Below, one piece after another: positions 1 to 64,000 of a DNA stretch of 64,000 bases. The notes under the pieces were generated by a model, which saw only the letters and a program-made list of their open reading frames with translations, did no database searches and was not told where the DNA came from. The stretch's first letter is position 1. Every line of letters starts with the position of its first letter. Position numbers and translations under genes: made by a program. Source of the DNA: Paramacrobiotus metropolitanus (lineage: Eukaryota; Tardigrada; Eutardigrada; Parachela; Macrobiotidae); the NCBI RefSeq assembly GCF_019649055.1, contig NW_026570490.1, forward strand, positions 16,059 through 80,058. The letters are read 5' to 3'.

Positions 1-491
1 TGTATGTAGAAAATAAATAAATACCTTAATTTGTATTGGTTAAATTGCGAATAAATATTCCTTTTTGGAGTAGTAAATCTCTGGACAATGGTAATTTAAT
101 CTGTTGTGTGGCATGTATTATGTACTTTCAACGTATGCAGCCATATTTGCAAATTGAGATGTTTTCCCATCATAATTATGACATAACATACGCCTGCCAG
201 TCGTCAGCCCGCCGGGTATCACACCCAGAACCGTTACATAAATAAGAATTATATCACTAGATACTGAGATGCCAGTGTTTGATTAAATTACAATTGGGAG
301 TACAATGATCACGATCCATGATACATTAATGCAATTACAACCAGGAAAGATTCATAACATATATAAAAACTGTTAAATAATAGCAAACATGCGCAATCAG
401 AAGAATGACTACCGCTTGCTACCTCTATAAATAGACAAACACCCAAACAACGCCTCAGATTAATGTGCGATTTGCTTTGACAATACATGGC
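1..491. other. gene-free left edge, 3' flank of neuropeptide gene
   Basis: AT-rich sequence without a supportable coding exon or RNA gene. It is the 3' flank of the minus-strand neuropeptide gene that stops at 492, so it should hold that gene's 3' UTR. An ATTAAA-like signal on the minus strand near position 100 is the only polyadenylation candidate seen. Confidence 0.4.
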
Positions 492-1353
492 TTATCCGAG
501 ATACCAGGGAGCTTTGTCGCCGACTGTTTTCTCCCCAGTGTTGCGCGCCCTTGAATGTCGTACTAGATGGCTAACGTGAGCACTCCGCGATTCCAGGTGG
601 GCCGATCGTTTCCCCAGATACCAGGTCGGCTTTTCATTGGTGACCTTTGGTTTATCCGACGTACTGCGTTTGAGGCGCGGAGTATTGAGGGTGTCGAATA
701 GATCCGTAGCGGACCTTCCTGTAAACTTTCCATTAAGGTCACTTTGTGCTTCCCATCCGGCAGAGTTGTGCGTCATGGCAGAAGGACTGCTGATCCCTGA
801 TTTTGAGTTCTGGGAGTCGTTATCGTGAATTGCTTGCTGCAGATCAGACCGTTTGCCAAGGTACCATGTACCAGCTTGGTTAGGATTGCCGGTTCGCTTT
901 GCTTCCAACGGCGAGTTCGTTTTGGCAGTAAGCTCGCGTACTTGAGAAAGAGCTGTCAAAGTTAATTTGAAATTGTTAGAAAATTATACAGTATTAATAG
1001 AGATCAATAGCATATTTCACATACTCTGTACGTATTGTACATATCGGCACATGCAGATTTTAATGTTCCTATAATTATTCGTCATAGTACAGAAATTTTA
1101 TCCAATCAAATGCAAAGATTTTGCAGAAGACACATTTATGTTATATCAGTAGCACTACAGCGCCATTATTAATCTTATAACATTTGTATAATAAGTATAT
1201 AATTATAAAGTGAAACAAATTGGGTTACTTACTGGTAGAAGGGTTCCAGTATCTTTCGAGGAATAACTGACTTGTTCGACTGCAAATTACGCAGTTAAAA
1301 GCCGCGTAAAACATAAGGGAAATATTGAATATTTCGCGCACAGTCAAAGCCAT
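492..1353 (-). CDS. neuropeptide precursor with three WYL-amide peptides
   Basis: Two exons, 1233-1353 and 492-952, joined in phase 1, give 193 aa. The start is the only upstream in-frame ATG. It opens a hydrophobic signal peptide (MALTVREIFNISLMFYAAF, then NCVIC) with likely cleavage near residue 24. The rest is a typical prohormone. After a KR site comes TGNPNQAGTWYL followed by GKR. After RLKR comes STSDKPKVTNEKPTWYL followed by GKR. The C terminus is NTGEKTVGDKAPWYLG and then stop. The glycine before each dibasic site, or at the terminus, is the known amidation signal, so three peptides ending in WYL-amide are predicted. Spacer sequence between them is not conserved. I do not recognise the peptide family. 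A diverged EFLGamide-type (protostome TRH-like) precursor is possible because the final L-G-K-R is shared, but that is speculation. It should act as a secreted signal from neurons or endocrine cells. Confidence 0.82.
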
Positions 1354-1499
1354 TTTGGGGAAGGCCGGAAAAGACGCTCTTGAAGGTATCAAGCTGATAA
1401 AGAGTAATCTCAATATCCTGTTTTTAAGCACCTTTTGATCGAAGAAACTGAAATGAAGAAGTTCAGCGAATTCTGAAATGGTGAACGAATAACCGGCAA

Positions 1500-1507
1500 T
1501 TTATATA
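1500..1507 (-). promoter_or_regulatory. TATA box of the neuropeptide gene
   Basis: The minus strand reads TATATAAA here, 147 bases upstream of the neuropeptide start codon. This leaves room for a transcription start near 1475 and a 5' UTR of about 120 bases. The assignment rests on motif and position only. Confidence 0.5.
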
Positions 1508-4500
1508 TCCTCAGGTAGACGTCTTCTCCCATTTATTACGCCCGTCTAAAATCAATAATTCAACGCTTTTGGCGCTTCCCAGTCTTAAAATAGTCTGCAT
1601 GAAATGAACATTTAATGATGACCTCAGTAAGGTCAGGCACTGTACCATCCTTATTTTTAAGCGAACAATGGAAGGATTGGTTCATATTAGGGCACTTAAT
1701 TAATCATTTTGAAATCGTCATGAGTTCACAAATTGATTCATATTCAGTTTTAAGATATACACGTTGCACGTGGATTCTTCAATAACGTATCGTTTTGGGT
1801 TCGGAGGTGCAGTCGCTGAATTAGTTATCTGCGTATAGTTTTACCTTGTTTTCGCGCCTAAAACAAGGGCATTTATTTTTATACGACTACGGCGGCGCCT
1901 ATATGACTTACGTAAAAACAACGCATAACTTTTAATTTCATATTGAAGCATGTAGAGTAAAACCGGTAGAATTTGTCCAACTAAAAATATGGTCCAATGC
2001 ATTGTTACCCTGCCACAACGAATAGTTAGCTATAGGTGTACCTGTAAGGCTGTAATCAACTGATTGTAAAACCCTAAGTGATTGTTTAAGGATAATTTTC
2101 TGCAGCCTAAATGTACACTTTGGAAGAACGTGGGATCCGGAGATAGCACAATTTTGTTGTCGTTTATGCCGCTGTTGCAGCGATAAAAGGCTATTATTAA
2201 CCTGCAAACAACCCAGTTCTAAACAAGTAATTTGCTGGCGCAATGAGTCGGCAGTTTTAGGGTCGCACGAACCCCACAAAAGGGCACCCAATACATCCAG
2301 GCCTGGTCGCCGGGTTTTCCGAGATGACCGGACCCTGGATCATTGGTTGCGCTACTCTGAGGACATTTTCACGCGTTATTTCGGACGCACTTAGAGCCCG
2401 CGCTGGGCCTACGTTGGCGCAAAAAACCAGCTGCTTTGGGGCAAGAAAAAGGTCATTTCGTAGGTTTTAATAGTACACCAAAATACCGTTCACCGGCCGT
2501 TTTCGACACAGTCTGTACACTGCAATGTGCGTCCAATAAATGAATAAAAACAAATAAAATCATACCATGAAATTTACATAAAAAATACACCATTCAGCGA
2601 CCGATGTCGATGTCACACATACAACATAAACGTACAAAAAATTCCACAAAATTCAAATCAAACTATTATGAGGATCAAACTTCACGGAGCGTTTTCAAAC
2701 GTCATTTTTTGACAATAGCAAATATAACTCTGAAGATGGAAGTCTCAGTGCTCCTCAATTTCGACTGAGACGCGACGATTTGCACCCACAGCTCCTGCAA
2801 TAAACACAGCTGTAAATTTCCAGTTAAGCTGCAAGGGGCACAACAATACAAGAAAGAACAAAATGCACAAAAACAATGTAAGCAGTAAATGAACCAAAAC
2901 AATTCAAAGGCTAACGAATATTACCACACACAAGACAACAATACGGCGATAACGAACCACACTTTTCTAATTTCACATGCGCCCGAGTTAGAATACGCTT
3001 ACCTGTTTAATTTCGTGTTATCGCGGGCCTCGAATTCGGCGTTCCAGACCAGTCAAAGCTAAAGACTTTCCACATCCAGAAGAGTGAAAAAAGTGGGAAG
3101 GTTCCGATCGAAAACCGTACTACAACACTTTGCAACTCTGTCGATTCCACCTCCATTTCAACGTTAACATCGAACTGATAATACTAATTCTAAGAGGATA
3201 TTTGAACATCTTGAAAAATTGGTCTCGAAATTCGCTACGATTAACTGAAAGGAAAAACCAAAACTAACCGATAAACACAAACAGGACGAGTTCGCTGCAG
3301 GCTTGCAGCTAAAAATATGAAAAGTTCTGATCTTGCACGAACGTGCAGCGGCCATGTGTTATTTTCGAATTCCGAAACTGAACGGTCATTGGTGGAAGTT
3401 AAATACCCGCCCCTTATGCGGCTAATACACTGGAAGCCGTGGCAGCCGCTTATAGGGGCGCAGTTTCAACATGCCGTTTATTTCCGGTGTTTCGCCCATC
3501 ACTGGCGGTTCACAGAGTAAATTGTGTTTCATATGCGTTATTGCGGCCGCACAAACGCGCCGGCAAATTCAGCCATTCGGAATGGGCAACACCTGGCGAG
3601 GAAATAGTAACGTATTTATCAAATTAATCAGTTTGGCTAAAGATTACGGTAAAATACTGTAATTCTACTTTCAGTAAGGGAAATAAGTTATAAAAAAGTT
3701 ACAATTTGCAAACAGTTAACACATTTACAGTTTTGACCTTAGTAAAGTCGCGTATAGATGTTTGTATATATGGTGTACATAATATATTATACGGAAAGAT
3801 CAAAGTTAACCAAAATTGTCAAGATTTTCTAAAGTACTATGTTGCATTGTTGAATGACAAGCGTTCTCGAGTGGCTCCATAACCATCTGCCTGCAATACT
3901 TTAATCTAGATAATTATGTGTCTTTTCGTTGGGGTCTGACTTATAACAACTCAAATAATTGCGACTAGATAAAACATTTAGCGTAACATTGAAAGTAATC
4001 CCCGTTTTCTGAAATGGCCCCGTAGAGAGTCAGTTATACTCAGTATATGTTTAGCGCGGTTATACGCCCATAAAGTGATTAGCGTAATTACTCGAACAAT
4101 AAATATTACTGTGATGGCTGTGAGGGATTTGTTGTTTTGGGCAACCTACAGCATTCGCTTTCGGTTTTAAGTGGATTTTCGTTATCACACACATTTGCTT
4201 ATTCACTTTAATTTACTGGTTTCACTGCTAGATTAAACTCTTTCACTCAGGGACATACTCCTCCTACTCGTAGGCGTTTCCAGTCCAGTGTTGCCCAATG
4301 CCCACTACTGCGGTCCCTTCAGTGACGTATGTACGGTACTCATACAGTCATACTACAGTCACTCATAATAATTATTATAATATTCATTGTTAACACTCCC
4401 GTAAGTTGCAGTACGCTCCTTTGATGCTGTTGGAATCAAGAGGAGGTTCCCGGCACTATGTGGCGCTCAAGTACTCTGTAATACTCGTATTATGTCATCG

Positions 4501-5777
4501 TTCGCTGTTGAACGGCAACAGGTATGTATATCAAATATGGTATATGGATATGGCTACCACGACTGCACAATACATCTGGTATGATTGGATTCGATCAGCC
4601 GGAACTAGAAAACCGGTCACAGCTAACGAATTTGAGGGGAGGTCTGACAAATTTTCATTACATACTGTGAAAGCCGCCAAATGTTAAAAAGATTTCTGAC
4701 GTATGTATATTTGCATGGTATTCGCAAAATCTGCAACGTATACGTACTATCCAAGCGACAAAACTACCGACGAAGTTTTAATGGTGCTTCAAATGTTTTA
4801 CAAAGACCAAACAAATGCTTTAATAAAAAAAGTTAATTGTTATAAGAAATGTAATTAAAATATTTACTGGGATGCAGAAAACTTCCAAAAATCATATGGC
4901 GTACATACCCATACCTTTTTGGTTTCCCTTGCGCATGGTGATCGCTCCCGCGCTCAAAGTACTGTACTACAAGATTTCAGTTCAAAGACAGATTTTATCG
5001 TTGACAGACTAATCAGTAGGAATTTTCATCTTGTACTTGGTCCTCCTGTATGCAATAAATAAGCTCCTGGTTATCGTCACAACGTACGAATCCATGGGCT
5101 GTCGAAACAAAAATTAAACCTTGGTTAGAAATAAATTTTAGGATGTTTGCATCCCAAGCTTTTTTGGTGCCTTCAAGCACCGGAAGGTCAGCCAGCCTGG
5201 AAAGGTAATTCCTGGAAAGATCCTTTCTCAAAATACTACCGGTCGCGCCCAAAGATAACTATTTTTCTATGCTAGTGCGTTGCAGTTTAAAATCATTTGA
5301 TTTTCGCAGGCTTGCAGTTGAAGGTGCATATGTACTCTGTATATGCCGTGATGTGGTAATATTAATGTAATTCTTCATAATAACGGCACAGGTAGCCACT
5401 CTTTTAATTACTGCCGTCTGTCCAGTTAACAACTGGTGATCTGCGCGCTCATAAGCTGTTCTGATAGTTTGATCCCAGTCGGGTTTTATCAATTTCAATG
5501 ACAAATTTTGTTTTTATCAAAGTACTTCACTTTCACATGTATCTGTATATATGGTAATCGTCATTCTCTTTTGTCTCTTAATTTCAACAACAAATGCATC
5601 TTATACATATTTTGTGTAGGCAGTAGGTACATGTACTATAATGTACTTTGCCGTTACGTTATTTTAAGTTACTGTATCTGTAAGCTCCACCTGTCTGTTT
5701 ATTGAGGTCGGTGGAACGTGACACGCCCATACCGCCCATAAACTTTTAATTATTTACAGCTTTCGAAAGCATCGCCT

Positions 5778-5893
5778 CCACTTTGGTTTAATTCTAGGTC
5801 GTACGAACAGCGAATAACAGAAAAAGTTAAAACCCCCACTTTGGTTTAATTCTAGGTCGTACGAACAGCGAATAACAGAAAAAGTTAAAACCC
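5778..5893. repeat. perfect 58-bp tandem duplication (2 copies)
   Basis: Two head-to-tail copies, 5778-5835 and 5836-5893, identical by eye. Each begins ccactttggtttaattctag and ends with gttaaaaccc. There are no flanking target-site duplications or terminal inverted repeats, so it looks like a recent local duplication, not an inserted element. Confidence 0.95.
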
Positions 5894-7112
5894 CATTGAT
5901 ATTCACAAATACCTAGCTATGTCCTGCGTTGCGCATGCCATATCTGTACATACAGAAATAGAATGAAATTTCTGTGTAATACTCATAGCCACAGAGCTTC
6001 TCTGAAACTTCCAACAGCCTGAGCGATTTGTAAATAACTGTAATATATTCTGTATCTTCATAGCTCAAACCGTTACTTAAAAGTAAACACATCGTGATTT
6101 TGTAAAAACGTTTGTTGACCTTTAACTGTAAAAAGTGAACGCGGTATAGGTTTCAATTAATAACAAAGTATTAATTTTAACAAATCAGTTTTAAATTTCT
6201 GCAGGCCATGTCGGCACTTCCATTCATGGTAATCCATCTGGCACAACGGGATCGATCTGTGCACCGTTTTGCATGATAAGCGGCTCCAGCGTTCGGAAAC
6301 GCTGTTGACTTTACCATTAAGAGTAAACAGTTTTCGCATCCGTAATAAATATTTCATCTTGACTTGTAAAACAGGTGCATCGAATGCGGGGAAAAAGTTT
6401 TCTGAATAGCCTGCGCAGTCGAGCGTAGCGATAAGGCTGACCATAAATATTTATTACATTATGTCCCTGATTGATTTGTCTTTCCGGTTGGAGCGACTCT
6501 TTTGATGTACGGACGCACGGCGTGCGGGATCGGGCAAACCTTCGGAGAGATCTATGATGCAGTGCGGCGACGTGCAATACAACCAAAAAATTTACAAGCG
6601 AACAGTGGGGATTAGGCTAATAAAAAGACATGACTAGCGTTTACCATGCAGCTGATCTCTGGATATTCCCCGAGTACTTCATATACATATATGCAACACA
6701 CTCGAGCAAACGCAGGCCATTAGATGCTCAGCCTCTTTCTGTCTCGACTCTCTCGCCCTTTTGCCTCGCTCTCTCCCTGCCCCCTGATTGGCATGGGCCG
6801 TGATGTGAAACGCAGTGTAATCGGTGTGAATGGTTGGCGTTATAAAGTATGGATTTTCGTCCTTCTATTCCCGCATCCATATAATACAACGGCTGGTGTA
6901 GTTCGCTGCAGCAGCTGCCTTGTTGCCGGTCGGTGTGTGTGTTCCCGCGAATCCATAGACTATAACGATTCCCATCCAGAGAGTGTGTACCCAACATGAG
7001 ACGCACACAACACACCCTACGCAGCACACACACACGCACACAACAGACTGTGTGCTGCAGTAGTGCATGGTCCAGACTGAAAAGGAAGCCAGGGCTCTCC
7101 TATAGTACCCAG

Positions 7113-7137
7113 CACACACACACACACACACACACAC
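7113..7137. repeat. CA dinucleotide microsatellite
   Basis: An uninterrupted CA tract of 12 units, with looser CA-rich sequence at 7005-7045. It is a simple sequence repeat without coding potential. Confidence 0.95.
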
Positions 7138-8834
7138 TATGCATGTAGAGCATATAGGGGGAAATTTTGTAAGCAAGTTTAAATAGACGGCATGTGGAGA
7201 GCGGTGGCACTCGAGTTTGTGAAAACCGTTAGTTGATGAGTTTGTGGAATGAATAGTCAAAAAGGCCGCAAGAGACACGGCTGGAGGTAAAACATGGGAT
7301 ATATTGAGGAATAATGCGGCGTGTCATGTGTAGATTACAGGAATAACCGTCTAATGCATACATGTCCCCGTGTTTAGACGTGTGTAATGCCGCACCACAG
7401 CGTGTACCTTTTATGTATCTGCCGTTCCTGTTAAACCTGGCTGTGCCGTGTGCGACAGCAGCGGTTTTTCGCCCCAGCAGATCAGATTCTTTCTGCGCCA
7501 GCCGAGACACAATTTCCACTGTGCGTATTTTTCAATCTTAGCCCCCGTACCACGTCTTTCGCTTCCGCAACGGAAATGAAGATATTACTGTAAAGATGAA
7601 AAATCTCCTTCGTATTCCGCATTTCTGTGTGCTTCCGCAATCAACGCATACACCTGGATGAAATAATGGTCAAGTGATTATACAGCGGCTGGAAAGTTGA
7701 ATATACGTCTAACTGTGATATCCAACTGGTTTATTCTGCATTTCTGGGAGATTGTTTAATGGTTAATCCACGGGAAATACGTCAGCTGGAGACGGCAAAC
7801 GAGGTCCTGCCTCACAGCCGGTTCGACAATATCGTACACGCGGTCATTTCCTGGACATAAGTAGGACTGATTGACCAATCGATAATTATCGTGCCGAGCA
7901 GAAATCTGCTGTGTACGTACCACTGACATGTATCCTGTAGGTGCATGTAATACAAACATACACGTAGATTAATTACATATGGCCCAGTGGTCACCAAAAA
8001 TCGATAGATGCATATATAAAACGCATATTATTACTGTCTATTTAAAGTTGTACTGGTATCTTATCTTGTACGTACGTGCGTAATGCTGTCAATCTCAATG
8101 GCCTAGTTGGTCACACATTTTTTTTAATTTGAACAGAAAAGCGATATCCTGTGAACAACAGCATCTGGACATGTTGATTTAACATCCAAGCATGTTAATC
8201 ACATCGACGTAACTGTAATCAACTGTCGTCTGATCTGTCATGCACACTCGCCCTCTCAATTTTCCGATTGGCTGCCTAGTGCCGAAACAACTGCCATGAG
8301 ACAGTAATAATGCCTTCCCCATTTGCCCAATGTATGCTGACCTATCGCCAAGCCCGATAATCACCAACTTTTCTGCATTGTACTCTCTGTTGTGCATCTG
8401 GTGTCGGGTTCATTGTGTTGACATTATTTTATCGTTTTTCCACAGGGCAATATACAGTACAATATTGCTCTGCACTCATCCATCGTACACTGCCTTGGCC
8501 TTAATTGCGCATTCCGCTAACTTGTAAGCGAAACGATGAAAAGCCCATTATCGACGACAATCGGCTGGCATCCGTACACATCACAATTGCTCAGCGATGC
8601 ACACTGGCGTAACGTGGTCCACTGCCGTGTGAACGTTTATATATTGCATAAATGCCGTGTACGGACATTTTGCTGGCACTCCATGTGCTAAAAAGAGGTC
8701 GGGATTGTGTGAGATTTTACGAGTTTATCCTGACTGCACATGCAGTGGAGCCAGAAAGAGTCCCTTTTTAAGTGACTAGCAACTGGTACAGAAAAGGAAG
8801 CGAGCAAGGATCTTAGCCCAGTGAAAAGGAGGAT

Positions 8835-8842
8835 TATATAAA
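8835..8842 (+). promoter_or_regulatory. TATA box upstream of ELKS
   Basis: The sequence TATATAAA lies 184 bases before the ELKS start codon. A second TATATA lies near 8640. A CA-rich, partly purine-rich leader follows up to the ATG at 9019. Inferred from position and consensus only. Confidence 0.45.
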
Positions 8843-9018
8843 TCGTACCAGTGACAGCATGTGAAATAGCAAGAGGAGAGGGAGAGGAGAAAGAACAGTC
8901 TCGTTGGTTACGCGCACCCATCGATCGGGTGCGCGCACTCACACACATACACACTCGGATCGCATATCCCTGTGACCCCTTTTACGCAGCATCACACCAC
9001 TAACCCAATCGATTCATC

Positions 9019-12000
9019 ATGCTGCAGATGTACGGTCAGAGTCGTAATACCGGCGGTGGGGGAGGCGGCGTCAGCTCCGGCTTCTCTAATCCCGGACCAC
9101 TTCCTGCCGCATCATCGTCGGCTACGACAACAGGCGGCAGCGGTGGAGGCGGCGGGAGTAGTGGTGGCATGCAGGGCATGGCAGGCTACAAGGTTATACG
9201 CGGCGGGCTACCTGGATTTAATGTCAGATCCACACACCGCGGTCAGTCGCCTACACGCGCTCGCGGCCAAGAGCGGGATCGCGAGCGGGATCGCGATCGA
9301 ATGTATCAGCAAAACTACTCATCCGGCGCATCTGGTCTCGAGCGGGAGCGCGGGGAGCGGGACGGGCGGGCGGAACGTGAGCCGCGCCATCGTGATCGCA
9401 ATGCCTTATCGACACCTGCATCGGCCCGTGAGTCGCCCATTACGCATGGCGGCGGTGCGGCCAGTGCCGCGGCACGCCGCTCACGCTCCGGCGCCAATAG
9501 CCCACTGATGTATCGCAATCAGAACGAGGTGCTGGAATCCTATCCCAGTCGGTACAATGTGGCCGAACAGCAGCAGCAGTCCTACTTCTCCGATTCCGCT
9601 GCCATGGGCCACATGTCCACCCTACCCAAACAGTCGCGCCAGTCCAGCCCGGCACGACGCGGCCAGCTGAACCGGGCACGGAGTTTAACACGCGACGAAT
9701 CACTGGACCGGGAACTTGCTCAACGTGCACAGCGCAATCTCCGCGATCGCTCATTGGATCGAGAGTATTTTAATTATCAGATGGCCAATCAGAACTCCTA
9801 TGCCACCTACGATCCACGGCGGGAGGCGCGCGCACGTTTACGGATTGATTCCGATATGCCGTATAAAAATCACCTACTGGATGGTCAGCATCCCGGTTTA
9901 TATGACGATATGGATACCGGTTATAATGCCTACCAGAATTCCATGCCGCATAATATTTCGCACAATAACCTGGGCGCCTACAGTAATCCCATGGTCCGGA
10001 CCAATCTCAGTATGCCCAGCGCGGCGACGATGCAGGCAGCGGATGCGGCGCTGGCCAGTAATTATGTGAATTCCCTGAGTATGAGCAATATGGCCGTCAA
10101 TCCGGCCCAATTACGGACCATGCCGCAGATGGTCACCACGGTGCTGCCGGCACCGCAGATGACCACCGCCCAGGCGGCCACGACGGCGGTCACGCCCACC
10201 ACGACCAGCAATGTGGTCAACACCAGCGTGGATCCCCTGCTGACACTGAAAACCCAGCTGCTGGAATTACATAAAATCAATCAGCAGTTACGTCAGGATA
10301 TGGAGACAGCCTCGCAGAAATTACAGTCAAGTATGAGCAGTATTAAGACCTTCTGGAGTCCCGAGTTAAAGAAGGAGCGCGCACTGCGCAAGGAGGAAAT
10401 TGCCAAATTTGCCCTCATTCAAGAGCAACTCAGACTTGCTAATTTGGAAAATCAAGTAAGTGCGAAAAAAATTTCCCTTAACCGGCAAGGCGGGGCACCG
10501 AGCGGGTAATCGCGTATTTATAATCCATTATCGGGCCATAATTATCCTGATATATTGACAATACTAATTTACGGTGTGATTCGGCATGCTGTGTGTAGTA
10601 ATTTGTTCAGTGTGTCGGCACAACATCAGGCAATCATAACATAAATATAGCTCTGTGCTCGACGGCGGAATAACGGCATGCAACCCATATAATCTCCATT
10701 ATGGCCGGGATTGCCGGCTAACATCGGGTTAAGGAGCGCGCAAATGCAAAAGCACGTTTTACGCCGGAAATGTGCCTTGAATGTACGCAATGGCTGGTTG
10801 CGACGGAAATGTTTAGGTGATCTTATGCATACACAACAAGCCCCTCGTTCTTTGATCGAGGGATTTGACTAACGCTATATCCCCCCTTTTTGCGCTATAG
10901 AATCGTAACTAATGCCGAAAGGAAATTTTGTTTCACATGCAGTGCAGCAGCGGTAATGCGAGAGCGACACAGCGCGGCTAAAGAGAAAACAACCTTTTAG
11001 TTTCCCTCTCAGGGGACGTTTGTTCCCATTATAATGTCAGCCCTAGCAGGCATCTGGGAACCGTACAAGGAGGATGGAGGGTCTTTTCATTTTGCGTCGC
11101 TACATACTTACACCAGTGCATTTTGCCCAAGAAGTGTGTGGTTTAGCTTGCATGATGCGCTGCATTAACGAAAACCGGATGCAGCCGGGATAATGTATAA
11201 TACTTTATTTTTGCGTAACGACCACGGCGACGGCATTATTATCGGGCAGTGTATATTGGCTAGGATTTATGTTGCTCCTAGTTAAGGAATCGATTAATTC
11301 TCAACCAAAGACCGGAACATGTGAATTCATCGGTTTAGGGAAAGCACAGTATGTACTGCATATATACCGTAAGACTTGCACGCCGGTTACGTATGCATAG
11401 CGGCGTTAAAATTTCTGACAACTTGAAATGAAATGGAAGCGAAACAGTCAGTGATATTAGGTCTTTTCCATCATGGGCACTGTAGACATCCAGATAAAAG
11501 GGGAGAGCAGTTGGGATGATGTGTGCCAGTTGTGCAGGGCAATCTATCATTCTCATCAAGCGCTGCATCTCCAACTGGGATCATCGCCTTTGTCAGAAAC
11601 CGCTATTATATGTGAATAATGACGTAACATATAGCCCATATACGGGAAATCGCCAGATTTCAACCCTGATTTCCCTCTTTCAAAATAAATGTATTTCAAT
11701 ACACATTAGTGATAATTATTTGAGATTGGGGTGCAAATTTAACATAAACCAAAGCGCAGTTCAGTTTTTTGGTAGCTTGTAATAAGCTTTAGTGTTTTTC
11801 GGCAGCCCAAATTTTTTGTGATTACACTGATTTGTGAATTTGACTCTTTCTCACAAATTCGAATGTTATAAATTAAAAATTCTCAAAAATATCTTCTTAA
11901 AATTACGAGGTTCGATCCAGACGGTGAATGACGCAAAGTTTCGAATTTTCTGGGCATTATAGACTTGGATGTTGCATATGTAATATTAAGCAAATATGTG

Positions 12001-15000
12001 GCGAGCTTGCTATCAAACCACTCTCGGTCACATAGCAAGATAAGAGATGCGTAATGTATAGGCTCCTTTCAAATGGTAAGAGTCAATTTTGTCAATATTA
12101 TGTCAGTGTCGCTCAATATTTTGTGATGAAAGTTGCATAACAATACTGGATATGAAAGCGGATATCACATTTTTGATGAATTCCTTACGTGCTCCCTATT
12201 GATTGGTTTCGGTTGACTTTTAGCCAAAAAACACTACTGCCACTGTTCGGTATACACCGCCGCTTCACGGCCCCGCCACTTATATCGTTTACTCCCAAAG
12301 ATCACTTCCTGCTGACGCAGGCAATTTTCAAAGTATCTTTGGCGTATCTACCGATCAACAGGGAATTTTTAGTATGAGGCAATGGAACTTTTTTATTCGT
12401 CGTACGAATTGTGTTACAACAGATGGCACATCTATGACCTTATAATAAAATGCAGCTGAGACAATTCATGGAAAGGCATGCAGTTTGTTGGTTCTACAAT
12501 TTTTCTTTAAAAATGGTTGTGCTTTAGTCATAATAGTAAGTTAATCGATTGAAAAACGAAAAATTTCTTAAACTGAAAAACGACCTTATTTCTTAAATTA
12601 CGCCCGCATCACATTATTCATATGCTATACCTGGTCAGTTCCTATGAAATTTCCTTTTTATGGTTAGCTTAGGTTTTTATTTGGATGAACTAGTATTTAT
12701 TCGATTCACGCATAAGTGGATTGGAGTTTCCATAAATGTATTCCAACACATCCTAAACAGGTTATAATTAAAGAAAAATCTGTCTCCTTCCTCCTAAGTT
12801 TGAACGTTGGATATTGTACCAACATGTGGTTATAATTAAAGAAAAATCCTCGCGTTAATTGTAGAGATATTTGTTACTGTGTGATTGCGAGACCATAAAG
12901 CACTAAAGTTAACTGCCGGTGTTATAAATCGATAGCGGGCATCTGTTGCGAATTCAAACAATATACATAAGTGACAGTCGCGTAATGACAGGAACACCGG
13001 AACGCAGTCATGCGACAGTGTACGCAAGTAATTGTACGGTTCCCAGTATTGGTTTTACGCTGTGACCCAGTTCCCGCCGGTAGCCGAACGATTCAATCCG
13101 ATACGAACTGCCGTGTCTAAACCGGTATACGCCCGCGTGTGCTTATATAATTATGTAATTTTTTTGACAGAAACACTCGCAAATCATCCAGCAGCTGGAT
13201 GACGAGCTGAAGCGGACCAATCGCGATCATCGCTTCAACGGGCCGGCCCTCTATCAGGATCTGGAGTCACTGCGGTCAGAGCGTGAACGGCTAATTAAGG
13301 ATAATCAGAATCTGCGTGATACAATACGTGATCTGGAGAGTCGTATGGATGCTCAACGTTTGACACTGGAATCACGTGATGAGAGTATAAAAAAGCTACT
13401 GGAGATGCTGCAGAGTAAGGCGCCGACGAGTAATCTGCGCTGGATCGAAGAGGAATTCCGCTCCGATCACGAACGGACACGACAGCGATTGTTCGAAGCT
13501 GAGAACCGATCACGCCGGCTGGAGGAGAATCTGCAGATGAAGCACAGAGAAATGAGCAAGATTAAAGAGGTCCTCCCTTACCATCATGTTAAAACTAACA
13601 ACTGACTTTTGATACGTCTGAAAAGTTTTGTTTGCATGATGAGACTGACGTTGGGATCGGTGCGGTAAATGATACCGATGTGTCTTGTGTGTTTTACAGG
13701 ACCTCAATATGCAAAGCGAAACATTGCGTCAGCTGCAGAGTCAATATGAATTACTCTTGCGTGATGGTGACCCGGCCTCTCGTGCCAGCGCCTGGCAGAC
13801 CATTGTTGACATGAAGGTTCGTACAACATACACTGCTAAAAAACTGATTGACTAGTTTGGAAAAAATTAGACCATGCAGTACTTTGTATCGTTGCGGATT
13901 ATTCCAGTACACATTATATCTGCAAACGAAGAAGCAAAATTATCCTCGCCTTTGCTATCAAAATTAGTATAAGTACGAGTATTAGATATATAGTGACTAC
14001 TGGTCCCTTAGTTTCGAAGGCTTATGTGTGTTGAAAATTGCAATGTTCCCACAAAATTACCATAAAAAAATGCCTTCCATTTGGGTAGAGAGGTGGTGTT
14101 CTAGCAAAAATTTGCGCTATAATTTTTCTTGCAAGATGGTATGTCTACTTGTCCAGATGTCCCGTTACGTTGTGTGAAAATGTACTGCAATTAAGTAATT
14201 TTAAGAACCTACAAGCCACGGAGAAATACTGCTGATATCTGAACTGGAAGTACCAGCCATACGAGTAGTAGAACGCATATGTACTCAATTCGTAGATCGG
14301 GACTCAAAAGCTAGTTAATTATTCTATTTCTTTGTTTGACTGAACCCTTATCTATCGTAAAAGGACAAAAATTTATGCGCTTAAGTATGCGAGGAATTGC
14401 GATATCAAGTAAATAATTAAGAAATTCTGTTGTTAGTTAGGTATCACAACTGTCAAGTACAGCTCCCTTCTGATTTTCTGACGTAGTTTAGACTTCCTAA
14501 ACGTACATTTATAAAAAATGTTTAAACTGGGGTCTAGTACTGATTCGATAGTTCAGATTTAAATAGAAGCATAGCACTTTGACTTATATTTACTGGTTAA
14601 TAACTTGATGCGAGATTTAACTAGTGCTTTTGCAGTTTCAAGAAATTTCAGCTGGGTAATATAATGAAAACTTAATTATATCAGTTCTTAGCTAAATACT
14701 TTTATTACTTGCGAATATTTCATTTGCTTCGACACTAGAACGAAAGAAGTCGGAAAAATAACCACCAAAACTGTGAAAGTAGCCTCGGCTTATTGGAAAA
14801 CGTATAGAAAGCACCTAACAGCCGATGACGATATACCGTATTTTATATACAGTAATGTAACAATCAAAAATATAGGACTATCTCTTTCTTGTAGACGTGT
14901 GTGATTGTCGTTTGAGGGCATTTTTGCATTTGATCTGCGCAAACCTTGTATGCAATTACTGTACAAACGACGTTTTAAAATCAAACTTAATAAAAGTGTT

Positions 15001-18000
15001 AACTAAAAAGTCTTACATCAGAGGCAGCAGAATATACTGCGCGCAGATCGACATTTCTGAGTACTTAACTCAAAGCTTAATTTGTCCAAGCGATATGAAA
15101 CTCACTTTCGAGTTTCGACCAGTCCTACCGTTTTTGGCTATATACTCGCAAGTTTATTTTAGAATTTTTTTTTATACGAAGTACTGTACTTAGTAAGCGC
15201 CTGAGCGGCGCTCTTTGTTATGGGTATTGATTGCATCAGATCTTGATACCGCATTATTCTTTAATGGTTTACTGCTATTTTTAATGCTAAAAGTAAACCG
15301 GTAGAGCCAATTCTTAGCGGGCTATAATGATTGTTATAAAACGCTCATATATCAATAATTTGGATTATCTGATTAAAACAATATGGTATTATATGAGGAA
15401 AATTCAGTGAATGGCAATCAGCATTGTGTCAGTTTTCTCAAAAGATTTTTAGCAGGCTGAAGTCTCAGAACAGGGAATTGAGCAAAATCAAAGCTATTCA
15501 ATACTATTGTCTTCAGAAAAAAAGTTTGACATTTAGATAACAATTTTTCTTATACAAATGGAGAGTTTTCTAACGCATTATGGGAGCGAATTATTCAGAT
15601 GTTGTACAATTACGAGAAATATGATTTGACCTTTCAAATGTTTTTACTATTGTTCTCACGTTCAGATGTGTAGATTAAATTACGAACTTCATAAATTTAA
15701 AAAATGTCGTGACAGGATAATTTAAACTCGAAACATCACCGAGCTAGTTGTATATAGACTTCCCAATAGCTTCTGATGATTCAAAGAGTCATGCCACAAG
15801 ACTTCCTTGGTTCAACTTTTTTAATTGTTGAAGAAAACGGGCAACTCTTTCATTCACTTTACATTAAAATACTGGCAGCGTATAAGTATACGCGAAAGAG
15901 AACATGTTGGTCATGAAATTTTTACTGCTTTATTTCTGGATGGACGCATGGTTGGCCTGCAGAGCTTTATCGTTCCTCCAGTACGAACCGCACACGGACC
16001 GCTAATCTAAAGGTTGTGTAGTATTACAGTAGTACCGCTCTATAATAATATTATTGTACAATGCATTTCGGAAGACTTGAGTTATGTAATACATTCCCGC
16101 TTGGTTGGGAATGTTTACGAGGCCATATGATTGCGCAACAGGAGCATTAATACTTCCGTAGAGCAGCATCAGTTTGCGTTTATACTGAGAAAACCAGCAT
16201 TGTTCTGAGCTGCATGTGTTCTTTCAAGCAATCTTCAGGATCCATAGAAGAGTAATGCAAATTGCCCCACGTTAAAATACCAGCCTGCGGCTACGTACGT
16301 TTACAAATAAAATAATTAAGTTCTGTATGTGCGAGTATGAAAAGTTGCAGCGGCAATATTCCATGCAGCTGCATTTCTCATGTAATTTCGGTAAAGTAAA
16401 AATTGTAGGGCATAAAAAAATTAATGTTTACTAAAAATAAAGCTAGGCATTGAAGATCTACTGGAGGGCTAAAGATCAACCACAACAACGTTTTGGGCAT
16501 TTTTGTTGGAGAATACAAATCTTTAAAATTTTTGGATGGGTTGATTCTGTTAAAGAGAATTATAACCTGGTTTCTTCACTTTTAGACCTGTTCTCTAAAA
16601 CTTCTATTTGAATCAGCAAACGGAAGTGCAGGCGCTTTTTACAAGTTTTAGGTTACAACAATATCCGGAATATGCCTAACCATAAGAGTAGTGTACCGAA
16701 ATAGTGTTTGGTATATGGATTTGCTTCTCATAACATGCAAAACGGGAATCTCTCTTTCCCCATTAGCAGTTCCAGCACCGGTTACAGAATGTAGTTTAAA
16801 GTTCGAACACGAAGTACTTCGCTAGCTATTCACTATAATTCTCTATAATCGCTACAATGAGTGAGATTTTTCGCTATAATTTTGTATACATCCTGCATCA
16901 ACTGATACAGAAAACAAAAACATCAAAAACTTTTGCAGTGTATCCGCACTGAATGTGTGCTACCTGGTGCTCTCACCGTGCGGTAATCATTTTTACATTA
17001 CATTACATTTTGCTCAATTTCCTGACCCCCGTGACGATTTAACAGCAGTCTCATATAATTAACGGGACCACAGTTTGTACATATACAAGTGTACTAACAT
17101 TTAATCCATTTAATGGATTAAAGGTGATTTTGACAATGATTATGTACGAAGAAGAATTCCTGTATAAATTGTAGCAATTTCAGTAACCGGCATTTACGTG
17201 CATGTGTAGGTATGTTACGAGCGTATAACGTACTGGAATACTTAGCTGCTTTGTACAGAAACTGGAAGTCCCGGAGGCTCTGTATCGTTAATACCGGAAA
17301 TAAGACCTGGTTTTCAACTAGTCATATTATTGAAAATATGCAATGGCATAAGCGGATACACAATATTTTCTCCTTTTATACAGGAAGCTCGAGTAGCTAG
17401 CCTGGAACGGGACATAAAACTGTTGGAAGACGAACTGAATCGATTTCGCGAGCAAACGGCTTCGATTGATCGCGACAGGAGGTTGGAGCATTCACGCCAG
17501 GGCGATATGCTGAAAAACCAGGAACGACAAATGAAAGAGCGGGTATATATACTCGTACACCATAATATAGAGCAATACACGTGCTGGATAGTCTATACGT
17601 ATACGACTATACAGTCGACATTCTATGTAAATTAAATCGTCAATAAATTCCTAATGCTTATTTCTGGGGCAATAGATTGATGCATTAAGGGAAGAACTGA
17701 CACGGAAAGAAACCGAAGTTGCAACATTAAAGACTAAACTCGATGCCCAAACGCAGCAGCAGTCGGATTATCAGAAGCACATTTCCGTCCTCAAAGAATC
17801 GATCACCGCCAAAGACGAACAAATTAGTGTGCTGCAATCTGACGTGAGTTATCAAAACAAAGAATCAGAGAATAACAAAAAATGTGAGCCATAAAATTTA
17901 TTTTATCTTTGGCAGCTGGATGAAATACGCCGGCGATTAGAAGAAAAAAATGCCACAATTGAGAGAAAGACTCGATCGGAATCGCAGGCCATCGCTGACA

Positions 18001-21000
18001 AAAATCGCATTGCGGCGGAACTAACAGAAATTAAAGATCATATGGACATAAAAGAGAGAAAACTCAGCGTATTACAGCGAAAAGTAAGTTCTGTGCTTAA
18101 AATAAAATTGTAATGACTCTACTTTGTATTTTATAAATTTAGTGCAAAAAACTACTGACTACTCGTACTACGCTTTTGTATTACCTATAATATAAAACAT
18201 TGTTAAACCCTTGGTTTAGTAAACGTTTTGCGCTTCCATGATCGCAACATTCAAAACAAGAACAGAGACGTTTCATAACATGTAAAGGATTATTATCATC
18301 GCGGGTAACTGGGGTGAGCATGCATGGCGATTTTCCAGTACAATTATTCCGTTATAGTAATCTAATCTTAAAATCTGCTACGAAGGTAAAATAGTTATTA
18401 TTTTTGGACACTTAATACTTATTACACGATCAAGGTGTTGAATTAATTCAGGCCTGTGAATTGCCGTTTTACAACGTTATGTCCGACGTTACATAATATA
18501 AAAGTACGAGTAAATATATAAAAGCCTCTATATATTGCTAATACATTTGTAACTTAGCTAATTCTCCTTGTTAAATATGATAAATACTGTAAGTAGTGCA
18601 CAAGCTGCACACTTTCCTTCGTTTTTACTGCATCCTCTGCAGTTTAAAAGATTAAAAGCTAAGGATGAAATCTTTCGGATTTAGCCACTCAATTTTTGAG
18701 AGACAAAAAATTTTGCTGATATACTACAAAAACAGAAGGCATTTATGCAACTTTTTCGAAGATTTCCTAATTATTTTAGCTCGAAAATACTGCCTGATAT
18801 CGTTTCGTAATTGCACATTGTCAGTGCGCGAAGTTGTGTAGCAAATCGCCGCCTATTAGAATCTCGATCAACACGTTGCGCATTCGATTGTGCGCATATG
18901 CCATGTGTCCATTAAACGTTTTATGTTGTTCTTCTTAATAGCAAATCAATATTTCTTCCCAACGTTGGCATTTTTTTGTCAATAAGTGTTGTATATTCTG
19001 TGCAGCGTCACAGCGCGCGGTCGGTTTTTGAACGAACATATAACGATGCATGCTGCGGAGTTATGAAGCGATCTGGAACTTACACACTCTATTTACTTTT
19101 CGATTTCTTAATTCGATATCCTGCGGAAAGCTCAAAACTGACTTGTAAATTGCGCAGCTAGTCGAAAAGGGTTATCCGAACACAAGATATACGAGTTTGC
19201 CTTTTTCATTCTTTACCAGGCACTTTTAAAATTTGCGAAATTAAACTCCTTGAAAATAAATAAATTTACGTTGCACACGTTTACAACTTTACGGTAATCT
19301 GAAAAGAAGAAGCGGTGCCAAAAAAAATTCGGAATTCACACAATTGTACTATAATTACTAACAAAATGTACATATAAACTGAAGAGTAAAAATGCCGATT
19401 CGATTCCTTTAGTCAACTCTTTTAACTTAGTTATCCGTTTATTTTATTATTAGAGTTTTTCTTCACGCCATTATTGACATATAAATGTAGTTCTACGCTG
19501 CTTTCTGAAACAGTTTAAACAATGCGTTACTCTTAGACTATGATTATGATTATACGGGTGTTGCGAAGAAATCACGTACGAAAGTATACATATATAGACC
19601 GTGATCATTTTACTCGTAAGTATTGTATCTCAAAGTTAGCAGTTAAACCCGTACATTGTATTGGCAATTAGATACGTTTGTATTATTAATCTTAACCACA
19701 AATTCCACAACTGCTTACTTTTTACCATCTTTAGCGAATTTACCAGTGTCGTAAATATATGGAATTTTGTCGTAAATATATGGATGCATATGATACGCTG
19801 ATCCGTTGACAATTGCTGCTGTTACCGGCAGCCAGACTTTCATTTTTTGGAAATATCACTTCTCCTTTTGGAGAGCAGGAAAGCGAGACAAGAGCGCACA
19901 GCCGTGGTATTAGGCGGAAACACGAAACCAGCTGAATCTACATGCGTATGCATGTACATACATTTAACAATTCATATTCATGGCGTACTTCCTTTCTATC
20001 CGGCATAAAAGACAGTGGAGTTTTGTGGGGATACCACACAAAGCAGCCAGGACAGGTCTAGCCGGAATAACAGCCCATAGGCATGTTTATCAATCGACCC
20101 TGAAGCCAATGGGAACGAATGGGATCAACTGTTCCGGGCGCCGGCCCCGCCCACCTCCTGGATGCTACCACACAATTACGAATCTGCCCTTCCGACTAAC
20201 ATATAAATAACAGTGCTTACAAAGTAGAGTGACATTCATTTTTCAGTTTAGATGCCGCAGTACAAAAGCATGTTAGCGCGGCGACAGTTATCAATGGCCG
20301 GGGACGAATTTAGTCCATCGTTTAGACGCGATTGACTCCTCTCGCGCGCTGTCACATAACATTGTACCGGCAATGTTATCCTGAACAATGGAGCACAATC
20401 GCGACTGGCGGTCGTTGAAGCGCTCCTGCTGGCAGCTGCAGTCGTTTGTGAGCAATTGGATTAGGATATTTAGATACACGGCTTTTTGTGTGAAATTAAA
20501 TTGTGGAAAGCGCTTACGCGTTAACGCTGCTCCGTGGGATAAGCGGGCGTTGTCCCTATTGTACGGCATTTATGTTATATGTCTGTAACATTGTTTACAT
20601 TTCAGATTGAGAATCTGGAGGATCTTGTTAAGGAAAAAGAGAATCAGTTGGAGTTGGCCAAGGGGCGCTTAGCCTCCGTGCAAGTCGATCAGTCCAGCCA
20701 TGATCAGTCGCTAACCACCCTGGAAGCCGCACTGGCGGAGAAAGAGAAGCAAATCCAACGGCTGAAAGATCAACGGGATCGCTTAGAGAAAGACAAGCAA
20801 GAGGAATCGGAATTGCATCAACACGAAATTAGGGAATACAAAATTAAGATTGACAGCTTGGAGAAAGAAATCGAGTTGAAGCAGGTAATAGAAAAACTCA
20901 GCTGTCGCAGCTGCCGACAGGGAAAATCGCTTTTAGCGAATATATATTCCCAGCTGCACCGCACTGGTTACGCGCATTGGGCTACAGCCGCGCCGTGCCG

Positions 21001-24000
21001 GCAGAAATGCATTTGCACAGCGCGGCCGGCACGTTCCCTGTTCGGCGCATGCTGGGCAGTATGGGCACGTACAGACTATCGACTGAATCAACATAGGTTA
21101 TATAACACTCTGCACCCGCCAAGTGGCCCGAGTTCGGGTAGCCAATGATACGAGACACTCCATTTCCGTTATGTAAAGTGTGTGTGTGTGTCGCGCTGGC
21201 TACTGCAATGATCGATCAGAAAAAATTAATCGATTTTTTGTCTCTTTATTTGCCCTGGCTGTGGCGCTACAGAAAACGCTGGATATGCTACAAAAGACCA
21301 ATACCGATCTCAATGCCAGCCTGACACGGAAAGATGACGATATTCGCACTCTGGAGTCCACGGTCTACGACCTGCGCAGTCAAGTCAATAATCTCCGCTC
21401 ACAACTACATCGCTCCCAGGAGACCGCTTCGTACCCGGATGCTGCAGCCGGTTATAAAGCGCAGGGTGAGTTGGCGGAACTGCGCCAGAAAGTCTTCACT
21501 CTGGAGCAGCAGTGTGAATTCCACAAGAAGGAGCGCAACAATACCCAGAGCGAGAATGACCGGCTGCGGCAGAAGATTCTGTCGTTGGAGCAGTCCCTGC
21601 AGCAGACCGAGGGCGAATCGGACCGGCTGCGCTCGCGCATCACCAGCGTGGAGCAGATGTTCGAGCGCACTCAGGCGCAGGATCAACAGTCCCAGGCGCA
21701 GATGCAGCTGTTTAAGGAGCAGAGTGCCGTCGCGGCGGCGTCCCCGGCAAGTAAGGCGGAGGAGAACCGCCTACGGGCGCAGGTCGAGGAACTGCAGTCG
21801 CGTCTCAAGAACCAGATGGATGAGGACCAGAACCGGATATTCGAGTTACAGGTATGATAACTATGAAGTATTGATCAGCTGGGTTGTCGTGACCCAACAA
21901 GTTAGCCACGTCATATGTGGATTTTGTCATGCTTGCCAAAAACTCAATGCCTCATTACTTACTACGTCGTACGATTGAATACATCATTAGAATTTTCTCG
22001 ATTCACTTGCCAATCGGGATCGTTTAAAATTACTTATTCAACATTACTAATGACACTGGATACGCAAATGCAAAATAAATTTTATGTTTAAGTGCGAAAC
22101 CAGTGGTGCAACGGTTGTGCATGACCTTTAGAATGACCACTGTCCAGCAAATGGTTAATGGGTAACCTTTGAAGTATCTACTAACTTTGTACAAGCAGAA
22201 TTATATTTTTACAGTTTATGAACGCGATAAAAGACGCAGACTGCTTAAAATTAAAAACAAAACGGTTGTGACAGCTGGTGTTAATTGTAGGAAGAGGTAG
22301 GCAAAGTGAGGATGGAGAACGAGCGCCTACAACAAAAACTGCGTAATCTTCAACAGCAACTCGATGCGCTGAAAGAGGAGAAAGCCATCATCGAGCGCAA
22401 CACCGAGCGCACAGCGCAAGACCACAGTCAAGTCCGTATCGAATCGGAACGCCTGCGACAAAAGGTCGTGGTCTTCGAACAGCAGATTGAAACCCTCCGC
22501 AAAGAGAGCGAAAAGTACCATGAGCGCTGCCGCCTCGTGGAGCAGCAGCTGGAGACAGCCAAACGCGAGCAAGTCCAAGCGGTAACCGAAACCGAACGCT
22601 GCAAGCAGCGGATGACGCAGCTAGAACAGCAACTGGCGGAAGCCCGTTCCCAAGCTAACCAGATAACGCGGGAATACGAGGCCGCCAAGCAGCGCTACGC
22701 GTCGCTGGAGCAGCAGATCGCCAATCTAAAGATTCAGATCTCCGACACCCAGAAGGAGACGGAATACTGGCGAAAGCAGAGCGAAGAGCTGGAGAATCAG
22801 TTGCGCAATACCAAGCAGCAGACGACCGCCAGTTCGCAGGAGACGGAAAATTACCGCAGTCGGGTCACCGCTCTCGAACAACAACTGCAACAAGCCCGCG
22901 AGCGCACGATTGGATTGGAGACCGAGATGGAATCCTATCGAGAATACTGCACCAAACTGGAAGAACAGATGCAACAAGTGCAGGACGAGGCCGAACAGCT
23001 GGCGCGGGATGGGGATATTCTCAGGCAGAAGTGTGCCAGTCTGGAGAAACAAGCCCAACAGAACCATAATGACCGCGGCTCCGCCCAGGCGGAAACCGAA
23101 CGGGTGAGTGGAATTCCCAGAATAGTACACAGGTTTTCAGAATATTATACCGTAATAATTACCACGTTCCACTGGACCGTAAAAGCGTGAAATTTCGGTA
23201 CGAGAAGTGTAAGTGCGGCAAATAACACTACTCAGTATGCACTATGCAGTCAGTAACTAACTTTATATGTGATCAGTATCGGTAACGGTTCACAATCAAT
23301 CCCAGAAAATCTTTTTTAATCAAAACTTTACAAAACTAGGAATTTACGTATTTCTTGTGGGTATAAAAGCTTAGAAAAATTTGGATAGCAGTTCATAGTA
23401 GCGGACAACAAACTTATGACTCTATTTTTTGGTGGTCTTATTACAGCTTGTGTAGTTTGTGCAAAAGGTCACTGACCAATCACTATTTCAGTTAAATAAG
23501 CGAATGCTGCAGCTGGAACAGCAGTTAGCCTCCACCACCAAAGAACGCGATCAAGCGGCCCGTGAAGCCGAATCCCTACGGAAGATCTGCTCGCAGCAGG
23601 ATGAGCAGCTCAACCGTACCCGCCAAGAGCAGGACCAGTCCGGATCGGAGGCCAACCGATTGTTTACATTGCTCAAAGAGGCCGAGGAGGAGAAGATGGC
23701 CAAAGACCAACAGATCAGCGCACTGCGCCAGGAACTGCAGCAGCTGCAGAGTCAAGCCGAGCAACTGCGGCGTGAACACGATGCCGATAAACGCCGCAGC
23801 CAAGAGCTGACGGAGCAACTGAAACGGCAGGCACAACAGCAGTCCGCCGCGCAGATGCAAGGCACGGAGGAAATTGCCACCCGGATGCGCGAGAAGGATG
23901 CACAGGTTGCTCAACTGGAAAGGGCGCTCGAGCAGAGTAGCTCCCTTACCATGGAACGCGAGATGATTGTAGCTCAACAACTGGAAAGGCTCCAAGTTGC

Positions 24001-24758
24001 TGAGGAAAAGGTGCGAGATTGTAATTATTAATCAGCTTTAACTTTTATAAAAAATTTAATATGGTTAATTATATATAAAAATATTGAATACAAACGCTAT
24101 TGGCATCTAATCTGTTATCTGTACAGCAATGCCTTATTTGACGTCGGGCACCGGCTTCGTTAGTTATATTAAGATTAATTCTTGTTCACTGAGATGGCTG
24201 TCAATCTTCGGCCAGTAAAAATTTTTTATCAATGATTTAGGTCCAACAATATGAGCAACAGTTTAAGGAGATTGAGAAAGCGTACAACGAGATTGCTGCG
24301 GAGCTGACTCGTCTTCAAACGCAATCAGCCGGCAAGGAAGACCAGATTGCTCGTCTTATGGAAGATAGAATAGAAATGGAAAATGAACTGCAAAGACTCA
24401 CGTAAATAATTAGACGGGCGCCATATATGCAGCTGTATAAGATCGGTGTTTCTTTGTAGGCAAGACTGTCTTTTGGCGGCTATAAGTGAAAAAATGGCGC
24501 ATATTGAACTGAAAGAAACTGGACCGAAAAATGTGCGAACTGCCGACGAACTGCGCCAACTGCGCACCGAAAAGGAAAACCTGGAAAGGAGACTATCACA
24601 AATGGTATGACCTTTCTATTTGGCTGTCATATATGGAAGTTTATATGAACGATAAGAATTGTGTGCCGTAATAATTGTTAATACTGTTTTGTAATCCGTA
24701 GCCTCCTCCTCCTCCCAAAGCAAAGCCTTCCCAATCCCAACCACCCCAAAGAAAGTGA
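9019..24758 (+). CDS. ELKS: ELKS/CAST/Bruchpilot active-zone scaffold protein
   Basis: Thirteen exons: 9019-10455, 13171-13569, 13700-13816, 17384-17542, 17676-17843, 17916-18083, 20606-20884, 21273-21851, 22291-23103, 23492-24010, 24241-24401, 24460-24604, 24702-24758. They sum to 5,001 bases (1,666 aa), close to insect Bruchpilot. The first 430 residues are disordered and rich in Gly, Ser, Arg-Asp and Gln, and begin MLQMYGQSR, like the MYG start of vertebrate ERC. Near residue 437 comes the family signature SSMSSIKTFWSPELKKERAL, and later RDESIKKLLEMLQSK, both almost identical to ERC1/2. The remaining 1,200 residues are continuous heptad coiled coil, and the C terminus is PPPPPKAKPSQSQPPQRK. 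Eleven of the twelve introns are phase 0. The ERC C-terminal IWA motif that binds the RIM PDZ domain is absent in this model. ELKS proteins organise presynaptic release sites with RIM, liprin-alpha and calcium channels. MYGQSR at 9028 is an alternative start. Confidence 0.94.
10456..13170 (+). other. ELKS intron 1
   Basis: A 2.7-kb intron between a gtaagtg donor and a tttttgacag acceptor. No coding exon is supported inside. A 21-bp direct repeat (ggttataattaaagaaaaat plus c) occurs at 12760-12780 and 12828-12848. The tRNA-like B-box sequence at 11909 has no matching A box or acceptor stem. Confidence 0.8.
13817..17383 (+). other. ELKS intron 3
   Basis: A 3.6-kb AT-rich intron between a gttcgt donor and a tatacag acceptor. 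I see only short frames without splice support. Its size could accommodate an alternative promoter or cassette exon, but none can be named. Confidence 0.8.
18084..20605 (+). other. ELKS intron 6
   Basis: A 2.5-kb intron between gtaagtt and a ttcag acceptor. It contains a short direct repeat of gtcgtaaatatatgg near 19749-19782 and a more GC-rich stretch at 19980-20580. No exon is supported. Confidence 0.8.
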
Positions 24759-26947
24759 AATTAGTCCTCGCGCTGTTTCTGCGTTTTCCCAAAGCGTTAC
24801 AGACCTCTCTATGGAAACCAAAGCAATATTTCCGGATCTTTTTTGTGACCATTCCTGATGCTCCGCAGTGTGGCGGACATCTGTGCGGCCTACGGGAAAT
24901 ACCCCACCGGTTGACCGGTGTTCTTGCTTCCATTTTAGGAACGCTAAATTATGAAGAATATTTCTCAACTGTGCTTTTATGATGACCCGGTTTTAGTTTG
25001 AAAAAGGAAAATCTAGCTTGGCTTGTTTAAAAAAACTTATTTAACAAATGCGAATGCTCTTTATACACTTCGTTTCCCTTGGTATGCTAAGCTGTTTATA
25101 CATTCCAGTGAACTTGTACCAAAGATTTTGTCGAAGACTGTATTGAACCGGTGCCTGTTTGTCCTTGCAAGTGGCCGTTGTTGTCATGATTATGCATTTC
25201 TGGCGAGTTAAACTTATTGGCCTGGACAGCTATGGTCATTCAGTTACGAGATTTTAGTACAGTACTTACCAAAGTATAAGTACATTAATTATCCAACAAC
25301 TATTTTCAAGGTCAAATTAAATAATAACAGCGCTTACGAGAAACTTAATAGCGTAAATGAACTGCTTTGATACTTGATAGTATTCCAGGAATACTAAGAT
25401 AATGAAAGAATTGTCAGACAACAAACTTTTGTTATCCGATAACAAATAAATTAGCATGTAGGTAACCTCCGCGTTTATACACGTGTACGTTTAACATACT
25501 GTACTGTAATACTTACTAATGTAATTATTTTTCTGAATTTTTAATTTTAATTTAACGTATCGAATTTTCAACTTTCAATGCTAAATGCAAATCCTTCTAC
25601 TCAGAAACCATCAAATTCATCAACTTAAAAAATGAAAAATCTTTAAACGAGTACAAAACGTGGAAAAAGTTCACTATTGTTACGAAAAAAGAAGTCCATA
25701 AACACTAACAAGTTACCCGGTGCTATAAAATTAAATGTTTGCTGTGGAGTACAGTTGGGGATTCCACACTGAAATATGCAATTTGAACGCTAAAACAGTT
25801 GGCGATACTGCTGGTCACAGCCTTCCGGTCAGCGGCACGTTTCAGCGACGCGATAGCCCATCTTCCTATGGAAGTAACCCAGACAGACCTCTACAGTGAC
25901 CAGTGATGCGGTGGTGAGTTGGGTTTCCATGCAAAATTAATCCGGTTCTCATGCCATACAGTTTGGTCATCTCCGCAATCTATTAGTTCCGTAATCTGTC
26001 CTTTTGACGAAATAATTATTATTTTTCGTCGCAAGTTTCTATTTCGCAGTGATCGCAAGCAAAGGCAAGACGCCTTTTTTGTCGGCTTGCTGAAGTTATG
26101 TACAGTGCTTATATGCGTAACTTTACCTATACGCGTCACTTTTGTGTGGGTTGCACTAAAAGGACCCTTCCGTTTACTAGAGACATCCCTTTTTACAGTA
26201 ATTACAAATGAATCAGAGCATGCCGCCGGATCGTGTGACCATTGCGCCACACTGCATCTGAGACAAGGAGGAGCGTATTACGAGGGAGGCGATTATGTTG
26301 TCACCCCATAGAGTGCGTGTTAGTGAGACACCTTGCTTCCTTTAAAGCTTCGACAATCAAAGCATGATGTTTTTTGCTCTGACTAACTATAATATTAACA
26401 TTATTTATTATGATAAGAAGGCCGAAGGTAATCAATTTAGCAAAAAATTGGACTGCCTAGTTAGCTAAAGCAGAGATATTGTATATATGCTATTTACCGG
26501 TCATTTATGAAACTGGCTGGAGAATATTTCATGCATCTACACTCTACAGCAACCAAAAATGGGAAAATTTGCATTTGTGGAATCTTATCTTTGCAGCAAG
26601 CACATGGCCAAACGTTCGTTTTACAGCTGGTTAAATGTGAAGCGTGACCGGTAGGGAGCCTTTGTAAGGTCTCCTCTGGTGTGGCAGCTGTCAGGCATTG
26701 TAATTGTGATATGACCGACAATATTGCTCACAGTAAAAAATCAGAATACTAATGTGTCGCCACTTTCGACCGCAATATTTTATGCGCCCATTCCACTAAT
26801 ATACAGCGTCAGATATTTCCCGCTTTATTGTTTGAAAACTGTAACCGTATTGCAAACAAATTTCACCTGTGGAACTGCCCGCACTAAGCGAAACGTCCAT
26901 ACAGTATACATGTAAAAAGCTTCCTACAGCAACGTTGAACATGAGGT

Positions 26948-26990
26948 CGTTCCGGTAGAACCCGGCCATCGTGTGGGTTCTACCGGAACG
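26948..26990. repeat. perfect 16-bp inverted repeat, 11-base loop
   Basis: The left arm cgttccggtagaaccc (26948-26963) and the right arm gggttctaccggaacg (26975-26990) are exact reverse complements around an 11-base loop. The arms are GC-richer than the surrounding DNA. A stem this perfect suggests an RNA hairpin, a miniature element remnant or a protein-binding palindrome. It is shorter than a usual microRNA precursor stem. Confidence 0.9.
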
Positions 26991-27290
26991 CATATAGCTA
27001 ATATTCTGTTTCTCAAATTCAACATTCCTAATATATACTTGACTAGTGACTACCCTGTTGATAACGAAAGAGCAAGTCTATTTCTTTTTAAACTAGTCAA
27101 TTGCGGCTGCTAGCGATGCCGATATTGTTGTTGGACTTAATTAACTTTGGTTTGCTGTACCAGCAAAGTACCAGACACCCTTTTCTGCCGGCTAGAGATA
27201 ACCTTTAAATTTGCAATGGACTACAGTAACTGAAAGACATTTTTGCTATTATTCACCGAGTGTACATGGCACGGCATTGCACCTAATCAG

Positions 27291-27446
27291 TTACAGATTC
27301 GCACCAAGGAGGAAGAAATCGTTGTGATGCTTGTCTTGGCCAACGACGTTGTGCATCTGAGAGAAGACTACATGCTGGATCGAGAAAAACAGTTAAATTA
27401 TATGTATCAAGAAATTACGTATGGGAAGTGTTCTTGGCCGCCTTGA
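27291..27446 (+). CDS. possible unassigned terminal exon
   Basis: A 52-codon frame follows an acceptor-like ctaatcag and ends at a TGA. It reads as a charged helix (for example QIRTKEEEIVVMLVLAND, then LREDYMLDREKQLNYMYQEI). The frame is phase 0, as is the donor after ELKS exon 12, so it could be an alternative last exon of ELKS. It could equally belong to a small separate gene or be chance. No domain is recognised. Confidence 0.2.
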   Translation, partial: LQIRTKEEEIVVMLVLANDVVHLREDYMLDREKQLNYMYQEITYGKCSWPP

Positions 27447-27843
27447 TTTACTGAAGTAAAAGTGTAAAACCACAGGAATAGCGAAATACCAAAGCTGCAT
27501 GCAGTAGTATGCGAAGTGTCAAACATTCTTATAATAAAGCAGCACACTTTAGTACTGTAACTGCAATTTATATCCAGTTTTTACTTTTATTTGTGCGCAA
27601 GGTCAACCTACAGTATACAGGTAATTAAATGTCGTAAAAACGAAATAAACACCGAAAGGTCACATTTAGGATGCGAACAATGAATTAATTGTGCTGATAT
27701 CATCATCAGACAATAAGTTTACGAGTACAGTATATCTACTTTCAGAGAATTATCGTTTACTTGGTTTAATAAAAATAACTCCAATATATGTCATGTATGT
27801 TCACATAAAATTCTGGCAAATACTTTATGCTAAAGATCAAAAT

Positions 27844-30800
27844 TCAACAGGTTGCGGCACATCGGCTCATTGGCGAATTATAGTGTCTATAAGCTTTTTG
27901 GAAATGAAAAATAGTGTTGCCGGCTTTCAACTGGAAGGGTCCCAAGGAAGATTCGCGTAGAAACAGATCTTTTGGCTGATGAGCACAGAAACTGGCCCGC
28001 TTGGCCGATTTGCGATTCCAGCGTGCATCTTGCCCGGCACAGCGCAGCTTCTGCCAAGTTTTGATCTCTTTCCAAATTCCCATAGAATACAATCCATACA
28101 CATACGGATCAACGACGCAGCTAAACACTCCAAAAATAAACAGAATCTCTTGCAGCAAAGGATTGATTTCAGCGGCCGAGTCACGTGCCACAAAAAACCA
28201 TATGTGGATGATTTGGTAGGGCGACCAGCAGGCAATGAATATCAGGACGACCAGTGCTACAAAGTAAGTCTTTATTGATTTCCGAATTATTAAAGTAAAT
28301 TTTTATTACATGCTGACTAAAATGTTAATGCATGATGGTACTATTTACACTCCCGTTACACCTGCAGTAATCGAATTTCAGCCGCATGCACTTATTTGCA
28401 GTCGCATTCACTGCGTTATGTTTACCGGTCATCCGTAGAGTGCGTGATTTAGCTTTGGATAAAAAATCTCCATGAGGATTAATCAAAATTTGCTTGAAAT
28501 CCGCCGAATTGCGATCCCGGGTTAAATCTTGTGACACGGGTGTTGTGCAAGAAAGCCGTTCGCTTGATCCAGCTGTAAGAAGAAATTAATTTATAGGCGC
28601 TGTTAGTAATAGTGGTTTCTTATTCTCTTTCATAACAACAACATCGGAATACGAAGCACTATTAGTTCCTTAAATCGGCGTTTAGGGACGCTGCTAGAAA
28701 TGACGGTTGCTGAGCTGGAAAATACAGCAAAATACTGAAGCAACGGAAAAACGGAATAAAATTAATAATGCTACCTTTCTTGCGAACATTTGTATGCAAT
28801 CGAGTACTAACAATAAATGTCCGGCATCTACGGTAAATACTCTTGGTGATAACACAGTACTCTGTTTTGTTCGTTTTGCATTTAGCGTCAACGGGCTCCG
28901 TACTTTGTACTTGTATCTACTTCGGCACATTTACAATGCAGTGTTAGTGTTATAGCTAATTAAAAACGGGGATGTTTTGCTGGCATTTTAAATGATATCC
29001 GGAATCAAAAACTCCGGTTACTTTAATTTAGGATTCTGATTCTGACCCTCCCATATTCGCTTATAGGAGTTTTCCGTATGCAAATTGATCATTCGAAAAT
29101 TCACGCAGCGAGCATGTGTCATCTGATAAACATCGGCATGAAAGATTCATTGTGGAGACTATTCTGGATGAAAATGGGTGGTTCCTTAATGTGCATTTCC
29201 AAGGACAAACTGCGCAGCGATCGGCAGATGTATACATATCCGTTTACAAATACACTGAGCACTGTTTTCGGATCCTTGCGTAAAACTGTTCGGACGAACA
29301 TGAACTGCGCATATCAAGAGTATAGTCTAACTATGCAAAATGACGTAAGCCGGGCGAAAAGTTCAAAATAGGATGGCGACCTATTTTAACTGCAATGACA
29401 AAGTACATCTTTTTTCCTTGTCACAAAGTGAGAATTGATATACACTATTTTTCTTACATTTATAAACTCACAAAAGGAACAAACTGTTCAGCTGGAGACA
29501 CGAACGACTACTATCTATTTCTGAATAATTTGAAATACTAGACATGATATAAGTAGTTTACTATTTTGTAGAAATGTACAATATAATAATATTATGTACA
29601 ATATTAATATCTGTAGGCAGGCGGATATTTCCTGTTATACCAGCGTCAATATTGATTCCCGTGTGCGGCGTGTGGGTGCAGTATATTACGGCGGGAATCC
29701 GATTTGCTGCTGACGTTCATAGTTACACAGGATACCACAAATATTTTCACGCGGCAGTTGGTAGTCCGCGCCATGTGATACCTTAACAGTCAATCACTGC
29801 ATAAAATAAGCAAATAATGTGGAGAGCGGCGTATGACCCTCGAAAGATACTTCAAAAAAATTGCATCCCTTCCGTGCGATTGCAGACAGGCGCAACCTGC
29901 TGCCGGCTAATAATGTTTTGATACAATTACATCCGTATTTGGTCTAAAATTTTTGCCGGTAATTTTTTTCTACTGTATGTTTTGCTTGGATTTTACGTGC
30001 ACCATTTGAAAATATCTGGCGTCCCGGAGAAAACCGGGACTGATGAAAAATGGTTGTAATCGAACGAAATGGGAAAACATCCCAGTTGCAAATGACTGTA
30101 TGGCACTAATGACACTTACCAATCTGGCGGAGAAAAAAGTGCAGTAGCTAACCTAGTTGCTCCTATAGTGTCCGACGGACGACAATTTGCAATTCGATCG
30201 CTCGCAATCATTATTACAGAGATTTAGGAAACGTCGCTCCTGATGAGTTTGCTAACGATAACGCGTCATGTCAAGCGCAATCCGACATTTAACTTCTTAT
30301 ACAGTTTATGGTTGACTCCGTACGTGTTTGTTCTAGCATTAATAAGCACTGTGCACGCTATACGTGAGCGTGCGCTAATAGCATTAATCCGTATTGATAG
30401 GAAGTACAGCATCGCACCAAATTACAGTTCTGTTGACGAATATATTTTTAAAGAAGGATGGGAATCGATTCGTCTGCGTAACTTTAACATTTGACATTGT
30501 TGGAAGGAATTCACGTCATGTTTAAAAGGGTGCCGTCAAACTAAGCTACGCCGCATTCATAGATGACCGTTCCAAAATAACCAAATACAACAGACGTCTA
30601 ACATTAATATTTTTGATAATTTTTATATACTTGCACGCGATACTAGTTTTGCTAAAATTTATATTTATAGTGTCAGTGAACTGTCAGTGAAATTGATTAT
30701 TTTTAAGACGAGCATGCAACATGTTTAATTAATTTAATTAATAGAACGATGAATATAGGAAACAAGGTGTGTCTCCGTTGCAGTGTCGCATATACATTGT

Positions 30801-33555
30801 ACGAAGGTATACACAATTCGGTAAAATGTGCAATATACCCGTATTTATGCAGCAGCCATACACAAATTAGTTAGCACGTATGAATATGCACTAACCATTG
30901 CAGTTGTGCGTTGGAACGGGATTGTCCGTTTGCTGTCGTGACTGGCGGGAATACTGGGAGATGCGTAGCCATATTCCCAAATAGCACACGATAATGGTCA
31001 CCAGGGGCAAGCCATACATGAGAATGGTGATCAGTAATCCGTAGGCCAGCTCCGCCGTGCGGGTTTGGAAGGCATCAAAGGTCACGCACTGTTGGTACCA
31101 GGAGTGTATGGGATGGGTTTTCAGGCTCCACACGGACAACTGTAAAGTAATGGTGGAAATGAGAAAAAATATCTTAATGCTCATCTGGAGTCATAAAAGA
31201 AAATTGCTTTCCAAGTTGAAAATGAGGTTATTTTTCCCTCGATGGTATAATGATATGGCTGATGGGCACTTACTTGCGGACTGGCGCACACCACACTCAG
31301 TATCCAGGAGAGAAAGACCATGGCTTTGGCCCGTATGGTGGCCTTGCGGGCCGTCGACAGTGGATCCCATACGGACATAAAACGATCCACGCTGATGGCG
31401 ATCAGGAGAAAAGCTATACGTGAGACCAGCGGTAATGTGAATTTTTACGGCGCTCACAAACTGCGAGATGAGACGTTGGATGAAATTACCATACCGTTGA
31501 GATACAATCCCACTACGCGGAGTCCAGCAAGGAACCGGCACGCTGTGTCACCGGCACGCCACTGCACGGTAGTTTTCCACGCAATCTGTGAAAGGGCACA
31601 AAATCATTAAATGTTCGCTTAAGTAGAAAATATAATTATTAATAAAATACTGTTGTACATAAGCATATACTGAAAATGGTCTAGATGATGAAATTTTAAT
31701 TAAACACAAAGCGCAGTAAGAGATGCAGTTTAATTAAGCAGGGCGCGCACAACAGTCACACATAGCTAGGAAATAATTAAGCCCAATATAAAGATATCGC
31801 TAAATCTTTGTATAACGCGCGTCTCATGATCTGTGGAATTTCTTGTAACGCGCAAAGAGCGTTAATTCGCACACGTAGTTTCCTTAAAGAAATTAATTAT
31901 CGAACGGAACAAGTACTTTAACAGCCACTCGAAACCTAAGGATCAGCGGCAACGTAATACGATCGGAAGTATCAAGCTGTGCACGTTTCGGCTGTCAGGC
32001 GATGTTGAATTACAAAACCTGTCTACAGGTAACCTTTGAATGGCCTGATTTCGGGACTACAGCTCCACACGTGAACTTCGTATGGTCATTCATGACAACC
32101 CATCTAATGTGAAAATATGACAGGTAGCTGTAATTTCAGGCTGGCTTTTAGGCGCAACCTGAACGCAAAATGTAAAAATGCTCGTTGTTCCATGCTTTGT
32201 TGAAATGCCGGCATGCCGCATGCCGATAATCAAGATCCTGAAGGAAGAAACTGGCATAAATTAATAATTACCAGACTCGAATACAATAACGGTGCGTTTT
32301 ATAATTTTAAGGATAGGTTTCCAGATGATTAAAACTGCACAATATGTAATCAAAATCTGCTCCAGATTGAGAATCTCATGTACAAAGGTAGCGAAACCAG
32401 TAATCTGATCACGGACCTGCCGGTGTAAGGTTGCAATTACCGGGCTTGTGACGTAATGCAACCCTTACTAATCATTCGTTCTTTTATTTGTTGTTATTTT
32501 ACCTTTAATTTTCTGATGGCCTCTTATTGATTAAACTACTTCTTAATTTTTCCAGATGTAAACAACATTGTGAGGTGTCTTAACTGCATTTTGACCTCAA
32601 TGTAAATAACTATTACGATGCCGGGATCTTTTTTATTAGCGAGATCACGAATGGTATCAACGTAAGCGCTAAACGTGCAATTAGGGGCACCGCATGGTCA
32701 CACCGGAAGCGACTATCAGGATACGGTGAAAGATCGACGAGCATCTGCTCCAGTGTTCATCCCCCAAAAAACACATATACTGCCGCCTATTGATGAGACT
32801 GAAACGTTTCTAATTATATACCCGTCGCATTCCTTTATATAAGCTATCCCGTTTGTAACAGGAGCCGTATAGAATATCGCCGACATTTGTTTACATTGAC
32901 TTATCACGCACAGAGAGTTATGGGCGGCAAAATATTATTAGGCCGTTCAATCAATGTTAAGTTGTTAACGTCCCATTACAGGAAGCTCTTACCGCCGATA
33001 ATCAGAAAAGCAAAGAAAACTACACTATACTTTGTATCATAACTGAGAAAAATCCTGTAACATAATATTATTGCTTACACTTCTGTCGTTCTACATTTAC
33101 GTCATTTTATGCGTCAAACAAAAAAAATTGTAACTCCATAAATAAAAAAACATGCTAAAAATGGGTAAAAAAGTACAGGCATATTATTTTTTCCGGCATG
33201 CAGTCAACAGACGTTTCAAAATTCTTATTACCGTATAGGATTAATGCTTTTGGTTAAGTACCTGTAGTGGCATTTCAATGACCGTCACGAGGATATCGGC
33301 AACACATAAATGCAGCAACATAAAATGTACACGGCTGCGATTCTTTCTTCCATATAACTTCCAGAATACCACACCATTCCCCAGCAGCGATATCCATATT
33401 AAATTGGCATAGGTGACGATGACCATGACATTCTTCACACCGAATCGCATATTGGGATCACCGGGCTCTTCATGGGTGTAGTTGTAATTAACCTTCGGCA
33501 CATCGTCCCTAATTAGGACATGGACAATTTGTTCCATTGTAGTTGGCGCCGGCAT
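27844..33555 (-). CDS. peptide GPCR of the AKH/corazonin/GnRH receptor class
   Basis: Six exons: 33262-33555, 31495-31585, 31274-31413, 30896-31139, 28426-28572, 27844-28256. The phases agree and the total is 442 aa. The N terminus carries an N-Y-T glycosylation site. TM1 has LLGNGVV and TM2 has LHLCVADIL followed by MPLQ. The first outer loop has the VQWRAGDTAC cysteine block. TM3 ends LIAISVDRFMSVWDPLS, with DRF in place of DRY. TM4 ends CASPQ. The second outer loop has the QQCVTFDAF cysteine, which pairs with TM3. The third inner loop ends AKSRTLRMT. TM6 has ACWSPYQIIHIWFF, and TM7 has the class-typical VVDPYVYGLYS. These features match receptors for adipokinetic hormone, corazonin, ACP and GnRH, which couple mainly to Gq. 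I cannot separate these subtypes by eye. It is unlikely to be an opsin or amine receptor. Confidence 0.9.
28573..30895 (-). other. GPCR intron 4
   Basis: A 2.3-kb intron inside the third intracellular loop. No exon is supported. A small GC-rich hairpin (gtcccgg, 6-base loop, ccgggac) lies at 30021-30040. Confidence 0.8.
31586..33261 (-). other. GPCR intron 1
   Basis: A 1.7-kb intron between TM2 and the first extracellular loop, with a gtactt donor and a ttcacag acceptor. Nothing else is recognised in it. Confidence 0.8.
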
Positions 33556-36500
33556 GACTGCGACACGATAACTGATAACCGGCGCGCGCGTGTGTGTCAA
33601 ACGGAATTTTCTAGCGTCCCTGCGTCCAACGGTGAAACCCCACAAAGTACCACATCCGGTAGGTAGGATCAGGGCTTATTCGGAAAGGAGCATGTGATGA
33701 AGACTGACGGATTCTTATAAGGCGACATATAGAGCAACAGGGGCGCCCGGTGCCACACCGGTCCGGTAAGCTGATTTAATCAAATGATTTCTTGGGGCGC
33801 ATATATAGCCAATGCACAAATCCCCTCACATTTATATATGCGGGCGCGGTACAGCGTAGACGGGACCGGCAAGAAGCTGTACGGGAATTGACTTATGGAA
33901 TGGGATTATAATTATTACGCAGTACTCCAGCGGACGGGGCTAAATGAAGCCAAACGGATCGATTTTACGATGTAACACGGCAGTGTATACGGTATATGAT
34001 TTTGACGATTACGCCGCGTACGACGCATTCCCGCTGTACCGGATACCCAGCAGCACTGAGTGTGGACTAAGTGTTTTTTCTGGATAATGACCAGTTGAGA
34101 TGATATTGTAAATTTTCGCAGAATCACATTAAACGGACGTTAAGCTGGGCAATCTTAAAAATAATCACAGCACTTTACTGCACAGTATATATATCTACTC
34201 GACGGCGATAATGATGATGAAGGCCGCAATGATGAGCGGTAAATACTTGACGAGCTGCAATTCCGATGGACATTAATATGATTACCGCAAGATCGCGCCG
34301 GACTAAGATGACAAGAGCATTTCCAGGGCGGCTGATAAATAAGCAAAAATAGTCATAATCAAATGTGAAATACGCCGCTGCATCTCGTGACACAGAAGCC
34401 GCCTAATGATTTGCTTGAAAAATGCTATTCATAATGTCATTTCGAAGCCTTAATAAAACAGATAATCCATTAAGATTAAACTGAGGAGAAGTGTAACCTT
34501 ACGGCCTACAGTTGTATTTATTGTTATTTTAAGTAAATATTTCATGCACACAAATAACAATACGAAATAATCTTACAATTAGAAGGTTTTTGAATGTTGG
34601 TTGCTTCGTCGACCAATCATTTTGTAGCTCCGTGCTAATTTAATAACTGCACTGAAGTACGTCAAAAAGCAGACAACTGCAACTCAATATTTCTCGCGTT
34701 AGCGAAAGGTATACCACCGGGAACGTTTGGAACCAAACTGTTATGTTTTATAACGTATTTTCATATTGTACGAGTACAATACAACCTATGCGAAATCAGC
34801 GGCTTTTGCATGCGCGTACAGTGTACAGCGGCTGAAATCCTTCTTAACACCAAAGATGCACAAGAGTTACACCCAGATGATACCACAGCATAGTACATAT
34901 GCAGTGTTCGCTATTCTTAGAGAGTTGTTTGTCGCTAGAAGAAATGTTGGTTTGGAATCTGTCAGACAAAATGAAATATAACTCTTGCAACCGCAACGTG
35001 CGCATTCATCTATGCGAGTAAAAGACTGGTGTTGTCAGTGCCAAAATTGTTCGCAACCAGAATGTCTACGCATCTTCCGCATATACCACTGCAGTATTAT
35101 TTTTGCTGCGTAGATCGAATAAGTCTTGAAACTCACTTGGAAAACGCCAATTATGTTATTTTTGAAAACAGCGTGCGCGCAAATTAGGTTTCGATGCAAC
35201 GCCAGGAAATCGTTATGAAAACGTACAAATTATTTGGAAATAATATCTGTTTGCAAAAAAAACCTTAAATTAATACTTCTAATGTACAAATTTCAGAACT
35301 CTGTCCATTATGAACTCTTAAATGTATAGGTATGTACTGGCAAATTTTGGCTTAAAATTAATTTCTGCTGGTTTTCCTTATATGCAAACAATAATCACTA
35401 TGCTTATGTTTCTATATTGTAAATGCCGGTACTATGGTGCTAAAGAACACGCAAGCCGGCATATTATAATATGTGCTTAAAGGTTATAATTATCAAGTCG
35501 AGCGAAGCATTTATCGGGTCATACAATAATCGGAATTGAAAACCGGCATCCCGGTTTGTCAACCCAACAAAAGTCGTCATCGTGATGCATACAGAACCGG
35601 AAAGAAACGCTCCAGGTGCAGGAAACGTTAACCTTGAAAACCCTTTTGGTACAACATGACTACACGGTTTTTTCAGCAACCTTCACTACAGTCCGCGTTC
35701 CTTTGTAGCCTGGAAAGTCTCGAGGGTCAACATCATTCCTGACCAATTATTTTCTTGGCACGTCAAAATAAGTACGAAATACCCTTTTGAAATGAATATC
35801 GTCTAGTCGGAGCACTTTCTAAGACGCTTGCTGCAATCGGTTTCAATTATGCCGACGAGGTTAAATGTAAATCAAATGTAATTAACCGTGACGAAGCTCG
35901 TCGCCTGTTTACGCCCAGCACGCCGAAATGTTGAATATTTTGCTGGGAAACATTACATAGTTTGGGCAACGGCAGCCCGGATGATAGAACTTTAATGTTA
36001 CATGAAACTGCCGTCCCTCGCGACCTTTGGCGAATTCCGTTCTGCTGATGACTGATGCAGCTAATTACCTTCATCTTAAAGGAAGGAAACATGTGGAGCG
36101 TCTTTTTAGCAAATGAATACCCTTATATGTTATTCGACCGCAGTACTTGTACGGTGCTACAAAAATAATTCTGAAACAGTGTATAAACAGTGTATACTAG
36201 AAAATAAAACTGTAAGTGTATAATGGAAAGTATTTATTTTGTATGTCATGCGATATCGACAACTAAGAGAGGCAGCCAAAAAATTTGAAAGCTGCAGTCT
36301 TCCTCCTTGCATGTTCCTAATTCCAGCGTATAATTCTCGTAAAGATTAGTTTTTCACAGAAGCAGCTTAATCCCGGATTTTAATATAAAATCCAGCTAAT
36401 TCTATTTCAGCGAATTCGCTTTCGCGAGCACTATACGTCGGATGATTTTTGAACATCCGATCAGCTTTCGGTGACCTGCTCACGAAACTGCTGATACAAA

Positions 36501-37771
36501 AAAAATTAAATACCAGCAATCGGTGGCAACGGTCAACGGTGTTCCACAAAATCTACACTTACAGGCGTGGGCTTCTTTTTCTCGTCAAAATTAACCATTA
36601 TATCAGAGAAGCTTGCATACTGCAATATAAATTTTAATAAGAAAAGAAACTTGCGTTGGAAACCAAAATCTTTGTTAGATCAAACAGAGATGTACATACA
36701 GTAATTACGCATTACTAATACCACATTTGCGCGATAATCTGAGAAAATTAAAGTGGAGTAAATTGTTCCGCATTGTGTATTTTGTTATGTACAGTCAGTA
36801 CAGATGTGTAGGCTCTGCTATGGATCTGACGCCGGTGGGACGTAGTATATTACGAGACGGGCCGGCGTGTATAATTATATACGCATTTTTTTGATTTGGC
36901 ATTTGATAGTTAAAAATGTTAATTAAATTAACTGATAATTGTATAGGTAAGATATATTTTGCTGCCGGAAACATTTTTATGAATTTGGCCTTTCACAATT
37001 ACGTATGCAGGTTCATATGCTTTACGGTTGTGCACATGATAATGATTAGAACTTCGTTACTTAAGAAATTAAATCCAGTAAGGTAACTATAATGAATATT
37101 CGCTCACCGCACGGGCTGACATTTCCCCATCAAAAATTTCCTACACGAACCCTTCAAGACGATGTTCAATTCTTCGTTCACCTAACGCTTTACAAAATGG
37201 ATATTAGTTACCGCTCTGCTCTACCTTTATGGTAATACTAATGACCAATCAACCGCACATATTTAACAGTGACGTTGTCCAGACGCACTACACTGATACA
37301 ATGTCATACGAATACGGTACAAAAGAACTGATAAAAGAACCGCACCGTTATCAAATAACTTTGTAATATGATGGGCATATGCGTATGCGTCTTCAGTTTC
37401 TTATAAAAATACTACAATACAAACAAATAACTGCATGAAACTGCATTACACTACACGCACTCTCAAGTACGTGCTACAGGGCTTGAACGATGTGCAACCA
37501 TCCCGCACCCAACGTCAATGCTTAACGCAAAGTCGCAAACCCGTGGGTTAAATCCCGGAATTTGTATGTTATGTACATGTTTAACTGTAAAGACCATAAC
37601 AATCTTTACCACGAAGCACTTGAAATTAAATACCGCACTGCCGTGCATTAACCACAAATTAGCGCGAACTTGAGAAAACACAAAGCCCCCAGCCAACCAC
37701 AGCCCAGAACCAAGTGGAAACCCCCGTGCAAACCGTACGTTCATCGGTAATAGACCATGAAATCAAGTGGA
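33556..37771. other. gene-free region upstream of the GPCR and downstream of PPAT
   Basis: Four kilobases of AT-rich sequence. Only short unconnected ORFs are present. The part next to 33555 should contain the GPCR promoter and 5' UTR. The part next to 37771 should contain the PPAT 3' UTR. A tandem acagtgtata pair occurs near 36180. No RNA gene was found. Confidence 0.5.
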
Positions 37772-40700
37772 TCACCAGTCGTGTTCAACTGGAATAATGG
37801 GATAATCATTCGTGAAACAGGCTGAGCAGTAACCTCTCTTGACGTCCCTCCATTCAGCGGCGTCAGAGCGGAAATCGCTAATTGCACCCTCTTGAACAGT
37901 CTCAATCAGGCCATCAATGGATAAATACGCCACACTGTCCGCACCGAAGTACTTTGGTAGCTCCTCCATGGAGATCTGGTTGGCGATTAATTCTTCCCGA
38001 GTCGGTATCGCGATACCCATGTAGCACGGATAACGCACCGGAGGACTGGCGATTCGGATATGCACCTATGAAAAAGGCCGATAAACAATACAGCACGAAT
38101 GCTATCTGTATTCTGTAGTCTGTACAACAAAAAATATCTCTACAACAAATTAGTTGTATTTTATTGGGTGTCTTTTATTACTGCATTTCTGATGTCTCTC
38201 ATAGTGAAATACTCACTTAAATCAGAAAATAACGTAAATTTTTTATGAAAACCCACGCCAAAATACATACAATTAGCCGGATATGTGGAATCCACACTCC
38301 CTACTCGTATAGATGATAAATAAATAAACCCATCAAGCATTTACGACGTATCCCATTCAATAATCACAAAATTTAAACGAGTGCAACTAGTTATCAAATG
38401 TATTTTAACGCTCTGGTTAAATTCGGTAACATATATGCATAAACGCAACTTTTTTAAGGTAATTTTTAAACACTTTACTACCTTTGTTGTTTAATTATTA
38501 CGGTCTGTGCGATTGCTCGTAGACAGCTAACAATACTGTAAAACAGCATTATTCGATTAGCAGTCCACTTATTTAGTGCTTCGACTTTTCGTTATTGTCT
38601 TCAAATCTTCCTTGCCAAAGATATGCGTAGACACTAACACTTGTAAGCGCGCTGGAAGCAAATCATACTGCTTCTTGATATTTCACAAAGGTCGATTAAC
38701 TGCGCACAAAGTCGCTGCAATTACGTCTGCAAAGATTATCTCAGTTTTCCCGCTATCAAAATGAGGAATTAACAAGCACGCACAACAAAACTTAGACGCA
38801 AAAGAAACTAAAATACACTGATCATTCTTCGTTCGCATTGCAATAATGTTCGACCATAGTTAGACATGGCCAAACGAGTCAGTAACGAGTGTGCAACCAC
38901 ACTTCCGCAATCAAGGACGCGCTTCCGTAAAGAGTACGTGTTTTGACCAGACATTTCGTTCCAGGATACTACAATACTACGTGCAGCATACCGCACCCTT
39001 TCTCTCAACTGAATAAAAACCTACGATACTTCGGTAGCATTGGCGCAGTGTGATATCGGCGCGAATGCCAAACGCAGTGCGTTCAACTCAACAGGAAGAG
39101 CGCATTCCAGAATTCCGTATAACAGATGCTGGGATGCGAATGACTCCCACATTCACCCACCTCTTTCGCGCCAGTGTCTTTTAATAATTTGACAATCCCC
39201 TGGAGCGTGTTGCCCCGCACGATGGAATCATCGATAAGCACGATCCGCTTTCCGGCATAATTGGCTGATAATTCACCAAATTTTTTGAATACTGCCGACT
39301 GCCGTTCGGTGTTGGTTGGCTGGATGAACGTGCGGCCAATGTAAGGATTTCTCAGGAACACCTCACTGTACTCGATTCCACTCTGTGTGTTAAAAATATG
39401 TTACGACAACGCCTCATTGGCTCAGCAAAAAAGGTGTGGGTTACGTACCTCTTTTGAAAATCCAAGTGCAGCGGGTCGTGAAGAATCCGGTACATTACTG
39501 ACAATGTCAGCATCCACATGGGATTCTTTGGCCAAGCGTCGACCACATCGTTCACGCACGCCGTAAACTTGTTGTCCTATTGACATTTGAGACAATGAGA
39601 CTAACAAAGCGCAAATTTAACTTCAAGGGTACATTTGTTCCACTATTTACGATAAATAAACAGCTGGTTCAGCTTACACCATATTTGTAGACTAAACATA
39701 CAGTCACTGCAGTATTACAGTAGGTATACAAGTATACTATCATTATAATTTTTTTCTATTCTAATTACGAGTATTTTCATTCATTCACCGATTTGCATTC
39801 ATTCACCGACCACACGAAATGTAGAAAGGCAATACTGAAGATCGTAGTTAATATTTCAATAACATAACTCTTATCAGCCTATCAGTACTGCGCGTAAGCC
39901 ACAATAATTATCCTATTAACACAAATTAGCTAATTTTTTAGGTTGATTACTGATTCTGCAAATAGTAGTATTTTCCGATAAAAAACACTTTACGCGGGGT
40001 ACAGGCAATGACCGACTTTTAAGCTGGATAATAGGTGTAATGGCTAGCAATTTGCCTGCTGCCTCATTAGCGTTATTAACCACAGCCAGAAAAACGACAA
40101 CAACTCCAGTGAAATTATTAGCTGCCGAGGATGGCTGTGTTTTTCTGGGGGGCGGCTGCTCTAGATAACAACCGCAGACTAAAAATACCCATTATCGAAA
40201 TTAACGTCATGCGCGTTAACCTTCCATCCGGGATTATTGCTTCAGAATTAGCCTGGATGAAGATATCCAGTTATCCACTTCCCGACCTAATACTGAGTAC
40301 ACAATCATTCCTTCTTCCCTAACTGGCCTAGAAAAATCCATTCTGCCACGAAATACAATTACCACAGTGAGCTTATTGTTGGGATTAACGTCGATTATAG
40401 CATACGCTGAATCGCAATTAAAGCTTCCCCATCTGAAAATGAAACAGTTATATTGAGAAAGTTGTAAAGTAGCCTGACCTCCGCTTACCCTGGCCTGGAT
40501 ATGTCTAACGTACGAAATGTGGTTGAACTGCGCCTATGTTATCGAGAGCGTGCAAGTAAGCAGGAACGAATGCAGATACGTAAATAAAATTTCTGAGCGG
40601 GTCGGGATGAAAGCCTTTATTACACACGTAACTACAAACCGTAGTAAAACGTACTAATGCCGTACTTAGAACCTGATTGTTTTAACCTAGAAATATGGAG

Positions 40701-42977
40701 TTCAGCTTCTTGAAGGCTTTAAATAAGTACCGTACAAAGTTCATTTGAAATTTGGTGAAGATGCATTTCGCTAAACCTTACTTCTCTCTACTCGTACTAA
40801 AACTGGTGAACTTCTACTTTATTAGCCGTTATGTTAAGAATTCGTTTTTCACCAAATATGGTTGCTTTACTCAGTAACTTTATAATCGGCATGTCAATTT
40901 TATTATTTATTCCAATGCCTTTCCAACATACCTTCAAAATACGAATCCCCGCGGGCAAAGTAAACATATTCAAAAAGGCAGAACGCTGTGGCCTTTGGTT
41001 TATTTGGGACCACGGGTTCTGGCAGTTCCACCCCGTTTTTTAAGGGAGTGGGTTCCGGAGGTTCAACACGTGCCACCGTACTAAAGCCGTCTTTGGTGAT
41101 CTTGACCACTTCTCCCGGGTAGACTTCCCGAACAAGTTTGCAATGTGGCACATTTTTAAAACAGCAGGACTCCGATGCCACAATCCATGCATCAGCTTGA
41201 TATGGTCCTGCAGTTAGAATCATTAATTAAAGCGCGCGTTATTGCCTTGCCTCGTATAACAACTAGGAAAAAATTTGTAGTTCCATAGCTAAATTCGTAG
41301 TTCCATAACTACTCGTACTTACCACTGCTTGGGTTATTTTCGGAAGATATTTTTCCCAGAACTAGTGGACGATTTCCGAAGCAGTCTCGTACCGCATATA
41401 TAGCGTCCCCGTTGAGAAACAGGAAGGAGTACGCCAACGGAAACATGCGCATCAATTCGGCCAAACGTCGCGGCCAGTCTGGTGGTGACATTTTCTCCGA
41501 AGGTGACTACAAAGTACGGACACTGGTCAAACTTCACAACCAGTCCCAACGCGTGATTAAGCAAGATGTTGCCACCGGCTAGAGCAGTATGTCCCGCTTA
41601 AAATTGGTAAATTTGAGATTAATTTGATTACTCAAGACATGTTTTTACAAAGTACAGTACGTAGTAGCATATAACGTTCAAAAGCCAAAGGTTAATAACT
41701 ACTCCAAGAAAAAGCGAGATCATTGGTAGAAGTAGTCAATACCATCATTGCTCGGCCAGAATCAGACGGACTGTCGTCCGAATTGTTTGATCCGCGCCGG
41801 GAATTGCGCGAACCAAACAAAGAATCCTTGTGCAGCAGCAGTAGAGCTCGCAGCAAAAGTTCGGTATCGGACTCGCTGGAGAATGCCGTGCCATGGAGAA
41901 ACAGCTGCAGAACACACAAACCGTTACATATCCCAATACATCAAGTACTCACAGTCCACTTCGGAAAAAACAAGTTGCACAAACTTCATGACGCAGCGCT
42001 TCGGCATTAACAATCTCGCCGTTATGGGCAATGGCCATGTGTCCGTGGGAGCCTTCCAGGGTCAGCGGCTGACAGTTGACCAGATGGGACCGACCGGCGG
42101 TGGAGTAGCGGTTGTGGCCGATGCCCAGATTGCCTTCCAGATGGCGTACATCCTCGTCGCGGTACACCGCGCTCACCAAGCCCATACCGCGATGGCATTT
42201 CAGCGGATCGGTGCCGGAGCCAGTGGCCACCACGACGCCCGAGCTTTCCTGTCCGCTAAAGGAAAACAATATTTCAAAAACATAAAAAGATGAAAAAAAT
42301 AAAACTTTAATACATTCAACGTTAATACATTATGTATCCTATTATACTAATAAACATTAATTTGTTAAAACTTTGGACTAACTAACATCCTGCCAATTTT
42401 TAATTTATTTGATAGAAAATTGTTAAGTGCAGCCCACTTCCAGATAGTAGAAACTCATGCAAAGTACTGCCGCAGGAGTGTTGCACTGTACGGTATATAC
42501 GTAGATATGCGTTAAAAAATTTCCCTGATTATCGCCTTAAAAATACAAAATCACGATTTTAGAAGCCTAGATTTATCATCATATATAAAGGGTGTTCAAG
42601 TTATTATTAAGTTTTCTTACTATCATTATTTCTTAGTTGCTAACAGAATACTGCGAATATCCATAATGATGAAATTATCATGAGCATTTGTGCTGAAAAC
42701 CCTAGTGTCAAGTATTAAACCTTGTGCTGGACAACATAAGAAATAAGAAAATCGGTTGCTAAATGAACTGAATTTTTAATTTACGGACTTACTGCTAACA
42801 AATGTAAGTTTCTTACCGATGCTGCAGCCCCACTAGACCATTGATGATTGTTTCAGCTACATGGACCTTCAATTTGACACACTCTCCTGTGGCAGGCCAC
42901 GGTCCTGCTGCAACGCACCCAAACACAGCGCATTCTTCGCGCAGTCCAGATTCGTAGTCAGGATCACGGACACTCAT
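37772..42977 (-). CDS. PPAT: amidophosphoribosyltransferase (purine synthesis, first step)
   Basis: Eight exons: 42817-42977, 41953-42255, 41743-41875, 41323-41506, 40932-41207, 39449-39576, 39161-39382, 37772-38065. All phases agree and give 566 aa. The enzyme makes phosphoribosylamine from PRPP and glutamine in the cytosol. A 15-residue propeptide precedes the nucleophile Cys16 (REE then CAVFGC). The glutaminase domain has [25 protein letters not shown] and CFGNRPL. The PRTase domain has the PRPP loop [13 protein letters not shown] and [12 protein letters not shown]. All four iron-sulfur ligands of the human enzyme are present: in [18 protein letters not shown] and the terminal CSAC. The exon 3/4 region holds a Ser/Arg/Asp-rich insertion of about 30 residues that the human protein lacks. 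The frame is fully intact. Confidence 0.96.
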
Positions 42978-44844
42978 TTTCCAGTTAGATTGCTCCTACT
43001 GAAGGGGGAGCTTAATAAACGCTTACTGCAGATCTTGTTGTAGTGGAAAAAACTGCGAGAATAAATATCAAGTAGCGCGAAAAAAGCATTATTATCATAC
43101 TGATATTCGGAGATACCTTTGCAGATAACATAAGTAAGCCATCTCAGTTCGAGTGAAGTTCAGTCGTGCCACTTTAGGTGAAGAGTGAAAAGTGATGCTG
43201 TGCATGCTGCTACGGCTTGAAAGGACGACCAGACCGACCTTTGGTCAGTCAGAGTGCACCGCTTTCGTTCGCTATAACAAGTAAGTGCAGTACTGTACGT
43301 TGTATACTCTGTAGATCGGTTATAAGGGAAATACAAATTAATCGAAACGATTTTCTTTGCTTTTTGCGCCAACAAGTACTTCACAACCCCAAAAGCGTTT
43401 ACTTAAAGCTTGCGGCTACATAAAGAAGTCGCCAGTAATAATTATTATCGAAGGGTCAGTTAAGATGCGTACGTTTCCACTACCCTCCACAGCAATATCT
43501 ACTTCTACGAATAATGATTCATGTTCTACCAGCTGGCCGGTGATACATGTAACTACGCACATGTTCTGGTCAGTAATAATACACAACCGGCCACTGAACG
43601 CTGCATATACAGTAAACTTACTCAAATCACTCAATGCAGGGAAAACAGAATTAAGCCTGGAAAACAACCACCGGATTCAGAAACTATACAAAATACTGTA
43701 TGACAGGTCAGTTCCATATTTAAAGGGATGTACCGGTACTTACAGTAAGTCAAGACATGCGTTTTCCAGTTTTGGAACAAGTTACTTAATGATGGAACTT
43801 GCTCCAAAATTGCGATACCTCGAAGAATTTTGTGCGTAGTTGTCCTTTATACACTGTGGCAGCTGATTCTGAATGTTATTTGCAGCCAAGTAAGTGCAGG
43901 TTTCATCTGGTCGTTACAGACGTTAAACTGACAGTGACTACACAACAAGAACAACAACGTGAGCTACTCTACATGTTAAAGCTTTAAAAACTCTCGTGCA
44001 CAGTTGTCTCTTCTGGGAGACACTGAGTACGAAGATGTTGGTAAAGCGCAAAAATAAAGAAAATTACGTACGTAAGTAGCAGTTTCTACGCACGTAAATT
44101 GACTTAAATTTCTTCTCAGATCATTAGTTTTTTTAATGTTGCTTCGTTATTACCTACTCTGTAATATTTTCAAATAAGATGCATCATAAACAATAAGGTT
44201 TTCAAAAAATGCAGCCACAAACGAAAGATCAGCGATAGGCTGCCAAACAGTCAACTTGTTTATGAATGCGATCTTACTATTGCAGAAATGCAGAAAGAGG
44301 GAAAAGTATGTACATTTTATGTAAATCACAATTGCACAACAAAGAAAATCCTCAATTAACAGAAGATCATAACTTAACAAGGAAGATCGCCAAGTAAAAA
44401 ATACATCATCAGGCAAAAAACCAAACAAGGAGAATACCGATACCGCTACAAAATACAACAGAACAACCCGAAGTGCAAGCTCGAGCACAACTCGAATCTG
44501 CGCCGTTATCAAACAAATGCAAACTACAAAAGTTACCCACACCACCATTGGGCCTCACAAATAAAAAACACCTCACTAACCCCCCACAATCGCATCACGC
44601 ATTCGCGTCCGACGAGGTCACCGGCATTTCACGGGATGCGTATGCCTTAGAGTAGTAATCAATCAGCATCTGCTGGTAAACAACATTGTCTTTCAGTTTT
44701 GATCGGGATACAACTGCAGTATCTCCATTGGTGCTAAAGAAACAAAAAAGCGCTCATACACACGCATGATTTACATTTCACTAGATGGGTCGTGCAAATC
44801 TATATGCAGAGCGAGCTTAGAAAACGTCCATCTTACGAGAACGC
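42978..44844. other. intergenic region between PPAT and the nuclear-protein gene
   Basis: This contains the PPAT promoter region at its left end. A 160-codon plus-strand frame (43357-43839) and a 132-codon hydrophobic minus-strand frame (44150-44548) are present. Neither has a recognisable domain or convincing splice context. I cannot support a gene here. Confidence 0.45.
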
Positions 44845-47800
44845 TTACAGTTTGACACGCAAGGAATCCGTACTCCGATTAAACTGCAAGATTCCCTCGA
44901 TAGGTGCACAGAGATCCGGTTCCAGGCAATATGGTCGCTTCGGTGAGCAGACGGTCTGTGCGCCGGCATCGACTTCCAAGATACCACTGCCTTCTGGAGT
45001 AACAGGCCGCTCGGGAACATCGGGATTGTTCCGCTCCTCGGGAGATAAATCTGTCGAAGGAAGGCTACTGCTTGAAGCAGCGTGTGCAGCATTATCTGGT
45101 ATAATCTCATTACTGCCGGTCCCACTGGGAACAGGAGTGGAATGGGCCAAAGGACTGCTGATTTGGCTGAGCTGTAAATGTGCAAATGTTACCTTCAAAA
45201 AACCACTTCAGTCTCAACATTTCACGAAACGGCAAAGACTCACAGAAGGTAGACTGGACAAAAACTCGAACTGCTGCGTAACAATTGAAGATGATTCGTT
45301 CTGTGAATCCGGCGTTGAAGTGACAGCTTGGCTGGAAGTCGTCACGGAATTCTCCAAAACAATGCCGGGAGAAAGCTACAAGTATCAAAATAAATCACAA
45401 AACATATTCTGTCAAGTATGGAGCTTGTCAAATTACAAACGAAAAGGAATTTATCCCATCCAAAAGATTCAACCACAAAAGCAAGTCTGTACGGAATGTT
45501 TTAAAATCCACAAACGATAAAATTTAATCAACGCCAAACAATCGATAAAATTTAACTCAGCAAACAACCACAAGTAATAAATCGGTTTACCAATATTTCT
45601 GGGTTGACGTCCGCGGTAACGGGGGTTGTTCCGGAAGTACCCGCTGTATCTCCCGTCGAGATCCTGCTGCGTGGACTTCGCCTTGGGGAAATACGGGAAG
45701 GTGTTAGACACGAAGACTTTAATCCTCTGTCAGCACAAGGATCCGCTTCCTTTCTCTGAGTTTTTGTGGTTTCAGGTACCGGATGTTCGTTTTCGAAAAC
45801 ATCCATCGCGGAATGCCAGGAATCACCAGAAAAGTCACTGGTCACCGGTGACAGAAAACGATCAGCAGTGGGGGACGCAACCTCCTCCAGGGCACTACCG
45901 GTACTTGTTTGGCGTGATAAATCCGGTGGAGATCCCACGTCTGCTAAAACTTCGACAGTAGGCTGCACTTGAACATCCGCATCGCCGACTGCAAGCTGCA
46001 AATGGTATACGCTGTCACTTATACAGAATTATAAAGCTAGTAATAAAATCGACATTTTTACCGGCAATACTGGCAGTTCGACAATTTCATCTATAGTATC
46101 CAGTATAGCATGGTCTTTTGGACGGTAGGAAATCCGAGCAGGCGATACGATCGTACCGTCCAGCGATGTCTCGTCCCAACAGAACCACTCCACTTCCTCA
46201 TCAACACCGCTGTTCTTCCGTTTGGATCTCTTGTAAGCAGACACTGACTGCGTATCCACCATAAAAATAGCATGGACACTGTCTAAACGGGAACCACTGC
46301 TTTTCGAAGACAGTTTGCTACGAGATCGTGCATCCCGCAGTTGCTAAAAAATTAAAAGTTCCCGAAATATTTATCACGTATAAAATAGGAAAAAGTCGAA
46401 ATCTGTACTTTGTTGGTACCCAAGTACGAAAATCACGGACAAAATAAATAATTCGTACGGTCATAATTTTGCAGACTGCCTATTATACGGAACGCAGCCG
46501 AATAAATAAGTGTACTTCACTAACACTATGGAACAAAACATTGCAAAGGCAATAAAAAAATTTTTCGTACCTGGGATGGCAGAATAAAACTCTGACTCAG
46601 AGAAATATCCAGTTCACTAGATTTTCGACGATTTATCGTCTCCACTGGAGTTCCTTCCCCTGGATGTGCAGGCAACACACTGTTTCCCGATTTCTTCGAT
46701 CGGCGTCTTGGAGTTGTGATTCGAAACTGCTTGGGAATTGTTTGGGTGTTCATGTTCATTGCATCCATTTCCACAGAAGAATGCGTAATTTCTGCCTCCA
46801 CTGCTGTACTCGGTGGAATAACATCGCTTTTGAGCCCGTCCTGACTACTCCCAGCTGGCTGTATTAGAACTGCCTGTGGATTTCTGGCACGAGTCGAAGC
46901 AGATTGCCTTTTCCTTTTCGTTGCAATATAATGAGAAATCGAATTCGAGGCACTTCCACCGACAAGTAATCTACTCGGACGAGAACTTCGTTGATATTTG
47001 CGTCGATTTGGCGGCCCTTCCGCCGCCGTTGCAACAGCTGGAGGTTTATCAGTTTCTGCTGATATCTGAATATGGCTATCCATTGTTTCCGGTGAAAGAG
47101 TCGGCAGATCGACATTCCCAACCTCGATACTAACAGCCGAAACTGCTTTTGCCTTCGCGATTGATGTTTTCTTTGCCGCACTTCCTTTGATTCGTTTGGG
47201 TTTTATCGTTTTCTTCGCACGAACTGACAGGATACCGTCCGTAAGCGGAATATTCGATTGCGCAGCATCTTCCACTGCTACAGTTGCATGCACACCATTC
47301 ACCGTGAATTCAGTCATATTTTGAGTTTCGCTCGAATTCGGCAGATCGCTATCATAGGCTTCCAATGCAGTATGGGATACAGCAGGGAGGCTGTGTTCCC
47401 TATCAGATGCGGCATTCCGCTTTCGCTTTCTTTTGGAACCCACTACTGACGCTGAGGAATTATGCTGGATCACACTGGGTTTGTGTTTTTTCAGCAAACA
47501 CGAAGGAACACTTGGTACCGAAGCCGTCCAACTATGAAGCTGTATGGACGGCGCAATCACAGCTACAACTGTTGAGGACGAAGGCATCGAATCAGAAGCA
47601 CGTTGCTGACCCCGTTTAGAGCGCGGAGGAAGGCTTGCGAATCCTTCCAAGGCTTTCAGCGTAGGCTGGGCAGTTCGGGTACTTCGTCGAACTGCCGTGG
47701 GAAATTTATTCCGAGTTTTTGTACCACGAGGTTCCTTATTCTCTGTCTTATCCGGAGCCAATTCCACGAAAGTGCTTGACACTGCTGCTAAAAAAAACAA

Positions 47801-48329
47801 AACTGGATAAGGAGGTACGATTACAAAAAGCTAACCGCCTGAGAACGAATATTAAAAAAGACAACAAAAACTGATTTTCAATAAAAGAAGGTATGTAGCT
47901 GATGAAGGGTGCGGATAATTGAGAGAAATAATTAAGGCCTATTTAAAATCTTTAAATGTTTTAATCTTTTTAAAGAAAAATCAAGTAAACGAAAAATCCA
48001 GAAAAAATAAATCTTTTTAAATTTTAAAACGAAGATTTTCCCGCTCTTTTCAAATGCTTACCTTTCTTCCGTGATGCCTGTTTCCTTTCGCAGTTTTCCA
48101 ACTGCTTTATCTCGCTGGTTTTTTCAGCATTATTCGGAGAGCGGTAGCGTCTTTTTCTCGATGAACGAGCGCTACTGGCGCTTTCCTCTTCGACGCCATT
48201 GCCAGTAAGATTGTCGTTGGGACTGCGATGGACAGCGAACTTTCTGCGCTTAGGAACGGCGACGGCCAGAGGAAGAATGGAGCCTCTTTCCAAGGCTAGA
48301 ACCCTCTGCGAGCGCCTGGGAGAATTCAT
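44845..48329 (-). CDS. unrecognised basic, Ser/Thr-rich nuclear-type protein
   Basis: Five exons: 48062-48329, 46571-47787, 46062-46343, 45591-45995, 44845-45171. All join in phase and give 832 aa with an intact frame. The start MNSPRRSQRVLALERG is the first usable ATG. The protein is low in complexity, with many basic clusters followed by serine: PRRSQR, RSSRKRRYRSPN, SKRKRKRN, TPRRRSKKSG, SPRRSPRSR. These look like nuclear localisation and mitotic-kinase or CDK-type sites. The middle is Ser/Thr/Ala-rich. One better ordered block lies in exon 3, with EEVEWFCWDETSLDGTI and then YRPKDHAILDTIDEIVELP. The tail is Pro/Ser/Glu-rich and acidic. No catalytic or DNA-binding domain is seen. The style recalls chromosome-associated regulators such as sororin or shugoshin, but I find no diagnostic motif. 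The family is unknown, and the C-terminal exon is the least certain. Confidence 0.68.
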
Positions 48330-48557
48330 TTCCCATAGACCTACGACAGTAAACATTCAGATTAACAAAATTCCGAAGAATTACTGAGAGACTAAACGCG
48401 CACTGCGTCTGCTTGGGTCTCTGCCTGAGTTCACACTAACAACAATATCATGGCATGCGAAGAGATAATGATTATTCAAAAAAACATTTCATTAACAGGC
48501 ATACTCTCTTCTTCATGCACCACTATGAAGGAATTTAAACCATAACTGATAACTTTT

Positions 48558-49129
48558 TTAAAAACTGTTAGAGTAGAACCACGGGTCTCTAACAGTGCCT
48601 GGATATCTGTACTTAATATCAATTCTTCGCAAGTACACAACCAAAGAGTATTCCACATGTGGGCAAACTGGTACACTTATCCTCATCATTATTACTTACT
48701 TTACCTGAAAATTCTCGTAACAATGGACGACAGTTAAGTTCCACGACGCGCCGTTGTAATCGTACTCCTGGCAAACCGACATGAAATCATTCCTGCACGC
48801 ATCACACTCAGCCTAAGTCGAATCGAAGGCTGGCTTACTGATTGCTGGTCATCAGCAGTGGTGAGATTTGAGCACTCTCGGCACAAAGAATTGATGCATT
48901 TCAGTAAAACGTTGCAGTGGAAAAAATCAGTTCTGTGAATGGACAGGGGCGCAGGAAGAAACTTATAAAAAAACATAAATTTAAAGTGCTCGCAAGTTTT
49001 TTCCAAAACGTTTTCGTTTTTCAACTGACACGGTAACTCATGGAAAGAAGCGCGGACGAGAACGCGCAACACAACGAGGCACGTCTGCGGCAACCTACTA
49101 ATAATACATATGCCCCTCCAGTGGGGCAT
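48558..49129 (-). CDS. tentative small cysteine-rich secreted protein
   Basis: A provisional three-exon model: 48839-49129, 48705-48812, 48558-48611, about 150 aa. The ATG opens a plausible signal sequence (MPHWRGICIISRLPQTCLVV). Cysteines follow in HELPCQ, EKTCEHF, FHCNVLLKCINSLCREC, then AECDACRNDFMSVCQEY and VVHCYENFQ. That makes ten in the mature part, which could form five disulfides. Exon 2 ends at a good CAG/GTAAAG donor, and exon 3 ends FYSNSF then stop. The weak point is the link from exon 1 to exon 2. The only splice would remove 26 bases (gtaagcc to cttag), which is shorter than other introns here. A one-base indel in a continuous exon would also explain it. No family is recognised. 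Confidence 0.33.
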
Positions 49130-49375
49130 TATAATAATCCTAAAAGAACTGTGCTTGCCCCCCCCCTGCACAGGCTCGCAACGATTTGTACTACGTCACC
49201 GACAACTAATACCGCCTTTTTTATCTTATGCTTACACATCAGAATTTGCAACAAAAGTGCTTATCTGGGCTTGCATATTTATATTTGAGTCCCATAAATA
49301 TTGATATAATTAAAACGTAACTTCATTTTTCCCGGTTGCTTGCTACTTAAAGTATTGTAGCAAATATTAATATTT

Positions 49376-49661
49376 CAGAAGACTGATTTAAATTTCATGA
49401 GTTTTAATTCTAATCTAAACGAAAACTGCGCCGGCTGAAAAGCATACGATTTACCATTTTTACGCAACTATTTCTAAAAGAACATAGCAGAATTTCACCA
49501 AAAAAATAAATATTATCAGAAGACTGATTTAAATTTCATGAGTTTTAATTCCTGTTAATCTAAACGAAAAACTGCGCCACAAACGAAGCACCTCGAAAAG
49601 CATACGATTTACCATTTTTACGCAACTATTTCTAAAAGAACATAGCAGAATTTCACCAAAA
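49376..49661. repeat. direct repeat, two copies of about 130-145 bp
   Basis: Copy 1 (49376-49504) and copy 2 (49517-49661) share long identical blocks, for example cagaagactgatttaaattt and catttttacgcaactatttc. They differ by small insertions in the middle (about 4 and 13 bases). The pair lies just beyond the 3' end of the sulfotransferase gene, so it may sit in its 3' UTR or flank. Confidence 0.9.
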
Positions 49662-49714
49662 CCTAGTAGCGTCCACCAAAAGACAACAGAAAAAAGCAAA
49701 AGATCTTCGGTAAT

Positions 49715-51459
49715 TCATTCATACTCAAAGCCGGGGAAATCTTTCATTTCTGGTCGCTGAAGATTTTTCTCCACCCAGGCGTCGACTTTCTTGTTCATTT
49801 CCGGTGTGAAACTTTTCTTCCACTGGCCAGTGCCACCTGCAACGATAATCAACTGTGCATCCCGTTCTTAACTACCCACACCAAAATGCAGCAAAATACC
49901 ATCACGAATGAAAGGGAATTTGTTGAAATCCAAAAATCCCAACTCATGAGCTTTGTACTTGTTGAGCATTAGGTTAGCCTGAAATTTGGGGAAGTCGGTT
50001 TCCTCCTTGATAACCTGGATCTGTTCATGAGTAAGCGGCTTGCCGAGGTATTCCGCCAAGCGAGACACCACCGGTTCAAAGTTCTAAAACACAGAAAAAA
50101 CATTGTTTCTTACCATTACAGATACAACATTGCTAATCACAAAATGTAGACACGGTAGAGTCGGGTAGACCACTATTCGCATTCTGCAACAATACAGCGT
50201 TCTGACCTTTTTCAGTTGCTCAAAAGAACAGAAGAAGATGTTCGGATCTTCGTGGCGACGGCTCCAGAAACTGGCAATGTGATCAAAGAACGGACCAAAT
50301 TCGACATGATCGTTAATGAATGAATCAACAACTTCATTTAAATCCCCATGAAATCCGATACGGCGCTGAATTTGGAGAAAATGGTACAGGGCAACCATGG
50401 TGTCTTTCGGATTGCGCCAAATGTACACTTTCTGCAACACGATGAAAAGCAACTTGAAGCTACAAATTTTAAACGGGACTACGATAAAATTACATCTCAT
50501 CCGGCGAATAAATCCTTAGGTTTTCGAATAAGACAAGACAGTTTGAAATGTACTAAATGGAAAATATATAGGGTATGTTCGATACGCTGAACGCAAAAAT
50601 TACGGTTCCCAATAAAATATGAAAAAGACGTAACTTATGTCTTTTTCATACTGGTTCGATTAAAGCTTCTTCCTTATGACCCTATGACGATAGTGTCATA
50701 ACGAATAAATTTCTAATCAAACCATTATAACATAAAAATAGTTCATGATGAATCACCTTGGCACCGGCTCGGATGATCGATTCAGGTAGCGCTTGGTAAG
50801 CCAAATGGGTGAAGAAAGTCCTGCCCGGAGGCTTTTTCTTCAGAATGTCGATTGCTCGAGTGCCTACCGGCTGCTCTGGTTCGCAGCGGCACAGAAATGG
50901 ACTCTTCATTTCCAGTGGCGCGTCGTAAAAACAGTTGCGGTCACCTTTTGCATTGATGCCGACGATGATAGCGTTCATCCATGTGGTCCCTGTAATGTTT
51001 GAAACATCAACACCGATAAGGCAAAGCAAAAGTGACGGTCAGATGCTGATTCAGATCCAAATTTTTAGATCATCTGTACATATTTAACTAATTAGCGCAA
51101 AAAAAGAAAATTCAAAACTGCAGAGTCACGTAAGGAATCAAAGTTATAAATGGATCGTAGCAGGCTTTTAATTTTTTTATGGAACACCGCACCAGTCTTA
51201 GGAAATGAGCAAACTGGAGTGTCCAGCGGAGACGCTTCAAAGGTTTCCACATCGTCTAGGGTCAAATACTTTGGATATTCTACGAAGCATCCTTTGTAAT
51301 TTTTCCTGCAAAGTAAGGCACTGGCGTTATTTTTCATAATTTTTATTACACGTAACTGCCAACTTACAGAAATTTTGGGTCGTGGTACGAGATATCGTAC
51401 GGCTTCGGGAGTTTTTCCGGAATAGGATACCGGGGCGAACCGTTCAGTTCGTTGGCCAT
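49715..51459 (-). CDS. cytosolic sulfotransferase (SULT family)
   Basis: Six exons: 51368-51459, 51193-51305, 50757-50989, 50207-50431, 49882-50083, 49715-49836. The phases agree and give 328 aa with an intact frame. The family transfers sulfate from PAPS to small hydroxyl or amine acceptors in the cytosol. The 5'-phosphosulfate loop is FPKTGTTW (residues 65-72). A TFFTHL block follows, then the 3'-phosphate region VYIWRNPKDTMVALYHF. In that block the position that is Ser in human SULT1A1 (Ser138) is Ala. The C-terminal PAPS region reads FIRDGILLHF followed by GGGTGQWKKSFTPEMNKK. This replaces the usual RKG-x-x-GDWK loop with a longer one. Substrate cannot be predicted. The 5' end lies 412 bases downstream of TYW5 on the same strand. 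Confidence 0.94.
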
Positions 51460-51871
51460 CGTAAAGAAGAGGTATTAGGGCGATAATCGAAACGATGCAC
51501 GAAACTGACCCGTTCTTCACCAGAGCAGCGCAGCACTAAATTGGTGCAAAATTCTGCTCCGATTCGTAAAATCTACCAGGTGCTCAAGGCCATTTTTTAT
51601 GTGTAAACCGGTAAAAACAGCGGAATGGCTCATTTCTGCCCTGCGGCGCGTGAACCGTGCACGACTGGATTGAGTCACATAGTGATTTCAAAAATCAAAC
51701 CGAAGCAGCCTGCAACAGCAATGAAAATGTTCTGAAATTATTTATTCCATGTATCCAACAAGTCTTCGAGGCTTTGTGTAAAAAATGCGCTGCCAAAAAT
51801 TACAGAGCGCACTTGCGATACCACAGCATAAACCCGGGTTTCGAAAAGGAGCGATCACAAATTCACTATTA

Positions 51872-53158
51872 TCAACTTTTAGGACTCTCCGATGCGGAGT
51901 CGGTTAAGTATTTGTCCAGCTTCGCTTTAAGCATTCTGGCATAGAATCTTCTATATTCACGGGGTAAATTTTCCAACTGTTTTAGCGCTCGATCCAGACC
52001 CTGAGATGCACGGAAGTATGGCAGTAATTCTTTGTTCCCATACCTAAAAATGCGACCACTGTCAATACGCAGATTACCAACTGCAGAATGCTATACATAA
52101 AAACAAAGGTGCATATTTCTTAAAATTACTAATATATTTTAGTGTGAATTTGTCAATCGGCATTTGCCTTTAAAAATAATTTAGAAATCACGAGATTATT
52201 AAACTGTTGCCAGCATAGATAGTAAATTCTCGATAATAAGTAATAATTGTCATGTCACAAATATAAGGTAACGGTGAAATCAACGCAAATACTGCATGCC
52301 ATTAAAAGCAGAAAAATTGTAAAAAGGAATTTGGGAATTGTCTTACGTGTCTTTGCTATCGTACAGTTCTTTTGGCAGATTATGCCAAAAGACGTTAACA
52401 GCGATGCTGAACTCCTCCGCGACCATGTAGTGCATCCAGAAGGCAGGAATGAACAGCATATCGCCTTCTTCCAGGGTGCATACCCACTTGGTCGCATTTC
52501 GAAACTTGGGAAATCTGTCCAAATCCACGTTCTCCGCGTCGAAGATGAGTGATTTGTCGCCCTGCATGTACAGATGATCAAAATCCTCAGGATCAAAAAG
52601 AACTGCGCGTTTTCGTCCGCGGATCTGTATGAGCACATTGTCGAGCACATCATAATGCAACCACAATCCCAAATTGGCCGAACCGCATCGCAACACACAG
52701 GAAAACACGGTTTCATGCTCCAGAAAATCCGGGAGCACAAAGTCCTGTGCTAATTTAGGAAAATCGCGACGGAAATCACTGGGCACGTTCCTGGCATCGT
52801 CCGCCAGTGCGCGGTAGTAGTAGAATTTATTTTGTGCGTCGCCTTCGCTGGATGTGAGAGCAGCGTCGATAAAAGCTCCAAACGGCATCACGCGGTAAAC
52901 AAAATTTTTGTCCAGGAATCGCAGACGATTACTCGATGATTCGTGCACACTCACAGGTTTATCACGTCCAACTTGTTGCGCCAAATACGCTGCAGTCCAC
53001 TTTTCCGCGCATGCGCCAATGGGAATATCACGGAGAACGGCTGGTTGCCGCTGCGCCTGGATATCGAAGAATTCAGTTTTCGTAGGAGCATCATAAACGG
53101 GAATGAGAGTAGGAACGGATGAAGTTGTAAGTAACTCTTCCTTACAGCTAAGAGTCAT
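51872..53158 (-). CDS. TYW5: tRNA wybutosine-synthesizing protein 5 (JmjC hydroxylase)
   Basis: Two exons, 52347-53158 and 51872-52043, give 327 aa; human TYW5 is 315. The enzyme is an Fe(II) and 2-oxoglutarate dependent oxygenase that hydroxylates wybutosine at position 37 of tRNA-Phe. The JmjC fold shows LGLWLHYDVLDNVLIQIRG with the metal ligands His168 and Asp170. A third ligand is at His243 in PAFWMHYMVAEEFSIAVNVF. The second exon encodes the family-typical tail, beginning TYGNKELLPYFRASQ and continuing ALKQLENLPREYRRFYAR. This tail decides the acceptor after cgcatttttag, since two upstream AGs give the wrong frame. The start is the first ATG of the long frame. Confidence 0.95.
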
Positions 53159-54134
53159 TCTGTTCAAAATCTCTAATAATGGAGAAGTCGGTTTCCAATA
53201 ATTAAAACAGCGGGTGTGTTAAATATTAATTGATTATAAATTAGCCATTTAGCTCTAATCTAGTAATCTAGTTCGGATATAAAATTATCATTTGTCCAAA
53301 GTTTATAACCACAGAAAGAGGACATTTTTTAATCAAACTTGAAACTTGTATATCTTTGAAACATGAAAGTGAACCATTAATTTTCTGAGCTGGTCGTGAA
53401 TACTAGAGTAGTACTAGTACTGTACCATGACTGTACTGCAAGTCTGCAACGGTGTCGTTTTCTGACGTCACAGCGGGCTTCCGGTGTATATCTATATCTG
53501 GTACCTGCATAACGTAGAGTAATGCTTATCCACAGTGCCTGCACTCGTGTCCGGCTTATCTAACAAAAACTGACTAGGTTTGCCGAAGTCTATCTGTAAA
53601 TACATACGATCGCACACTAGTGTAACGAGTCCATATTCCCGAAAAGTCCCATGACGCATTTCGTAAAGTTGAAGCATTACATAATGGCAACTTTATCTTA
53701 CACAAGAAAGTTTGTCGATTCCATGAACCAACACATAACTGCCACATAATTATACTCTAGTAAAATAAGCTGAAATCATAAATTCACCGTCCAAATCGTC
53801 AACAAATAAAAGAATATTAAACAAAGAGACGGTAACTGTGAACTGTGTAGCAGCTCACGGATAAAATATAACAACCGGTTGTTAAAATCTTCGGGAAACA
53901 CCACAAGACTTATGTACAACTAAAATTGTAAAAACAGTTCCCAGTAAAACGATAGATGGATCAGCGCATCACCAGCCACGGCACATCTGGACGTACAGAA
54001 TCAAATATTATATGGTAATCTTAGACGAGTAATAAAAACAAATTAAAACTATCACTACCAAATTTATAAAATTCTTTTGGCGACGCGGCTCTTTTGAACT
54101 TAGTGAGCTCCATGCGACAACCTTTTCACCTGCA
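53159..54134. other. intergenic region between TYW5 and KLF
   Basis: AT-rich sequence with no supportable exon. It should contain the TYW5 promoter at its left end and the KLF 3' UTR at its right end. A palindromic agtagtactagtactgt stretch near 53407 is the only structure noted. Confidence 0.5.
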
Positions 54135-55870
<1,736 letters not shown>

Positions 55871-57498
55871 AATAACTCTACGGTTGCAAAAACTTCTGCT
55901 CCCAGAATTATCCCAAACTCGTGGCGTGCAACAAAGCGCAGTGTGTACAAACAGTGTTGCACGTTGTCGTTAGATGAGAAATGGGTGGAACCAAGTTGCT
56001 TCGCATGTAAACCTTCTGTTAGTTGGTAATCTAGCGATTCTCGCCAGCGTTGATAATAAAATTAAACCTACCGTATTACATATTCCAGCTAGTTTTGCAG
56101 TTATCTCACAAAACAGAACATTCTTCTCATTATTTTATGGATTAAGTTTCAACTTACGGAGTTATTAAGCCATAATTTTTGTACGTGTAAATGATGTAAT
56201 GTGAATAGGCAGGCCATGTTAAATCACGCATGTCTGGAAGATTCTGAAGCATGCTACAGTAGTGGAGGATATGGGACATGGGTACGCGGTATTAAAGCTC
56301 ACCTCCGAACGTCATTGCGTAACTCATGGCTAGTAAGTACTTACTGTATCATAACATTTATTTCGAGTACCGTATCAGCCGGCAAGGGTCACAAAGATCT
56401 AATTTTTATGAAGATCGTAGAAGTATTACTACTCTTAGATTCTTTGAATATTACTTACAATGGGTACATTTAATCATGTTGTAAATAAAATTCTTATAAA
56501 CAGTGCTTGTTAAGCGGTAATTAAGTGCTAATTTATTATAAATGTTGCGCTTAATTATTTTCTGCCAGTTGCATTTGCAGAAAAAATTAATACGTTTTGA
56601 TACGTATATTTATATAGATATAATAAAATAATTTAATATAAATGCTTACTTAATTTTGTCTTTTGTAATCTAACCGTAAAATCTGTTTGAATCTTTTGGT
56701 GGACCTTGGTCAACCGGTAATATCGATGTACATTGTGCACCAACACCTACATATATAGATATATCTAATATCTATATAGATATACCCGAAAAGTAAAAAC
56801 TAATGCAAAATTTTAAGTATTTGCTTACAACTGTTAATGCACAAATACACTTAGAGCAGTAGGTGTGTGCCACTGTGTGGTCAATTTACGTGATAAACAT
56901 TTTTGCAGACAGTTCGAAAATCCCGCATTGTACTCGTACTGTCGTATTGTACATACATTTCTATTTGTCAAAATATTTTTTGTTGAGCATGTACTCTACC
57001 AAGCGGAGCATAGAATGAAGAGAGAAACACAAAAAACTAGTTTCGTCTGAATTGCGCAAAATCCCCTTGATAAATCTTTGTTTGTTACGCTTTATAGTTA
57101 TGCATCATGACGTTTGCTTCGAGTGTTTTGCGAATGTGCCGCTTTAAACGATTCGGAAAGCGCTTCCGGACATGACCAACCGTAAAGATCGTTCGATTGA
57201 GCAAGTGATAATCAAATTTTAAAAATATGCAATGGCATACAGACTCTGTACAATACATCCTCCATCAGGTGATACACCTCGAATTATTGTTTTATTCCAG
57301 TTTCTCCGAGTGAAGACCAGTTCTTCAGTTAAAAATCAATTCACAAATTTTTATTATTTTGTATATTACTGTTAATGTAACTCCACAATAAATGCATAAA
57401 CAAACACAATACTACTGCGTATTGCGTACATGCCTGGACATGTCATAGACTCGTATCAACTATGTCAAGATTTTTTTATCTGACGGCTGAGATTGCAG
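55871..57498. other. intergenic region between KLF and MMACHC
   Basis: AT-rich and without a supportable gene. It includes a long AT palindrome at about 56752-56785, with tatatagatat arms around a short loop. The minus-strand AATAAA near 57350 probably ends the MMACHC transcript. Confidence 0.5.
57350..57355 (-). terminator. polyadenylation signal, MMACHC
   Basis: AATAAA on the minus strand, about 145 bases past the MMACHC stop codon. A second copy lies at 57291-57296. Assigned by consensus and distance only. Confidence 0.45.
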
Positions 57499-58948
57499 TT
57501 ACTTTTGAGTTTCCAAATGCTTGTACTTTTCTTTTAAAAGTGGTAGCAGTTCTTTACGTTTGCCAGGGGAAGTGTTAAAGTACAACTGCTGATCTTCGGA
57601 ATACTTTTCCACCACCGGAATCACATCCCGGAAGCGACTATCCCGCCAGTGAAAATTAAACAATTCAATGGCAGTTTGTGCGTCTGTATCTGATCGTATC
57701 ACGTTAACAGGTGGACGACGGGGCAAATCTCTGCATAAAGTTGTTTTCAAAATAATGCAGCCGCGAATTGCGAACCAGCCTCCGAATTTTGGATGCATGC
57801 ATACTCCCATCAACTTCTGTAATGCAATAATAAAAAAACATCACCTTTTCAACATTCGCAACTGCACACGCCTTGCTGTCAAAAATCGGGCGCGGCGCAT
57901 GCGCCAGAACAATAACCGCCAAGAGCAAACTATCACTAACTTAAAAATTGCAAACAAGAAGCCCACAAAATATCGCCACCACTGTGGTCTTTTAATGATT
58001 GTTGCAGTTATTACCTTTTGATTTTTCGATGCGCTGGGATAATGTTTGGGTTGGTACAAATATGCAGCACCGGCCACATGTGCAGCAGTCTGGGCAAGAA
58101 TTTTTGGCCGTCGATTTGGATGGAGTTCAAAATCATGAATGATGTCCATATCCAAATGATCAAGTCCCTGCAAAAATTTATTTCAATCCTTTTCCTTAAA
58201 AACAAAATCAAATTGTCACACAAAACTGAGTGCCTGAGGCTACACTGTAATTATTTCCATTTAGCTCATTTTAGAGTAAGCCCAGACACAGCAAAAAAAA
58301 CCAATGCCGAACATAATTATTTGGATTCCCGCAAGCCAATAGCGCAAATACAATGGCATAACATGATAATACATCATATGACAATTACTACAAAATGGGT
58401 CATAATCGTTCACCTTCCGAAGTCGGCTAAAGCACTTCATAACACACAGATCAATGGGATCCCGTAGATCTTCCAGATCGTTGTTTAAGATGAAGGGAAT
58501 GAATGTGCGCTCGAACATGGAAGGCGTGCTGATAACCAGAACCGCAACCGTATCTTTGTCATACTGCAAACAAAACGGGTGCTCCACAACATTATTATAC
58601 CATCCTAAAATAAGAAGTCAAAATAAAATCTTTGCAACTGGTACAGTCGTCGACGAATACGAGAATCAAAATAATTATTAATCATGTCAATGTAGTTAAG
58701 ATAAAAATAACAAAAATTAATTTGTCCTAGAGACCTAGACTCATATCCATACCTACTAGGTACGGATAGATTTCAAATCCTTGCGGCGCTAAAATACGAC
58801 TGATCTGGATGAGAATGCTGCGGGTTCCTGAACTGATAACGGACGGAGATTCTGGTTCGGATATGGGAGATGCTGATAACGGGAGGATCGACTGCCCGGC
58901 TGGTCTAATCGAAGGTGCCAAGACCAGCTGATCGTGCGTCAGTGTCAT
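57499..58948 (-). CDS. MMACHC: cobalamin trafficking protein CblC
   Basis: Four exons: 58753-58948, 58414-58604, 58015-58167, 57499-57816. They give 285 aa; human MMACHC is 282. The protein binds imported cobalamin, removes its upper ligand (decyanation or glutathione-dependent dealkylation) and passes it to methionine synthase and methylmalonyl-CoA mutase. Diagnostic segments match the human protein closely: [50 protein letters not shown] followed by [18 protein letters not shown] and [13 protein letters not shown]. The N terminus before residue 45 is longer and Ser/Pro-rich. The frame is intact. The start codon is 690 bases from that of AKAP17A on the opposite strand. Confidence 0.96.
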
Positions 58949-59638
58949 GTAGCCCCGTTGATTTCAACTTCAACATTTCGGCGCCGCACAAATGAAACAT
59001 TCTGTCTCTGGTTTCCCCCGATTCCAGTAAATACAGTTTTGAATCTCTTACCATGCATCCATAAAGAGATCCTTGATCTTTGATAGACTTCGTGGATATG
59101 GTACTATGTAGATAGTAAACCGTAACACGCTGATGAAAAATTAGAAAGTCGTAAAACAATAAACGCCGTTTAAATACTAAGGACTAAGTTACATACGTAC
59201 TCGTAACTCGCTAATTACGTATATAAGTCGTACTTAAAAGAGTAGTAAAGGCCAAGCCTTGCCCATATACGCTTGTTGTCTGACCAAAAATCAAAACATT
59301 AAACAAAACGGAAAAAAAGGAAAAATCAAGCAAACTGCTGGTAAGAATTTATGGTGTTGTCTGTTTGTACTGTACTTTTTACTATTTTTTAAAATTTCCG
59401 AAGGAAGTGGAACGGGTTTAAATTCCGGAATTGATACATCTTGGCATTGGACTTCCCCAGAAATCAGGAGCTGTCTGTTTCATGATGCTGGTTCTGTTGA
59501 GTGTGGGCACTGGGTACAAGAGAGGACATCAGTCGCTGTGTGGCTTCTTGCATTTTAAATAAGCTTTGTTCGAATGCAGTTCCTGAAGAGTCGCAGGCCT
59601 GGATTTCAATAGCTAAGTCTGCAAGTTCCAGCGCTGCT
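58949..59638. promoter_or_regulatory. divergent intergenic region, MMACHC and AKAP17A
   Basis: The two start codons face away from each other across about 690 bases, so the interval must hold both 5' UTRs and promoters. No clear TATA box is seen. A minus-strand frame at 58905-59159 overlaps the MMACHC start region but has no recognisable content. The end of the interval is the non-coding part of AKAP17A exon 1. Confidence 0.5.
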
Positions 59639-62347
59639 ATGGTATGCTTCGATTGCTCGTTTTATGCACTCTGCGGCATACATTTATTTGGTTTTGTAAC
59701 TTGTGTTTGTTTTAGGCAGGAGCTGTGGCACTTCAGCCATGCTCCGACCTGTCCGATGTGTCGCAGTTGGCTCAACCGTCGCTGTTTCTGAAACCCATAG
59801 CACGGGTATGCATTGCCGTACAGCTTCCCAAAACCTTGGCCGCAACGTCAGCAACCTCAGCGGTGGGCAAAAGCATCTCGAATTGGGAAGTTATGGAGAA
59901 AATAAAAACTCTTGCCAAGCCTATGGTTTTCAGTATGATGAAAGTGACAACGAGTAACCTTGAGGTTTGTGTTTTGCACAGTTTCTGAGAGTGGTCACTG
60001 TGACACGCTGGTATTTTGTAACCATTTTAAAGGTAACTATTTTAATGTTTGGGCAAACGCGAGTACTCAGTTAAGCAAACAATTGAGCGTTTAGTTAATC
60101 GCAGTTAAGCCTTTACTTTTGCAGTTCTGAATACAGTTAATATGCATTTTCGTGCCTCTTCAGTTTGCGCTTGCAGTTTTGTTTTGCATATCGTTAAGTT
60201 TCTGGCAGGTTATTCGATATGAAGGCGAACTGGACAACAAAGAACTGGTTCTGAAAGTGATGCACCAGTTGGAGGATCAGACCATAAAACTGAGCGGATT
60301 TTCGGAGACATTACGAATTCATTGCTCAGAAGCTAAGTTAAATTTTCCTCAGCGGCATGACTGGACTGCATTTTTCGTGATGCACAGAATCTCAACGAAC
60401 TGAAGCCGGGACAGCGGCCCGATACTGTTGTCCTGCGCAATGTGCCCTGCAAATGGTTCAGCAAACCGAAACCCGATAATCCTTCCGTGCCTAAGGCGCC
60501 CCTGCACAGACGCTGCCGCGGAGGTGACCGATCCAGCTGAGAACAGCTTTGTTCCGGTGGATAAAAAGGGTGGACGTTAACAATAAGCCATCCATGGACC
60601 GACTGAAGAAGTATTCGGACTATTTGTAAGATTCGCGCCGCCGATGTGCCACTGCTGGATCCATCGCGCAATCAATCTCTCCTGCCAGTAATACGCTCAA
60701 AGGTTTCGGACATGAGTTCGTTTTGATGCCTTTATCCAGTATGCTGAATACAATGCTTTTGTTAAATGCCTCACTGCGTTATACGGGATGAAGCTGTTAT
60801 GGAAAGAGCAGGAGAAGGCATTTACTGCCAATATCAAGGTTATTTGACGCTTGTGTTGTTTTGATGGGCCACCGCCGCATAACTTGATACAGCGAGCAGT
60901 GCAGTTGGATCCTTTTGATCTCATTGCGCGTGGATTATCAGCAGGAGAAAGATAAGTTTTAGTTGAAGAAGGTGGCAGGAAATTACTGTATTTTGTCATG
61001 TGCATTTATTTTTCTGCTGTTACTGCAATTTCGTGGATGTAAAATGTAGACAATGGTTTTTCAATTTGTAGGCGTTACGCTTTTTTGAGTTTTGAGACTT
61101 ACCTTTAAAATTAATTTAGTTTATCTGGAATTTTTCAGAGCTAGTAGTCTTGGTTTTGATACCAATAATGCGCAGCTATGTGGCTAAATTTGTGGCGGTA
61201 GTTCGTAGTGATTACCGTTTTGTAACATCCTTGTATTTTGACGCAGTCTGATTTTAGGTGGAATTTGACAAAACTCAACATATGAGCGAAAAAATATTCA
61301 AAAGCGGCAGGATCGTCTGGAATATTTGCGATGATCGAAAGCTCAAAGAGCCAAAAAAAGAAGCGGAAGAAGCTGAGAAGAAACGCATATTAGAGGCGTG
61401 AGTTTTCGTTTGCATAATAGTGGGGATCATTAGTTTGTTAAACTGTTGATATTATTTTTAAACGGTTGCCGGTATGCTATCTAACAATTTCTGCTAAGTA
61501 CAGATGATATTTTAGCTTTACACTTAGAGAACAATTTATCACAGAGATTTTCAGCATTCCGTTGTTTTGTCATCAGAGAGAGAGATGAGGAATTGGCCGA
61601 AGAAGAGAAGCGCCGCCGAGAAGAACGGCGCCGGCAACGACGACTAATGGAGCAGAGAAAAGCCGCAGAAAGAAGAGACAAGAAGAAGAACGAAAGCGGC
61701 AACACGAAGTAGCTGTCGAGGAGAGAAAGTTGTTGATAGCTCAGCGCGAACTGGAAAGCGTTAGACTGTTATCCATACTTCTGGAACGGCTGAAGGTATA
61801 TAGTCGCGTCGCTGCATACAACGTGGTTTGGATTGTGGCAAGCGTCAACATGTTTTCAGGAGAAACGAGAGGAAGAATTAGCAGAATTAGAGCGTATTCA
61901 TCGTGAACAGGAGGAAAGAAGGCTAAGAGAGGAAGCGACAGCAGGAATAAGAAGTCGAATTCTCAAAAATGCTGTCTCAAAAGAAGATGAACTGCGGAAA
62001 GCGTTGCTCAAAACTACACGAAAAGTAGAGAAAAGAGAAAGAAAAAAAAGAAGAAAAGTTGAAGAAACTGGAACGCAGAGAACGGAAACGGATGAAATTA
62101 ATTGCAAAGGGTCCGCCAGATGTGGATAAAAACTGGAGCAAGTTTCTGAATGGTTGGGAAGAATTTTCCTTCGCCTGCTGTCCAATCCGCTGCGGTTTCG
62201 GAAAACCGTGCCAGTAGCTCGAAAATCCAGCCGGTCGATTGTACAACAAATGGCGCACCGAGGCCAGCGAAAAAAGTCAAAGGTGCACGAAAATCTAATG
62301 GCAGGATTTTTCCAGAAACGGAAGACTCGCAGCAAAGATTAGCCTGA
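59639..62347 (+). CDS. AKAP17A: A-kinase anchor protein 17A orthologue, frame-broken
   Basis: Likely exons: 59639-59641 (ATG only), 59716-59964, 60209-60838, 61258-61397, 61577-61795, 61860-62347. Human AKAP17A (XE7) is a nuclear spliceosome-associated PKA anchor. Matches are SLFLKPIARVCIAVQLPK, GKSISNWEVMEKIK, VIRYEGELDNKELV, TIKLSGFSETLRI, NFPQRHDW, RPDTVVLRNVPCKWF, IRAADVPLLDP, YGMKLLWK and VEERKLLIAQRELESVRLL, in the human order, followed by Glu/Arg-rich helices. The similarity changes reading frame at least eight times: near 60372, 60520, 60620, 60720, 61295, 61340, 61675, 62045 and 62165. Several breaks are in T or A runs. Splice sites are intact, so this is not a retrocopy. Either the consensus is poor here or the gene is a young pseudogene. 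Confidence 0.86.
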
Positions 62348-63396
62348 GTCGCAGTAATGAAGACTCTAGGTTAAGCAGTTTCCTTGTTGTTGTGCCTGTG
62401 CATGCTGGTCAGCGTAATCATGTTGCAATGGAAGACGATGAGGCAGCATTTCAGGCGCCTGTAAATGTTTTATACTGCTGATTGTTAAATGTAGAAGTCC
62501 ACACTCTGTGAGCTGAGCGATCTTGTGCCTCGAGAGCGAATTTTTATACTGATCAAAAATAAAATTTACGATTAATGCATTACGGCCCAGCTGCTATTCT
62601 GCTACCCAAGCGTGACGTAATCCTTAAGAAAACGCTTAAGTCGCTCGAACCAGCGGGACTTCTTCGATTACTTCCGTTTCAGACATTATAAAAATTGCAC
62701 TTCCGATTTTTGACACAAAAATATAATGGCAAGCTTGTAAGGTCATTTATAAATAAACAAATGCAACTGCATCAAATTTTTCCCCAATACCGTACATATC
62801 AAAAAGAGAGATCGCTGAGGAAATTTTACGTCATTTTTGGGGCAAGCTTTATAACAGAAGTTTGACTGCGGCATTAACAGAAATCTCTTATCACTACCCA
62901 AGTATAAAATCTATTACACAGCAACTCGCACAAACACAACAATATTAACCTTCCACAACGAATCCTTGTGGTATTTCCTGTTAATCTACTCCATGGTATA
63001 ATGTTCACCGCTTCCTAGCATTGTTTCGCCTTCACCCAGCGCTCCTTCCTCCACCCAACATGGCATGACTAGCTTGCGCCTCCAAAATGGCATCTTGTAC
63101 GACTACTCCTTCCGGACCCGCCTTTTGCGCCATCTTCCGTTTCTGACGCGCAGTATTATGAAACCTGCATGCAAACACCCGTCCTCATACAAAGAGCATA
63201 AAGTCACAAGTTTCACCACAAAACGATGCTTCCAATTTACCAATGGATAACTTGAGTCGGAGAAAGATTCAGCAGCTGTCCCAGTCGTTTGGCTCGTTTA
63301 TCACCGCATGTTGTTTTTTGAAAAGCTTTCTCTTTAAACCAGATCAGCTGTTTTAAGAAAACAAAATAATCTGCTATCGTTCTAATATAATTTAAC
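62348..63396. other. convergent 3' intergenic region
   Basis: Between the 3' ends of AKAP17A and the right-edge gene. It contains the AKAP17A polyadenylation candidate and no supported exon. A 61-codon plus frame at 63065-63250 has no recognisable content. Confidence 0.5.
62558..62563 (+). terminator. polyadenylation signal, AKAP17A
   Basis: AATAAA on the plus strand, 211 bases past the AKAP17A stop codon. Assigned by consensus and position. Confidence 0.45.
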
Positions 63397-64000
63397 CTAG
63401 ACCTGGACCTGGAAAGCTGTCTTCTTCATCGGACTTTTCCTGTTCACATCAAATTTTACAGTCGGCGGTATCTTTGCCTTGGGAAGAAAATTAGGAATAT
63501 CGCTTCCGGTACTTCCTGGTGGAAGAGGTCGGTTGCGGTTCACCGATCGCCGAAAATTAATCGCCGTAACCCACAGAATATCACTGGACATTTGTGGCAC
63601 GGGGTTACTGGCTGCGGAATTCCTAATAAGGAATGACCTTAACTACTAACTACTCTGAAAATGTTTACTTCAAGTATGTCATTTTATCATCGTGAATTTC
63701 ATCCTCTCCGCAACGTGAACTATATATTTCACAAAAAACCACCTTCGACTCGCAGTCGCACGAAGTTCGTTGGCCTCTTCCTTGGTCAGTCCGCCATGGA
63801 TGAACGCCTTCCGTGTCTCTTTGACGGCGCGCTCGTGGACATTCAACTTCGGCTTCTGTTTCCACACGCCTCCTTTACGCCCGCATCGTCTTTGTTAATA
63901 TCCTCCGGGGCGCCTTCTGAATTCATCGCCTTCAGGATGTCAAATCATCATCATACCCGCTCGTCAAAGATGTTCCTCTGGGACTGAGCAGCTTAATAAA
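63397..64000 (-). CDS. C-terminal part of an unrecognised charged protein, partial
   Basis: The gene continues beyond the right edge. The last exon is 63397-63622 (acceptor ccttattag) and encodes a tail ending KKTAFQVQV then stop. It includes SGSDIPNFLPKAKIPP-type sequence (read TGSDIPNFLPKAKIPPTVKF). An exon from 63743 to about 63975 encodes KPKLNVHERAVKETRKAF and GGLTKEEANELRATASR, a charged helical segment. Reading further upstream needs two one-base shifts, near 63885 and 63945. These connect GYDDD, FDILKAMNSEGAPED and the WKQKPK block. The LTKEE helix loosely recalls C-terminal SRI-like segments of splicing-linked proteins, but I do not recognise the family. Confidence 0.45.

What the first reader, a model, noticed from the sequence alone, without database searches (positions are those of the whole stretch)
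492..1353. Neuropeptide precursor with an unfamiliar WYL-amide signature
Three peptides ending in TWYL, TWYL and PWYL, each followed by glycine and a dibasic site or stop, lie behind a signal peptide in a clean two-exon gene. Conservation is confined to the W-Y-L-G ends, which is the pattern expected of bioactive peptides. No established amidated family that I know ends in WYL-amide. Sequence and processing sites are seen directly; the peptide products are inferred from known prohormone rules. A link to EFLGamide precursors is only a suggestion.
Basis: partly seen in the sequence, partly recalled or inferred. Interest (0 to 1): 0.75.

Follow-up and report, generated by a model that had tools for sequence, protein, structure and literature searches.

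The report
Tardigrade WYL-amide neuropeptide precursor family
This water-bear gene looks like a real precursor of small signalling peptides with an unusual ending, it has about ten apparent relatives elsewhere in the same genome, and that genome also carries an unusually large set of receptors of the thyrotropin-releasing-hormone type that might be what these peptides act on.

Summary
A minus-strand two-exon gene (1353-1233, 280-bp phase-1 intron, 952-492) encodes 193 aa with a weakly hydrophobic, signal-like start and three peptides ending TWYL-G-KR, TWYL-G-KR and PWYL-G-stop. By assembly statistics the genome is almost certainly the tardigrade Paramacrobiotus metropolitanus. The gene is not isolated: 11 candidate genes hold 22 WYLG motifs, one of them on the same contig just outside the window, one with 7 motifs. 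WYLGKR has 18 hits (15 in these genes) against 4 for the reversed pattern; matched WFLGKR has 9 against 8. All six Leu, both Tyr and all four Gly codons occur, so the peptide is what is kept. No WYL-amide turned up in the open papers searched. The same genome has 33 TRH-receptor-type loci (TRHR best solved match for 5 of 5 tested); 32 places match at E<1e-12, against 6 for a tachykinin-receptor control. The pocket is TRHR-like but altered. Boldest reading: WYL-amides are the tardigrade TRH/EFLamide-type ligands, co-expanded with their receptors; the pairing is inferred, not shown. Whether Koziol 2018 already lists the family could not be checked.

The parts
1233..1353 (-). exon 1 coding part: start codon at 1353, signal-like N-terminus, ends in phase 1
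   Evidence: Translation and splice model
1279..1353 (-). putative signal peptide (about 25 aa, MALTVREIFNISLMFYAAFNCVICS); cleavage point approximate, no predictor run
   Evidence: Hydropathy scan (best 11-residue mean 1.94, lowest of the nine modelled family members)
953..1232 (-). phase-1 intron, 280 bp, GTAAGTAA...TTTGACAG
492..952 (-). exon 2: rest of prohormone, stop codon at 494-492
855..893 (-). peptide 1, TGNPNQAGTWYLG (Gly = amide donor), between KR and KR
612..665 (-). peptide 2, STSDKPKVTNEKPTWYLG, between LKR and KR
495..542 (-). peptide 3, NTGEKTVGDKAPWYLG, after SRAR and directly before the stop

Best explanation
The locus is a real prohormone gene of a tardigrade and one member of a multigene set (11 candidate genes found) whose products end in WYL-amide. 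Shown from sequence: two exons in frame, signal-like first exon, dibasic sites, glycine amide donors, recurrence of the motif in genes with otherwise unalignable flanks and freely varied codons. Inferred from prohormone rules: the precursor is secreted, cut by convertases at KR/RR and at SRAR, trimmed, and amidated by PAM to give three WYL-amides that act on G-protein-coupled receptors. The likeliest receptors (own probability about 0.35) are the TRH-receptor-type GPCRs, of which 33 loci were read in this genome. The confidence below is for the gene being a genuine WYL-amide prohormone of a multigene set; the receptor pairing is scored in the section on the most novel reading.
For: Exact gene model. 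WYLGKR 18 hits against 4 reversed, 18 of 18 coding Leu although the pattern allowed Phe, 15 of 18 in precursor-like frames. The WYLG-plus-Arg/Ser pattern gives 23 hits against 11; 4 of them are in precursor-like frames (2 in C40, 2 in C124). In the 11 genes, 22 WYLG motifs, followed by KR 15, RR 4, RK 1, K-stop 1, stop 1; Leu codons CTG 7, CTT 4, CTC 3, TTA 3, CTA 3, TTG 2; Tyr TAT 14, TAC 8; Gly GGC 11, GGG 5, GGA 5, GGT 1. Signal-like exon plus phase-1 donor modelled for 9 of 11 genes: window gene, L002, L003a, L004, L005, L007, L008, L015, L016. Three same-contig pairs (C270, C197, C124) fit local duplication.
Against: No transcript, peptide or cross-species data. The signal-like start of the window gene is weak. 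Phase-1 introns after signal peptides are common in secreted proteins (general knowledge), so that shared trait is weak; L015 also has a stronger phase-0 donor as an alternative. tblastn with the window exon 2 (E up to 0.001) and with L008 exon 2 (E up to 10) finds only the query, so common descent of the 11 genes rests on motif and layout. No first exon was found for L003b and that of L001 is uncertain. Pfam has no match above its cut-off for the 8 of 11 proteins tried; L001 has a sub-threshold adipokinetic-hormone match (16.6 bits, cut-off 22.9, E 0.011) that lies on one SWYLGKRS copy.
Confidence: 0.87

Rival explanations
1. The WYL-amides are real but act on another receptor family; the TRH-receptor-type expansion answers to a different ligand (for example ETH, or an EFLamide-like peptide that was not detected).
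For: ETH and its receptor are reported from tardigrades (PMC6660194, passages), and ETH receptors are, as I recall, close relatives of TRH receptors; no ETH receptor appears in the rows shown by the PDB searches, so those searches cannot separate the two. The TRH pocket is altered: Y181 is F in 25 of 33 and L in 5, Y192 is F in 32 of 33, Y282 is F in 20 of 33, R185 is R in only 12 of 33, Y106 is F in 4 of 4 and Q105 is N or S in 4 of 4 read. An EFLamide precursor with a changed motif would be missed, and 9 of its 18 hits were not read.
Against: W279 is kept in 31 of 33, N289 in 30 of 33, R283 in 33 of 33, Y310 in 26 of 32, and R306 is Lys in 31 of 33; insect ETH receptors, as I recall them, lack W279 and N289. 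An altered pocket is also what a changed ligand would predict.
Confidence: 0.5
2. The set consists of fast-evolving secreted peptides that are not neuropeptides (for example gland secretions or defence peptides) which happen to be amidated.
For: Same-contig pairs and strong divergence outside the motif.
Against: A short, strictly kept amidated C-terminus with variable N-termini and multi-copy precursors is the usual neuropeptide pattern; the three window peptides have no cysteine.
Confidence: 0.07
3. Chance open frame with coincidental WYLG-KR motifs.
For: Chance hits do occur: 4 reversed-pattern hits; the C2, C19 and C75 hits and five of the seven further hits read (L011-L014, L072) lie in frames that do not look like precursors.
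Against: Three motifs in one frame, each followed by a basic pair or a stop, a splice model that joins a signal-like exon in frame, and 10 similar candidate genes.
Confidence: 0.03
4. The precursor is a divergent orthologue of an established arthropod family such as EFLamide (or, less likely, HanSolin).
For: Amidated peptides ending in Leu-amide like EFLamide; mantis EFLamide has itself drifted to ELLamide (PMC11874938, passages).
Against: HanSolin has a GQPLRW-NH2 consensus in most polyneopteran taxa and lies C-terminally in its precursor (PMC7179676, passages). The EFL motif is absent here and the intron phase differs from the mantis exon.
Confidence: 0.25

Closest known systems
EFLamide / EFLGamide (protostome TRH-type peptides)
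   Same: Short amidated C-terminus, aromatic residue then Leu-amide (EFL versus WYL); TRH-type receptors present here in many copies
   Different: E-F replaced by W-Y; phase-1 instead of phase-2 intron before the peptide exon (mantis); ligand activity untested; many genes
Echinoderm TRH-type peptides (starfish pQWYT-amide)
   Same: W-Y directly before the last residue; multi-copy precursor with dibasic sites (PMC4772807, passages)
   Different: Starfish peptides are mostly uniform tetrapeptides with N-terminal Gln; WYL-amides have long variable N-termini and end in Leu
HanSolin
   Same: Amidated peptide with variable N-terminus and conserved C-terminus
   Different: Consensus GQPLRW-NH2 in most polyneopteran taxa (PMC7179676, passages)
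Novel candidate families of tardigrade neuropeptides in Koziol 2018 (Gen Comp Endocrinol 267:116; abstract recalled, paper not held)
   Same: Same phylum; might include this family
   Different: Could not be compared; its species, as recalled, are Hypsibius and Ramazzottius

Membership tests
Amidated neuropeptide prohormone (general kind) | N-terminal signal peptide | tested here: inconclusive
   Hydropathy scan only, value just above threshold; no dedicated predictor
Amidated neuropeptide prohormone (general kind) | Peptides bounded by basic cleavage sites with Gly amide donor | tested here: met
   3 of 3 in the window gene; 22 of 22 WYLG motifs counted in the 11 genes are followed by a basic residue or a stop
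Amidated neuropeptide prohormone (general kind) | Peptide found in neural tissue | not testable with these tools
   No peptidome or expression data
EFLamide / TRH-type ligand | C-terminal EFL-amide motif (protostomes) | tested here: not met
   Motif is WYL. Genome search for EFLGKR: 18 hits against 7 reversed, on 17 contigs without clusters; the 9 that code Leu were read, none precursor-like; the 9 that code Phe were not read
EFLamide / TRH-type ligand | Same intron phase as arthropod EFLamide last exon | tested here: not met
   Phase 1 here, phase 2 in mantises and German cockroach (PMC11874938, figure legend)
EFLamide / TRH-type ligand | TRH/EFLamide-type receptor present in the genome | tested here: met
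   33 loci, subject to the ETH-receptor caveat
EFLamide / TRH-type ligand | Activates a TRH-type receptor | not testable with these tools
   No assay
TRH-type receptor (for the 33 loci) | Closest solved receptor is TRHR | tested here: met
   5 of 5 loci tested (of 33): L029 133 bits against 48 for the next receptor, L040 77/35, L057 64 with no other match at 1e-6, L059 43/31, L035 58/36
TRH-type receptor (for the 33 loci) | TRH-contact residues of human TRHR (PMC9437008) | tested here: inconclusive
   Kept: W279 31/33, N289 30/33, Y310 26/32. Conservative: R306 to K 31/33. Changed: Y181 F 25/33, Y192 F 32/33, Y282 F 20/33, R185 R 12/33; Y106 F 4/4, Q105 N/S 4/4, with N110 kept 4/4
TRH-type receptor (for the 33 loci) | Separate from ETH receptors in a tree | not tested
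   No ETH receptor sequence at hand
HanSolin | C-terminal GQPLRW-amide consensus | tested here: not met

The most novel reading that the evidence does not exclude
WYL-amides are the tardigrade TRH/EFLamide-type ligands, and this lineage has co-expanded ligand (11 candidate genes) and receptor (33 loci read) into the largest TRH-type signalling repertoire I know of, a many-to-many peptide-receptor system in a minute nervous system, with a pocket re-shaped (Tyr to Phe at four contact positions, Arg306 to Lys) for an aromatic WYL-amide instead of TRH.
Probability: 0.35. Interest if true: 0.78.

Novelty: new variant of a known kind. Interest (0 to 1): 0.61.

Why it matters
If true it adds an amidated neuropeptide family whose C-terminus was not found in the papers searched, in a phylum whose neuroendocrine biology is little known, and makes a concrete test possible: do synthetic WYL-amides activate the TRH-receptor-type GPCRs? 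A yes would link vertebrate TRH, echinoderm QWYT-amide, arthropod EFLamide and tardigrade WYL-amide through one receptor family and would show a large co-expansion of peptide and receptor genes. Even without the receptor link, the set looks like a missing part of the tardigrade neuropeptide catalogue that tblastn and Pfam do not pick up.

Tried and rejected
Rejected: HanSolin (suspected from memory). Adipokinetic hormone: Pfam gives a sub-threshold match (16.6 bits, cut-off 22.9) to L001 residues 246-259, which are SWYLGKRSLTPTSN, so it sits on a WYL copy; I take it for a W...GKR resemblance, not membership, but did not test it further. tblastn with exon 2 and with L008 exon 2 found only the query, so the other genes were found by motif. 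WY[I/V/M]GKR hits on C48 are 7 identical pattern hits; 3 read, not precursors. Read and dropped as not precursor-like: L006, L009, L010, L011-L014, L072. Lipocalin search meant to recognise the phylum was not pursued; the SSU rRNA search failed twice. Ligand-receptor linkage (C40 about 94 kb, C4 about 174 kb, C3 about 412 kb apart, coordinates) was judged no better than chance by a rough estimate, with no test run. Tree (36 rows: 32 of the 33 receptors, human TRHR, TACR1, L064, L065; L058, L062 and L063 left out before building): the 32 and TRHR fall together apart from the three others, support only 85/91 and very long outgroup branches; human TRHR falls inside the group beside L029 (81/73), so the tree does not show that the expansion is tardigrade-specific.

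Full report
What is there. On the minus strand, 1353-1233 joined to 952-492 gives a 193-residue protein with stop: a moderately hydrophobic start, then TGNPNQAGTWYLG-KR, STSDKPKVTNEKPTWYLG-KR and NTGEKTVGDKAPWYLG-stop. The donor is GTAAGTAA, the intron 280 bp and phase 1. Of the four in-frame acceptors listed the one used, tttgacag, is equalled by one and beaten by one in pyrimidine count; it is the likeliest by context, not proven. Among the three copies only W-Y-L-G and a T or P before it are shared.

Whose genome. G000 has 169,799,020 bases in 533 contigs and contig C1 is 4,484,719 long. PMC8277472 (passages and table 1) gives 170,483,395 bp, 684 scaffolds, longest 4,484,941, accession BHEN01000001-684, for Paramacrobiotus sp. 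TYO; PMC11879619 (passages) cites BHEN00000000.1 as P. metropolitanus, and PMC11191345 (passages) gives 170 Mbp and a longest scaffold of 4.48 M for that species. I infer the same assembly without its short contigs and slightly trimmed. This rests on those numbers, not on a marker gene: the rRNA search failed.

A set of genes, not one gene. A degenerate pattern for WYLGKR has 18 matches and 4 for the reversed pattern. I read all 18: 15 lie in precursor-like frames, 3 (C2, C19, C75) do not. A pattern for WYLG followed by Arg/Ser-type codons has 23 matches against 11; I read the two in C40 and seven others: the two in C40 and the two in C124 are in precursor-like frames, five are not; the other 14 code Phe for Leu (9) or Ser for Arg (5) and were not read. 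Together: window gene (3 motifs), L002 on the same contig (4), L001 on C40 (7), L003 a and b on C197 (1 each), L004 on C61, L005 on C279, L007 on C3, L008 on C4, L015 and L016 on C124 (1 each): 11 candidate genes, 22 motifs. L002's start codon lies about 1.8 kb beyond the window's edge, 2.3 kb from this gene's stop (coordinates). Nine of 11 have a modelled signal-like exon with a phase-1 donor (for L015 a phase-0 donor is an alternative); L001 has a loose candidate and L003b none. L002 also has RYL-G-KR and L005 WRV-G-KR.

Why it is not chance. Controls of equal information content: WFLGKR 9 matches against 8 reversed; WY[I/V/M]GKR 12 against 5, of which 7 are identical hits on C48 (3 of the 7 read, and one other hit). 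All 18 WYLGKR hits code Leu though the pattern allowed Phe. The 22 motifs use all six Leu, both Tyr and all four Gly codons, so the amino acids, not the DNA, are kept. What follows is KR 15, RR 4, RK 1, K-stop 1, stop 1. Against it: whole-exon tblastn finds no relative, so shared descent is inferred from motif and layout.

How it probably works. By the established rules of prohormone processing the product is secreted, cut at KR/RR (and at SRAR before the third peptide), trimmed and amidated by PAM. Shown: sequence, sites, recurrence. Inferred: secretion, cleavage, amidation, signalling.

Which receptor. By my count of that list, 32 separate places have a match below 1e-12. I fetched 37 stretches; 33 are of TRH-receptor type by eye on the alignments, and 4 (L062-L065) were set aside as other GPCRs before counting; one further place (C145:26 kb) was not fetched. 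Five of the 33 were searched against the PDB and TRHR came first each time: L029 133 bits against 48 for the next receptor, L040 77/35, L057 64/none, L059 43/31, L035 58/36. The closest pair among them is 88% identical in DNA, so they are not obvious alleles of one another.

The pocket. TRH contacts in human TRHR are listed in PMC9437008 (passages). In the 33 loci: W279 kept in 31, N289 in 30, Y310 in 26 of 32 with letters, R283 in 33, C179 in 33; R306 is Lys in 31; but Y282 is Phe in 20 and Tyr in 13, Y192 Phe in 32, Y181 Phe in 25 and Leu in 5, R185 kept in 12 only. In the four receptors whose upstream exon was read, N110 is kept 4 of 4, Y106 is Phe 4 of 4 and Q105 is Asn 3, Ser 1. One row (L058) is poorly aligned in TM6-7 and is counted. 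So the pocket is recognisably TRHR-like but re-shaped, which suits a ligand other than TRH and neither proves nor excludes WYL-amide.

The case for and against pairing. For: many genes on both sides; WYL-amide, starfish pQWYT-amide (PMC4772807, passages) and EFLamide are alike in kind; no EFLamide precursor among the hits read (18 pattern hits against 7 control, unclustered; 9 read). Against: motif and intron phase differ from mantis EFLamide (PMC11874938, passages); ETH receptors, as I recall close relatives of TRH receptors, could not be separated for lack of a sequence, and tardigrades do have ETH and its receptor (PMC6660194, passages); several TRH contacts are changed; growth on both sides may be coincidence. 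I put the pairing at 0.35.

What is known. Searches for WYLamide spellings and for neuropeptide with WYLG found no paper in the open collection; a search for tardigrade with thyrotropin-releasing hormone and neuropeptide listed three papers, of which passages of two were seen and those passages do not describe tardigrade TRH-type signalling. Koziol 2018, the genome-wide survey of tardigrade neuropeptides, is not held; I recall from its abstract that it reports four novel candidate families, so this family may already be listed there for other species. A tardigrade neuropeptide mass-spectrometry workflow exists (PMC11879619, passages), which makes the peptide test practical.

Noticed in passing
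window 27847-33675, minus strand: Three open frames with Pfam 7tm_1 matches, all under the family's cut-off (29.6, 27.8 and 17.3 bits against 30.5), probably exons of one rhodopsin-type GPCR; by eye it resembles an AKH/GnRH-type receptor, not tested.
   Followed up: partly
window 9004-10506 and 22291-23187, plus strand: Active-zone ELKS/CAST-type (Bruchpilot-like) coiled-coil gene: Pfam Cast at 3.4e-20 in the first frame.
   Followed up: partly
window 41952-42329, minus strand: Glutamine amidotransferase exon (Pfam GATase_6); by eye part of a PPAT-like gene that extends to about 37775.
   Followed up: partly
window 52346-53218 minus; 58264-58617 minus; 54557-55078 minus: Cupin/JmjC protein, MMACHC family exon, and C2H2 zinc-finger exon.
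   Followed up: partly
L002 3994-4842 minus (contig C270, outside the window): Neighbouring WYL-amide precursor with 4 WYLG motifs plus an RYL-G-KR variant.
   Followed up: yes
L005 2923-3447, L008 2589-2885, L001 3256-4161: Three members share a CxxC- or CxxxC-containing stretch just after the intron (for example CKGCKPEVQALIKKLSAY and CNSPCDPDVLALKLSAY), without a Pfam match there.
   Followed up: no
L066 (contig C48:115500-121000): Repeated short frame ...GNRFPAFWYIGKRF; 7 identical pattern hits over about 46 kb of C48 look like a local repeat.
   Followed up: partly
L059 and L061: Two divergent TRH-receptor-type loci that lack the basic residue at TRHR position 306 and the Asn at 289.
   Followed up: partly
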